DNA of 64,000 bases from Diphasiastrum complanatum (Eukaryota; Streptophyta; Lycopodiopsida; Lycopodiales; Lycopodiaceae): positions 43,300,927 to 43,364,926 of the forward strand of contig CM055101.1 of NCBI GenBank assembly GCA_029204225.1. Reading direction: 5' to 3'. The stretch's first letter is position 1. The number at the start of each line of letters is the position of its first letter. The notes under the pieces are model-generated. The model made no database searches and was not told the origin of the DNA. It saw only the letters and a list, made by a program, of their open reading frames with translations. Positions 1 to 64,000 of the stretch are shown piece by piece. Position numbers and translations under genes: made by a program.

Positions 1-170
1 TTTGAGAGGAGTGTGAAGATTTTGCAAAATATAGCTTGATTAGTTTATACTTTCATGTACATATACAAATATCACATGTGTGGAGGGTAGGCCTAATCAT
101 TTTAGCTCATTTATGATGAGTTTGAATAGTCAATAGGCCTCAAACTTGAGTTCTAGTGAGATAATGACAT

Positions 171-370
171 TTGTCACATAATGTTAGGATTGAAATGCAC
201 CCATTTGGCCCAATCACATTTAGAGGTTTAGATCACAAGGCCAATCACTTTTCAATCATGTTTAGAGGTGCACATGATGAGGCCCAATCAAGTTGTGAGG
301 TGGAAATCATGAGGTCCAATCACGATGAGAGGTGCAAATCTAGGGGTCCAGTCATGATGTAGAAAGGCAA
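171..370. repeat. degenerate short tandem repeat
   Basis: About six loosely spaced units of 25-35 bp recur here, each built on CAATCA followed by a GAGGT-like word (for example near 210, 240, 286 and 318). An open frame through it (171-362) simply reads the repeat and has no recognisable domain. This looks like an old minisatellite. Nothing shows a function. Confidence 0.35.
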
Positions 371-1699
371 TTAATGGGGTCCGACCATTCTAGAGCATTT
401 ACTCATGCTAAATCTCATGCTAGTACTATATGGAAGAGCTCTCTCATTGTACATATGGTTTTTGAGAGCTAATAACAATTCTAGAGTGTTTCTCTTCTAT
501 TCTCTATCTACCAGAGAGCTAGCCTCTCTTTATCTCTCTACACGAGAGCAAGGGCTCTCTCTCACTCTTTGTATTTTTTTGGGACTTAGTTCTTTCCATG
601 TTAAGTGTTTGGTTTGAGTGAGAAAGTGTAGATGGTCATTAATGAATGCTTGTGTGCTCTTGTCTTGAAAATTGTCTAGGAAGATTGCTTGTACAATCAA
701 GTGATAGTTTCATGTACAATCACACCCATCTTAGAAGATCAAGCACATTGATTTGTGTGTCCTCACACATGCTAAAAAGTACACACACACATATATTGGA
801 GAGAGATACACAATTTCACATAGTTCCTCTTGACAAAGCAAGACCAAACCCTTTGAAGCCTTTATTCATAAACCAACAAGGTACAATAAAGCTGAAAAGT
901 AAAATACAATACAGTAAAGTACCACATAGCATAACCACTCTCAAAACGTCCAGCTGATACCTGCCACCATCCCACAACACAAAACCGCACGAGTTAGTAC
1001 AGTGGGGAAGACAAGTGTCATAGCTGAGCGTTAGTTGTTATGCATGTCAAAAAGAAGTTATACTACTCATCAGCATAAATAGCATTTTAAAACATAGTCC
1101 AGTCTTCCAAAACCCAAAGATGATTTTATAGCGATAGGCCAAGCCCCTCCGTTACCGTATCAAGGCGAGTGCCATGCTGATTAGTTTTTGGGCATTGGTC
1201 CGTATCAGTTTAATTTGTTTATAACACAAGTATGAAAAGTTTTCACCGTATATATTGCTTATCGCTAAAAGCCATGGTGTGAACACGTGTGCCGGTGTCA
1301 GAGCAAATCCATGCTATTCTAACCCGTGCGACTTAAGAAACATCATGCACTACTGTCCATACTCCTGAGCATATCCATGCTTTCCAGTCGTATCTCACCA
1401 TAAACTGATATGACAACCAAATGGGTAATAAATTATGACAAGCCATGGTTGAATAGTGTAGCTACGAGTAAACTTTCGTTTATCATAGCCCCATATCCAC
1501 CCTGTGGTTTTTTGGACCCTTGTATCGGATAGGTTTCATTTTATTGATGAGGTTCTCATCGTTTTTACAAGGTATCAGGGCAGATCTGTGCCATTCTAAT
1601 TCTTATGTAAGAACCGTTTATCTTACGCAAATCCATGTTGTGAGAGAGAACCCACCAACCGACCTGCAGCTAGTGAATCCCTTAGGAGGCAGTTAGCTC
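371..1699. other. gene-free AT-rich stretch
   Basis: No credible coding region, RNA gene or paired repeat ends were found. The phrase AAATCCATG(C/T)T recurs several times between about 1300 and 1640, which hints at old repeat DNA flanking the reverse-transcriptase element to the right. Confidence 0.4.
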
Positions 1700-4680
1700 C
1701 CCATAAGGGATAGCTAACTGCCCACCCTCAGACCTTTAATACATTGTGGTAAATCATAGGACAAACTTGGAAAAGTATTAGTCAAAAGCAGTTTGTTAAT
1801 GATAAGGCAAAGCTTTTCCCTCATAAAACCATTTTTCTGAAAAGCGTCAAGTAAGATAGCTACCTCTCTTTTAAAAGTATCTTGATCGTTGCAGCAATAC
1901 ATAGCAGAAATAACCTGGGAGATAATTACTTTGTATGAGTTGTAGACTGGCCTATTGGAAGCCAAATGTATGTACTGTAAGTACTGAAAAGGTAAGTCTC
2001 TTCTTTTATCAAACTTTGCAAGCTGATAAACACCGGTCTCTGGATTAAAAGTAATCGAAATGTTCAAAAAACTGGTGGTGTTTGCTTCACAAGACTTTTT
2101 TTCGATATCAAGAAAATCTAGAGGAAAAATCCAGAAAGGGTTATCTGGTACTCTAATCTAATTTTTGTCCATAAACGCATCAATAATGGGATTATTAATA
2201 AAGCAAATGTCGTCAATATATCTAAACGAGTGACAAAAAACATTCATATCTTTTCTGAGACCTAACCTGGCCAGTTTCTTAATAAAATGAGCTTCAAAGA
2301 ACGCAAGATACCAGTTACGCCAAGGTGAGCATGAAAAACCCATCGGTAAACCACGAATCTGTCTCCAAGTTTTGTTTTCTAACCTAACAATACAATTGTC
2401 AATCAGGAAGGCATTCCACAAGCATAAGAGATTTTTATCGATATTGTACCACCCTTCCGAACTTTTATTATTCCATGACCATTTAAAGGCCTCCCTTTCT
2501 TGTTCCCATTTTCATAGCATTTAGAGAAATCTGCAACCCATACATTGGTAATCTTTGATGGTGAATTGAGATAAAAGTCGATGGAGGACTCGCATTGCCA
2601 AAATAAGCATGTATCCACATTTAGGATACCCTTGTAAGTTTTTAACTTAAGGCCTGCACCTTCCTTGAGGAATGGTGACAGCATACCAAGAGCTCATGTT
2701 AGGAATTTTGCGAGTTTAGTAAAGCAATAGTCATGCGCATTGGTAATCCATCTAAAAGATTCCTTGTGGGCTTTGTACGTACAAAGTAGATATGGCAAAG
2801 AGTCGTTCCCTATGAAGATGATGGGTAAAAATCCATTGAGCTTTTCCATGACATAAGTGATAGTTTCCGTAACCGAGTTTTCTTGATCATTAGGAAAGGG
2901 GCTGAAGTCAGGACTACTAAGTCTATCTAAGGCAAGTTTCCGTACAAGGAATTTACATATGAAACTTGGATTGTGTTGCGCCTTGTCAATGCCATTGATG
3001 TAGAGTAGATTTGTGAGCCATAATTTCTCATTTTTAGCAGTTTGTATTTTTGCAGTTGTGTCCTTATTGCCATACAGCCAAGTTCTTTTTGTTTATAAAT
3101 TTCATGGCAATGTTTTTACATAAAGTCGCATGCTCCCTTATAGTTTCTTCATTTAAATGTTCATGCGTAGGCAACAGTTTGGTTTACTTGAACCACCCAT
3201 CATAAAGTTCAGAAGCCACCTCATTCACATTGTTTTTTCATAAGGTAATATGATTGAGACCCATTTCTAAAGATTTACGTAAAATCGAGCTCTTAACAAT
3301 ATTGCTATCCGTAGAAATAACATGCCCAAATTTATTTGCAACGAAATTCTTGAATCTATTAAGAGATAAGCATTAAAATGACTGTAAGTTTTCTATGTCA
3401 AAATCACAGAAGACATCATAGGAAAAATACCAATCACTTTTGACACTTGGTAGGTAAGTCCAACCAAACGTAATATCATGAAAGCGTTCATCTACAACAG
3501 CGAATAGTCTGAATAAAACATGAGCATAAAAAATCTTCACATGGATTGCTTCAAAAACTCTATTGCGATAACATAAATGTAAAAAAGAGCTCCCTGAATC
3601 ACTGCTAGTGGTCAACTGTAGACGTCATGTCACTGAGATGTTGACTTCTCTCCTTTCTGTCCTTTTCCCATCCTGCACACCAATTAATCTCAGTAAAAAT
3701 TCAACCGTTTGATAGGTAGGTCGCTCTTTGTGCTACTTTGCCCTTCCTTTCCAGTAAACCGTCTTTTTTTCCCTGTCCCAGATGCATAAACTATGGAGTT
3801 TGGATTGTTGAGATTAAAATTGCCCGTTCTTTTGCCTGTGTTCTAAAAGTATTTATCCTGGAGAGTGGAAAAGCTTGGTCGTTTAAGGAGGCGTTCTATC
3901 TCTCATACATTTTCAGCATCGCCTAGGTGTGATAGGAATTTGGCAGAAGAGTCTTTGGCAAGCTCAATGGAGGCATCAACCATATACTGTCGAATGAAAA
4001 GAAAGGTAAGGTGTGCCTTAACCACATATCTGGCGGGCTTATGTAGCCATAGGAAGAAAGCATTCATTTGGTTTTGGAGAGAAGCACCAGGGAAGAACTT
4101 GCCTAGGTTGTTCATCATAAACCAAATGGCGTGGTCAAACCAGATAATGGACGAATTGTTTTTGCATTTATCACCACACCTACATTTAAAGAAAGGTCGT
4201 TTCCAGTTCCAGATTCTTGCTTGGTGAAGGTTCATCCTATTGAAGCCAGTCTCAAAGTGTCCTCTGATTATGGCCCAGGTTTGCTCAGAAGGGCAACGGG
4301 AAGGATCAAATTTGTTCATGCGAATAACAGTATCAAAGGCAACAGGAGCTTCAAGAGAAGGATTTTTGTGTAAGGCAGCGGACTTACAAACTTCTATATC
4401 TTTTTCAGTAAGATGTGACATCAAGATCCAAAGGTCGATAGGCACAGGGGCAAGAAAATTGATAGTAAGAAGGCTCCAAAGCTTATAGGCGATAAGGGCA
4501 GATTTGAACTCAATAGTTCTGCTGGGTACAAAAGGGATTTGACAGTTTTTGGATTGGCAGAAGTCATACGAAGATTGGTCACCAATATCACAGATATCTT
4601 GAGAAAACAATTCAAGTTGGGAAGCACTGTCCTCATCAAGCTCATCTAAAAAGACAACAAGCACTCCAAAAATGAGTATG
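1700..4680 (-). mobile_element. decayed retroelement with unusual reverse transcriptase
   Basis: Read on the minus strand, a set of open segments forms one degraded coding region. Roughly 4664-3903 is an N-terminal part with a cysteine cluster (CRCGDKCK) that could bind a metal. 3615-3373 is a middle part without a recognised domain. 2684-2158 is a reverse-transcriptase core showing motif A (VADFSKCYE), motif B (GLPMGFSCSP) and motif C (YIDD). 2067-1714 is a thumb-like region (FDKRRDLPF, ASNRPVYNSY). The motifs differ from the copia (YVDD) and gypsy elements nearby. No LTRs, integrase or protease are seen. The RT type could be Penelope-related, non-LTR, or the domesticated rvt type; the sequence does not decide. 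The coding region is broken in several places and is treated as a fossil. Confidence 0.6.
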
Positions 4681-6634
<1,954 letters not shown>

Positions 6635-7594
6635 TGATGATAATGAATGAATCGCAAAAGCGAAACAGTCACGAATAGTTCGGATGGAGTTTAGATGTGG
6701 TCGCTGGACACTGCCAGTTGAATCACTCCTACAATCCTCCAGAATGTAGTCAGGCACTACTGATCTACGTTTACAAATTAATGTAGCATTTAACAAATTC
6801 AACCAATGTGTGGAATTAAATGAATGGGAGAATCAAACACATGAATAATAGCATACACATTTGTATTCAAGATCATACATCATAGAAGAGACATGTGCAC
6901 AATGGCTACAAGATCATCTATTGATTTTCTCTGATTCTTCAAGCAGTGCATGCAGATCCATGCAGTGCATTGGCATGAGAGAAATACAGTTCACTCACGA
7001 GTAATGTCTCGCTTACTAGCGGACCTGTGGATCTCTATGGATCCTGCTCATAGAATTCGTCTCGCACGCAGGTGGACTTCTTGTCTATATTTTTCGTCCG
7101 ATTGCTTATAACATCAAACTATTTCATCACTATCTATGTATATGTATCAAGTATCATCTAGTAAGTATATAGTCGCTCTATGTAGCTTTAAGATTAGAGT
7201 AATCAAACATCTACAACTAATCAAGAAATTACAAGAGTGGTGGATTAGCCATGACCTAGAGTGTATCTACTAATGCCATGCCATCAGATCATATATCTGT
7301 ACTTCTGGGTACTTGCATGATCTCGCTGGTACTCTTTGGAGCGTGAGGGCAGAAAAGGTTTCGCGATGTTTTTTTTTGTGTCATGTCATTTGGCTCATCA
7401 TCATCGTCTGACTTTCTCGTGCTAGACCGCAAAAGATTCTCGTTCGCGAATCTTTCGTGTTCGTGTCTTCTCGTCAGGTGTTCACAAATCTTTCGTGTTT
7501 TGTGTCTCTTGACTTTCGTGTTCGCGAACATTTTTGTCAGGCAGAGGGCTGAAAGCTAGCAAAGCTTTGTAAACTGAAACATTTAATTTCTTTA
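6635..7594 (-). repeat. 3' LTR of the 6.6-12.1 kb copia element
   Basis: It runs from TGATGATAATG to TTTCTTTA and matches 11111-12071 along its whole length. The shared CGAATCTTTCGTGTTCG words near 7440-7520 recur within each LTR. The element side carries a purine tract on the minus strand (7595-7606). Confidence 0.9.
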
Positions 7595-10500
7595 GCTCCC
7601 TCTCAAAGCATGATAGCTTTACGATCCAGAGACTACTCCTCTGTCTCTCAAAAAGTCATTTGTCCAGGGCTTTTGTGACGATGTCAGCAACCATGTACTT
7701 CGTTCCGATATAGGTGGTCTACAGCATCTTCTTTTCAATTAAATCCCTGATCAAGTGGTACTTGATCGCAATGTGTTTTGTTCTCGAATGGAACACGAGA
7801 TCTTTCATCAGATGTATTGCATAGGTGTTATCCATCTGCAAAATTAAAGGCTCATTCCTTGTTTCGCCCAATACTGCCTTAGCCAGATTATCTCGTTGGC
7901 CATCTTTGTTGTTGCAACATATTCTGCTTTGCAGGATGACTGGGCCACAACGGTCTGCGTCTTGCTGATCCAGAGAATTGCTGCTCCTGATGCGATGGTG
8001 CACCCTCTTGAGATGCTTTTACAGTCATCCTTAAGAGATGCCTAGCTAGCGTCACTGTATGAAAGCATCCTGAAACCTGCATCATGACAATAACACAAGC
8101 CATAATCCCTCGTTAATTGAAGATATTGCAAAATGCGTTTTGCAATCTTCCAATGTGTCGAGCCTGGATTCGTACAGAATTGGCTCATCCTAAGTACTGC
8201 ATAAGCAATATCAGGGCATGTGTTGTCTGCAAGGTACATCAGCTATCAGCTTCTTGTAAGGTGTGAGCTACATTTGTTCTTTCTCTTTCTCAGTCTTCGG
8301 ACAGTCATCGTTTGTAAGCACCGTCCCTACGAGCATTGGAGTATTCGCTCCTTTGTAGTTCAACATCCCAAAGTCCTCTAGGAACTTTTGGGTGTATCTA
8401 GACTGGTGAAGGTATAACTTACCTCCCTCATAGTCCCTTTCAATTTGCAAGCCTAGGTAACACCTGGCTTCTCCCAGATTCACGATCTCGAAATGTTTCG
8501 AGATGTCTGTCTTCACTTCAGCAATCAGCTGCTCACTCCTGCAAAGTATCAGAGTGTCATCCACATACATAGCCACAATGATGATCCGCCCATCCGTGAC
8601 TCTAACATACACATTAGAATCAGCCAACAGAGGCTTGAGTCCTAATGATTTCAGGGCTTGATATTTCTTCTTGTACCATTGTCGGGCTGTCTGTTTCATA
8701 CCGTAGATACTTCTATGCATTCTACATGCATAGTCAGGAAGTGAATTCGAGACATATCCTGGGGGTTGATCCAGATAGACCTCTTCGTCTAATTCGCCAT
8801 GCAAGAAGGCCGTCTTCTCATCCACAATGTGGATCCTGAGGTCATAAGCTGCTGCATATGCAAATAACAGTCGTAGGGACGAATGTTTGACAACAGGAGA
8901 GAAGGTTTCAGAGTAGTCAATATCATATGTCTGAGAAAATCTCTTCGCTACCAGTCTTGCCTTGTACTTCGTGACATTACCAGTACCCTTGGAGCCTTCG
9001 AGTAGGCCATCATGCATCTGGCAGCTTCCATCAGGGTCCTATTCTTTCGTTCAGCAACGCCATTGTGTTGCGGTGTGTAGGCTGTAATCCTTCTGTGAAT
9101 GATGCCACAATCATTACAGAAGTCAGTGAAGCGATTCGAGATGTATTCGCCACCTCAATCCGTTCTGATCTTCTTAACCTTACTGCTTGTGCATCTTTCA
9201 GTCCAATTCACATATTGTGTGAATTTATCAAATGCTTCAAATTTATTTTGAATGAAGTACACTTTGGCAAATTTGCTATAATCATCAATGAAGGTTATAT
9301 AATACTTTGAACCTCCTACTAAGATCACATTGAAAGGTCCACAGATGTCAGAATACACTAACTCCAGAATCTTGGTTGTTTTGTAGGAGTCTTTGATGAA
9401 TGGAGTGCACGACATCTTACCCTTTAAACATGCATCACAGGTGGTCTATTGGTTGCATTCGAGATCCTGACCCCTGTTATTGCTCCATGATGGCTTGCTT
9501 GGTAAAGTGCCATTGAGTTCATGTCATAGAGTCTCCTGTGCCACAGAGTGTCTGGCGAATCATCATGAGTCTGATGCACTTGATCTGCAGGTAGGCGTAC
9601 CTTCAGATGATATAGATCTCCTTTTCTCCTGCCTTGAGCGATCAGGGTATTGGTACTGGCGTCAACCACATTGCATGCTTTGTCTAAAAACGTCACACGC
9701 ATCCCTGCACCTGCTATTCTTGCTACAGAAAGCAAGTCTTGCTACAGTGTAGGCACGAACAGAACGTCTTCGAGTCGTTTGTCTCTGCCGTTGGTGTTGA
9801 GCCACACTGAACCAATACCATTCACTTGATGTTTGGATCCATCTCCAAGAATAATGAATCTTGAAGGATCCGCACTTCTGAAATCAAACATGATTCGTCC
9901 TGATGTCCTGAAGTGTGAGGTGGCTCATGAGTCTAGGATCACTCATGCGTGTCAAATGTTGATGCTAGACACACATCTTCACAGATATAGGTGGTCAAAT
10001 AGTTTCTGTTTGATCTCTCTTCGCCCATTTTTGAGCTCTTGGGCTCCTCGACATAGGATGAACTGTTGCTGTTCTCCTGTTTGTTCTGTGCTGATTTGTT
10101 TCTCGGGTTCTGGCGGCAATCCACGGCTGCATGACCCTTCTTGTGACAGTAAATACACTCAATCTTTGGATTGAGCCAGCATGTATCAACTGTATGCCCG
10201 TCTCTTCTACATCTCACGCAAGTCTTCTTTTCACCACCTTGTTGTTTGGACCTCCCTTTGCTCTTCCAGTTGCCCTTGCTGGTCCCCTTTGCTTGCTGAT
10301 CACAATCCTGCCTTTGATTCGACTCCCTCTTAGGCTTGAATTGTTTCTTGGATTTTTCTTTGTTGCCGTAGAGGGCCTGGTCAGAACCATCATTGTAATC
10401 AAGGTGTTCTCTGGCCTCGACTTCCTCTCGAATCTCGACAATTGCCTTTTCGAGGTTCATGGTAGGATCTTTTGCGAGCAGGGTCCTCATTGTCTGGAAT

Positions 10501-11110
10501 GATCTGGGTAAGGCTCTCAACAGGTATGTGAGCTGCTTCTCAGCTGACACTGCGTTCTCTGCTCCAGAGTTATGTAGTGATGGAAACAGATCCTTCATCT
10601 TCCTTACAAAAGAAGTGAGGTCTTTTCCATCCCATCCCACTGTAGATTCGTCAAGTGATCTTCCAGCATCATGATTTGACTTCTTGATTTTGTCTGAAAT
10701 CTCGTGAGCAATGCATCCCACATCTCCTTAGCTTTGGAGAGTGTAGCCAGGTCAAGTGTGAGACTATCTTCGATGGATGAATATAGCAAGACTAATGCCT
10801 TGTCATTTTTCTCCCTCCATTCACATAGCTCCTTGCCTGATGTCGTAGGCATCTCCTTTGTGCCATCCACCCACGGGAATAAAGCTTCACCCTTGAGTAT
10901 CAATGATGTCTTAACTTTCCAAGCTAGAAAGTTAGATCCTGAAGAATCAAGAATTGTGCAAATCTTGCTTTGTATGCTGCTGATTGAAGCCATTGCTTCT
11001 TGAAGTTTGTTCTCTTGTTGATGGTTGTTCGTCTGAATGCTTGGCCTCTTAGATCTGATAGCTTCTTGGCTATGTCAAATTATGACAAGATAGATCAGCT
11101 CTGATACCAC

Positions 11111-12071
11111 TGATGACAATGAATAAATCGTGAAAGCAAAACAATCGCGAATAGTTCGAATGGAGTTTAGATGTGGTCGCTGGACACTGCCAGCTGAATC
11201 ACTCCTATAGTCCTCCAGAATGTAGTCAGGCACTGCTGATCTACGTTTACAAATTAATGTAGCATTCAACAAATTCAACCAATGTGAGGAATTAAATGAA
11301 TGGGAGAATCAGACACATGAATAACAGTAGACACATTTGCATTCAAGATCATACATCATAGAAGAGACATGTGCACAATGGCTACAAGATCATCTATTAA
11401 TTTTCTTTGATTCTTCAAGCACTGCATGCAGATCCACGCAGTGTGTTGGCATGAGAGAGATACAGTTCTCTCACGAGTGATGTCTCGCTTATTAGTGGAC
11501 CTGTGGATCTCTATAGATCCTGCTCACATAACTCGTCTCGCACGCAGGCGGACTTCTTGTCTGTATTTTTCGTCTAAATTGCTTACTAGCATCAGACTGT
11601 TTCATCACTATTTGTGTATATGTATCAAGTATCATCAAGTAAGTATATAGTCGCTCTATGTAACTTTAAGATTAGAGTAACTAAGCATCTACAGCTAATC
11701 AGGAAACTACAAGAGTGGCGGATTAGCCACGACCTAGAGTGTATCTATTGACACCGTGCCATCAGATCAGATATCTGTACTTCTGGGTACTTGCATGATC
11801 TTGCTGGTACTATTTGGAGCATGAGGGCAGAAAAGGTTTCGCGATGTTTTTTTCGTGTCGTGTCGTTTGGCTCGTCGTCGTCATCTGACTTTCTCATGCT
11901 AGACCGCAAAAGATTCTCGTTCGCGAATCTTTCATGTTCGTGTCTTCTCGTCGGGTGTTCGCGAATCTTTCGTGCTTCGTGTCTCTTGACTTTTGTGTTC
12001 GCGAACATTTTCATCAAGTAGAGGGCTAAAAGCTAGCAAGGCTTTGTAAACAGAAACTTTTAGTTTCTTCA
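11111..12071 (-). repeat. 5' LTR of the 6.6-12.1 kb copia element
   Basis: It runs from TGATGACAATG to TTTCTTCA, next to the primer-binding site at 11098-11109. It keeps the canonical CA end where the other copy has TA. Confidence 0.9.
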
Positions 12072-14288
<2,217 letters not shown>

Positions 14289-14387
14289 ATGGATCGTGGC
14301 GATGTCGACGTTCTTGCCCTCGATCCTGCATTGCGTACTATGATACATGGCGATGCTTATGGTAATCCTGTAGATCTTGCCAGCTAA
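14289..14387 (+). CDS. possible upstream ORF in the leader of the TORTIFOLIA1-like gene
   Basis: An ATG opens 32 codons (MDRGDVDVLALDPALRTMIH...) and stops before the main start at 14932. The stretch is less AT-rich than its surroundings and follows a purine-rich leader. A donor-like GT at about 14361 and an acceptor-like TTTTCAG ending at 14885 suggest a leader intron; if it is spliced, the small frame ends a few codons after the junction. It could be a regulatory uORF or the end of a non-coding first exon. Nothing proves translation. Confidence 0.35.
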   Translation: MDRGDVDVLALDPALRTMIHGDAYGNPVDLAS

Positions 14388-14931
14388 ACTGAATCGTTAA
14401 TAAATCTCGGATTCATCTTTTGAGCTCTGCACCATCTTCACCGCCTTTGCTTTTTGTTACCAGGTTTTCTTTTGAGCCATTATTTCTGTCATTCTTTGAA
14501 GATTCACATTCTGTATCATGCTTGAGGTTGTTGTTGCAGCTGAGGCCAAGCGTTTCTTATGTGTTTGTGTGGATTTCCTGAGTAGCTGTTTCACGTGGAT
14601 CTGTCGTCTTTGCTCGTATTTTATCATGCATCTGTCAACCGTTACAGAGAGCCATTGACGGTTACTAATTATTTGGCATTCTTTACTATCTGGACAAGTT
14701 GTGCATTGTGCTGCTATTTCTTTGCAAAATGTGAGAATGCGGAACTCTAATAACCCGTTTCATTGTTGTATACATGCGAGGCTGCCTCTCAGACCTGCAA
14801 ATCACTCGTGATAAGAGAAAACGGGATGAAGGCTTTGCTTAGGCAGAGCAAAAAACCTGCCCGTTGCTTTAACTGAGCTTTTCAGGGATCTGATAGTATA
14901 TTATACGAGCCATTTGGTAGAGTTTGCAGCA

Positions 14932-17900
14932 ATGGCGCAAAGCAGCAATAGAATGGTAAGGACAAGGGCAGCCATGGAGTTGAAACTCAGCATTTTGACG
15001 GCTCTCAATAAGCTTGCAGATCGTGATACACAGCAGATGGCAACAGATGATCTGCAGAAAATTGCTGAAACCCTACCTCCCGAAGGTGTCTCTGTAATCC
15101 TGAATTGTCTTTATGATGTGGCTTCTGATCAGAAAATGGTAGTGCGGAGGGAGTGCGTGAGACTCTTCAGCACCTTGGCATTAGTGCACGGTGAGCTGCT
15201 GAGCCCTCATCTTCCAAAGATCGTGGCCACCATAATGCGTCGAATCAAAGACCCGGATTCACATATTCGCGACGCCTGTGTGGATACAATGGGCATTCTT
15301 GCTGCACGCCTATCTCCTTCAGGAGCTTCTAGTGATGGGAATGCTGCAGAGACTACGGGCCTCACTGGTCCTTTGAGTGCTTTCACCAAACCTTTGTTTG
15401 ATACAATGAACGAACAAAGTAAGACTGCACAATGTGGGGCAGCTATGTGTTTAGCTCGTGTTGTCGAAAGTGCTCGAGATCCTTCACCTGGTTGTTTTCA
15501 ACGCTTTTTACCTCGCATTGTCAAGTTTCTCTGCAATCCTACTTTCATGGCTAAGGCAGCATTACTTTCTGTCGTTGGAAGTCTAGCTCGGGTTAGCTCA
15601 ACACTGATCTCACTTGCCTTTCAGTTTCATTCTTGTTAGCAAAATTTAGGGACTCATGACGTATTTCGTGCTTCCTTATTTGCGTCTGTATCTGATTTGA
15701 GTACTCTAATCGATGTGCGTAGTAGATTTTAAGTACTGTTTAATTTTAAGTATTTTGTTTCCAAGCTATTTTGGAGCTATTTCGAAATAGAAATCGAAGA
15801 AACTGAAACTGCAGGTTTTTGAATGACAACTCTGTGTTTCTGCCAACTGTTGGTGAGTTTAGCTCGTTGCTCATGAAATTTCGAGTAGCACAGTAAGTCT
15901 CAAGAATTTGACTCATTAACCTAGAAAAGGCATTGCAGCTCGCGATTAGTCTGCCAAGTACTTTGAGAGGTGCTAGATAAAAAGTTCTTATGCTGCACTA
16001 TTTTAGGTCGCTGGATCTACTGGCAACCAATATCTAGTGCCACTGGTTCCAAGTGTGCAAGATTCCCTTCAAAGCAGCGATTGGGCAACTCGGAAGGCTG
16101 CAGCTGACACACTCACTCTCCTGGGTTTGGTTCTGGGGCCTTCTCTCAACAAGTTCAAGGAATCAACAATTGCAATGCTTGAGACATACCGATTTGACAA
16201 GGTTGATTCTGGGCAATGGGCATTCCCTACTTTCCTGTTTTCAGGTTATCACACAGTTTTGAGATACACATGCACTAGGGATCAATATATGGTTGATGGG
16301 GTATACTCACAATTCCACTTTTAGAAATATTTTCATCTAATCAGCAAAACTGCTGCGATGTGGCGTAGGTGAAGCCAGTTCGAGACAGTATGGCAGATGC
16401 AATGCAGGTGTGGAAGAACATTCCAGACAGTGAGAATGACAACTTTGCAACAAAAGGTGCGATAAAAAGCGAGAGTGCAAATTTTAGATCAGATGAAGCT
16501 TCTTGAATAGTGAGTTGCAAATGATAAAAGTGACCTTCTCTTAAAGGAGTTGCCTATATGCCTTCAAAGAAGTAAATCAATTAGCTACAAAATGAATAAA
16601 GTCGACTCTTAACTTGTGTGTTTTGGAGACCCCTTCTAGGGAGTACATTAGCAGGGCACATCTCCCAAGAGGGTCTTTGCCCTTAGACTTGGCGCTTGGC
16701 TTAGTCTGCCTAAGCTTATGTATTACATAAATTATTAAAGAGGGACCATGATTTCAACTCAATAACTGACCATGTGATTGACAATATTTGAGGGGCTAAA
16801 TGATGAAAGCCCTTGTCATAATCATATGTCCATCTCTCTCCCCTGTAGGCAAAAACATTTGCCCGAATACTGAAGGTGATCGTGAATATGAAATGGCTGA
16901 CACAGATGTTTCATATGTTGAAGTGTGTAGCCAAAGTGTTGATGAAGATGGCTGTATCTATTGCAAAAATTTGCAATTGAATTGTCACTGTAAGTTCTTG
17001 GCCTAATCCTTGAGCAAAGGTCTGTGGGTGCAGACATCAATGAACATTCACATGACCTTGTTGACATGGCATCCATCCCGTCGGACTGAATACTTTATCT
17101 GATGGACACTCTTACTATACTTGTACCTCTAAATAGTATTTAAGGAATCACTTTTGGATCATTTTGCAACATTGGGTCATAGGCCTCATCAGGTCCAAAG
17201 CATCATGTAACAATCTGATATGAAAGGTGTCACGACCCACATGTTCTTTGATTTTGAACGATTCTTTGGTTGTGACATCAACGATTCTTTGTCTTGGCTT
17301 TTCAATGTTCTAATTTGTATCCAAAAATACAAAACAAAAAAACGATTCTTTGACTCATGAATAAACGATTCTTTGACTTGGCTTTTCAATGTTCTGATTT
17401 GTGTTTACCTAGTATATTGTGTGATGGATGTTTGATGATGGATCATGAATAATTTATAAATTACAATGTTAAGTGGAAGTTGGAGCATGAATTGTGTCCA
17501 TTCAACATTGTCATGTGCACTTGCAATACAGTCTCAGGCTTCAACTTTCTACCAGCAACAGTGAACTTTGAAATATATGTTTTCAACATAGAATCAATGA
17601 ACCGTTAACGGTTCACCACGGTTCTGAGAACCGTACAGTGAACCATACGGTTCTTTAAAATTTTTGCCCAGAACCGTGGTGAACCGCACTGAATAATCAA
17701 TCAATTAATTAATTAATTTGTTTTTTGTCCCAGCCCCCAAAAATAGCCCAAAAAAATGCTAAAAAAATGCCAATTTTTTTTCAGAAAAAGCAGATTCTCC
17801 CTACTTAGATTATTTACTTCAAATGATTTAATCTCCCAAATTGATAAGAGAGAGGGAGACAGAGAGAGAGAGAGGGACAAAAACTAGCTTTGAGGGGTTT

Positions 17901-19047
17901 GGGGGGGGGATTTAGGAAAATTAATTAATTATTTTCCTACATGAACCGTACCACGGTTCAAGGAACCGTGGTACGGTTCCGTGGGTTCTATGGTTTTCAA
18001 TAGCAATCTGTCATCTATAAGATTTCAGACACATTGTAGACATTATACATATTACATTAGATATTTATCAATATTATATCTAAAAAATGCCAAATTTTCT
18101 TTTGCCAATTCTTTCTGATTCTTTTGGAAGGGACCCAGTTCAGAACCACGATTCATGCCGATTCATCCGATTCTGAAAAGGTCGATTCTGAACCGGGTGG
18201 AAACACTAGTACAATATTGTTATTATTCAAATCTCCAGCCCTAGGAAGCTATCCAGCTTGTATCGGAAGTGACAAGCAGTCCTACGTAAATAAAGTTGGA
18301 CCTCGTCATAGACCATAGAAAGTTCCAGTATTGTTTATCACATTACTGTTCCAACTATTTTGAAATTAGATAGACCATAAAATGTATCAATCCAAACCAG
18401 ATTGGACCATTGTTTGTAAAGTAGTGATTTGGTAATTTGAAAGAGTCCATGGTTGGGGCATGGTCCAATTAAAAGTTCTGACTTGTCTTGCATGCTCGAC
18501 AATAGAATGAAAAAGAAGTCCTGACTGCAAGGATCTCTTGTACATGTTACTGTTTCTTGGTATTTGAGCTCACCATGGAAAAATTAGATGATTGAACTTC
18601 ATATTATAGCGATTAAGAAAGTTCTTATCAGCATACTGTAATCAAGTAAAGTATTTGGCAATTGCATTGCTCAAATTGTTTAGGTACCAACTAGTTATTG
18701 TCAGCCACTTTAAGAAAATAAGCAATTGCTTTATTGAATGCCGTCCTAGTTTCTAGAAGTAATTTTGTTGTAGAATTGGGTGGCAAAACTGGTCCTCGGT
18801 GCCTAGGCTTCTTGGAGTCAGAAGTTTTAGTATATTTCCCGAATAAAGATTTGAGCATTGGCCTGTGTGATCTTTTGTTTTCTGTCATTTTTGTCTTTGC
18901 AATTGTAGAGCGCGCTGCCTGAATCTATTACTTGTACGTTTGCTGGTACCTGCCTGTATTTCAGCCATCAACTTTTCATCTTCACCACATTAATTGTAAA
19001 AGGAAGACAGCCATCCTTTGTTGTCGGGTCCATTCGTTGAACTTTAC

Positions 19048-19127
<80 letters not shown>

Positions 19128-22100
19128 GAGCACAGCCGGCTGGCTAGCGAGGCAAGTGACCTCAACAACCTCCTTCGCTTCCTAGCCCTCCCCTTACGCC
19201 ACCCACCTTCTAAGGTGACCGGCCAGCCACCTTGTGATCAGCTGCATAACCAGGTTTGAAGTAGATTTCCTGTGCCACCTGCTTCCAAGAACCTCTTTTC
19301 TTGTGAATAGAATTGCCTCTACAGCCGCCACTGAAATGACCTTGAGACATTGTCTCTAGCTGCGGTTGCTGTTTTGTATTTGAACAACAATGTTCTACCA
19401 TTGCTGCCAAGCGTTTTCTTTGCTTATTTTCATAATCTCTTTAGTGGGAATTTCTGACGGTCCAATTCCAACATCGTAATGTTTTCAACCATTTCAAGAT
19501 AAAATCGACCCCGATATGAACCAATTGAGTGGTGCTTCTGTGAACATATTTAAGGTTTCCAATACCTATTATACTGAAAGTGGATCTATTCGAGGCCAAT
19601 TAATGCGCGGCACGCCACATATCTATACTAGGATTCAGGGGGGGAGGGTCAAAGTTGATGAATTCTGAGCATTTTCTGATAAGGCCAACCATGTGCTAAA
19701 ACAATGACTCGCCAAGGGTGAGTTATTGCAAGAGTTCAAATGGTTGTCTGGACTTAGAATTGAACAAAGCAAATTTAAAGTGATATCATGGTGATGAACA
19801 GTGAGTACGAGGATCAATGGCATCATATATTATGATGAATGTTGATTTGATAACCAGTCTGATGGTGTTGGAACTTGGTAATCATCACTATGAGGACTAT
19901 AATGATGATGAAAAAGAATCGATGTGAGCAAAATGCTAATGAATGGTACTTGATGGCCAATGCCAGTTCCAAAGCAGAAATGAGGATAACCAGGGAATAC
20001 AGGAGAAGGGTGTGAGCAATTTGAAGCTGATGTTGATTCATTTGCAATTTTTTTTAATTTCTTTGTATTTTCTCTAGTTTCTAGAGAATTTATTGATTTC
20101 TTCACATTTTAATGCTAATATGGATGTTAAGGGCAGAATTAATATCACAAGTCCTGCTTAGAATCTTTTGATTATCATGCAAGCCATCAGCGTCTGCTTC
20201 CATGCTTCACTATTACGAGTGCTCCAAGTGGTATTTGTGCAGCCTGCTAAGTTGCATACAGATGAGAGTGAGTCTCTGTATGAAGGGATTGGAGTATTTT
20301 TCAGTTTTAAAGGATGTGATAATGAATTTTTGCTGAGGTTCAGATGTAAATGACTGGATCAATCATGAATTTTGTGAGAATACATTTGCGCAATTATTAC
20401 GATTCTCTAAGTTGTCATACACTTCACCTGTAAAATCACGTCTTTTCTCCATAATATTGCAGGTATTTCACTAAATGATGCTGCTAGTATCTCATCATCT
20501 TTGCAGCAGGTTGACCTTGCTTCTCCAAAAAGCAGGCATGTAACAAGTGAAACAGGGTTCTCTTCAGAAAAGAGTGCATCTTCAGAATGTGGCTTGCAGA
20601 ATGCACAAGACAAGATATTGGCAAACATTTCAAGGAAAAAGACCCCGTCGCTCACCGATAGGAAACTTAATCCTGATTTTTTTCGGAAAATAGAAAGCCG
20701 AAACCAAGATGATTGGCAGATTGAAGTTGCTGTTCCTCGTGGCTCCCCTTCCTCAGTAAGTAATCCTCCTAACAAAGGAATGAGTGAAGAAACTATTCAG
20801 GCTGAGGCCAATGGTGAAGAAGGGGTGATGAGGGCTAATGCTTCTGGTTACACATTGCGGAACAGAAGTGTGCCTGTTGATGGAAAGGAGAATCCGGAGC
20901 AGTGTAAAAGGCAGGAGGATGATGCTTATGAAGCAACAGATTCAGTAAAGTCAAATGGAACTTCAGAAGAAACTGCGGCCTTTAATTTCATGAGGTCTGC
21001 AGCAGATCCAGCGCAGTCTAATGCATGGCTTCGTGCTGACTTTCAGCAGCAACAACATGCTGGAAATAACCAAACATGGGATTCGACTGTTCCTTCTAAG
21101 AATTCTTCAGTCCTTACACAATCTGGAGAACATTTGACTGCAAATAGCTGTGAATTTGTTGCCATCCAGAGGCAACTTTCACAGGTTGAGCAAGAACAAT
21201 GCAACCTTATGGATATGGTTCAGGTAAGTGACTTTACTGTATATTCAACTTAGGGAGGCATTACAAACTCTTTAGAGAGCGATATTATTTCAGCTAAAGA
21301 GCAGTAATTCCCTTACTGCTATACATCGTTCAATTATCAAACTTGGAGTATTTGCTTTCAGAATTCTATTTGGGGATGAAATTGTACAAGTTTTATGTAT
21401 GCAATGTCTTGTTCAGGATTTTATTCGTAACTGTCAAGAGGGTATGCTGGGTCTGGAAGCACGAGTGCAACGGTTAGAGAGAGCTGTGGAGGACATGGCA
21501 CGTAACCTTGCTACTTCACGGTTTAGTCACGTGAACAGTGGAAATTATGTAAGTTTAGAAGCTGCTGCTGGTTGTGCTTTGCCTGGCAACTATATTGCAT
21601 GTTCTGATCCACTAAGCTCCAGATTTCAAAATACAAGTGAAAATAGTGCTAGTTTTCCACAAAGACTTCTTGCATATGGTGGCATGACATCGGTTGGAAG
21701 AGGTGGAAGAGAGTTTTCGTCCAGGACTATGGAGATGGGTCCTGAGATGTGGAATGACCCCGCTGGGCGTGTTCTCCAGACAGCCCTTACTGGACAATAT
21801 CGCTCTGAAAACCACTCGAATCTTCAAAGGAGTCACTTGATGGCTTTTGATGATTCCATCAAGGATTCAAGAGCGATCCACATTGAAGGGGAGCCACCAC
21901 TAACCAGAAGAACTTGGGAGAGGGGATCTGGCAGTATCCGTTTGGGAGAAGGCCCTTCTGCCAGAAGTGTTTGGCAGGCGTCAAAGGATGAGGCTACTCT
22001 TGCAGCTATAAGAGTAGCTGGGGGAGATCCTAGAGCAACAATACTGGAAATTGAGAAAAAGTCAGCCTCCAATTTTGGATTGAATGCGTCCGAGAGGATT

Positions 22101-22717
22101 TCAGAAGCCTTGCAGTGCCAGACGGCAGAGCCAGGAAACGGTTCTTCATGGGTTCTTTGGAGTCAGGTTATGGAGGATCTTCATTTGGGAGACATTGATT
22201 CGGCATATGAACAAGTACTCTGTGCTGGGGATGAGCTTTTACTAGTGCGGTTGATGGGCAAAACTGGTCCTGTTTTGGACCAGCTTTCTGGTGGTACAGT
22301 GTCAGAGGTGTTGCACTCTGTTACACTATTTGTGCAACAGCAGAGCTTCCTTGATTGTGTTCTTCCTTGGGTACAGCAGGTAGTCTTCTTAAATATTGTC
22401 ATTATTCTGCGGCAACAAATTTGCAATGCTATATTTATTTCTAGCAGGCTCTATTCATTCTGATATCTTAATCAAAATCTCTTTTGCTGCTTTATTTATG
22501 GCAATGTATGAATATGCAGGTGCTTGATTTGATTAGAACAAATGGACCTGACTATTTGAATGTGACAACTGATATAAAGAAGGAGCTAGTTTTGGCTCTA
22601 CACGAAGGATCGACGATGGACCATTCGGAAAGCCTTCTTGCAATCACGATGCTGAAGTTAGCTCGGAAGCTGGGGATTTCTTGGTCAATTGACTCAGATA
22701 GGAACTCAGAATCTTGA
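14932..22717 (+). CDS. TOR1L: TORTIFOLIA1/SPIRAL2-like microtubule-associated protein
   Basis: Predicted exons are 14932-15591, 16007-16201, 16369-16456, (candidate 16849-16989), 20463-21223, 21417-22379 and 22520-22717. All junctions are GT-AG and keep frame, giving 954 residues, or 1001 with the candidate exon. The ATG at 14932 is the first in frame before the conserved N-terminal helices. Residues 1 to about 310 form HEAT-type helical repeats (LNKLADRDT, VSVILNCLYD, RDACVDTMG, SDWATRKAAADTL, YRFDKVKPVRDSM), which in this family bind microtubules. A Ser-rich, probably disordered stretch follows. Exon 5 starts with a coiled coil (LEARVQRLERAVEDMARN), and the last 200 or so residues match the family's C-terminal domain (LGDIDSAYEQVL, LVRLMGKTGPVLDQLSGG, CVLPWVQQVLDLI). 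Arabidopsis TOR1/SPR2 controls cortical microtubule dynamics and helical growth, so a cytoplasmic, microtubule-bound role is inferred. The gene looks intact. Confidence 0.93.
16849..16989 (+). CDS. candidate extra exon inside intron 3 of the TORTIFOLIA1-like gene
   Basis: A pyrimidine-rich acceptor (CTCTCTCCCCTGTAG) precedes 16849 and a strong donor (CACT then GTAAGT) follows 16989. The segment is 141 bp, open throughout, and enters and leaves in phase 1, exactly the phase that exon 3 leaves and exon 4 needs. It would add 47 acidic residues including five cysteines (DEDGCIYCKN near its end). The chance of both good splice sites, an open frame and matching phase coinciding is modest, so a constitutive or alternative exon is likely, but no known domain confirms it. 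Confidence 0.6.
17281..17403. repeat. two-copy direct repeat, period 84 bp
   Basis: The phrase ACGATTCTTTG, then CTTGGCTTTTCAATGTTCT and ATTTGT, occurs at 17281 and again at 17365. Extra ACGATTCTTTG copies lie at about 17259 and 17342. The cluster is within the long intron and may be the subterminal part of a small transposon. Confidence 0.7.
17606..17990. repeat. GAACCGT/ACGGTTC palindrome cluster with a 17 bp hairpin
   Basis: GAACCGT and its complement occur many times at 17606-17690 and again at 17943-17980. In the second group GAACCGTACCACGGTTC (17943-17959) is followed after 3 bases by its exact reverse complement (17963-17979). Related GATTCTGAACCG words recur at about 18190. The arrangement resembles the ends of a small non-autonomous DNA transposon, but no target duplication could be fixed. 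Confidence 0.65.
19052..19130. repeat. (GA)n microsatellite in the long intron
   Basis: A GA dinucleotide run of about 79 bp, interrupted once by C at 19115. It is the third of four GA/CT tracts and the only one inside a gene. Arg-Glu frames through it are not genes. Confidence 0.97.
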
Positions 22718-25700
22718 GCTGACAAGTTTGCAAAATTGGATTGGACAAAAGTTTTCACTATGGAATATTGATGTCTTCAGTGTCCGAATTTTGAGGCTTT
22801 TGAAAATGTTTTCTGTAGCTGAAATCTTGTTTATTTGTATAAGCCTTTTTTGATAACCTGAAGTTTACAGTATTGGCACTTTGTTAATTGAAAGACATTG
22901 TGTTTGCCATTCTTTTACTCACAGGGGTTTAGTTGTCCAAAGAAACATTCTAGACATTTGGATTCTACACCTTGAATGTATGTTCATGAGAATGAGTGTC
23001 CCCAGCTTTGGCACACGAGGACATCTCCATATTCCATGTAGCCAACCATTGATAGCTTTATATTGAGAACTGTCTTCTATTTTGAATGCACTTTTGCCTC
23101 TTCACGTGAGGCTCCCGAAGACTTTGCTTAGTTTACTGCAAGTCATGGTGATAAGATTTAATTTTGCTGTTTTGAAATGATATTTTTGACAGTTTTTTAT
23201 ATACTATACACTAGTTTCTCATTTTCGGCATATATCTATAAATTTTGGATATGGGATCATGGCAGAGCTAACTTAGCACGAACCCAACTGAGTAAAAATG
23301 TCAGTAGCTCTGGTCCATTAAGCATGCCAAGCCTAGAGAGGCCCTTTTTGAGCACTCATCTTTGTTAAATCACGTATGGAGCAAAAAAGAGGCCCTTTTT
23401 AAAGTCCCAAAGGCCCTAATGATTGGCATGTGATCAGGCTTGGAGATGGATGAGGTCCCAGACTCGAAGGGTAGCTCTTAAATTTAGAGCTACTGGCTGT
23501 CAGCAACCATGATGGAGTCTAGAAGCTTGCATGTTGGATCATGGAGATAAGCACAAATTTTGCTACAACTGTAGTGCTAATTTGAAAAAGACAAACCGAG
23601 TTATGTATAGGGCCTATCCTTAACAAATCTAGAGCATTTTGTAGATAAAAAGCATCTTGGAATCATTTCAATCCCTAACATTTGGATTATCAAAACTCCA
23701 GCACCAAGGACTAGGCTGCTATCAATCTTGTGACATACAAAAGGTGTCATTAAATCTCAATCTGAGCCTCATGAGTTGTAGTCGAATGCTACGACTTGAT
23801 CCAGATTGAACTTGCGTGGCCGATTTTCTGAAAACTATCACATTGAGGAGACTTACTGGGCATGACTATTGACTCTGACTAATCTTGTTTATGAAAGAAA
23901 GAAATTCAATAGGAAACTTGAGATGATATTGACAGGCCAAACCAATGATTTATTATCGGTATACAAAAAAGGAGAATCTTGTCAATTGATTCCTAGCTTG
24001 ACTGAATCAAGCATGTTATTGCTTGCAAACACAAATTGACGAGCTCTACACTCAAAGCAACTATGCTGGCTCTGATACCAAATGAAGCAACTCAACTCTC
24101 TAGGTATCATGTGTTTCATTAAGTCCTTTCATAGCATGTTCTTCATATATAAACTTATTGAATAAAAAAATTGAGACTTTGATTCTAAGCTATTGTTGAA
24201 GAAGAAATGATGTGTTGAGCATGGAGAGGAGTTGATTGAACTTTGATACTTCAACATGTGCCTATGTATCACCATGTTTTCTATTGTATGTTTTTTTTAG
24301 GGTTGTCTACTATCCAAAATCTTATATGACCATAAAACATGCCCATTTCAAAAAGTCAATTTGGATTTCTATAGAGATAGATACTTGCATTCAAAGTTGC
24401 CTATGTTATATGTTGGAAGGTAATGTTAGAATTTGGAGGCAAATTTGGAGGCACCATGTATGATAAAAGAATCATAGCAATTCACTACGCGTGTGCTCAT
24501 GAAGGAATGGCAACACTAAAAGACAACATAAATCCATTGTGTAAATGCAATTACATTCAAAATTGAAGTATCAAATAAGTACATTTATTACACAACTTGG
24601 CGATGCCCAAGCAACACAAATGCCCTAGATAGTTTGAACTACTTAGAAGTCTAGAACAAGTGGATTTCAAATGAGCTCGATTTGGGTCAGCGGTCCCGTT
24701 GTTTGGGCTTTTTTTGGTTTTTGAAGTTTGGGATTAGTTTGAGTATCTCATGCTATTTTGAGCTAAAAAAAACTTGCCTCTAGATTTTGTATATTGGAGT
24801 ATTTTCAAAGTTAAATTCCCTCTAAATGGAATATTTTTTTTTAATAAGCCATTAAAGTCACAAATGCATATATGCAACTCTCACTTTGTAGATTAATTAA
24901 CATAATCAAGTTTTGATGGTTCTATACTCCATTGTGTCTCAAAAAGTAAGAATCAACTAAGTGTGCTTGGACACAAAAGTGTGCTTAAAACAACATTGGT
25001 GTTCAGAGCTCCATTTCAAAGAGAGGTTCAAGAAATTCTTAGTTGGTAAACTTGGTTCAATTTGTTTGTTGAAGCAAACATTGCCATAACTAGCACTCCT
25101 ACATAGTTTGACTCCAAAAACAAACATTTAAGAAAATCTGTAGTTGCAAAATGCTGTTGGAACTTTTGATAAAGATTTGTTAATAAAGTTATTGTTGGTT
25201 GGTATGATAAAGACATTGTCTTGTTCTTCACCATTGTGATCAATACTGTATGATAATAATTTTAAGGGAACTAGTTGGTTTTCAATCATTAAGAATGATT
25301 CTAATGATTGCTTGCCAATTATGCCATCAATACAACACCTAGATGTTTCATGGTCAAAACTAATCAAAAGTGACATTTTTTTGGCTATAAATGAACAATA
25401 AGTTAGTATTGAGCAAAACCGAAATGCTTTGATTTGAATGTTGATCTTTTTGGTTGTAATTAAGCCTTTGAGTGTACTTTCATGAGGTTAACATCCATTA
25501 GAACATACAAAAAAGTCAAAGTTTGGTTAAAAAACATGGTTATGAAAATTTCACATTTTTTCTATATGTAGAGTCGATAGCTATGCCATAAACTTTTCAT
25601 GCACAATTTATGGGATGGTTAGAGGCTGTTCAGTAGCTATGGAGAGTAAGTATGAGTCGTGGAGTTTGAACGAAGCTCAAAAAAATAGTGTTTTTTTATG

Positions 25701-26585
25701 GTCTTTTGGACATCTGATGTGCCAATTCTCTCATCTCTTTGTTGGAGGAGCTTATATAGGTCATTTAGTATGCCTTTGAACCTTTGAAACAAGTTATTGT
25801 ACACCTATTATGATTGCTTGAGGCTTGTGCACCAAAGCGGTGAAGTTGCATGCATGGGCACCCTCCAAGAAAGTGATTTTTGCTTTGTTATATCATATGC
25901 TATAGATCTGAACCAGATTGAAGCCTCGTTTGACCTCTACAAAGTATTTAGAAGTTGTTGATGATAACTCTGAGACCATGGGAAGCATACAAGTCGTTGC
26001 CTCTTGTTGATCTCACTTCACTCTGTATTGTGCTCAATAGTGTCCAATTTGGTGCCTTGTAGCCAAAGTTATCGTCGTCGGAAGTTTGGCAATTTTTAGA
26101 GCAAAAGTTGACAAAATCTTGAAATTGTTCTAATTGCATGTCAAAAAGTAAGCAATAGGTTGATTTTTTTTATGAAAAATTATTTTCATGTCAGCCTATA
26201 TGTTTTGTGTGAAAAAAGTACAAAAAGTATCCTAATCTGGAACATAGCACAATGAGTTATAATATTTTAGGATATGAATAAAATACTTGAATACAATTTT
26301 GTAAAATTCTTTCAGAAAACTAAAAATTACAGTTTGGAAGACAATTTACTAAAAAGCAATAATTATGTAAGGAATTATTGCATGTCAGTTTGATCGATTT
26401 TGGGCATGCCAGAATTCATGACGACTTAGAATTGTTTGGCAATGAAACTAGGCATCATGAATGGTTTCTATGGCATATGTAATAAAAAGTTTTGAAATTT
26501 CACAATATGATGCTTATTCTTGTCATGTCCATTTTGGATATTTCCTTAAACGTATCTAAAATATATTTTTTAAAGTTCTTAACTC
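22718..26585. other. gene-free region after the TORTIFOLIA1-like gene
   Basis: The first few hundred bases are presumably the 3' untranslated region. Beyond that the DNA is AT-rich without a domain-bearing frame. The only element-like sign is the primer-site match at 24069-24080. The stretch ends at AACTC, the target duplication of the next copia element. Confidence 0.45.
24069..24080 (-). other. isolated copia-type primer-binding-site match
   Basis: GCTCTGATACCA is the complement of the initiator-Met tRNA primer site, identical to the one in the 6.6-12.1 kb element. A decayed or truncated minus-strand LTR could start just to its right (about 24081), but no matching second repeat or coding remnant was found in the window. 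Confidence 0.3.
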
Positions 26586-26850
26586 TGTCAACAATCAGAA
26601 ATGCAACATCAAGCATTCACAATAAGCAATCACCAAGTAGGGAGACGGAAGAAGAACACGCAATATCACTCTATCACACACTAACACCTACTGAATGTAA
26701 AATGTACATATAAACCCTGACCCTGATAGAGAGGGAGAACCTAGGCGTAGACTACTAGACTAGCCTACGGCTAGTTACAGCTAGTAATAAAGTACATCGT
26801 AAATAATAACTAGGAAGTGTAACAATGAAGTTTATCATTGATTTCTAACA
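26586..26850 (-). repeat. 3' LTR of the 26.6-31.9 kb copia element
   Basis: It runs from TGTCAACAATCAG to TTTCTAACA and is preceded by AACTC. It is nearly identical to 31586-31851. Confidence 0.95.
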
Positions 26851-29800
26851 CTCTCCCTCAATGATAAAATTACATTCTTCTATTCCTAGTAGAGTACAAA
26901 ACTTTTCAAATTTACATCTACCTAATGACTTAGTATAAATATCTGCCACTTGATCTTCAGATTTACAGAAAACAAGATCAATGGCTCCATCAAGAATTTT
27001 CTCTCGAACAAAATGATAATGTATTTCAATGTGCTTGGTTCGAGCATGTAAAACTGGATTTTTGGCAAGGTGAATGCAACTTTGATTGTCGCAAGATATG
27101 GTAGTCGCATCCACCTGTGGTTGACCTAAATCTACAAGCAATCTTCGTAACCATACCGCTTCTTGTGCAGCATTGCTGAGTGCTCGATATTCAGCTTCCG
27201 TCGAGGATAAGGCTACTGTATGATGCTTTTTGCTGCTCCATGAAACTGCAGCTGTATGTACCATAACTGAATGTATGACCACTGGTAGACCTTCTGTCAT
27301 CAATATTACCTGCCCAATCAGCATTTGTATATCCTATCAATATTGGCGCTTCAGGCTGATCATACTTCAAACCAAAATTCAATGTCCCTCGAATGTATCT
27401 GAGAATACATTTAGTAGACTTCCAGTGTGTTTGACTAGGATCTTGCATAAATTGACTAACAACACCAACAACATAAGAAATATCAGGTTGTGTGTGTGTC
27501 AAATAAATCAAACTACCCACCAGTTGTCTATACAAATAAGCCTCCACTTTCTCAAATTCATCATATGTAGTAAGCTTCATGTTGACATCCATAGGTGTAC
27601 TCAAAGGCTTACAATCTTGCATATTGAACTTATAAAACAAATCTCGTGCATATTTGCTTTGTGTAAGAAAGACCACGTTTTCCTTTTGCCATACTTCAAT
27701 GCCAAGACAATAGTGCATCAATCCTAGATCGCTCATGTCAAAAGCATTGGAAAGATCTGATATGATTTCATCAACTAAGCTCTCATTACTTCCCGTAATA
27801 ATCAAATCATCCACGTACAACACAATGAACACTATATCTGAATCTTGCCTTAGAATGTAAAGATTAGGATCAACATCACTCTTTACCATTCCCCTTCGCT
27901 TAAAGTGTTCATCAATACAAGAGTACCACGCCCGTGGTGCTTGCTTCAATCCATAAATAGCTTTGTTGAGCTTACAAACAAGGTGCTCTCTCCCTGGTTC
28001 AATAAATCCTTGAGGTTGTACTAAGTACACCTCTTCATCCAGCACTCCATTAAGAAAAGCAGATTTAACATCCATTTGTTGGATCTTCCAACCATGGAAA
28101 GCAAAAATAGCAATGACAGAACATATAGTTATCATCTTAGCTACGGGTGCGAAGGTTTCCTCAAAATCAATACCTTCCTGCTGCTCAAATCCTCTCTCAA
28201 CCAACCGTGCTTTGTATTTGTTGAGTTGCCCATCAGTTCTAAATTTGATTTTGTATATCCATTTGCAAGTGATAGGCGTCTTACCATCAGGTAACTCAAC
28301 CAAGAAGTCCTATTTTTTGATATAGCTTCCATTTCTATTTCCATAGCTTCACACCACTCCTCGTGCTCCTTTGCTTTATCAAAAGTTTTTGGTTCTTGAG
28401 CCTTGAGCACAAAACCCATTAGGGCTAGATTCATCTCTAATCTTGCAGCAAGTTTTCAATTTCTACTTGATCTTCTAAGCTCTCCATGCTCACTAGATTC
28501 GGGAGTATCTCCCTTCTTTGCACCATCTGTGACTGATAAGTACCATTTAGGTACTCTCTTGGGAATTTCAGCATCAGGCTTGCCTTTGTCCAATGGATTT
28601 TCTATATTTAAAATCCACTTCCTTCTTGACCTGTACTTTCGCTCTCTCATCAAAAGCTTCAGTGATTACTTCAGATTGTTCACCTCGGCCCATCTCGTCA
28701 AATGTAGCATTCCTAGAAATTACAAACTTCTGTGCATTTGTGTCATACATCCTGTATGCCTTGGCCTTCTCATCGTATCCAAGAAAAATACACTTGATAG
28801 CTTTTGCATCTAATTTCCTTCGTTTCTCATCAGGAATATGAGCATAAGCATTACAACCAAATACTCTCAAATGAGAAATATTAGGTCTCTTTCTAGTAAC
28901 AGCTTCATGAGGTGTCTTACCTTCCATGAATTTTGTAGGACACCGATTTAGGATGTGCGTAGCTGTGCTACAAGCTTCTACCCAAAAGGTGTTTGGCAGA
29001 CCCTTGCTTTCGCCCTGGCCATCTCAACGATAGATCTGTTCTTTCGTTCTGCAACTCCATTTTGCTGTGGTGAATAAAGTGTTGTAGTCTGCCTCTTGAT
29101 CCCTTGATCTTTGCAGAAATCAATAAATTCTATCGAAAAATACTCACCACCTCCATCAGATCTCAAAGTTTTGATGCAACATCCTGTTTACTTTTCAACT
29201 AATGCCTTGAATTCCCTGAACTTAGCAAAAGCATCTGATTTCTTGCTTATGAAATAAATCCAAATGCATCTACTATAATCATCAATGAAGGTGATAAAGT
29301 AATAGTAGCCACTAAGAGATCTAGTCTGCATAGGTCCACATAGATCACTGTGGACAAGATCTAGGATGCCACTGGCTCTCCTTGCTCCATTTTTGGGAAA
29401 ATTCTCTCTATGTTGTTTTCCCAAAATGCAACTTTCACAAATTTTTCCTTCAAAAGAAATATCAGGCAATCCTATAACTAGATTACCTCTTTTGAGAATC
29501 TATAAACTTTGAGCACTAATATGACCGAATCATTGATGCCAAAGATTACTTCGACTATCAAACCGTGCTTACCATAGCTTGATTTCTTGAGTTCTGAAAA
29601 CCACTCTTTCCTTGAAGTCATGTGCTTGAGTTCTGAAAACCACTCTTTCCTTGAAGTCATGTGCTTGGACGCACCACTATTAATGTACCAGGTATCCTTG
29701 GCTTCATCACTTGTCATTAATGCTGTAATGAACAAGTTTGAACTCTTACCTGTATTATCTTCATATTGATCATCATCGTATTGATGTTGATCAACATAAT

Positions 29801-30804
29801 TGTCTTCATAATAATCATCATCAACTTGATGTTGATCAGCATAATTGCCCGCTTGCCATTTGCCTTTTCTTTGTTCTATCTCCTTCTATTTCTTGAAGCA
29901 TTCACGCTCCCAATGGCCAGGTTTGTTGCAATACCTACAATTTCTAGGTTTATTTTGCTTGGAATAGCCGCATCCTTGACCTCGGCCTTGATTCCAATTG
30001 CCTCAATTTGGGCCATCATTGGATTGTTCTTGAAATTGTTGAAACGATCCATGATATGAGTTTCCACCTCTTGATTGGTGTCTTCCACGACCAAATCTGC
30101 CAACACGTCCTCTCACTGCAAGAGCTTGATCAAATCCCCTTTTGCGATGACTCAAGTTCTCTTGACGTTGTTCTTCTTGCAAAAGCAATCCACCTAACTC
30201 TTCATAGGTTGGAAGATTTTCTCGTGTGGATATACTTGTCACAAACATTTGATGTGACTCACTCAAACTATTCAATGTCAATTGCACGATCTCACGATCC
30301 TGTACTTGCTCTCCAACTGCTGCTAATTGATCACGAATCTCTTTGATTTTCAGTAGGTGATCAACAACAGTTGCACCATCATCTATCCGCAATGTGTGCA
30401 GCTTCGTCTTCAAGAATAGCACTCGAGATGTGTTTGTGGTCTCAAACAATGCCTTCAACGTATCCCATGCTTTTTTTGGTCCTTCTGATCCAAAATGTAG
30501 GGAATAATTGCATCTCTAACTGATAAGTTGATGACATTTTGTGCTTTCCGTTTTCTCTTGTCAAATGCCCGCTGATCTTCTTCAATCACTGGCCTTGTCT
30601 CTTCACCTGTCACGATCTCCCATAGCTCCTTTTCCATCAAAATGTTTTCAGTTTGAATTTCCAAACTGCATAGTTGTCGGCTCCTTCCAATTTGCTTGAC
30701 TCCTTGAGGACACTCTCACTTAGAGTTGCCATTATTGAACAGATGAGTCCAGATCAAGTAATTTATCACACCACAGAACTGTATATTTTTCTGGTTATAC
30801 ACCT

Positions 30805-31047
30805 GATATCGGAATGGAGTGCGAAAGTACGGCTGCCTAGGATCCTCTTTAACTTGTGCGCGTGGATCCGATATTGGAGCATGCGATATCGGACTGGAGC
30901 GCGGATGTACAACTGCTCGGAATTCTCTTTAGCTCGTGCGCTTGAATCCGATATCGATACGGACAATATCGGATTGGAGCGCGGATGTACGACTGCTCGG
31001 GTTTTTCTTCAGCTAGCGCGCTTGGATCCGATATTGGTACGGATATA
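30805..31047. repeat. 80 bp tandem repeat in the copia leader
   Basis: Three successive units start at 30805, 30885 and about 30965. Each opens with (G/A)ATATCGG and closes with GGATCCGATAT(T/C) or a close variant, so every unit boundary is a near palindrome around CCGATATCGG. The shared core reads GGAGCGCGGATGTAC with small changes. The array lies between the primer-binding site and gag of the young copia element. Confidence 0.85.
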
Positions 31048-31585
31048 AAAAGGAGAGAATATAAGAACTTTCAGAGGGAATATTCCAGATTCCCTACTTT
31101 GGCGCGGCGGCTACGCCTCCTCCTCTTTGCTTAGATTTCGAAACGAGTGATCGTTCAAACAAACAGATATTAGTAATGTGAAAGGTATGAAGCCTCAAAG
31201 CTCTAAATGACAGTATTAGACACTGTTTGGTGTGATTTGCCATATCCCAAACAAACAAATGAGAGATTTCTTGGCACAACTCTCTGACAAATGACACTTT
31301 TCACAAAGACTAAAAAAAATATTGTAAAACTTTTCCCACTCAACAGATTTTCAATCTATCTACTGCTGCCCTGGCCTTTCCGATGCCTCCAGGACTGTGT
31401 CTTCATTCCCCACTAATAACTGTGAGCTCCAAAACCTGCAAAATACATCAAGAAGGATTTCTTCCTGCCGTTTTTGTCTCTCCAAGCTTTCACCTCCTGT
31501 GGAGGACTTTCTCACTTCGTTGTGGACCCTGTGACAAGCTGTATGCACTGATCAGGCATGCAGGACTATCGTAGGTCTGATACCA

Positions 31586-31851
31586 TGTCAACAATCAGAA
31601 ATGCAACATCAAGCATTCACAATAAGCAATCACCAAGTAGGGAGACGAAAGAAGAACACGCAATATCACTCTATCACACACTAACACCTACTGAATGTAA
31701 AATATACATATAAACCCTAAACCCTGATAGAGAGGGAGAACCTAGGAGTAGACTACTAGACTAGCCTACGGCTAGTTACAGCTAGTAATAAAGTACATCG
31801 TAAACAATAACTAGGAAGTGTAACAATGAAGTTTATCATTGATTTCTAACA
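31586..31851 (-). repeat. 5' LTR of the 26.6-31.9 kb copia element
   Basis: It runs from TGTCAACAATCAG to TTTCTAACA and is followed by AACTC. It abuts the primer-binding site at 31574-31585. Confidence 0.95.
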
Positions 31852-31856
31852 AACTC

Positions 31857-32218
31857 AATGAATCTAGATATGGAAGAAACAAAAATAAATACAATCATAA
31901 ATGAATTTCAAGATGTATTTTGAGCAGAATGACCTCATGGTTTATTACCTAATTCTAGGTCAATAGACCACATGATAGAGTTAATTTCAGGTTCATAACC
32001 TATCTTTAGACAACCATATTAGTTTTCTTAGATAGAGGAGATATAGATTCCTAATCAAATAAAAAATCATCTTAAGATGGGACACATACAACCTGATAAG
32101 TCGCATGGGGTGCTCTTGTTGTTTTTATGAAGGGATTAAAAGATAGAAGCACTTGAATGTGTGTTATGTACAAGGGATTGAATAAGGTATTTTAAAAATA
32201 GAATCGGCCATGGCTTTC
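31857..32218. other. gene-free spacer
   Basis: AT-rich DNA between the copia element's target duplication and the SINE's target duplication. Nothing recognisable was seen. Confidence 0.4.
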
Positions 32219-32227
32219 CATTATACC

Positions 32228-32310
32228 CAATGGGGTTGGTTCAGTTGGTTAGCTTGGCATCCAGAGTTTCTTTGGTCCCAGGTTCGAGCCTCCCCTTAAA
32301 AACCAAAAAG
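32228..32310 (+). mobile_element. ultra-short tRNA-derived SINE (copy 1)
   Basis: This 83 bp segment has RNA polymerase III internal promoter boxes: A box TGGTTCAGTTGG (near 32236) and B box GGTTCGAGCC (32281-32290). It ends in an A-rich tail (AAAAACCAAAAAG). CATTATACC flanks it directly on both sides (32219-32227 and 32311-32319), the target duplication expected of LINE-driven retroposition. Two further copies with the same boundaries occur at 52235-52320 and 59855-59941. The tRNA-like part cannot fold into a sound cloverleaf, so it is not a working tRNA. It is non-coding and depends on enzymes made elsewhere. Confidence 0.85.
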
Positions 32311-32319
32311 CATTATACC

Positions 32320-33095
32320 TAACGCGTTGCTAGAAAATTCCTTTTATATGAAATGGCACAATTATGTATGTTCAAAGATAGACATCATTAAAATGAACTA
32401 GACATGTAAGATACATTTACTATAAACAAAAAACAACAAATATGTATTACACAATTGTAAATTGTAATGTATTATTTATTATGAACAATAATAAACATGA
32501 ATCTATTACACTTCACTAAAAACAATAAAAAAATACATATTGTTTTTGTACAATTTTGTAAAAGTGCTTTACATTGGAAAAGGCCCCTTGTGAGGTGCTG
32601 ACCGCATAGTTCTAGCAGCTCCTTAGGGATTTAGTGATGTTTTGCAAGTTATGGATGAATGAGAAAGGGGGACATGCTTGTGAAATATAAATGAAGAAGG
32701 TAATTGTTGTAAAATGGGAGAAGAGAGAGGAGAGGCTAATATAAGGGCCTCTTCACATGAGGTGCCCGGCCCCGTGAATGATGCAAGCAGTGGAATTTTT
32801 TTTTGTTGCAGCCAAGAGCGTAGCATTGATGGCAGGCCAACCCGGAGAGCCCAAAAACCCTCCCTGAGGAGGTGCGTGGCCATATCGACCGGGCACGATT
32901 TTGTCAAGAAGGCTGGCATGCAATGTTGAAAATGGAGCAACCCACTGATCCGTTCTTGAAGTCAAGAACGGGCCGGGGTTTTGCACGAGCAAAGAGGCCC
33001 TAAGGGTGGAAGAAAACTCTGAAAAGGTACAGAAAAAAAAAAGCCATTCTTGGTGTGAAGGAGAGAGGAGAGAAAAAATAAAAGCCTTGTTGGAA
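32320..33095. other. gene-free upstream region of the sHSP gene
   Basis: AT-rich to about 32580, then more balanced. No credible coding region. A 20 bp near-perfect palindrome, CGTTCTTGA-AG-TCAAGAACG, lies at 32951-32970 and contains one TTCNNGAA half-element, possibly a distal part of the heat-shock control region. Confidence 0.45.
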
Positions 33096-33108
33096 GAAAG
33101 CTCTAGAA
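33096..33108 (+). promoter_or_regulatory. heat-shock element (distal)
   Basis: GAA-AG-CTC-TA-GAA matches the three-unit heat-shock factor site GAANNTTCNNGAA with one mismatch in the middle unit. It lies about 100 bp upstream of the TATA box of the sHSP gene. Confidence 0.65.
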
Positions 33109-33143
33109 AGTTAGAGAAAGAGAAAGACGAATGTACAAGAGTT

Positions 33144-33156
33144 TTCCAGACCTTTC
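33144..33156 (+). promoter_or_regulatory. heat-shock element (proximal)
   Basis: TTC-CA-GAC-CT-TTC matches TTCNNGAANNTTC with one mismatch. It sits about 50 bp upstream of the TATA box, a typical spacing for plant heat-shock promoters. Confidence 0.65.
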
Positions 33157-33207
33157 TTCGACCTCCCTTTCACTCTCCTCCCGCACCTTACGAACATACA
33201 TTTTTCT

Positions 33208-33217
33208 CTATATATTT
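33208..33217 (+). promoter_or_regulatory. TATA box of the sHSP gene
   Basis: CTATATATTT lies about 225 bp before the ATG. Transcription would start near 33240, giving a leader of roughly 200 nt. Its position downstream of two heat-shock elements fits heat induction through heat-shock factors (inference). Confidence 0.7.
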
Positions 33218-33440
33218 CACATGAGGCCTTTAGGATTTTCTTCATTCTTCCATAGCTTGCACCATATCAGTGAGTTCGTTACCAGCTATCTAACCCTACG
33301 CGTTTATAGTAATCGATATAATCTCTACATCGGGGATTCTCAATTGATCAACTCTCGCCATCGACGGACAATCTTGGAAACCGCAAATTACAGCAATTCA
33401 TTTCTGAGAAGGAAGTTCGTTTTCTCGTTTTTAACTGGAT

Positions 33441-34091
33441 ATGGCTTTGACACCATTCTTCTTTGGTGGAGATCAAAGTATTTTTGATCCCTTGGATAGA
33501 TTTTTTGAGCCTTTTGACAGATTTCCTCTGTGGGACAATGCACCTAATTCTCGACAGTTCGCCCGGGATGTGAGCGCCATTGCTAGTACTCGAGTTAATT
33601 GGGTTGAAACCCCGGAGGCTCACATTTTCAAGGCCGATGTACCAGGTGATTCATTGTTCCTGATCTTAGCGCACAATATCGAATAATCTTACTCAACCTG
33701 GCTTGTTGCCACAAAATTTTCATGCCCGTGCTGATCTCCTTATAGTAGTTCTTGTTCGTTTTCTCTGATTCATCTGATCTGTATTCTAAATCTTTTGAAT
33801 ATGTCTTTGCTTTGGATTACAGGGTTGAAAAAGGAAGAAGTAAAGGTTCAAGTGGAAGATGGACGCACGTTACAGATAAGCGGAGAACGCAAGAAAGAGG
33901 AGGTGGAGAAGACGGACAAATGGCATCGGGTGGAACGTACGCAGGGCAGTTTCTTGCGACGTTTCCGGTTACCAGAGAATGCGAAATTGGAGGAAGTGAA
34001 GGCCAAGGTTGAGGACGGCGTCCTCACCGTCACAGTTCCTAAAATTGAGAAACCTAAGCACGAAGTGAAGGCCGTAGAAATCTCTGGCTAA
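33441..34091 (+). CDS. cytosolic class I small heat-shock protein, intron-containing
   Basis: Two exons, 33441-33645 and 33823-34091, join at a GT-AG intron of 177 bp to give 157 residues (about 18 kDa). The ATG at 33441 starts the class I-like N-terminal arm ([13 protein letters not shown]). The alpha-crystallin domain spans about residues 51-143 ([25 protein letters not shown], in pieces; [37 protein letters not shown] at 134-142), followed by the C-terminal V-E-I anchor and EISG typical of cytosolic class I proteins. No transit or signal peptide is seen. Members form oligomers that hold unfolding proteins for refolding by Hsp70/Hsp100. The intron splits the Gly69 codon (phase 1) inside the domain, which is unusual for class I. 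Heat-shock elements and a TATA box lie upstream. The gene looks whole. Confidence 0.95.
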
Positions 34092-34754
34092 AGTGCAACA
34101 GCATAGTGCATGCGAGATAATAGGGCTCATGAGATTTTCGAACAACATACGTGTAGCTCAATTTTCACGATTTGCTTTCTAAGCCGTTATATGAAGACAG
34201 TATGTCCGTAATGAAACCTTGAATGCAGACGGACGCAAATGCTTTGTATCAAGTTTTGCTATTAGTAATATAGAAGGAAGGCGTTTTTTATTATCGTGCG
34301 TGTTGACTCGATTGTTTTTTTTTTTGTCTCAGATGACCCTCGGGTGTATTTTTCTGTTGAGATTTTGAATATCTAGTGTATATTGTTAGCTTTGCACATG
34401 TATTTTCTGATATCTACAGGCACAGATGACTTGGCCAGATATTACCAACAATATCAAGCTAACATTTTCATCAGCGGTACCAATGGCAGCTGAACATTCC
34501 GCCGTTTCCAAATCTTGATTTTAGAGCTAGAATTTTATGCCACTCGTTTTCACATAGGAACCAAATCCTAAGACTCCGTTCTGGTTTTGAGTCGTGTAAA
34601 CACGAGTTTAGTATTGATACCTCTAAAGGAATAAATCCGTCGGGTGCTACACTCTTCCTTCCTAGCAATGTTTAACTCAGCGTATGAAATGTAACACAGC
34701 ATTTTGTGTTGTTGGTCATATAAAACAAACTCGACGAATATCATGAATCTCAGC
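34092..34754. other. 3' flank of the sHSP gene
   Basis: AT-rich DNA, presumably the 3' untranslated region and then intergenic sequence. No second gene is seen. Confidence 0.45.
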
Positions 34755-34802
34755 GTATATTGCTTTGAAATACATAATATTATGTATTTCAAAGCAATAT
34801 AC
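34755..34802. repeat. perfect 48 bp palindrome
   Basis: The 24 bases at 34755-34778 (starting GTATATTGCTTTG) are followed with no spacer by their exact reverse complement at 34779-34802. Beyond the ends the match becomes imperfect (CAGC on the left, GCTG on the right a few bases out). The arms are AT-rich, so cruciform extrusion is plausible. It lies about 660 bp after the sHSP stop codon. Confidence 0.97.
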
Positions 34803-35498
34803 TCTTTGCTGAACGTTTTTGAATTGGGTGTGATCGAATAACAGACAAGGAACTAATGTCTTCTCTTTCTCGTCATCCAAAAAACATATAGAGAAATGGA
34901 GAGAGAGGTGTATTTTGTGCATACTGAAGGAGAGTAAAAGCGTACACAGTATGCACTGAGCACACTGACAATGCACAACTAATTTTGCTAACATGTTTTT
35001 CAAAAAAAAAAAAACGTGTACAAGAATACTAGTTACTGTGCAGCACGTGGCGCTTGCAAATCTTAAGCTATTTAATGTGCACAATTCCAGCTACAATAAG
35101 GTTATTTTTGATCGTAAATTTCTAACATCTGACTTGCTTAGCTTCTATAAATCTGCCTATTGGCTTCAGGTGAAATCACATGGATGCTTACGTGGCCAGT
35201 ATGTTATGTTGTTTGAATCATGGAATTGTAGGGGAAAATAGGCAGAGTATCGGAACGAAACTGCATAGGAATGAAACTGGCAAGTTTTTCTTAAACAACT
35301 ATTTTTTATACAAGCAAAAGTAGTACATACCTGTGTAAGCAGGTTGCAGATAAAATACGTTTGCAGATGGATGCTTTTTTGGATAAGAAGACTTCAAAAA
35401 ATTGAAAAGCTTTATAAAATGCAGGTTTTCGAGGATAACTCGGTGGTTTCTCGAGCATCGAGCACTACCCCTTCGAGTTGCATGCATGACACGATGAA
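34803..35498. other. gene-free spacer
   Basis: AT-rich DNA between the palindrome and the copia fragment. No supported feature. Confidence 0.4.
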
Positions 35499-35560
35499 TA
35501 ATTTGTGAATGTGTGAATACCCAAAGCAGTAATTTGTGAATGTGTGAATACCCAAAGCAG
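35499..35560. repeat. 31 bp tandem duplication
   Basis: The unit starting TAATTTGTGAATGTGTGAAT occurs at 35499 and 35530 with the following ACCCAAAGCAG. Two adjacent copies are almost identical. Confidence 0.9.
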
Positions 35561-35830
35561 GTCGATGTTGTAAAATTTACTTTGGAGGTAAAGCCCTTCG
35601 TCAAAACATTGGCCATTCGTTTCAAAAATAAGTGCTTGAATGAATAACAAGGTTTTGATGTTTCTTTGGTTGTCACACTAGACTTTTGTTGCTTTTCAAC
35701 TCATGACTAGGATCTTGTAGTAGGTGAAACCAAACAATTTCTAGCTCTTGTGGAAAGAGCTATGTACTTGGTTTTAGCAAAAAATCTAGCTATACTTTGT
35801 GTTTTACTCATCCATCCAAGTGATGCTTTG
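35499..35830 (-). mobile_element. Ty1/copia RNase H fragment
   Basis: On the minus strand, pieces of the copia RNase H end are readable (KYIALSTRA-type near 35760-35800 and ANVLTKGFTS near 35590-35625). The segment matches 49955-50320 in the opposite orientation, including a shared phrase after the stop (TTCACAAATTATTCATCGTG). No LTRs were found. It is an isolated, decayed remnant. Confidence 0.65.
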
Positions 35831-36325
35831 TATAAAAGACATGTTGAACTTGTCATAGATGGGTAGTGTTTTCGAGCGAATCAAGTTGGGTCAATTTGTG
35901 TAGTTCAAACTATAGTTTTTGTATTTTGGATTTTTTAGAATTCCTAAGCCTTCTATTGTTATAATAAAACAATTTTTGAATGCTAATTACATATATAGTA
36001 CTAGCAACTATTATGTTCGTGACAAATGTAGTGATTTGTCTACATACTTTTGAGCAATTTGAGGATGATCTAAGTAATAGTCTTAGCTGATAATTCGTTT
36101 CGATCCTAGCTATGTACATTTATAATCTTTTCTCTTGTCTGGTATCGGACCACCCAACAGTATTGGGCATGCCGAATTGTTTAATTACATCTTCACACCA
36201 ACTAGAGTGGTATTAGAGAGAAAAAAACATGCAAAAAACACCACATATTTGGAAAAAAAAAAAACACCACATATTTGAAAAAAAAAAATGTATTTTGAAT
36301 AATGGATTCTAAACTCAAATCAATA
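35831..36325. other. gene-free spacer
   Basis: AT-rich sequence with a short duplication of ACACCACATATTTG beside A-runs at about 36236-36290. No gene is seen. Confidence 0.4.
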
Positions 36326-36427
36326 TCAAAATAATTGAATGGTGATTCTTTGGAAATATGTGCCCATGTGCAGCATTCAAAATAATTGAATGGTGATTCT
36401 TTGGAACTATGTGCCCATCTGCAGCAG
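36326..36427. repeat. 51 bp tandem duplication
   Basis: Two adjacent units starting TCAAAATAATTGAATGGTGA (36326 and 36377) differ at only a few positions (for example GGAAATATG versus GGAACTATG). No function is evident. Confidence 0.92.
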
Positions 36428-37063
36428 TTCACATGCTTTGTCTAGCATACCCTAGAATGAAGCATCAAATACGCTGACCTGCTAATCTCAGGATGATAGT
36501 CACAGTATCGCAGCCTTCTAGCATTCTTCATTGAACACATTAGCACAATGTAGCTCTTAATTGCACCTGAAGAAGCCTATTGCTAATTGCTACGTCATGC
36601 TTTGTTTATTTGGCTTTGTTTAGAGCGGAATAGTCGAATACCCTATACCTCAGAAAAATATTTTTGTCATTTGAAACAAAATCATTCTGGACCTAAATTA
36701 TGCCAGAATGGATTTGTTTCATGATACCTCTAGGTTCATATCACCTGGGTGAATGAAAGCTGCACCTCCTTTTGCTATTGGTCTAAAACTTCATGCTTAG
36801 GGCATAACACTGTGGCCTCTTCTAATTGGTCCAAAAAATGCAAAACAGATGCGTAATAAAGCAAACAAAAATGCCATGATGGAAACCCTAACATCTTGAA
36901 CATAAAAGAGTGAAAATATTACCTTGGATGGATGGGAATGAAGAGTAGCTGGAGTAAAAGATGACAGGCAGGCCCTTCCTTGTGTTGTGGACAACAGAGT
37001 GTGAGAATCTATGCAGGCTCCAAGAGAATGATGATGCATATGCATCGTAAGATCCATTTCCAT

Positions 37064-37064
<1 letters not shown>
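36428..37064. other. gene-free spacer
   Basis: No domain-bearing frame or paired repeat was found. Confidence 0.4.

Positions 37065-37154
<90 letters not shown>
37065..37154. repeat. (CT)n microsatellite, 45 units
   Basis: An uninterrupted 90 bp CT run, the complement of the GA tracts elsewhere. Long frames through it (Arg-Glu on the minus strand) are artefacts. Confidence 0.98.
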
Positions 37155-37156
<2 letters not shown>

Positions 37157-37189
37157 CTTTAAGATCTTTTTTTCATAAATAGAACTCGC

Positions 37190-37415
37190 ACACCTATCTG
37201 GGTTGTTCGTCAAAACTCGCACACAGCCTTAGGAACTCGCACATAGTGAGGCAAATTTGTTTGAAGGTTGAAACAAGAAAAATTTTGAAAAAAATTTATC
37301 TCTGAACCACAAGGACCTTAATCTTTTATTAAAATATTAAGGTTCAAAACTCGCACATTGTGCCTTTGACTGAGTCAACTATTTTTTGAGACCTTAAAAG
37401 CCTGTGCGAGTTTTG
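37190..37415. repeat. cluster of AACTCGCACA motifs
   Basis: AACTCGCACA occurs about four times in the same direction (near 37192, 37214, 37233 and 37348) and once inverted as TGTGCGAGTTTTG (near 37402). Spacing is irregular. Such clustering is typical of subterminal transposase-binding repeats, but no element ends could be defined. Confidence 0.6.
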
Positions 37416-37739
37416 TTTGTGTTCCATGATCCAATAATTTCCAGAGAAGTTGCCAGTTTTATCCTATCTAGTTGTTGACCAACTTCTGTGTACGTTTGTT
37501 GCAATATCCCTCTCTGCCTTCGATTTCCTGTCCTATTACTGTAATCATACATTGATATCACCCTGGCAAGACGATTGATTATAGGCGACATGAGTAAGGA
37601 ACTTGAAGGTGTTGAAAATGAAAGATCATCTATCTTGACTTTAGGCTTGTCACAAAGTTTTCTCTATGTAAGTTTGTTGTTTCATAATGTAAATGCCAAA
37701 TTTGGCCTAGAAGGAACTCGAGCTATATGGGTTCCTCAA

Positions 37740-40700
37740 GTCTAGTTGGTAGTATACAACTTGCATATAGATTATAGACTTAGAAATGTCATTAATATGC
37801 TTATAAAAACTCGTGGCATATCACATGCAATGGTTGTAAGTGATCCATAGTGACATGCAAGGCATGCACAAAGTGAAATGGACACATGCATGATTATTTG
37901 TCCATATCTTGTGATTATACTTTTGAATAAGAACGTCACGACAGTTTTCGCATTGTTTCGTTTCGTCGCCTCTGCTTCAACGTTCTTTGTAGCATAATCC
38001 GTTGCAACTAGAATATAATGACATTTCGTATGTTGAGTCACAGGTTTGATTGGACCGACAAAGTCAATCCCCCACTTTTCAAATGGTGCAAGAGGTAGGA
38101 TTGGTGTCAACGGCCAATTCATTACTTTTGTAGGCTTACCAGATCTCTGGCATGGATCACATGAACGAATAAAATTTGATACATCCTTGAACATTGTTGG
38201 CCACCAATACTTGGCAGTCAATATCTTATTAACAGTATTTTTTAAAGCAAAATGTCCACCAACATCTTCTAAGTGTAAGGCTTTAACGAACTTTTTAATG
38301 TCTTCAGTTTCGAGACATCTTCGAAGCTGATGATCTGCACCAAGCTTGTACAAGATATTGTTAATAATTGTATAAGGTGCTACCTTATATTGAAAAACTG
38401 TCTTTTGCTCCAAATCGTAACCATCCGGATATATCTGATCTTTGAGATAAATAATAATATCAGAATATAGCGCATTTGTAGATGAAATCTCGAATAAATG
38501 TTCGTCTGGAAAATCATCATTAATAGGTTCTTCAATTTTTCCCGTGCTGAGGCGTGAAAGATAATCAGAATTTGTATGATAGTTTTCTTGACGAAGCTCT
38601 ACTTGATAAGTGAATTCCTACAAAAGTAGAACCCATCAAGCAATTCGTCCTGATAGATTTGGTTTATTTACAAGATACTTAAGAGCATAGTGATCAACAT
38701 GAAAAATAAATACATATCCCAGCAAATAATGTCGAAATTTCTTAACAGTGAAAATCATGCCAAGTGCTTCCCTTTTTGTAGTCGAATAATTCTTCTCTGA
38801 TGCACTGAGCTGTCGACTCGCATAGTAAATGGGATGATCTTTCTTTTGGTCATCCTTCTGGCTTAGACAGGCGCCAATAGCAAATGCAGAAACATCCACA
38901 TAACTATGAAAATAGCCCAGTTGGGTGGTCTCAGAATAGGAGCATTGATCAATCTTTGTTTAAGTTCTTCGAATGCTTTCTGCTGTTCATTTGTCCACAA
39001 GTATTCCACTTGTTTCTTTAGTAGATGTGTTAGAGAGGCAGCAATAGAAGCATGATTTTGAATAAATCTCTGGTAATAGCCGACATGTCCTAAGAAAGCT
39101 CTTAGTTCACGTAAATTGGTTGGTATCTGGAGATTCTTTATAAGCTCAACTTTATCTTTGTCGACTTCTATTTCTCTGTTACATATTCTGTGTCCAAGTA
39201 ATATCCCTTCTTTCATACCGGAAAAACATTTCTCCGGATGAAGAGATAAACAAGTATCTCGACACCATTGCAATATTAATTTCAGCTTTTGCAGGTGTGT
39301 CTTTATATCACTATATACATAGAAATCATCAATAAATATTTTGAGAAAAGTTCTTAGGAAGGCAGCAAAAATTAACATCATGATTCGCTGAAAAATTGCT
39401 GGAGCGTTACAAAGACCAAAGGGCATTTTGTTGTAGGCATAAGTGCCCCAATCTGTAGTGAATGTGGTCTTTGAACGATCCTCCTTCCGTACTCCAACCT
39501 GATTATAACCAAAAAAACCGTCATAGAAACTGTAACGCTCCTGACCAGCAACCTGATCTAAGATGGAATCAGTGAAGGGCGGAGGATGTGGCAGCATTGA
39601 GTTTGCGAAAATCTTGGCATATTCGTATTTTGCCAATCTTCTTCTTTGGGACGACAACAATGGGTGAAACCCATTCACTGCTTAAGACGGGATAGATTTT
39701 GTTGAGTTCGTCCTTAACCATGAGAGAGTACTTAGGATTGAGACGATACTGTCTTTGTCGAACAGGTACAACATCTTCCTTAAGATCAATACGGTGCTCT
39801 CCGAATTCCGCAGGTATACTCTTCAAATCGTCGAGCAACCAGGCAAAAACATCTTGACACTCCTTCAATAGTTCAGTGAATTTTGCTAACTCCGATTCTC
39901 CAAGTGACTTGGAAACATGCACAAATCTGCCAGGTGCAAGTTCAATTAGTTTAGTAGAATATGGTAATATGATACCTTTTGTCATACTGGCCTTAGTATG
40001 GCCATGAATTGCGCGCATGGTTGACTCCATAGATGTATTCTTATTGTCAGTCTGGTTATTGTTACCAAATTCGTATTTAGATTCGTCACTCGAGTCATCA
40101 GACTCTTTCAATTTCGTGTCTGCAACATTAATTTCTTCATACGAAATATCCGCTTCAATGTTGCAGGCATCGAAGAATTCTTCTTCGTCAGCATTCTCAT
40201 AATATTTGAAATATTGAATTTCAATGTCAGATGCATGAGAAAAAACATTTAAGGCATAAGAAGATTCCTCTGATGTAAAACTGGTGTCAGACAAAGGCGT
40301 TTCGCCTTCATATATGTCCCGACTCCAGGTGATTATTTGTTCTGCTGGCTTACCACAATTATTGGTCTCACCAGTCTGAAATCTTAGCTCTCCGGATTTC
40401 CAATGAACACTTGCGTTTGATTGATAAAGCCAAGGTCGTCCAATCAGCACAGAATAGAATGACAAACCGAGTGGTTTGATAACTATGAAATTCATTGTGG
40501 CTTGAATGTAAATAGTGACATCCTTTAGTTCTCCAACAGGTTTTCGATGCGTCGAATCAACTAACTTGATGTTTCGCTATGTCGGTTGAATGTCAGTCAG
40601 CCCCAAAGCATGAGGTGTATCTTCTGTTATTATATTCACGCTGGAACCAGAGTCAATTGGCACTTTTTCTATTAAGCATCCCGCAATGGTAATATCATTT

Positions 40701-41720
40701 TCAGGTGCACCGAGATCACCTAAATCAATAGACAGAACACCAGCATCTGGCAAAGAAACCTTTTTCTTCTTTTTCGGGCAGAAAGACCTTTCAGTTGCTT
40801 TTTGTAATAAGTGTTATCTGCCAACAACTGCTCAAAAGTAATATTCGGATGAAGTGATTCAATATCAGTCATGATGTCATAGTCCTTCATCTTCAATTTA
40901 TCGATAACATCATTAGACAATTTTGTCCTTGTGATTTCGTTGTCCCCTTCCTCGAAAGTGACCACCTTCTCTGCAGCAGCTGACTGAAGTTCAGCGTCGA
41001 TAATTTCTTTCGCCTCTGATGAGATATCTTTTGAAAACAACTTCGCAGCATTGCGGTCATAGTCGGGGTCATCTTTGAGATCTTCTTTAGTCGTAGATTT
41101 ATTCATCGTCTTGCTAGAAGATTTCTTCTTCGAGGATTTTTTGCGCTTTGTCAAAGATTTTTGGTCAGGTTTCGAGGAGCTTTTGCTTCTCGTTGTGACT
41201 CTGAATAAGTTTTCCACGTTACTTGGCTAGGACTGATCTTCTGTCTTCGTCAATTTTTCTTCAATAACATCAATTTTCTGCACAATAGCGTCAGTCGAAG
41301 CTTTCGCTTTCGAGTGAGCTGGTGTTGCTACATACTGATACTTGGGTCACGGCTTCTGCAGCTGAGGGCAGTCAGAATACTTGTGACCAGGCTCTCTGCA
41401 GTTCACGCATAATGGTACATAACCAATCGGCTTTCGCGGCTGAGGACAGTCAGGTGAAAAATGTCCCAGCTCTCCACAGTTATAGCAGTTGTCCGACACT
41501 GGTTTAGTCGCGGTTTGAGACTTCGCTAGTCCAACAAATTCAGGAGGATTATGTCTTCTTGGTGCGAACTTGGGTCTGTCTTGCTGGGCTGATGCTGCAG
41601 TACCCTGAACATAGTTAGTAGTCGCATCATTTTGAAAAATAAAAAGTACCTCCTGGGCAGGATCTTCAATGTATTTGACATAATTACAAGGCAAGTACTT
41701 AGGAGATATATTCCTGAAAA
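37740..41720 (-). mobile_element. Ty3/gypsy retrotransposon fragment (gag end to integrase)
   Basis: Parts in minus-strand order: a gag end with two CCHC knuckles (41694-41347, CYNCGELGHFSPDC and CVNCREPGHKYSDC); a Lys/Ser/Asp-rich linker (41217-40740); a retropepsin site (PIDSGSSVNII) at about 40660; a linker and reverse transcriptase (about 40495-38863, with RICQDFRKLN, MPFGLCNAPAIFQR and FIDDF); RNase H (38899-38636); integrase (38413-37772, with CDPCQR and WGIDFVGP). The order PR-RT-RH-INT defines Ty3/gypsy. No chromodomain, LTR or primer site is visible and both ends are cut off. The open segments are long, with a handful of breaks, suggesting moderate age. Confidence 0.92.
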
Positions 41721-41829
41721 ATGACTTTAGGCCTCTTTATGAATTATACTTAACCAGCTCATATCTTCATTTTTGAGTATATCATGCCATATTTATGTTG
41801 ATATTCAATTTTCAACAATAAGGTGGCCA

Positions 41830-42315
41830 TACAATGACTGTTGCTGTGTGTGTGTGTGTTGTTGTTAATGTTGTGTTGAATCTGGCTGCTCTGCCTTTGT
41901 CTTCTTGTCCTTGAAATTCTTTTTCTTGGATTGATTCTTATTAGAGTACAATGTCATTGACTTGGTACTCGTTGTTGATAAGCTCTTTCTCCTGACTTCT
42001 TCTTGCAAAAGACTTGCTGTCAGCTTCTGAAGAGACAACACATGAGTATTGCTCAAAAGCAACACTAGATTATCGTAGGAGGATGGAAGACCGGTGAGAA
42101 GAGACATTGTTGAGTCTTCTTCTGAAATAGGGAAACCTATGGTAGCAAGTTGATGCAACAACTGTTTGAATTCATTTAGATGATCGCTGACTGAGATGCT
42201 TCCACTCATTTTGAGTGTAAGTACCTTCTTCCTTAGAAAGAGACGAGTCGATACATCTGAAGTCTCGTAGATACTTGTTAGGATATTCCACGCTTCTTTG
42301 AAGGTCGTGTTGTTA
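41830..42315 (-). mobile_element. Ty1/copia gag fragment
   Basis: The minus strand encodes a UBN2/copia gag region (EAWNILTSIYETSD, LNEFKQLLHQLATIG, LTGLPSSYDNLVLLL, LLQEEVRRKS) ending in a Lys-rich stretch. It is bounded on the right by an abrupt change at about 42315 and on the left by a GT-rich stretch (41845-41875). It is not in line with the copia 3' part at 43-45.6 kb, since gag would have to lie on the other side of it. Confidence 0.8.
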
Positions 42316-42431
42316 CCAGGCTGAATTCAACCACTACCGCACAAGTGCCAACCAAGAGCTGCTAACTTAGGCAAAGCATGCCCTCAAGGCATGTCAGAAA
42401 TTCATGGAGCAAAAAACCTTAACTAGCTCCG

Positions 42432-42689
42432 GTGGTAATTCCACCACCACCTACACTCGATGCTGCACAGGCTGACTCCAGCCATGATAAGGGCAAACAA
42501 GTAGTGGGGGCCACCAGTCCAGATCATGACTCAAGTGTGCAGGATCAAGGGCACCAAGACACAATGGGAGCCGATTCTCAAGGGCAAGACATGACACAAC
42601 AAGCAGATCCAAGCCATGCACAAGCTTCCTCATCCAAGGCTCGAAATCAATCTCCGCCAGCCGCACATTTTGAAAGCCAACAACGGTAG
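42432..42689 (+). CDS. unrecognised Gln/Ser/Asp-rich open frame
   Basis: An 85-codon frame rich in Gln, Ser, Asp and Ala (SHDKGKQ, QGHQDTMGADSQGQD, HAQASSSKARNQ) with few AT-rich codons compared with its surroundings. The composition resembles the disordered N-terminal part of a plant retroelement gag, and the neighbourhood is all retroelement debris. No domain is recognised and the start is uncertain. It is most likely a fossil gag piece, not a host gene. Confidence 0.3.
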   Translation: MVIPPPPTLDAAQADSSHDKGKQVVGATSPDHDSSVQDQGHQDTMGADSQGQDMTQQADPSHAQASSSKARNQSPPAAHFESQQR

Positions 42690-42979
42690 AGGATATGATC
42701 AACACCTACCTGACACAATTTCCACACGAAAGCTCACGGGACGACTGGAATTTATCGGTCACATTCTAACTCTAGGCACTCAACCAGAATGGAGAAAAAG
42801 ACTGTTCGAACTGATGGGGCCAGCAAGTTAGATAGGATGAACAAGAACAAAAGGAGAGCAGGAATATTGTGAAACAGCTCTCCCATTCTAATCGGCTGTT
42901 GGGTGCAAAAACAGTCTAATAGAGAGCTTATGCTCGATATAATCACAACTTTAAGTGTTTTGATTGCCCAACAGGATCT

Positions 42980-45575
42980 TAAAAATTATTTCATACTCTG
43001 AAACAAGAGTACAATCCACCGAAGAGATTAGAGATGGTTTTGTATGTGGTACTACTGAAATCAGATTCAACGTGAAGTATAGTTTTGAAATAAATGGAAG
43101 AGCAATATGATATCGCGAGTTCCTCAGGCGTCAAATACAGCCATCGCCTAATCGTAGACGTTCGTGTTCTGATCAGAGTGAGTAAACAAGCGTGATCAAA
43201 CAACAATGAAAGTGCATTCAATCACAACAAGCGTTTATCTACATTGTACACAGATAAAAATATGTTGCTGCTATATTACACTGAAGCACAATACAAATAG
43301 CAATTACAACCAAAATTGACGGCATAATTGGGAGGCTCAAATAATGCGTCTCATGGACGGAGCAACCCGTAATCTGTGCTTGAATGATCTATTTATAGAT
43401 TTCATTTGTGTATTAATTACATTGAATGCTTGTCACCTAATTAGAAAAGCCATTGTACTTGGAAGTATATGGCTTTTGTGACAACTGTACATAGCATTTA
43501 TGGTCAATAATTCAGCATCGTTGATGCAGACGAGGACGTCGCTGGAAAGTTCCTTGTTTATTTTAGACGACCTTCGGATTTTTTTTTTCTCTTCGCATTT
43601 TTTGCAAAAGGCCGGAGGTGTCCTCAAAGACGATGATGTCTTTAGAACAAATTAACTCATGAAAATAGATGACATTCGGGAATTTTCTCTCTCTTCGTAT
43701 TTTTCGCAAAAATCGAAGGTTTGTTAAAAACAGTTAAACTTTTGAACTATGCAAGTTGTCGCATTTCGAAAAAATGTGAAAAAGCCGAAGTTGTTGAGAA
43801 CATAGTGTATTTATGCAGACTGTCAAAAAAGTAATGTGTTTTTGTAGACTTGTTCTAAATGCAAGTTTTGTGGAAGCCCTTGAAGATGGCCAAGTCTTCA
43901 ATGACTTCAAGTTATTAAACTTAACATCTGAACTTGAATTCATGGTAGGATTGGTTACCCTTTGTTGGAGATCAACCGTTGTAGACATTTTTCAGATAAA
44001 TTGGCTATCTAAATTTGTGATTCCTGCAGGTATCAGATGAGCAGAAGTAGAACCAAAGTTGGTTTCACATAACCCTAGGTCAATGATCAATAAACATGTA
44101 GGAATCATCATGAAATAGAAATTAGTCATTCACCAAGGAGACAACTGTGGGTTTAATTTCCAACAGTCCCCCTTAGGTCACGGTTGGTGCCTTGGTATCT
44201 TTGTCAGGTTCAACATGTTGAAGAATTTTTTATGCTTGATCCTAAGAAGCGCTTTGGTGAAGATGTCTGCGACCATTTATGTTGTGGAGCAGTATTGAAG
44301 GATCATTTGCCCTGAGAAAACTTTCTCTCGAATGAAATGATACTAGATTTCTATGTGCTTGGATTTGTCATGAAATCTGGGATTCAGTGACAGTGAAATA
44401 TAGCTCAAGTTGTCACACAGAATGGTGGTAGCATTAAACTGAGTGTGATGTATGTCATGAAGTAATAACCTGATCCATACAACTTCTTTTGAAGCTTGAC
44501 ATGCTGCGATGTACTCTGCCACTATCGAAGAAAGTGCAATTGATTTATGCTTCCTTGAGTTCCACAAAATCGGTCCTCCTGCCAGATAAAAACAAAATCC
44601 GGAGGTAGATTTTCTCATAGAGACTGTTCCTCCCCAATCTGAGTTAGATTAGCCTCATAGGATGAGTGGGTCGATAGCATTTCCATCGTAACATAAGATG
44701 TGATCTAAACTTTCCTGAATATATCTCATTACTCTCTTTAATGCTTTCCAATTAGAGATCCTAGGATTAGACATGAATTGACTTAATGTGCTAATAGTGT
44801 ATGCTAAATATGGTCTAGTACACAACATTGCATACATTAGAGATCCGATTAGTGAATGATAAGGGTACTTTGCTAAGTCGAGTACTTCACTATAAGTCTC
44901 GGCACAAGAAAGTTAAGTCAATACTATACTTGGATCCATTGGGGTATCAAATGGTTTGCAATTAGACATATGAAACTTTTCTAAAATGCCTTTCAGATAT
45001 GCCTGCTAGCTAAAATAGATCTTCTTCTGAAGTATATTTCTAGTAATGTGAATTCTTAGCAAAGAATGAACAACTCCTAAATCAGCCATGTCAAATTCCT
45101 TTGACAGATCACTCATAGTGTGTAGTAGAGAAGTGTCATTAGACATAATAATTGCATCATCTACGTAAAGAGCTATGTGAACTGAATTGGTGCCTATATG
45201 CTTTGAATAACAGTCAGCTGAATTGTTTGCAAATTCCAAATGAATGAGAAAAGAGTTGATTCTATCGAACCATGCTCTTGCGGCCTGTTTCAGACCGTAG
45301 ATTGCTAAATTGTGCAGCATGCACACTTTGTGCTCTTGGTCTTTGACTTCGAATCCTTCCGGTTGGAAGGTGTACAGCTCCTCTTTGACATTGCTGTTGA
45401 GAAATGTTGTCTTGACATCCATTTGGTGCATTTTGAGGTCTTCCGTGGCTACTAATGCAATCAGAGTCCTGATTGACTGTATCTTGATGACAAGACTGAA
45501 AATTTCTTGATAATCCACTCTTTGGACTTGAGTGAATTCTTTAGCCACCAGCCATGCTTTCCATTTTGCAATCAA
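42980..45575 (-). mobile_element. Ty1/copia 3' fragment (reverse transcriptase to 3' LTR)
   Basis: On the minus strand a reverse transcriptase (45575-45006, with QMDVKTTFLN, YGLKQAARAWFDR and LYVDDAI) leads to RNase H (about 44837-44343), then a polypurine tract at 44164-44175 (complement of CCCCCTTAGG), then an LTR start (TGTTGGAAATT on the minus strand, ending at 44163). A TATA-like CTATAAATAG on the minus strand near 43388-43400 fits the LTR promoter. The far LTR end is estimated at about 42980. The 5' part is missing: at 45575/45576 the sequence switches abruptly to a plus-strand copia fragment. Several breaks. Confidence 0.8.
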
Positions 45576-45931
45576 TTAATGGACAATGGACGAGATGTAC
45601 ATTTCAAGAATGGAGTGTGTTCCATCTTGAAAAATAATAAGTGCATAGCTAGTGGCATTAAGCAAGGAAGGCTTTTCAAGTTGGATGCTAATGTGGCTAT
45701 TGAAAGTGTGAATATGGTTAGGGAGGAGTTGACTCAAGTGGAGCTTTGGCACAAAAGATTGGGACATCCTAATCTTCAATCAATGGAATCCATGGCATCA
45801 AAGGAGCTAGCTCTCGGCCTACCAAAAGCTTTCAAGAAGTGTGACAAAGTGTGGCCTTGCAAAGTCACACAAGACTTCCTACAAGAAATCTTTAACAAGA
45901 TCTACCTCACCTTTAGATCTTATCCACTTGG

Positions 45932-46522
45932 TGTTGGCTGATCCTGACGAATCCCCAAGATACTCGGACAGAGCACTCAAGAGCACCTCTCACGAGACGA
46001 ATGAAGACTGAGAGCTGAGCATGGGAGTCGTAGTTAGTAATAACAAGCAATAATTGTGTAAGCCTCATGGTGAATCCTGGAAGATGGAATGACCATGTAG
46101 GAACTAGTATTTCTAAGCAAATGTAATAAATGCAAGTAGACCCCTCTTAAAGAAAGTAGAGTGAGCCACCTTTTGATGGTGACCTCTAGTGGAGAGCAAT
46201 ATTCCACTTGTGATTTGTGAAATGTGGAAATTCCACTAGGATGCCACCTAAGGAGCTCTCTTGCTTATTTAAGAGACTCCCCTCTTTGTGAAGAGGAGCT
46301 TTTTGTATTGTATCTACTCCATGATTAATAAGAAGATTTCCCATGAGTTTGATGCTACACTAAGCTCCTTGATCATGATGGTTTTCTTAAGTGATGCCCC
46401 TATGATCATGCTCTTCCATTCATATTGTGTGTGGTTGTGGATTTAGAGTGGATTAGTTTTCTTGCTTTCCTAGTTGTGGATTAGATTTCATGTTTTCTTG
46501 TGGATTAATGTAGGAGCCAACA
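45932..46522 (+). mobile_element. LTR-like insertion in copia pol
   Basis: The 591 bp segment starts TGTTGGCT and ends with the exact inverse AGCCAACA, the usual short inverted ends of an LTR. A TATA-like CTTATTTAAG (about 46263) is followed by a leader-like stretch and AATAAGAAGA (about 46328), in the order of U3, R and U5. No second copy, primer site or clear 5 bp duplication was found, so it may be a solo LTR or a piece of one. Confidence 0.55.
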
Positions 46523-46603
46523 ATCAAGTAAACTAAATAGGCTAGAAATGTGGCAAAAATCTTGCATATTCTCTAACATTCTAGTTCTTGATGTTCTTAG
46601 GAT

Positions 46604-46645
46604 GTCCAAGAATCAAAAGGCTGGTTAGTTTCTTGATTCTTGGAC
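46604..46645. repeat. 13 bp inverted repeat, small hairpin
   Basis: GTCCAAGAATCAA (46604-46616) and TTGATTCTTGGAC (46633-46645) are exact reverse complements with a 16 base loop. Weaker pairing continues outside (TTAG and CTAA). A structured RNA or small-transposon arm is possible. Confidence 0.7.
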
Positions 46646-46765
46646 TTCTAACATGCTGTAGATTAGTTTTTATTGCTTGTTTTGTCAATTTATGCAAGTA
46701 AAGTAGTGTAGGATCTGATTTTAGTTCATTTTGTAACGATCCGTTTTAGCATTCTATTTTTAAGT

Positions 46766-47198
46766 GCCATAATAATGCCCAATCTTGTTTCAAGAAGACA
46801 TTAGAGGAGTTTTGAGTTCCAAAAAGACCCTTTAAGAATTCGTGCAAGATGCCTTTTTTATTATTAAAATATTATAACACTAATACTTTTGACTTGCCAT
46901 AACTTTTTAATTGTAGCTCAGAAGTATGCATGTAACATATCATTGGAAAGCCCTTGTCAAGCACTTTCTAATACACCAAACTTCGCTAAATTCAAACTTA
47001 CCACTAAAAAGTTATGCCATTTTTAGTATGGAATCAAAATGTGGACTCAAAAAGTTACGTTACGTAGATTTCAAATTTGGGTGTTTTGATTGGTCCATGT
47101 GTAAGAAAAATTTGTGAAAAAACATAAAAAGAATCTTTACAAAGGGTCTTTTTGGGATTTAGAACTCCTCTAATGGCTGTTTTTGGGCATTCTTGGTG
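46766..47198. mobile_element. fold-back/MITE-like element
   Basis: Long imperfect inverted arms lie at about 46766-46847 and 47130-47198. Outer words AATGCCCAA and TTGGGCATT, middle words CATTAGAGGAGTT and AACTCCTCTAATG, and inner words CCAAAAAGACCCTTT and AAAGGGTCTTTTTGG all pair. The AT-rich centre of about 280 bp contains no coding region. It lies inside the interrupted copia pol. A target duplication was not resolved. Confidence 0.7.
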
Positions 47199-49287
47199 TG
47201 CTTGCATGGTAGAATGATTGCAAGTGATTTCAAGAGTTCAAGAGTGTTTGAAATCTGAGTATCCGTGACAGGTTGAACCATACTACAACTTCGAGAATCT
47301 GCTGCCTGATCTGGGCATTGAACCAAATAGAAATGACCAAGAACATGCCTAGCTAACAACCAAAATGGAGGTAGCATAAGCTAGAACTAGTAGACAGACA
47401 GAGAACCAGTCAACATTCAGATGTACATACTTTTTCTCATGAAAGTAATGGAGGAGCTTTAATGTATGTGATTTTTATTGATGATTGTACTAGATACACT
47501 TGGATTGAATTATTGCCTAAGAAAAGCCTTGTATATGAAGCTTTTGTAAAGTTTAAGTCTCTAGTGGAAAAGCAACTTAGTTCTTGCATTAAAGTTCTAA
47601 GATGTGATAATGGAGGAGAGTATATCTCCAACAAGATGAGAGACTTTTGTGAGATCAATGGCATTAAGAGAGAACTCACTTATCCTTACACCCCCCAACA
47701 AAATGGGTGGCCGAGAGGAAAAATAAGAGTCTTTGTGAATGTGCAAAGTCTTTAAGACTTGATGCATCTCTACCCATCACTTTTTGGGGGGAGGCCATAA
47801 CTTGTGCTAATTACTTATGTAATAGGCTTCCTAGTAGTGCTATTGGTGGGATCTCACCATTTCAAGCTTTGTTTGGCAATAAGCCCAATGTAAAAGATTT
47901 TAAAGTGTTTGGATGTATATGTTATGTACAAGAAGGAAAGAAGATGCAATTTCCTTCAAAGGAATATTTGTAGGCTATAGTGAAAATAGCAAAGAATATA
48001 GGATATTTGATCCTATTTCAAAGAAAGTAAAAGCTAGCAAGGATGTCTTGTTTGATGAATCTCAAAGTTACAAGTTGTCTCCAAATTCATCTAATCTCTT
48101 AGGTGATGAAGATCTTGCAACACCCGAGGAGGAGCCTCTTGAAAGTGATCTTTTGGAAGATCAAAATCATGTGCCAAAGGAGCCTAGAAGATCCACAAGG
48201 AGCAAGGCCGAGCCTTCAAGGCTCACATACTTTGAGAAAGGAAAGCAAAGGGAAGACACATCTCCTTCTACCTCTTACTCTTTTCTAACCACAATGCTTG
48301 AAGAGCCATCATGTTATGAAGATGCAAGTAGATCACAAGTTTGGAGAGATGCAATGCAAGTAGAGTTTGATGCTTTGACAGATAATCAAACTTGGAATCT
48401 TGCACACCTTCCATATGGAGTCACTTGCATGTAAGTGGATCTATAGATTAAAGTACAATTAAGATGGCTCTATAAGTAAGTACAAAGCTAGATTGGTTGC
48501 TAAGGGGTTTCTTCAAACTAAAGGCATAGATTATGAAGAAACATTTGCTCTTGTAGCAAAACTTGTAACCATTAGATTGATCACTTGTATTGCTACTTTA
48601 TTCAGGTGGAATCTCTATCAAATGGATATGACAAATGCTTTTTTGAATGGCTACTTGGAGGAGGAAATATACATGTTGCAACCCGAGGGCTTTATCAAGG
48701 ATGGTGAGGAGGACAAGGTTTGCCACTTAAGGAAGAGCCTATATGGCTTGAAGAAAGCACCTAGAGCTTGGTACTCTAGGTTGCATGATTTTCTCTACTC
48801 TATTGGCTTTGTGATTAGCTCTTATGAGCCTTCTTTGTACATCAAATGTAATGATGGAAAGATCATCATTTTAGTACTTTATGTTGATGATATCATATTG
48901 ACAGGAAATGATGGTGAAGGCATAAGAAATGTTAAAGTTTTCTTGTCTTGTGAATTCAAGATGGTAGATCTAGGACTTCTTAAGTTCATACTTGGAATAG
49001 AAGTTACTAGAGGTAGTGATTTTACTTTTATAAGTCAATCAAAGTATGCTACCTCCATTCTTGAGAGGTTTGGCCTGAAAGATTGTAAAGGGATTGACAC
49101 CCCTATGGAGCAAACTTGTAAAGTTACTAATGATTGTGATGAAGCATCCTTTGAGGACATCACACTCTTTAGGAAGCTAATAGGCTCCTTAATCTATTTG
49201 ACAATCACTAGACTAGATTTGAGTTATAGTGTAAGCAAGATTGGTTTTAGCTTGATCTACACTAGTGTGAAATTGACCTTTGAGTAG

Positions 49288-49954
49288 AATCTTGAAAATG
49301 GTCAAATTGGTCAAACTTTTTGTAAATAGATTCGACTTCCATGTGAATGAGTTATTACTCACACATGTCAAGATACCATTCACACGTGTGGATAAGCTTC
49401 TAGAAGATAAGATAAGAGGATTCCATTAGATCCTATTCTATAGGGAATATTCCTATAAATGTGGAAGACTAGCTTTTTTGTTTTCTAGCCAAAGAGAATA
49501 GTCAACTTCGAGAAATGAGCACATATGGCTCCCATTGGTGGATCTGGATGACTAGGCACACATGTGAAGGCCTTCTAGACAGTACACAGCTCGTGGATGT
49601 ACTTGATCTATGAAGAGATCAACCAAATCAATAACAAGTTGATGTGACATTGGCAAATTCTAGTTTTGTTGAGATTTCTACATTTGTCTGGAGTTTTGAT
49701 GAATGAAATGCATTTGTAAAATAATGTACTTTACTCTCTGTAAACATGCCATACAAGTACTGTCCTCCACACGTGTGAGGCCTCCCATCCATGTGTCCGA
49801 TCATTTGATCTATTGCTCTTGCTCTAACATCTAGAACTTGATAGATCTTTGGATTAAGCAATCAATAACTCTTAATGATTGATAGTACAATCAATATTTG
49901 TCTTTTTTCTCTGAAAATTGACAGGATGGATGAGTAAAAAACTAAGTAAACTAT
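49288..49954. other. gene-free stretch, possible LTR debris
   Basis: CACACGTGTGG-type E-box words recur at about 49352-49392 and 49776, and a TATA-like CCTATAAATG lies at about 49451, reminiscent of an LTR promoter. No repeat partner was found. Confidence 0.3.
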
Positions 49955-50320
49955 CGCTTAATTTTTTGCTATAGCCAAGTACATTGCTCTTTCCACAAGA
50001 GCTAGAAATTGTTTGGTTTCACCTACTACAAGATCTTAGTTATGATCTCAAAAGCCAAGAAAATTCTAGTGGTGTGACAAGCTAACCAACAACAAAATAG
50101 CTCAAAACCTTTGTTATTCAAGGACAAAGCACATTCTGATTCCCTTATCATTCATTCAAAGACACAACACATTCTAATTCATTTTCATTATGTCAAGGAC
50201 TCCGTGGAGGATGTTTTGGTTGTAGATTTACATATTTTTAAAACAAATAATTTCACAACATTGACATGCTTTGGTTATTCAAACATTCACAAATTATTCA
50301 TCGTGTTATGTGAAGAATTT
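49955..50320 (+). mobile_element. Ty1/copia RNase H fragment
   Basis: The plus strand shows copia RNase H remnants (AKYIALSTRARN-like near 49970; SKTQHILIHFHYVKDSVED near 50155-50215). It is the inverted relative of 35499-35830 and shares the TTCACAAATTATTCATCGTG phrase after the coding part. Decayed. Confidence 0.7.
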
Positions 50321-50399
50321 CAGATCATTAAGATCCAAAATATCCCTTTGATCTTTGGTTAGAAAGACAAGCAAATCACCAATCTTGCCAATGTAGAAA

Positions 50400-51546
50400 A
50401 ACCAACATCTACATGATGAATGAGATGCAAACTCTAATAGATCTTGATCAAACATCAATCAAAACATAAAATAATATTGCCGTCCATACAAAAAAGGCAA
50501 GCTATTGTATTACTACACACATGTGGATCTGAAAATAGCAATTAATGAGCATTCTACACATAGAATTACAAGATATCACAAGTATAGTGCACCAATGGAT
50601 AGTAGAACCCAAGAGAACCATGTATAAGCATGAATGAGATAAGAGAGAGAGAATGTCCTCTCTTCCCACGAGTTACATCCTTTTATAGCAAGTCCAAACC
50701 TTAATTCAAACTTTGGTTTCCCTCCATAATGAAAACCATACTATTTTCATGACTAGCCTATCTACTACTCCAATTGAATAGGCTCCAAAACTCATGTATA
50801 GTTTCCCACACTTTTCAAAAGTGTTTATTTAAATGCTTTTAGAATAATATAACTTTGAAAAGCCAACTCTAATTCTAATATGAAAAGTGGCCTCAATTGT
50901 GTACTTGAAAATTTATCAAACTATGACCAATCTTGACTAAACTAGTTAAAATTTTTCACACTCCCTCTTCAACTAGTTTTAGGCTAACCATAGAACTTTG
51001 ATCCAACTTTAGAATGATCTCCATCCTAAGTATAGACCTCTTTTCCAATGTTCTAAAGTAGCTTCCACAATTGATATAGAGAATAGTGTCCACTTTGGAT
51101 GCTTCACTATTTCTTACATCAGTTTTACATGTCAAGATGTGAATAGAACATGAAGATTCAAATAGAATGTAAATGAGATGATTCCTCCATGCTAAAAACT
51201 TTGAACTCTTTGGAAAATTACAACAACCAAACAATAAATGTGAGTGATAACCATTTGCTTGCTTGTATCCTCCTTCTTTGTCCTTTCTTGATATGTCTCC
51301 ACCATAGAACTCCATGAATGAGTCTCCATCTCCATCTTGCCACAAGATGCCATCATCACTTGATGACTTGATCATGAATGAGTCATATAATGAACCTCCA
51401 ATAGCTTCATTTTTATCAGCAAAACTAGCCAAGAATACTAGTACAACTCCAACATCAAAATGATGCTCACCAATGTAGCTAGTTTTACCATATCTTGACA
51501 ATTTACACACATCCACATGAAATTGCTCAAACATGAGATGGAACAA
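50400..51546 (-). mobile_element. 3' end of an LTR element with an unrecognised ORF
   Basis: On the minus strand a 196-codon open frame (51546-50956) ends in LVEEGV, and its last codons overlap a purine tract (GAAGAGGGAG). This is followed at once by TGTGAAAAATT, the layout of a copia polypurine tract and LTR start. A TATA-like TATAAAAGG on the minus strand near 50690 supports an LTR running left to about 50400. The frame (MFHLMFEQFHVDVCKLSRYG at its start) shows no reverse transcriptase, RNase H or other domain I recognise. It may be a divergent element end or an extra gene carried by the element. The left limit is approximate. Confidence 0.4.
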
Positions 51547-51981
51547 CTAAACTAAACTTTAACAGCACTCCTTGATGCTCCTTTGACCTTACTTGAGTCT
51601 TCCATAACCTGCAAAAACAGATCCACAACATCTTTGCCAATTGACTCTTCTTTGATGCTCTTGACTATAGCTCCAAATTGCCACCTGAAATGCTAACGGA
51701 AGTCGGTCTATACCACAATTACAGCTCAAGCTACATTGGATATGGAGTAAAAAATAAGGCCGTTCATGATCACAGGCACTTTCAATGGCAATCGGTAAGG
51801 CAAGTTTCAAATGGTCAACAAGCAATTTTTAGATAGCCTACGGAACTTTGAAATGGACAAGAACCATTTCACTATAAAAAACCATACTTCTACTTATCAG
51901 CCCTCACCAAATATGTTAAAGTAGCAAGAAGATACTATAGACGATAAACTCCCTTTTGGATGCAGCAAATAGTTAAACCGT
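51547..51981. other. gene-free spacer before duplicated block copy 1
   Basis: No coding region is supported. The similarity with copy 2 begins abruptly at 51982. Confidence 0.4.
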
Positions 51982-52234
51982 CTCCTCTCCTCAATTGGGC
52001 TATGGAGTCAACTTGTGAGCAAGAGTCTAACAATGGTTTAGAGTAGAACAACACTACATTCACTTGCTCAGAGGTTCAGCAAGAACTTAACAAGTGTTTG
52101 TGGCTAGTATGGCTGATTGACAAGGAAACATTTACTAGTGACAACACTCACATTCAAAGGCTTCATAGCTTGACGAGTGCTTAGGCAGCAAGACAGTTCT
52201 CCTTGTGATCATAATCTTCCAAGAGAAGGAAATG

Positions 52235-52320
52235 CTTCTTGGTTTCCAAGGGGAGGCTCGAACCTGGGACCAAAGAAACTTTGGATGCCAAGCCAACCAA
52301 CTGAGCCAACCCCGTTGGGT
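52235..52320 (-). mobile_element. ultra-short tRNA-derived SINE (copy 2)
   Basis: The minus-strand reading shows A box TGGCTCAGTTGG and B box GGTTCGAGCC with the same A/C/G-rich tail as at 32228-32310. A 14 bp direct repeat, AAGAGAAGGAAATG, flanks it exactly (52221-52234 and 52321-52334). The element is 86 bp. Confidence 0.88.
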
Positions 52321-52733
52321 AAGAGAAGGAAATGGAATGAGACACACCTCATCGCTTGCAAGCGATTGACAAAGCTTCAGCTCTTAGGCCTTAGGGAGTC
52401 TAAAAGAGCTTCCGTTCAAGGCTTATGAAAAACTAAAGAGAGTGCCTTCAAGAAAGATAGGCATGTTTCCAAAGACAATACCTTCCGTTACACTTCACAC
52501 TAGAAGTATAAGCCTCAAAATACAAAACACTTCCCTAATGCATTTAGGCACATTGGAGTATTCCAAATAGATTGGATAGGTCACCTACTGTTTGGTTTGG
52601 TAGCCAGACAATCTGCGGAGCAACATGGAACACCCAATAGCCATAGTCAAGGCAAAGTCATAGATCATCGGCCTCCTAAAGAACCGTCCCAAAGTGCACT
52701 TCAGATCGTGATTGGGAGGCTTTTTCGAGGTAG

Positions 52734-53644
52734 TGTTGCGTCGGCGCCTCAAAGGGCGTTGGGACTTGAGCGGTTTCCCCAACACGCGCTTAAGTCTAAC
52801 ATTCATCCATCATGCACTTACGTAAAAGCCAACTCAAAAATGTAACAAGCTTAACCATTCAGACTTAAGAAAACTGGAATCCCAACCAACCCGAAAGCCA
52901 ACTCAGAATCCGTCCCCAAAAGGTAACCAAAGGCAAAGACAAGCCACACATGAAACCCAAGGCATAGTGGTCGCCAAACTGACCAATTGGCATAGCGGCA
53001 AGCCCCATGTCGATGACAGGGACCCTTAGGCGCCAGCGACGCAAAAAGGTTGTAGTAAGGGTCCTTCCACTTGGACCAGTCCCGGAGGCGAAACCGAAAT
53101 GGTAATCATCCCCAAGGATCAACTTTATTAGATTTGGAAGAGGTTACATTCATACATAGACTGACCGGTCTCGGGGCCACCAACACGTGCTGGGCATTGT
53201 GCCTGGCTCGTGCTGGTAGAGGGAGCTGAGACCTGGCGACTGGATTCCTGGCGCTGGTTGAGCTGCCCAAGTTTCTGTCTGCCGGACTCCCCCTATAGTT
53301 CTACTGTGATTCGGCGCACCCCCTCTGGTTTGAAACATAGTGCTTTCTGGTAAAGCACGCTTTTTAGGACTTAGTTTTTATTTTGCTGATTAAGCCTGGC
53401 AGAATCAGTCTGGCTCCCGGACATGGGTCCCGGAAGCCGTCCCGGCGGCCGAATCAACCTGCTTTCCTGACTAGGCCATGACTCGAGCTCCAGAGCTAGC
53501 TCATGACTTTGTGACTACTTGACTGGCTCACCACAGGTCGGAGGCTCAGTCCTTGACGTTCTAACTTGCTCTGGGACCTTAGGGAGTGCCACCCCTTTGA
53601 GTCTTACAGGGCACGCTGGGTGCACCCGAGTCAGCTTTACAACA
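52734..53644 (-). mobile_element. solo LTR in duplicated block copy 1
   Basis: On the minus strand it starts TGTTGTAAAGCT and ends CGCAACA, 911 bp in all. GGTAG flanks both ends (52729-52733 and 53645-53649). Duplicated block copy 2 has a single GGTAG at this place (near 60400), the uninterrupted site. The LTR is related to the one at 61816-63043: shared start, shared GTGCCGAATCACA-like region near 53312, and a shared AATAAAGT polyadenylation region near 53125. A solo LTR arises by recombination between the two LTRs of a full element. Confidence 0.9.
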
Positions 53645-53649
53645 GGTAG

Positions 53650-54610
53650 ACTAGGGCATTCTTGAGCAAGGACATTCAGACTCCGTCCACAATGGTTCCT
53701 GAGGTTGTAGATCAGGGACAAGGGCCATGAACGTCGCAACCAAACTACAAAGCACCCTCTCAAATAGGGTAATTCGCAGGAAGAGGGAGAGCGAGCCACT
53801 GGTAGAAGAGGCAGAGAGCGGGAATTGGGCTGTAGAGAAGTCGCAGGTCAGGTAAGGAGGGATATGTCGCACGGCAGGGTGGAACGCGAGGCAGATCCGC
53901 AGGTAGATGGCTGTATTGAGCCGCAGACAGGGTCGTAGGCACATTCTTTATTTCATTAACACGCAAGGCAGGGATCGTGGCCAGGCAGGTATCGTGGCCA
54001 GAGAAGGGGGATGGGCCGTAGATCAGCAAGAAAGGAGGTAAGGAGCGGAGCAGGGGAGCGAGAACGTGGAGTTTGCACACATCAACAAGAAAGGAGGTCG
54101 CAGGTGGAGCGCGAGGCAGCAGGGAGAGCGACTACAGGCAGGAAACGCAGGTAAAAAGATATAGGAATGGCCGTTGACAGAGGACAAGGTAATAGAAAAG
54201 CATCCACAAGGTCAGGTTAGGAGGGATAGGTCGCAGGGCAGGCAAATGTTCAAAACCGCAGGGGAGGTAGGAGATGGCCAGCAAACCCGTTGGCAGCAGA
54301 ATCGCAGGTATGCTAGAGAGTAGCACAGCCCACACAGCGGCTGCAGGCAGAACGTAGATAGGGATGGGGAAGGAGAGTGTAGATCACAGGTCACAAATGG
54401 GACAAACGGGCTTCTGAATGAGCCACAGGCAGGGCAAAGGATCTGATGGCCGCTGATCAAAGATAAATGCACAGGTCAGGTTTGGAGTAGCCGCTCAGGA
54501 ATAGGTAAAGAAGGGTTGCAGGGCTGCAGGCAGAACCGTTGGCAGCACGGGAGCGGGTACGGTGGCAAACCCACAGACAACAGATAGCATAGATAGGCAC
54601 CACACTGAGA
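53650..54610. repeat. GCAGG-rich non-coding segment (in block copy 1)
   Basis: Short words GCAGG, GGCAG and CGCAGG recur every 10-40 bases without a fixed period. The open frames on the minus strand (Leu/Pro/Ser/Cys-rich) arise from this bias and carry no domain. The same segment is at 60409-61335. Confidence 0.7.
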
Positions 54611-55100
54611 AAACCCCTTCTTGAGCAGCGTTGGAAGGCTTCTATTCCATCTTCTAAATGAGTTAAAGAGCCAGCGATGGGTAAAGGCTGATATACGTCA
54701 AGTAGTCAAAGGAATGGCTGGTGACAAATGTTTGAAATGGAAACAAACAATCAATGTAAGTGGGTCTCTAGATCATAAACAATAAGCAATGAAATGCTCT
54801 ACACTACAATGGTTAATGGATTTCTGCAATAGAATGAACAAGTCAGCAACACCTCAACCTGTATGATAAGCAATCATTACCAAATTCTCAGATCACAATG
54901 TTTAACTAGACAGGCTCTTATAAAGCAAATTTTAAGGTGGATGCTAAGCAACAAATCAATAATCTATCACAAGTAGGATCACTGCTCATGATTCAGTATA
55001 GTGTCCCACTGATCAAAGGCCTGCAACACAATGTTAGCTGCAAGCAAAGAGATATAGAATGTAATGTACACAATTCTAAAATCTGTAACCACAGGGTTAG

Positions 55101-55645
55101 AGGCAGCAAAGGGATACAAGATTCAATCCCACAATGCCAGGCTCTGCAATCACCAGATTAGGAACAACAAGAAACTAATAATGCCAAATCTGAATCCACA
55201 AACAAAGTGATGAAAACACAATTTTAAAGATCAAACCAGTGAATCAATAGCAGTGAGCAGTTTGTATCAAAGATCCAACAAAGAAGTTAGAGTGGAAGGC
55301 ACCAAGCAGATCAGTCTCTTCTCCTTTTCCTCCTCGTCTCTGTGGGATTGAGCACAAATTGGAAGTGGAAGAGATGGGAGGCACCAAGCAAAACAGCTTC
55401 TACTCCTTCCCTTTCTCTCCAAGCTTCCCTTATCCATTGGGCTATGGTGTCCGGTCACAAATCATAGGGCAAATCATCATAGGGTTTTAGATTTTCACAT
55501 ACAATATGGATTTCAGAAGCGCCAGGTGCTAAGTTTGCAAAACCAACATGAATGTTGGTTATCTCACGTTGTGGAATTATTGGCTGGGTAAAGTAGTAAG
55601 TTAAACCACTGGTAGCGTTTGGGGTTGGTCAAATTTTTCCGACCC
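55101..55645. other. continuation of block copy 1, no gene
   Basis: This follows the point where copy 2 is interrupted. It contains two partly similar stretches (GGAAGGCACCAAGCAGATCAG near 55291 and GGAGGCACCAAGCAAAACAG near 55378) and no coding region. Confidence 0.4.
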
Positions 55646-57190
55646 TTAAAGGCAGGATGAACTCCTAGGTACTTGTTTCGCTCTTGGCTTCCATTCCCAT
55701 TCATCTTTAGCTGGGGAGTTAGAGTTCAACCCTTTAGTCAGATTATAGTCTTTCGATATCACACAATGGACTTGATGTCCCTGACAATGGAAATAATCCA
55801 CTCCTAATTTCACATTTGGTCCCAAGCTTGACTCAACTTGGAACTGATCGTTTCTAGATTGGTCGTGGCTATTATAGAATGTCAATATACGAGTATCAAT
55901 CAGAGCATTTTCGTATTGGGATGCAATTCCAATTGCATAATCCAAACTGGTCGGATGCTTTTGTCTCACATGGACTTGCATCTCTGTTTGCAATCGACTT
56001 ATGAAGCAATCTAATATCAATTCCATTGGAAGCGCATAGATAGATATGTGCTTTTGCACAAACCAATTAAATCTATGAGAATATCTTCCCACAGACTCAT
56101 CTTAACATTGTCTGATAGTTACCAAATGCTAACAGGCAACAGTCAGATTCATCGTGGGTGAAAACTCATCCAAGAATGCTGTTACCAATGTATCCCACGA
56201 ATCAAGAAAATGGATTTCAAAAGCTTCAACATTATCATACCAATCTCGAGCTTCATTGGTCAGATATAATGGAAATAACAGTTTCCAATCCTCAGGTTGT
56301 GAGAAACCATCTAGGAAAGAGAAGTTTGTGAATTTTCATATGAAAATATCAGCTTTATCACCTCTCTCTCCATCATAGTGATCAATCTTTAATAGGTACA
56401 CAGGCTTTGGTCTAACACAGAGGGAGTCGCCAGCAACCAACACAGGTTGCAAAAAATCATGATTAGGTTTCGCTCCTGATTTTCCAACAACATACTCCAA
56501 CTCAGCAAAGGTGGGAACACTTTCAGCGTGATCAAGACGTTCATTAGGGGATCGATGGCCCAATTCTGACACATCTTCAACAAGCGTTTGAGATCGTTCC
56601 TTATTGCCATTTGATACAATACCAAATTTTGCTAGGATTTCATTAATTTCAAAAATTGAATTATGAATCACAATAGGACTATGGTTAATAGTCACAAAAT
56701 AATTGATTTGTAATGTCGGATTCTCTTTAATTTCATAAGTGAAGTCTCCCCCTTGTTCTAAACCAATCATATCAGATTTATTTGAATCATCTCTTTCATG
56801 GTCGGTGCAAAAGTGTTATATTTCAAAAGTTTCTTCACTCAAATTTTCAAGAAAGTCGCACACCACTAAATCCCATTCTTCTTCATGAAGAAATGGTAGA
56901 TTTTCTGTGGGTTACAGTTATTGGAAATTTACCTATGGGTGATTCTCCAAGAAATAAATTTCTATACAAATTTTCTATGGCCTGAGAATCATTCTCATCA
57001 TAGAATAAAAATCCTCGTTGCATTAGGCGCGTGGGAATCATGATTATGATTTTTCAATCAATCAATTTTTTTTAAAAAAAAAAAAGGAACTTCCAACACG
57101 TCCAGTATTGGTCTAGTTCTCAGTACAATGCCCATTGACCCTACTTGCACAAACCATTACTCCAAACAAACCTCACAATTTTCGGTGCTC
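55646..57190 (-). mobile_element. gypsy-like gag remnant
   Basis: The minus-strand frame 56092-55646 resembles the second half of a Ty3/gypsy capsid (RYSHRFNWFVQKH, LILDCFISRLQTEMQ, SLDYAIGIASQYE), followed by a CX2C-like linker. The frame at 56770-56336 lies upstream in the same orientation and may be gag N-terminal or unrelated. No pol or LTR is joined to it. Its 5' flank is interrupted by the CACTA element. Broken. Confidence 0.6.
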
Positions 57191-57194
57191 AAGC

Positions 57195-59340
57195 CCCAAC
57201 AACAAAATGTGCGATTTCCGACACAAAGTTCCGACGGATTCAAAAAAAATTCATAATCCGTCGGAATCCGACATAATAATACGTCGGAATCCGACACAAA
57301 AAAAAAAAAAATTGCCGAAATATATTTTTTTTGCCAGAAATATTTTTTTTACAGACATCGGATTCTGACGGCCAATAAAAATGTCGGAATCCGACATCCC
57401 ATTTCGGAGACTGCAATTTTTTAAATGGATGACGTCACCTGTCCGTGCAAAAAAAAAGCACAAAGCGGACGTCGGATTCCGACGGATAATACAGATGTCG
57501 GAATCTGACGTCCGTCACCGAATTCTCAAAGCCGCATCATTTTTCTAGGGTTTTCTTATTTTTTATTCTTGCACGAGATTGTTGGAGATCGGCTTTTGGC
57601 GCTTCTCCTAAGCTCTATCAATTCCATTTGTCTCATTCCAAATACGATTCTTTTGTTTTGTTATGTGCAACTAAGATTTCTTTCTTTGTAACTTTTTTTT
57701 GTACACTATCTTCCTTGTATTGTATATTTTGTGTAGTTAAACACAAATATGTGTCTTAGTGATTTATGATCATGAGCGAATTAGAGAGGAAGAGAAGGAT
57801 GTGTGTGAGAGACATGAGAGAGGGCAAGAAAACATAGATAGAAGAGTTTGATTTAATATTATGTTCTTTGTAAATTTTAGGGTTTAGATTTAATGTTATG
57901 TTCTTTGTGAAATAGTGTGAGACTGAGAGCTCTTGAGGTTTGAATGAAGATCATAACCAGCTCCACCATCAAAGATGTAGAGCTACCACTTTTTCTCACT
58001 GATTGATCCAGTATGGCTATCTTGTTGCTACTCCCTATCGAGCCATAAAGGGTAATCCATCGTTGTCTGATACATGTAAAATGAGATATCAGCTAGAGAA
58101 AGCTAATGAAGCTTTCCGTTGAAAATTAGAACTCAAAATGGACTTTGAAGAGTGCCATTGACTCACTATCTCTGTTGGAAGCTTGAGATATCTTGGCTAT
58201 GGGGTGCTTAATTATCTTTGGTCTGCGAGTTAGAACGCAGTTTTACTTGCAAGATATTTGGAGAGCTGGCCTACCATTGTTGCTAGATGAGTGAGCCATC
58301 TAACCATTCAATCACATTATAGCCGTTGAGGAATTGAACGTTGACTTCCAAAATACTGAAGGATTATTGCTGATTTCCAAAAGAGAGTTGAGAGATGTGA
58401 TTATTAACATCGCTACCTCTATAATACACCTGACCATCGCTGCTACTACTTTGCAAGCCTTCACTATGCCTATGAGTATTAGATATGAAGGAAAGCCATC
58501 ACTAAGCTAGTTGTCAGATCAGAGACTCAACTAACTGAGCCTTTACGACCATGAAAAGAGAGCTTGCAATTGTTGTCTAAAGCTGATCTATCAACGACCA
58601 TTGAGAACTCACTGATTTATTGTCAATGGGAGCCCTCGCTCATGGCTGTTCTAGTTGAGAGCAGTTCTGTCCTAGAAAAGGACAGAAGCAAAGTGACAAA
58701 CATAGTAGAATCAATTGAAGCATTCATGAGTAGCACTTCTTCGCTTTCCGACTACATGCATATGCACTCAGAAATAGGTATGGCTTTATCTATTTTCAGT
58801 TCGTTTCATCTATGTCATTTTTTGTAATAATTTATTTTTCGTATGCACTTCAAATTCCTGTCGATTGGAGTATGTTTGGTTTTTGCCACGGTTTTCTTTT
58901 TGCCACGTCCGGCCATGTGGACATCGGAATCCGACGTCCACGTGGCAAAAAAAAAAAAAGTGAAATTTTTTTTTCAAGTTTTTTTTTTCCACGTGGACGT
59001 CGGATTACGACGGCCCCGCCACGTAGACGTTGGATTTCGACGTCCACGTGGCAGAAGAAAAAAAAAGAGAATATTTTTTTTTTCGTTTTTTTTCCACGGA
59101 CGCGTCGGACGTGGCGGGGCCGTCGTAATCCGACGTCCACATGACATGTTCTCCGGTTCGTTTTTACCGGCCGGTTGTCGATTTTTGGGCTTGGCGTTGG
59201 ATTCCGACGGATTTTAAATGCGACGGATTCTGACGACCTTATAGCGACGTATTTTTCGACTCCCACGTCGATTCAAAAAAAAATTAAAATGCGATTTCAC
59301 GTTAGAAATCCCGTCGAAAATCGCGGCAATTCTTGTAGTG
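57195..59340. mobile_element. non-autonomous CACTA (En/Spm-type) DNA transposon
   Basis: The right end reads TTCTTGTAGTG at 59330-59340, the inverse of the classic CACTACAAGAA terminus. The left end at 57195 (CCCAACAAC) matches its inverse at about 20 of 28 positions. AGC flanks both sides (57192-57194 and 59341-59343), the 3 bp duplication of this superfamily. Subterminal blocks at 57200-57525 and 58915-59265 carry many copies of (A/C)GTCGGAATCCGAC and its inverse, as CACTA transposase-binding regions do. The 1.3 kb centre has no transposase motif, so the element would move only with enzymes from another copy. The left terminus has drifted from CACTA, so it may now be immobile. It sits inside the gypsy-like remnant. 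Confidence 0.87.
57540..58850. other. centre of the CACTA element, possibly captured sequence
   Basis: This 1.3 kb core lacks the subterminal repeats and differs in composition from the ends. An 87-codon frame on the plus strand (58564-58827, VESSSVLEKDRSKVTNIVES in part) is its longest reasonable frame. No family is recognised. Non-autonomous CACTA elements often carry pieces of host genes, which is a possibility here but is not shown. Confidence 0.4.
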
Positions 59341-59486
59341 AGCCTTATCCAAAAAGACCTCGAGAGTCACTCATAAAATTGATACAATAGAGGCTCCGAT
59401 TGCCACAAGGCATTCAAACCTTCACGGACAATTTGGATCAATCAAGCTTTTGGCTGTGCAAGTTAATGGTCAATTTAACAGAACCA
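59341..59486. other. right flank of the CACTA insertion
   Basis: Presumably the continuation of the retroelement DNA interrupted at 57194. Apart from the AGC duplication nothing is recognised. Confidence 0.4.
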
Positions 59487-59598
59487 TTTGAAAACACTTT
59501 CAAACAATAAACAAGAATTCTAAAGGAGCTCATGCTCCTCTTGACAGATGCATGAGCTCCTTTAGAATTCTTGTTTATTGTTTGAAAGTGTTTTCAAA
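59487..59598. repeat. perfect 49 bp inverted repeat
   Basis: The left arm 59487-59535 (starting TTTGAAAACACTTTC) and right arm 59550-59598 are exact reverse complements separated by 14 bases. It ends three bases before duplicated block copy 2. A transcript would form a 49 bp perfect stem. Confidence 0.97.
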
Positions 59599-59854
59599 CG
59601 GCTCCTCTCCTCAATTGGGCTATGGAGTCAACTTGTGAGCAAGAGTCTAACAATGGTTTAGAGTAGAACAACACTACATTCACTTGCTCAGAGGTTCAAC
59701 AAGAACTTAACAAGTATTTGTGGCTAGTATGGCTGATTGACAAGGAAACCTTTACTAGTGACAACACTCACATTCAGAGGCTTCATAGCTTGACGGGTGC
59801 TTAGGCAGCAAGATAGTTCTCCTTGTGATCATAATCTTCCAAGAGAAGGAAATG

Positions 59855-59941
59855 CTTCTTGGTTTCCAAGGGGAAGCTCGAACCTGAGACCAAAGAAACT
59901 TTGGATGTCAAGCTAACCAACTGAGCCAACCCCGTTGGGCT
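59855..59941 (-). mobile_element. ultra-short tRNA-derived SINE (copy 3)
   Basis: The same insertion as at 52235-52320, carried along by the duplication, with AAGAGAAGGAAATG at 59841-59854 and 59942-59955. It differs by a few substitutions, including one in the box B region (AGCTTCCCC side). Confidence 0.85.
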
Positions 59942-60408
59942 AAGAGAAGGAAATGGAATGAGACACACCTCATCGCTTGACCCAGGAAATGGAATGAGGT
60001 GTGTCTCAGGAAATGGAATGAGACACACCTCATCGCTTGCAAGCGATTGACAAAGCTTCAGCTCTTAGGCCTTAGGGAGTCAGAGCTTCCGTTCAGGGCT
60101 TTTGGAAAACTAAAGAGAGTGCCTTCAAAAAAGATAGGCATGTTTTCAAAGACAATGCCTTCCGTTACACTTCACACTAGAAGTATAAGCCTCAAAATAC
60201 AAAGCACTTCCCTAATGCATTTGGGCACATTGGAGTATTCCAAATAGATTGGATAGGTCACCTACTGTTTGGTAGCTAGACAATTTGCGGAGCAGCATGA
60301 AACACCTGATAGCCATAGTCAAGGCAAAGTCAGAGATCAGCGGCCTCCTAAAGAACCTTCCCACAGGCCACTTCACATCGTGATTGGGAGGCTTTTTCGA
60401 GGTAGATT

Positions 60409-61335
60409 AGGGCATTCTTGAGCAAGGACATTCAGACCCCGTTCACAATGGTTCCTCAGGTTGCAGATCAAGGATAAGGGCCATGAACATCGCAACCAAA
60501 CTAGAAAGCACCCTCTCAAATAGGGTAATTCGCAAGAAGAGGGAGAGCGAGCCACTGGTAGAAGAGGCAGAGAGTGGGAATTGGGCTGTAGAGAAGTCGC
60601 AGGTCAGGTAAGGAGGGATATGTCGCACGGCAGGGTGGAACGCGAGGCAGATCCGCAGGTAGATGGCTGCATTGAGCCGCAGACAGGGTCGTAGGCACAT
60701 TCTTTATTTCATTAACACGCAAGGTAGGGATCGTGGTCAGAGAAGGGGGTGGGCCGTAGATCGGCAAGAAAGGAGGTAAGGAGTGGAGCAGGGGGGCAAG
60801 AACGTGGAGTTTGCATACATCAACAAGAAAGGAGGTCGCAGGTGGAGCGCGAGGCAGCAGGGAGAGCGACGACAGGCAGGAAACGCAGGTAAAAAGATAT
60901 AGGAATGGCCGTTGACAGAGGACAAAAAAGCATCCACAAGGTCAGGTTAGGAGGGATAGGTCGCAGGGCAGGCAAATGTTCAAACCCGCAGGCAGAGGTA
61001 GGAGATGGCCAGCAAACTCGTTGGCAGCAAAATCGCAGGTATGCTAGAGAGTAGCACAACCCACACAGCGGCTGCAGGCAGAACGTAGATAGGGATGGGG
61101 AAGGAGAGTGTAGATCGTAGGTCACAAATGGGACAAACGCGCTTTTGAATGAGCCACATGTAGGGCAAAGGATCTGATGGCCGTTGATCAAAGATAAATG
61201 CACAGGTCAGGTTTGGAGTAGCCGCTCAGGAATAGGTAAAGAAGGGTTGCAGGGCTGCAGGCAGAACCGTTGGCAGCAGGGGAGCGGGTACTGTGGCAAA
61301 CCCACAGACAACAGATAGCATAGATAGGCACCACA
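60409..61335. repeat. GCAGG-rich non-coding segment (in block copy 2)
   Basis: The counterpart of 53650-54610. Open frames on the minus strand are compositional. Confidence 0.65.
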
Positions 61336-61815
61336 CCGAGAAAACCCCTTCTTGAGCAGCGATGGAAGGTTTCTAAATGAGTTATAGAGCTAGCGATGGG
61401 TAAAGGCTGATATAAGTAAAGTAGTCAAAGGAATGGCTGGTGACAAATGAAATGAAAACAAACAATCAATGTAAGTGGGTCTCTAGATCATGAACAATAA
61501 GCAATGAAATGCTCTACACTACAATGGTTAATGGATTTCTACAATAGAATGAACAAGGCAACAACACCTCAACCTGTATGATAAGCAATCATTACCAAAT
61601 TCTCAGATCACAATGTTTAACTAGATAGGCTCTTATAAAACAAATTCTAAGGTGGATGCTAAGCAACAAATCAATAATCTATCACAAGTAGGATCACTGC
61701 TCATGATTCAGTATAGTGTCCCATTGATCAAAGGCCTGCAACACAATGTTAGCTGCAAGCAAAGAGATATAGAATGTAATGTACACAATTCTAAAATTTG
61801 CAGCCACAGGGTTAG

Positions 61816-63043
61816 TGTTGTAAAGCTACCTTTACAAGCTTTACTTCCGGCGCCATCGGCGCCAGCTATGTCCCCGGCGCCAGCAGCGCCCCTGTTGCTC
61901 CCGGCGACAACGACGCCGGCGTCGCTCCCGGCGCCACTGTGACCATAATCCAGCCGGCGCCAAGTTCCTATGGCTGAAAATCTTTGATCGGTTCTAGCGG
62001 AGTCCAGAGAGCTCAAATCGATGTGCAATCACCTCACACGACCTAGGCATGATTAAAGGAAGCCTGGGGATCAATAAAATCTAGAGAGAGAAAATGACTT
62101 TCTAGAAAGAGCAAATCCTAGAGAGAGAAAAATGTGCTTTACCAGCTTGGGTAAAGTGCTTGGTATGAGGGGGTGCCGAATCACACCAATACTATAGGGG
62201 AGTGCGGGTTGTGACTCAGGGCGAGCTCCAACCAAGTCTTGGCCTCCCTTGCTGGAATGTTGTCATGGCTCTCGCTTTGGCATGCTAGCGCCCCGGAGAC
62301 TAGGGTCAGTCACACACTTGAAATGTAACCTTCCCGGATTTATCAATAAAGTGGGATTTTCCTCAAACTGACTTTGATTACCTTCTGGGTTTCAGTGTTC
62401 GGTAAAAGCGCCAGTTGTAAGGCCGCTTCCAAATTTTTAAGTTGGCACATAGGTGAGGGTCGTATCCCGGGACGCCAGCGATATGCCGTCGGGACCATTC
62501 GGTCCGTGGCGCCAGCGGTATGCTGTCGGGACCATTTGGTCTAGGAACTGGTTGTTTCCATATCTGTCGCGGCTTGTGGTTCTGAGTGTTCCTTGCATGA
62601 ACGTGAATGGGTTAAGCTCTTGGGGAACGGGCTCTAACCTGTCCGCTGAGTTGGATGGCTTGCTTGGGTGGAAGTTACCTGTTTGTGGCTGTCCAGTCTG
62701 GCGTGGCGACAAGTTGGCTTCCAGCGCTCGTGACGAAGCTTTCAGTTGGTTAAGTCTGATGTAAGTCAGACCGCTTGCTTTGTTTGTAACGAAGCTTCGA
62801 GTTGGTTAAGTTTGATGTATGTCGGGCGGCTTGCTTGGAGGGAAGTCACCCACATCGGGACCCCCGATCTGGCATGGCGCCAGGTTGGATCTCAATGTTG
62901 GTTTTCAGGAACTTCAAGTTGGTTAAGTCTGATCGTTGTTGGTGAGTTGGCTGCTTGTATGTCAAGTGGGTTTGGATGACAAGAGTTGAAGGCTGGGAAG
63001 CTAAGTCGTGGTTCCCGGCTCCCTTTGGGATGCCTGCGCTACA
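61816..63043 (+). repeat. 5' LTR, about 1.23 kb, with a GGCGCC-rich start
   Basis: Near the 5' end (61846-61945) the palindrome GGCGCC and close variants recur at least five times, making a CpG-dense patch unlike the AT-rich surroundings. AATAAAGTGGG near 62346 is a likely polyadenylation region. Related to the solo LTR at 52734-53644. Confidence 0.82.
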
Positions 63044-63333
63044 TGTGGTATTAGAGCCGATTGCCCGGTCAGCTATGCGAATCTCACGGAAATGGCGACG
63101 GTTTGGGGTTCATCCAACTGTTGTGCAAGGTGCTGCCCACAGTGTAAGCACGGGTGCGTCCACGGTTGGGGTGGTCGGCAGAACGGGGGAGTTGATGAGT
63201 CAAAGTGCTGCCCTTGAGGTGTAAGCACGGTCAGTTCTCGCGGTTCGGGCCTGGCGCTGTCTGCACGTAGGACAGATGAGGCAGTGTGCTGCCATTAGGT
63301 TGGTGTAAGCACGGTCTGTGCCTTGTGGGGTGC

Positions 63334-64000
63334 TGTTGTAAAGCTACCTTTACAAGCTTTACTTCAGGCCATCGGCGCCAGCTATGTCCCCGGCGCCAGC
63401 AGCGCCCCTGCTGCTCCCGGCGCCAACGGCGCCGGCGCCGGGAGCGGCGCCACTGTGACCAGAATCCAGCCGGCGCCAAGTTCCTATGGCTGAAAATCTT
63501 TGATCGGTTCTAGCGAAGTCCAGAGAGCTCAGATCGATGTGCAATCACCTCACACGATCTAGGCATGATTAAAGGAAACCTGGGGATCAATAAAATCTAG
63601 AGAGAGAAAATGACTTTCTAGAAAGAGAAAATCCTAGAGAGAGAAAAACGTGCTTTACCAGCTTGGGTAGAGTGCTTGGTATGAGGGGGGGTGCCGAATC
63701 ACACCAATACTATAGGGGAGTGCGGGTTGCGAATCAGGACGAGCTCCAACCAAGTCTCAGCCTCCCTTGCTAGAATGTTGTCATGGCTCTCGCCTTGGCA
63801 TGCTAGTGCCCCGGAGACTAGGGTCGGTCACACACTTGAAATGTAACCTTTTCAGATTTATCAATAAAGTGGGATTTTCCTCAAACTGACTCTGATTACC
63901 TTCTGGGTTTCAGTGTTCGGTAAAAGCGCCAGTTGTAAGGCCGCTTTCAAAATTTTTAACTTGGCACATAGCTGAGGGTCGTATCCCGGGACGCCAGCGG
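63334..64000 (+). repeat. 3' LTR, partial (continues past the window)
   Basis: It matches 61816-62481 with about 5% change, including a rearranged GGCGCC patch at 63370-63455. The window ends before its terminus, so the right-hand target duplication cannot be seen. Confidence 0.85.

Follow-up and report, generated by a model that had tools for sequence, protein, structure and literature searches.

Our comparison of three short repeats in the window (the whole stretch of 64,000 nucleotides that was analysed) with their relatives in the whole 1.745-Gb genome, which was covered by all genome-wide searches, points to a family of tail-less SINEs of about 85 bp that is mobilised in trans by an endonuclease/reverse transcriptase of LINE type and whose arrays arise mainly by serial insertion; we give this reading a probability of roughly 80%. 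The family is nearly site-specific, repeatedly inserted at hot sites and apparently active recently. Its target, Y/CATT (the slash marks the nick), and the recurrence of insertions at the same site lead beyond the original prediction of a tRNA-derived SINE, of which the short retroposed element has stood, while the loose tail and the tRNA likeness beyond the A and B boxes have not.

The three predicted copies have been recovered with nhmmer in the 64,000-nt window at their expected positions (97.9, 100.9 and 99.9 bits for copies 1, 2 and 3), the next-best match being non-significant (6.8 bits); their coordinates, and those of their parts, are listed in Table 1. To judge from its open reading frames, the window looks like plant DNA.

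Table 1. Positions in the window of the three SINE copies, their target duplications and the motifs of copy 1.
Feature	Positions	Strand	Remark
SINE copy 1	32228..32310	+	full length from 32226; CC common to element and duplication
Copy 1, 5' target duplication CATTATACC	32219..32227	+	
Copy 1, 3' target duplication CATTATACC	32311..32319	+	
Copy 1, A-box-like TGGTTCAGTTG	32237..32247	+	consensus script on commonest haplotype; place read off copy 1
Copy 1, B-box-like GGTTCGAGCC	32281..32290	+	script on commonest haplotype; place read off copy 1
Copy 1, constant 3' end, variant CTTAAAAACCAAAAAG (family form CTTGGAAACCAAGAAG)	32295..32310	+	
SINE copy 2	52235..52320	-	core identical to commonest library haplotype
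Copy 2, target duplication at element 3' end, CATTTCCTTCTCTT on element strand	52221..52234	-	
Copy 2, target duplication at element 5' end	52321..52334	-	
SINE copy 3	59855..59941	-	other variant, at site paralogous to that of copy 2
Copy 3, target duplication at element 3' end	59841..59854	-	
Copy 3, target duplication at element 5' end	59942..59955	-	

Copies 2 and 3 occupy two paralogous copies of one dispersed host repeat and share the duplication AAGAGAAGGAAATG, but they are different variants with different 5' junctions. The idea that they go back to one insertion has been overturned by the comparison of the host-repeat paralogues and by the closest empty counterpart of copy 3, L184 (C10:56756620-56756850), which lies in a near-identical duplicate of the window region where the site of copy 2 is filled (L186). 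The SINE is absent from L184, and its flanks match those of copy 3 at 126 of 126 bases on one side and, on the other, at 38 of 38 beside the element and at 113 of 113 past some 60 additional bp that are present only in the window. Because the variant and the 5' junction differ, and because L184 has the flanks without the SINE, the two copies are separate insertions; most simply, copy 3 would be a young one, although L184 may alternatively differ from copy 3 through exact loss of the SINE, or because the two represent haplotypes of the same region. Target duplications are found at all three copies, those of copies 2 and 3 being separate though at paralogous sites.

Three further observations concern the surroundings of the copies. 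The extra bases beside copy 3 (59948-60007), absent from the otherwise matching L184, form a local duplication that is partly inverted (GGAAATGGAATGAG... with GAGGTGTGTCTC) and may have arisen during repair when copy 3 inserted. The stretches 30571-33810 and 52056-60120 of the window have a near-identical duplicate at C10:56.72-56.76 Mb, 13.4 Mb away on the same contig (identity about 99.5% around copy 1), which is either a real segmental duplication or a misplaced haplotype. Long inverted repeats at 58904-59083 and 59500-59585, with sub-threshold matches to unrelated RNA families, mostly miRNAs, are probably hairpin or MITE-like repeats.

In the genome, 1,892+2,003 matches at up to three mismatches were obtained with a 30-mer taken from the SINE's 5' half, while the reversed pattern has none; thousands of matches against an empty control exclude chance for the window copies. 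Exact matches to the 16-base 3' end CTTGGAAACCAAGAAG, each with a base other than G 18 positions further on, number 2,258+2,260 = 4,518 (reversed control 1+0), and from this count we estimate a family total of about 5,500 copies. The commonest form is 85 nt long; a script using the A and B box consensus has placed the A-box motif at 12 and the B-box motif at 56, and only about 20 nt follow the B box. The family is therefore a short, non-coding dispersed repeat with A and B boxes, as SINEs are, and its predicted shared ends and near lack of a body hold genome-wide, with at least 4,518 exact 3' ends. The A/C/G tail of the original prediction has been replaced by a fixed 16-mer: the 3' end ...CCAAGAAG is constant in most copies, with target DNA directly after it and neither poly(A) nor the simple-repeat tail that is usual, but not obligatory, for SINEs. 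That the core is a piece of a longer conserved element is ruled out, as predicted, by the flanks, which beyond the duplications differ among loci. An exact SINE 25-mer has no match in collections of viral and non-plant genome contigs, and the literature on plant SINE families, tail-less SINEs and same-site arrays, covered mainly in non-subscription journals, has yielded no matching element.

The expectation that flanking duplications recur at other loci has been confirmed. Duplications scoring at least 9 are present at 55 of 63 unique loci (75 blocks minus 12 duplicates), with 5 among 3,906 pairs in a flank-swapped control; by script, at a score of at least 8, they are present in 32 of 40 copies chosen by their 3' end only, and at least three of the eight missed copies (L131, L140, L149) show a duplication by eye. 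Eight of the 63 loci and 50 of 173 blocks have no duplication at threshold, some being cut by locus ends and some looking old. The duplications are variable in length, mostly 14-16 bp (range 9-18 bp), and, as is typical of SINEs, 5'-truncated copies also occur; because duplications flank the truncated copies as well (e.g. L119, L121, L124, L143, L145), we conclude that the SINE has moved by LINE-type target-primed reverse transcription. Empty sites with one copy of the duplication are represented by L184 and by the host repeat of copies 2 and 3, where the joined flanks of copy 2 match 13 places contiguously across the insertion point (93-99% identity), some of them on small contigs that may duplicate chromosome places; L181 and L182, which match the host repeat on one side, hold no SINE.

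The insertion sites are narrowly defined. At 105 unique sites (173 blocks, among them the odd-tail loci L071-L095, reduced to 123 with a duplication and then by 18 near-duplicates), Y is located at -1 in 99%, and the duplication starts with C (98%), A (98%), T (96%) and T (86%), followed by W (83%) and T (53%); T is at most weakly enriched upstream (44% at -9, 39% at -12). CAT directly follows 4,238 of the 4,518 exact tails, to which no duplication filter was applied, and CA comes next in 97 of 100 listed tails (CATT 77, CATA 10, CATC 4, CACT 3, CAAT 2, CATG 1), the other three continuing with TATT (two) or GATT (one). The consensus is Y/CATT, where the first-strand nick falls on the bottom strand at 5'-AATG/R; its information is about nine bits, summed over columns against a uniform background. 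Among 24 sites that depart from CATT on either side, the departure is the same on both sides in 16 and not in 8, and because of these 16 sites we regard the CATT letters as target DNA rather than copied RNA.

The same target base has been used repeatedly. Exact SINE-duplication-SINE junctions number 112+153 = 265 (reversed control 0), which does not mean 265 events, because segmentally duplicated loci are in the list; for comparison, if 5,500 hits fell at random on YCATT sites, about 1-2 same-site pairs would be expected, or about 12 or 50 under narrower target motifs. At least two copies are found at seven of 86 listed loci, which contain 21 of the 100 listed tails, and the longest array (L096) has 10 units. 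The units are of mixed variants: in 41 of 43 unique arrays, at least two of the 12 library haplotypes (some of them one base apart) are matched, and exact library haplotypes are common among the units, while the duplications remain nearly identical. From 29 complete arrays, incomplete arrays and truncated units being left out, 22 have at least two readable 5' junctions, which differ in letters in 19 and in length in 14; some of the differences in letters reflect the first bases of the variants themselves, and the length difference of L031 comes from a deletion in the duplication.

Two hot sites are recurrent across paralogues. Copies of the host repeat carry at least five SINE variants at the same base: that of copy 2 (also in L186 and in the first unit of L176), that of copy 3, that of the second unit of L176, that of L178/L179 (also in L177) and that of L180; in part, such different single variants at one site could be the reduction of an older array. 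At the second hot site, in paralogous stretches of C7, L187 is a 5'-truncated copy, L188 a single copy of full length and L097/L189 an array.

The order of the units within the arrays is suggestive, and no more than that, of younger-looking units on the 5' side, with the outer context being re-used. Private changes are fewer toward the 5' side in the 29 arrays (permutation p 0.013, capped 0.00995), with means of 1.6 for the leftmost and 3.2 for the rightmost unit; the end units agree with this trend in 14 arrays, disagree in 10 and tie in 5, and a test on 43 arrays, including those cut by locus ends, has given a Wilcoxon p of 0.009. To judge from the sequences of L096 and L052, exchange between units plainly also happens: a two-unit block is repeated in L096, the number and the order of the units differ between the paralogous L052 and L096, and a one-unit difference separates L108 from L165/L166. 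In L103, the first unit is followed by CATTATTTTAGGCTA, which is not the duplication of L103 itself; the SINE end with this 15-mer occurs exactly only in L103 and four times in an array on C7, and at 1-2 mismatches in nine places, six of them in the same C7 stretch and three elsewhere. The simplest reading would be a dimer retroposition, from a read-through RNA of two units of the C7 array, in which the donor unit order has not been found.

The tRNA origin of the element, as originally predicted, is suggested by its A and B boxes and has found no support beyond them: ARAGORN has reported no tRNA gene in the window and in 12 loci, and Rfam no tRNA match in the window or in six loci at a lax threshold. 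For four variants, the RNA is predicted to fold into a rod by pairing of the 5' CCAACGGGG region with CCCCTTGG, which is located close to the 3' end (fold z-scores -1.8, -2.5, -4.3 and -2.5). Across 32 distinct copies, hand-picked from 95 plus the listed array units, 97.6% of the cells pair, against 28-67% with the partners slid, a count that favours the fold because the structure has been derived from one of those sequences. One pair of the rod has changed from G-C to A-U in 12 copies; two pairs have changed on both sides, which is no excess over shuffles (346 of 500 reach 2).

A LINE with a matching 3' tail, which the prediction had called for, has not been found genome-wide at up to one mismatch to the 3' 20-mer of the SINE; a LINE whose end resembles that of the SINE in structure may still be present. 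Among 25 places that have this 20-mer without SINE-like bases before it, 21 are SINE copies, and the four separate places (L072, L079, L084, L089) have been rejected as partners, having four different upstream sequences; the open reading frames of L072, L084 and L089 were read by eye. In nine 3' regions of L1-type (zf-RVT) elements, a clear poly(A) run is present in four (L155, L157, L160, L161) and an A-rich stretch in L158 and L162, while no end is seen in L156, L159 and L163. A second LINE type (L152-L154), of which two members were scanned and have RVT_1 and endonuclease domains, continues on its 3' side into repeats of the (CTTT)n or (CT)n-like kind. The SINE end is absent from all these LINE 3' ends, the nine of zf-RVT type and L152-L154. 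The constant 3' end and the predicted rod are candidates for the features by which an enzyme may recognise the SINE RNA. Two side observations were made in this search. In L152, L153 and L154, the endonuclease-RT frame reaches up to 1,183 aa and has C-terminal QITSFF-like motifs, which we take to resemble the PCNA-binding box. On six small contigs (C895, C3077, C429, C3692, C4775, C4778), zf-RVT matches recur tens of kilobases apart, several in open frames of more than 1,500 and up to 7,233 aa; they perhaps belong to a tandem repeat such as rDNA, and not to LINEs.

In the mechanism that we propose, the SINE would be transcribed by Pol III from its putative A and B boxes, a partner reverse transcriptase would bind the RNA, predicted to be a rod and conserved at its 3' end, and the preference of the endonuclease for Y/CA would pick the site, perhaps helped if the nicked AATG end pairs with RNA that ends in ...CAUU(UU). 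A unit [duplication-SINE]n would then grow mainly by serial insertion, the target being recopied at each event, and arrays would later be reshaped in part by unequal exchange; how far growth is by re-insertion rather than by exchange, we infer. A tentative and rather doubtful extension is that the target itself supplies the tail: Pol III would terminate in the T-rich start of the duplication, the resulting RNA ...AAGCAUU(UU) would pair with the nicked AATG, and hot sites would grow arrays outward. The fall in strictness with distance from the nick (98, 98, 96, 86, 83 and 53%) is as primer pairing would predict.

The arrays could also come from resident SINEs that attract new ones, at sites that were not hot from the start, and the concentration of the listed tails in few loci is in keeping with it; we think this somewhat unlikely, as different insertions have hit the same site in separate paralogues, the junction past a SINE (AAG/CATT) has no Y at -1, and private changes are scarcer in units nearer the 5' side, which re-use of the outer, original context would lead one to expect (the end units being split 14, 10 and 5). 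The 14-16 bp duplications could instead have served unequal crossing over or slippage, and gene conversion could have mixed the variants. This would account for the repeated block of L096 and for the unit differences between L052 and L096 and between L108 and L165/L166; it is unlikely as the main source of the arrays, given that 5' junction lengths differ in most readable arrays, that nearly all arrays have more than one nearest haplotype (some being one base apart), that many units are exact library haplotypes between nearly identical duplications, and that paralogues have different single copies at one and the same base.

A plant SINE of the ordinary kind, moved by L1 LINEs that recognise poly(A) and since deprived of its A tail by decay, appears improbable to us: L1-type LINEs with poly(A) are present in the genome and the SINE 3' end is A-rich (ACCAAGAAG), but copies that are identical to each other lack an A tail and stop at the same base, the targets are Y/CATT against the TT/AAAA of mammalian L1, and CATT follows none of four exact L1 3' ends, a weak point, as two of these ends are apparently duplicates of one locus. 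The ends CCAACGGGG and CCCCTTGG are inverted-repeat-like, and their pairing in the predicted fold is what a miniature DNA transposon would offer; we consider this reading scarcely credible, because the duplications vary from 9 to 18 bp instead of having a fixed length, truncated copies lack intact inverted ends and are nevertheless flanked by duplications, and the inverted repeat does not extend over the last bases, AAACCAAGAAG. Our preferred reading remains target-primed insertion in trans of a tail-less SINE, with serial insertion into its arrays.

Among the known systems, the rodent ID elements, which have an A-rich tail and L1 as their partner, and the 5' domain of BC1 RNA share with this SINE the size of a tRNA, the lack of a body and, by prediction, a rod-shaped RNA; the A-rich tail is missing here, and the target is Y/CATT. 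The p-SINE and Au-like families, plant SINEs that end in T, have a tRNA-unrelated body and a T run that is their own, whereas the T-rich letters here are target DNA. In passages of PMC3747384, they have no poly(A) and no determined partner LINE. In passages of PMC5322556, mammalian tailless retropseudogenes are described as lacking an A tail, inserted at sites complementary to the RNA end and slightly off the TT/AAAA target, with only eight U2-derived cases reported in maize; as portrayed there, they derive from 3'-truncated cellular RNAs with many end points, while this SINE is self-renewing and has one 3' end. The 'Tn-TA' signature of legume and reptile RTE LINEs and SINEs, in the portion of PMC13295347 that describes it, is a family-specific motif at the first nick; here the nick is at Y/CATT, with no upstream T stretch. 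Precise parallel SINE insertions at the same base between species are given, in passages of PMC10531181, as 0.18-0.29% of insertions in whales and 0.01-0.04% in primates, against seven multi-copy loci of 86 listed in one genome here, although the measures differ.

The site choice of LINEs and their recognition of tail-less RNA are hard to study, because their targets are usually loose. With a motif of about nine bits that thousands of insertions have used, repeat hits on single bases and matched empty paralogues, this family offers a natural test. For families of this kind, it also weakens the rule that SINE insertions show almost no homoplasy, and elements like this one may escape the annotation of plant SINEs, as AnnoSINE, according to passages of PMC8825457, drops candidates that have inverted repeats by the duplications or a large share of tandem repeats. 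If the target does supply the tail, the landing site would be primer, landing code and terminator of the next copy at once, and heritable hot sites would grow arrays at their outer side, formally like the growth of CRISPR arrays at the leader end.
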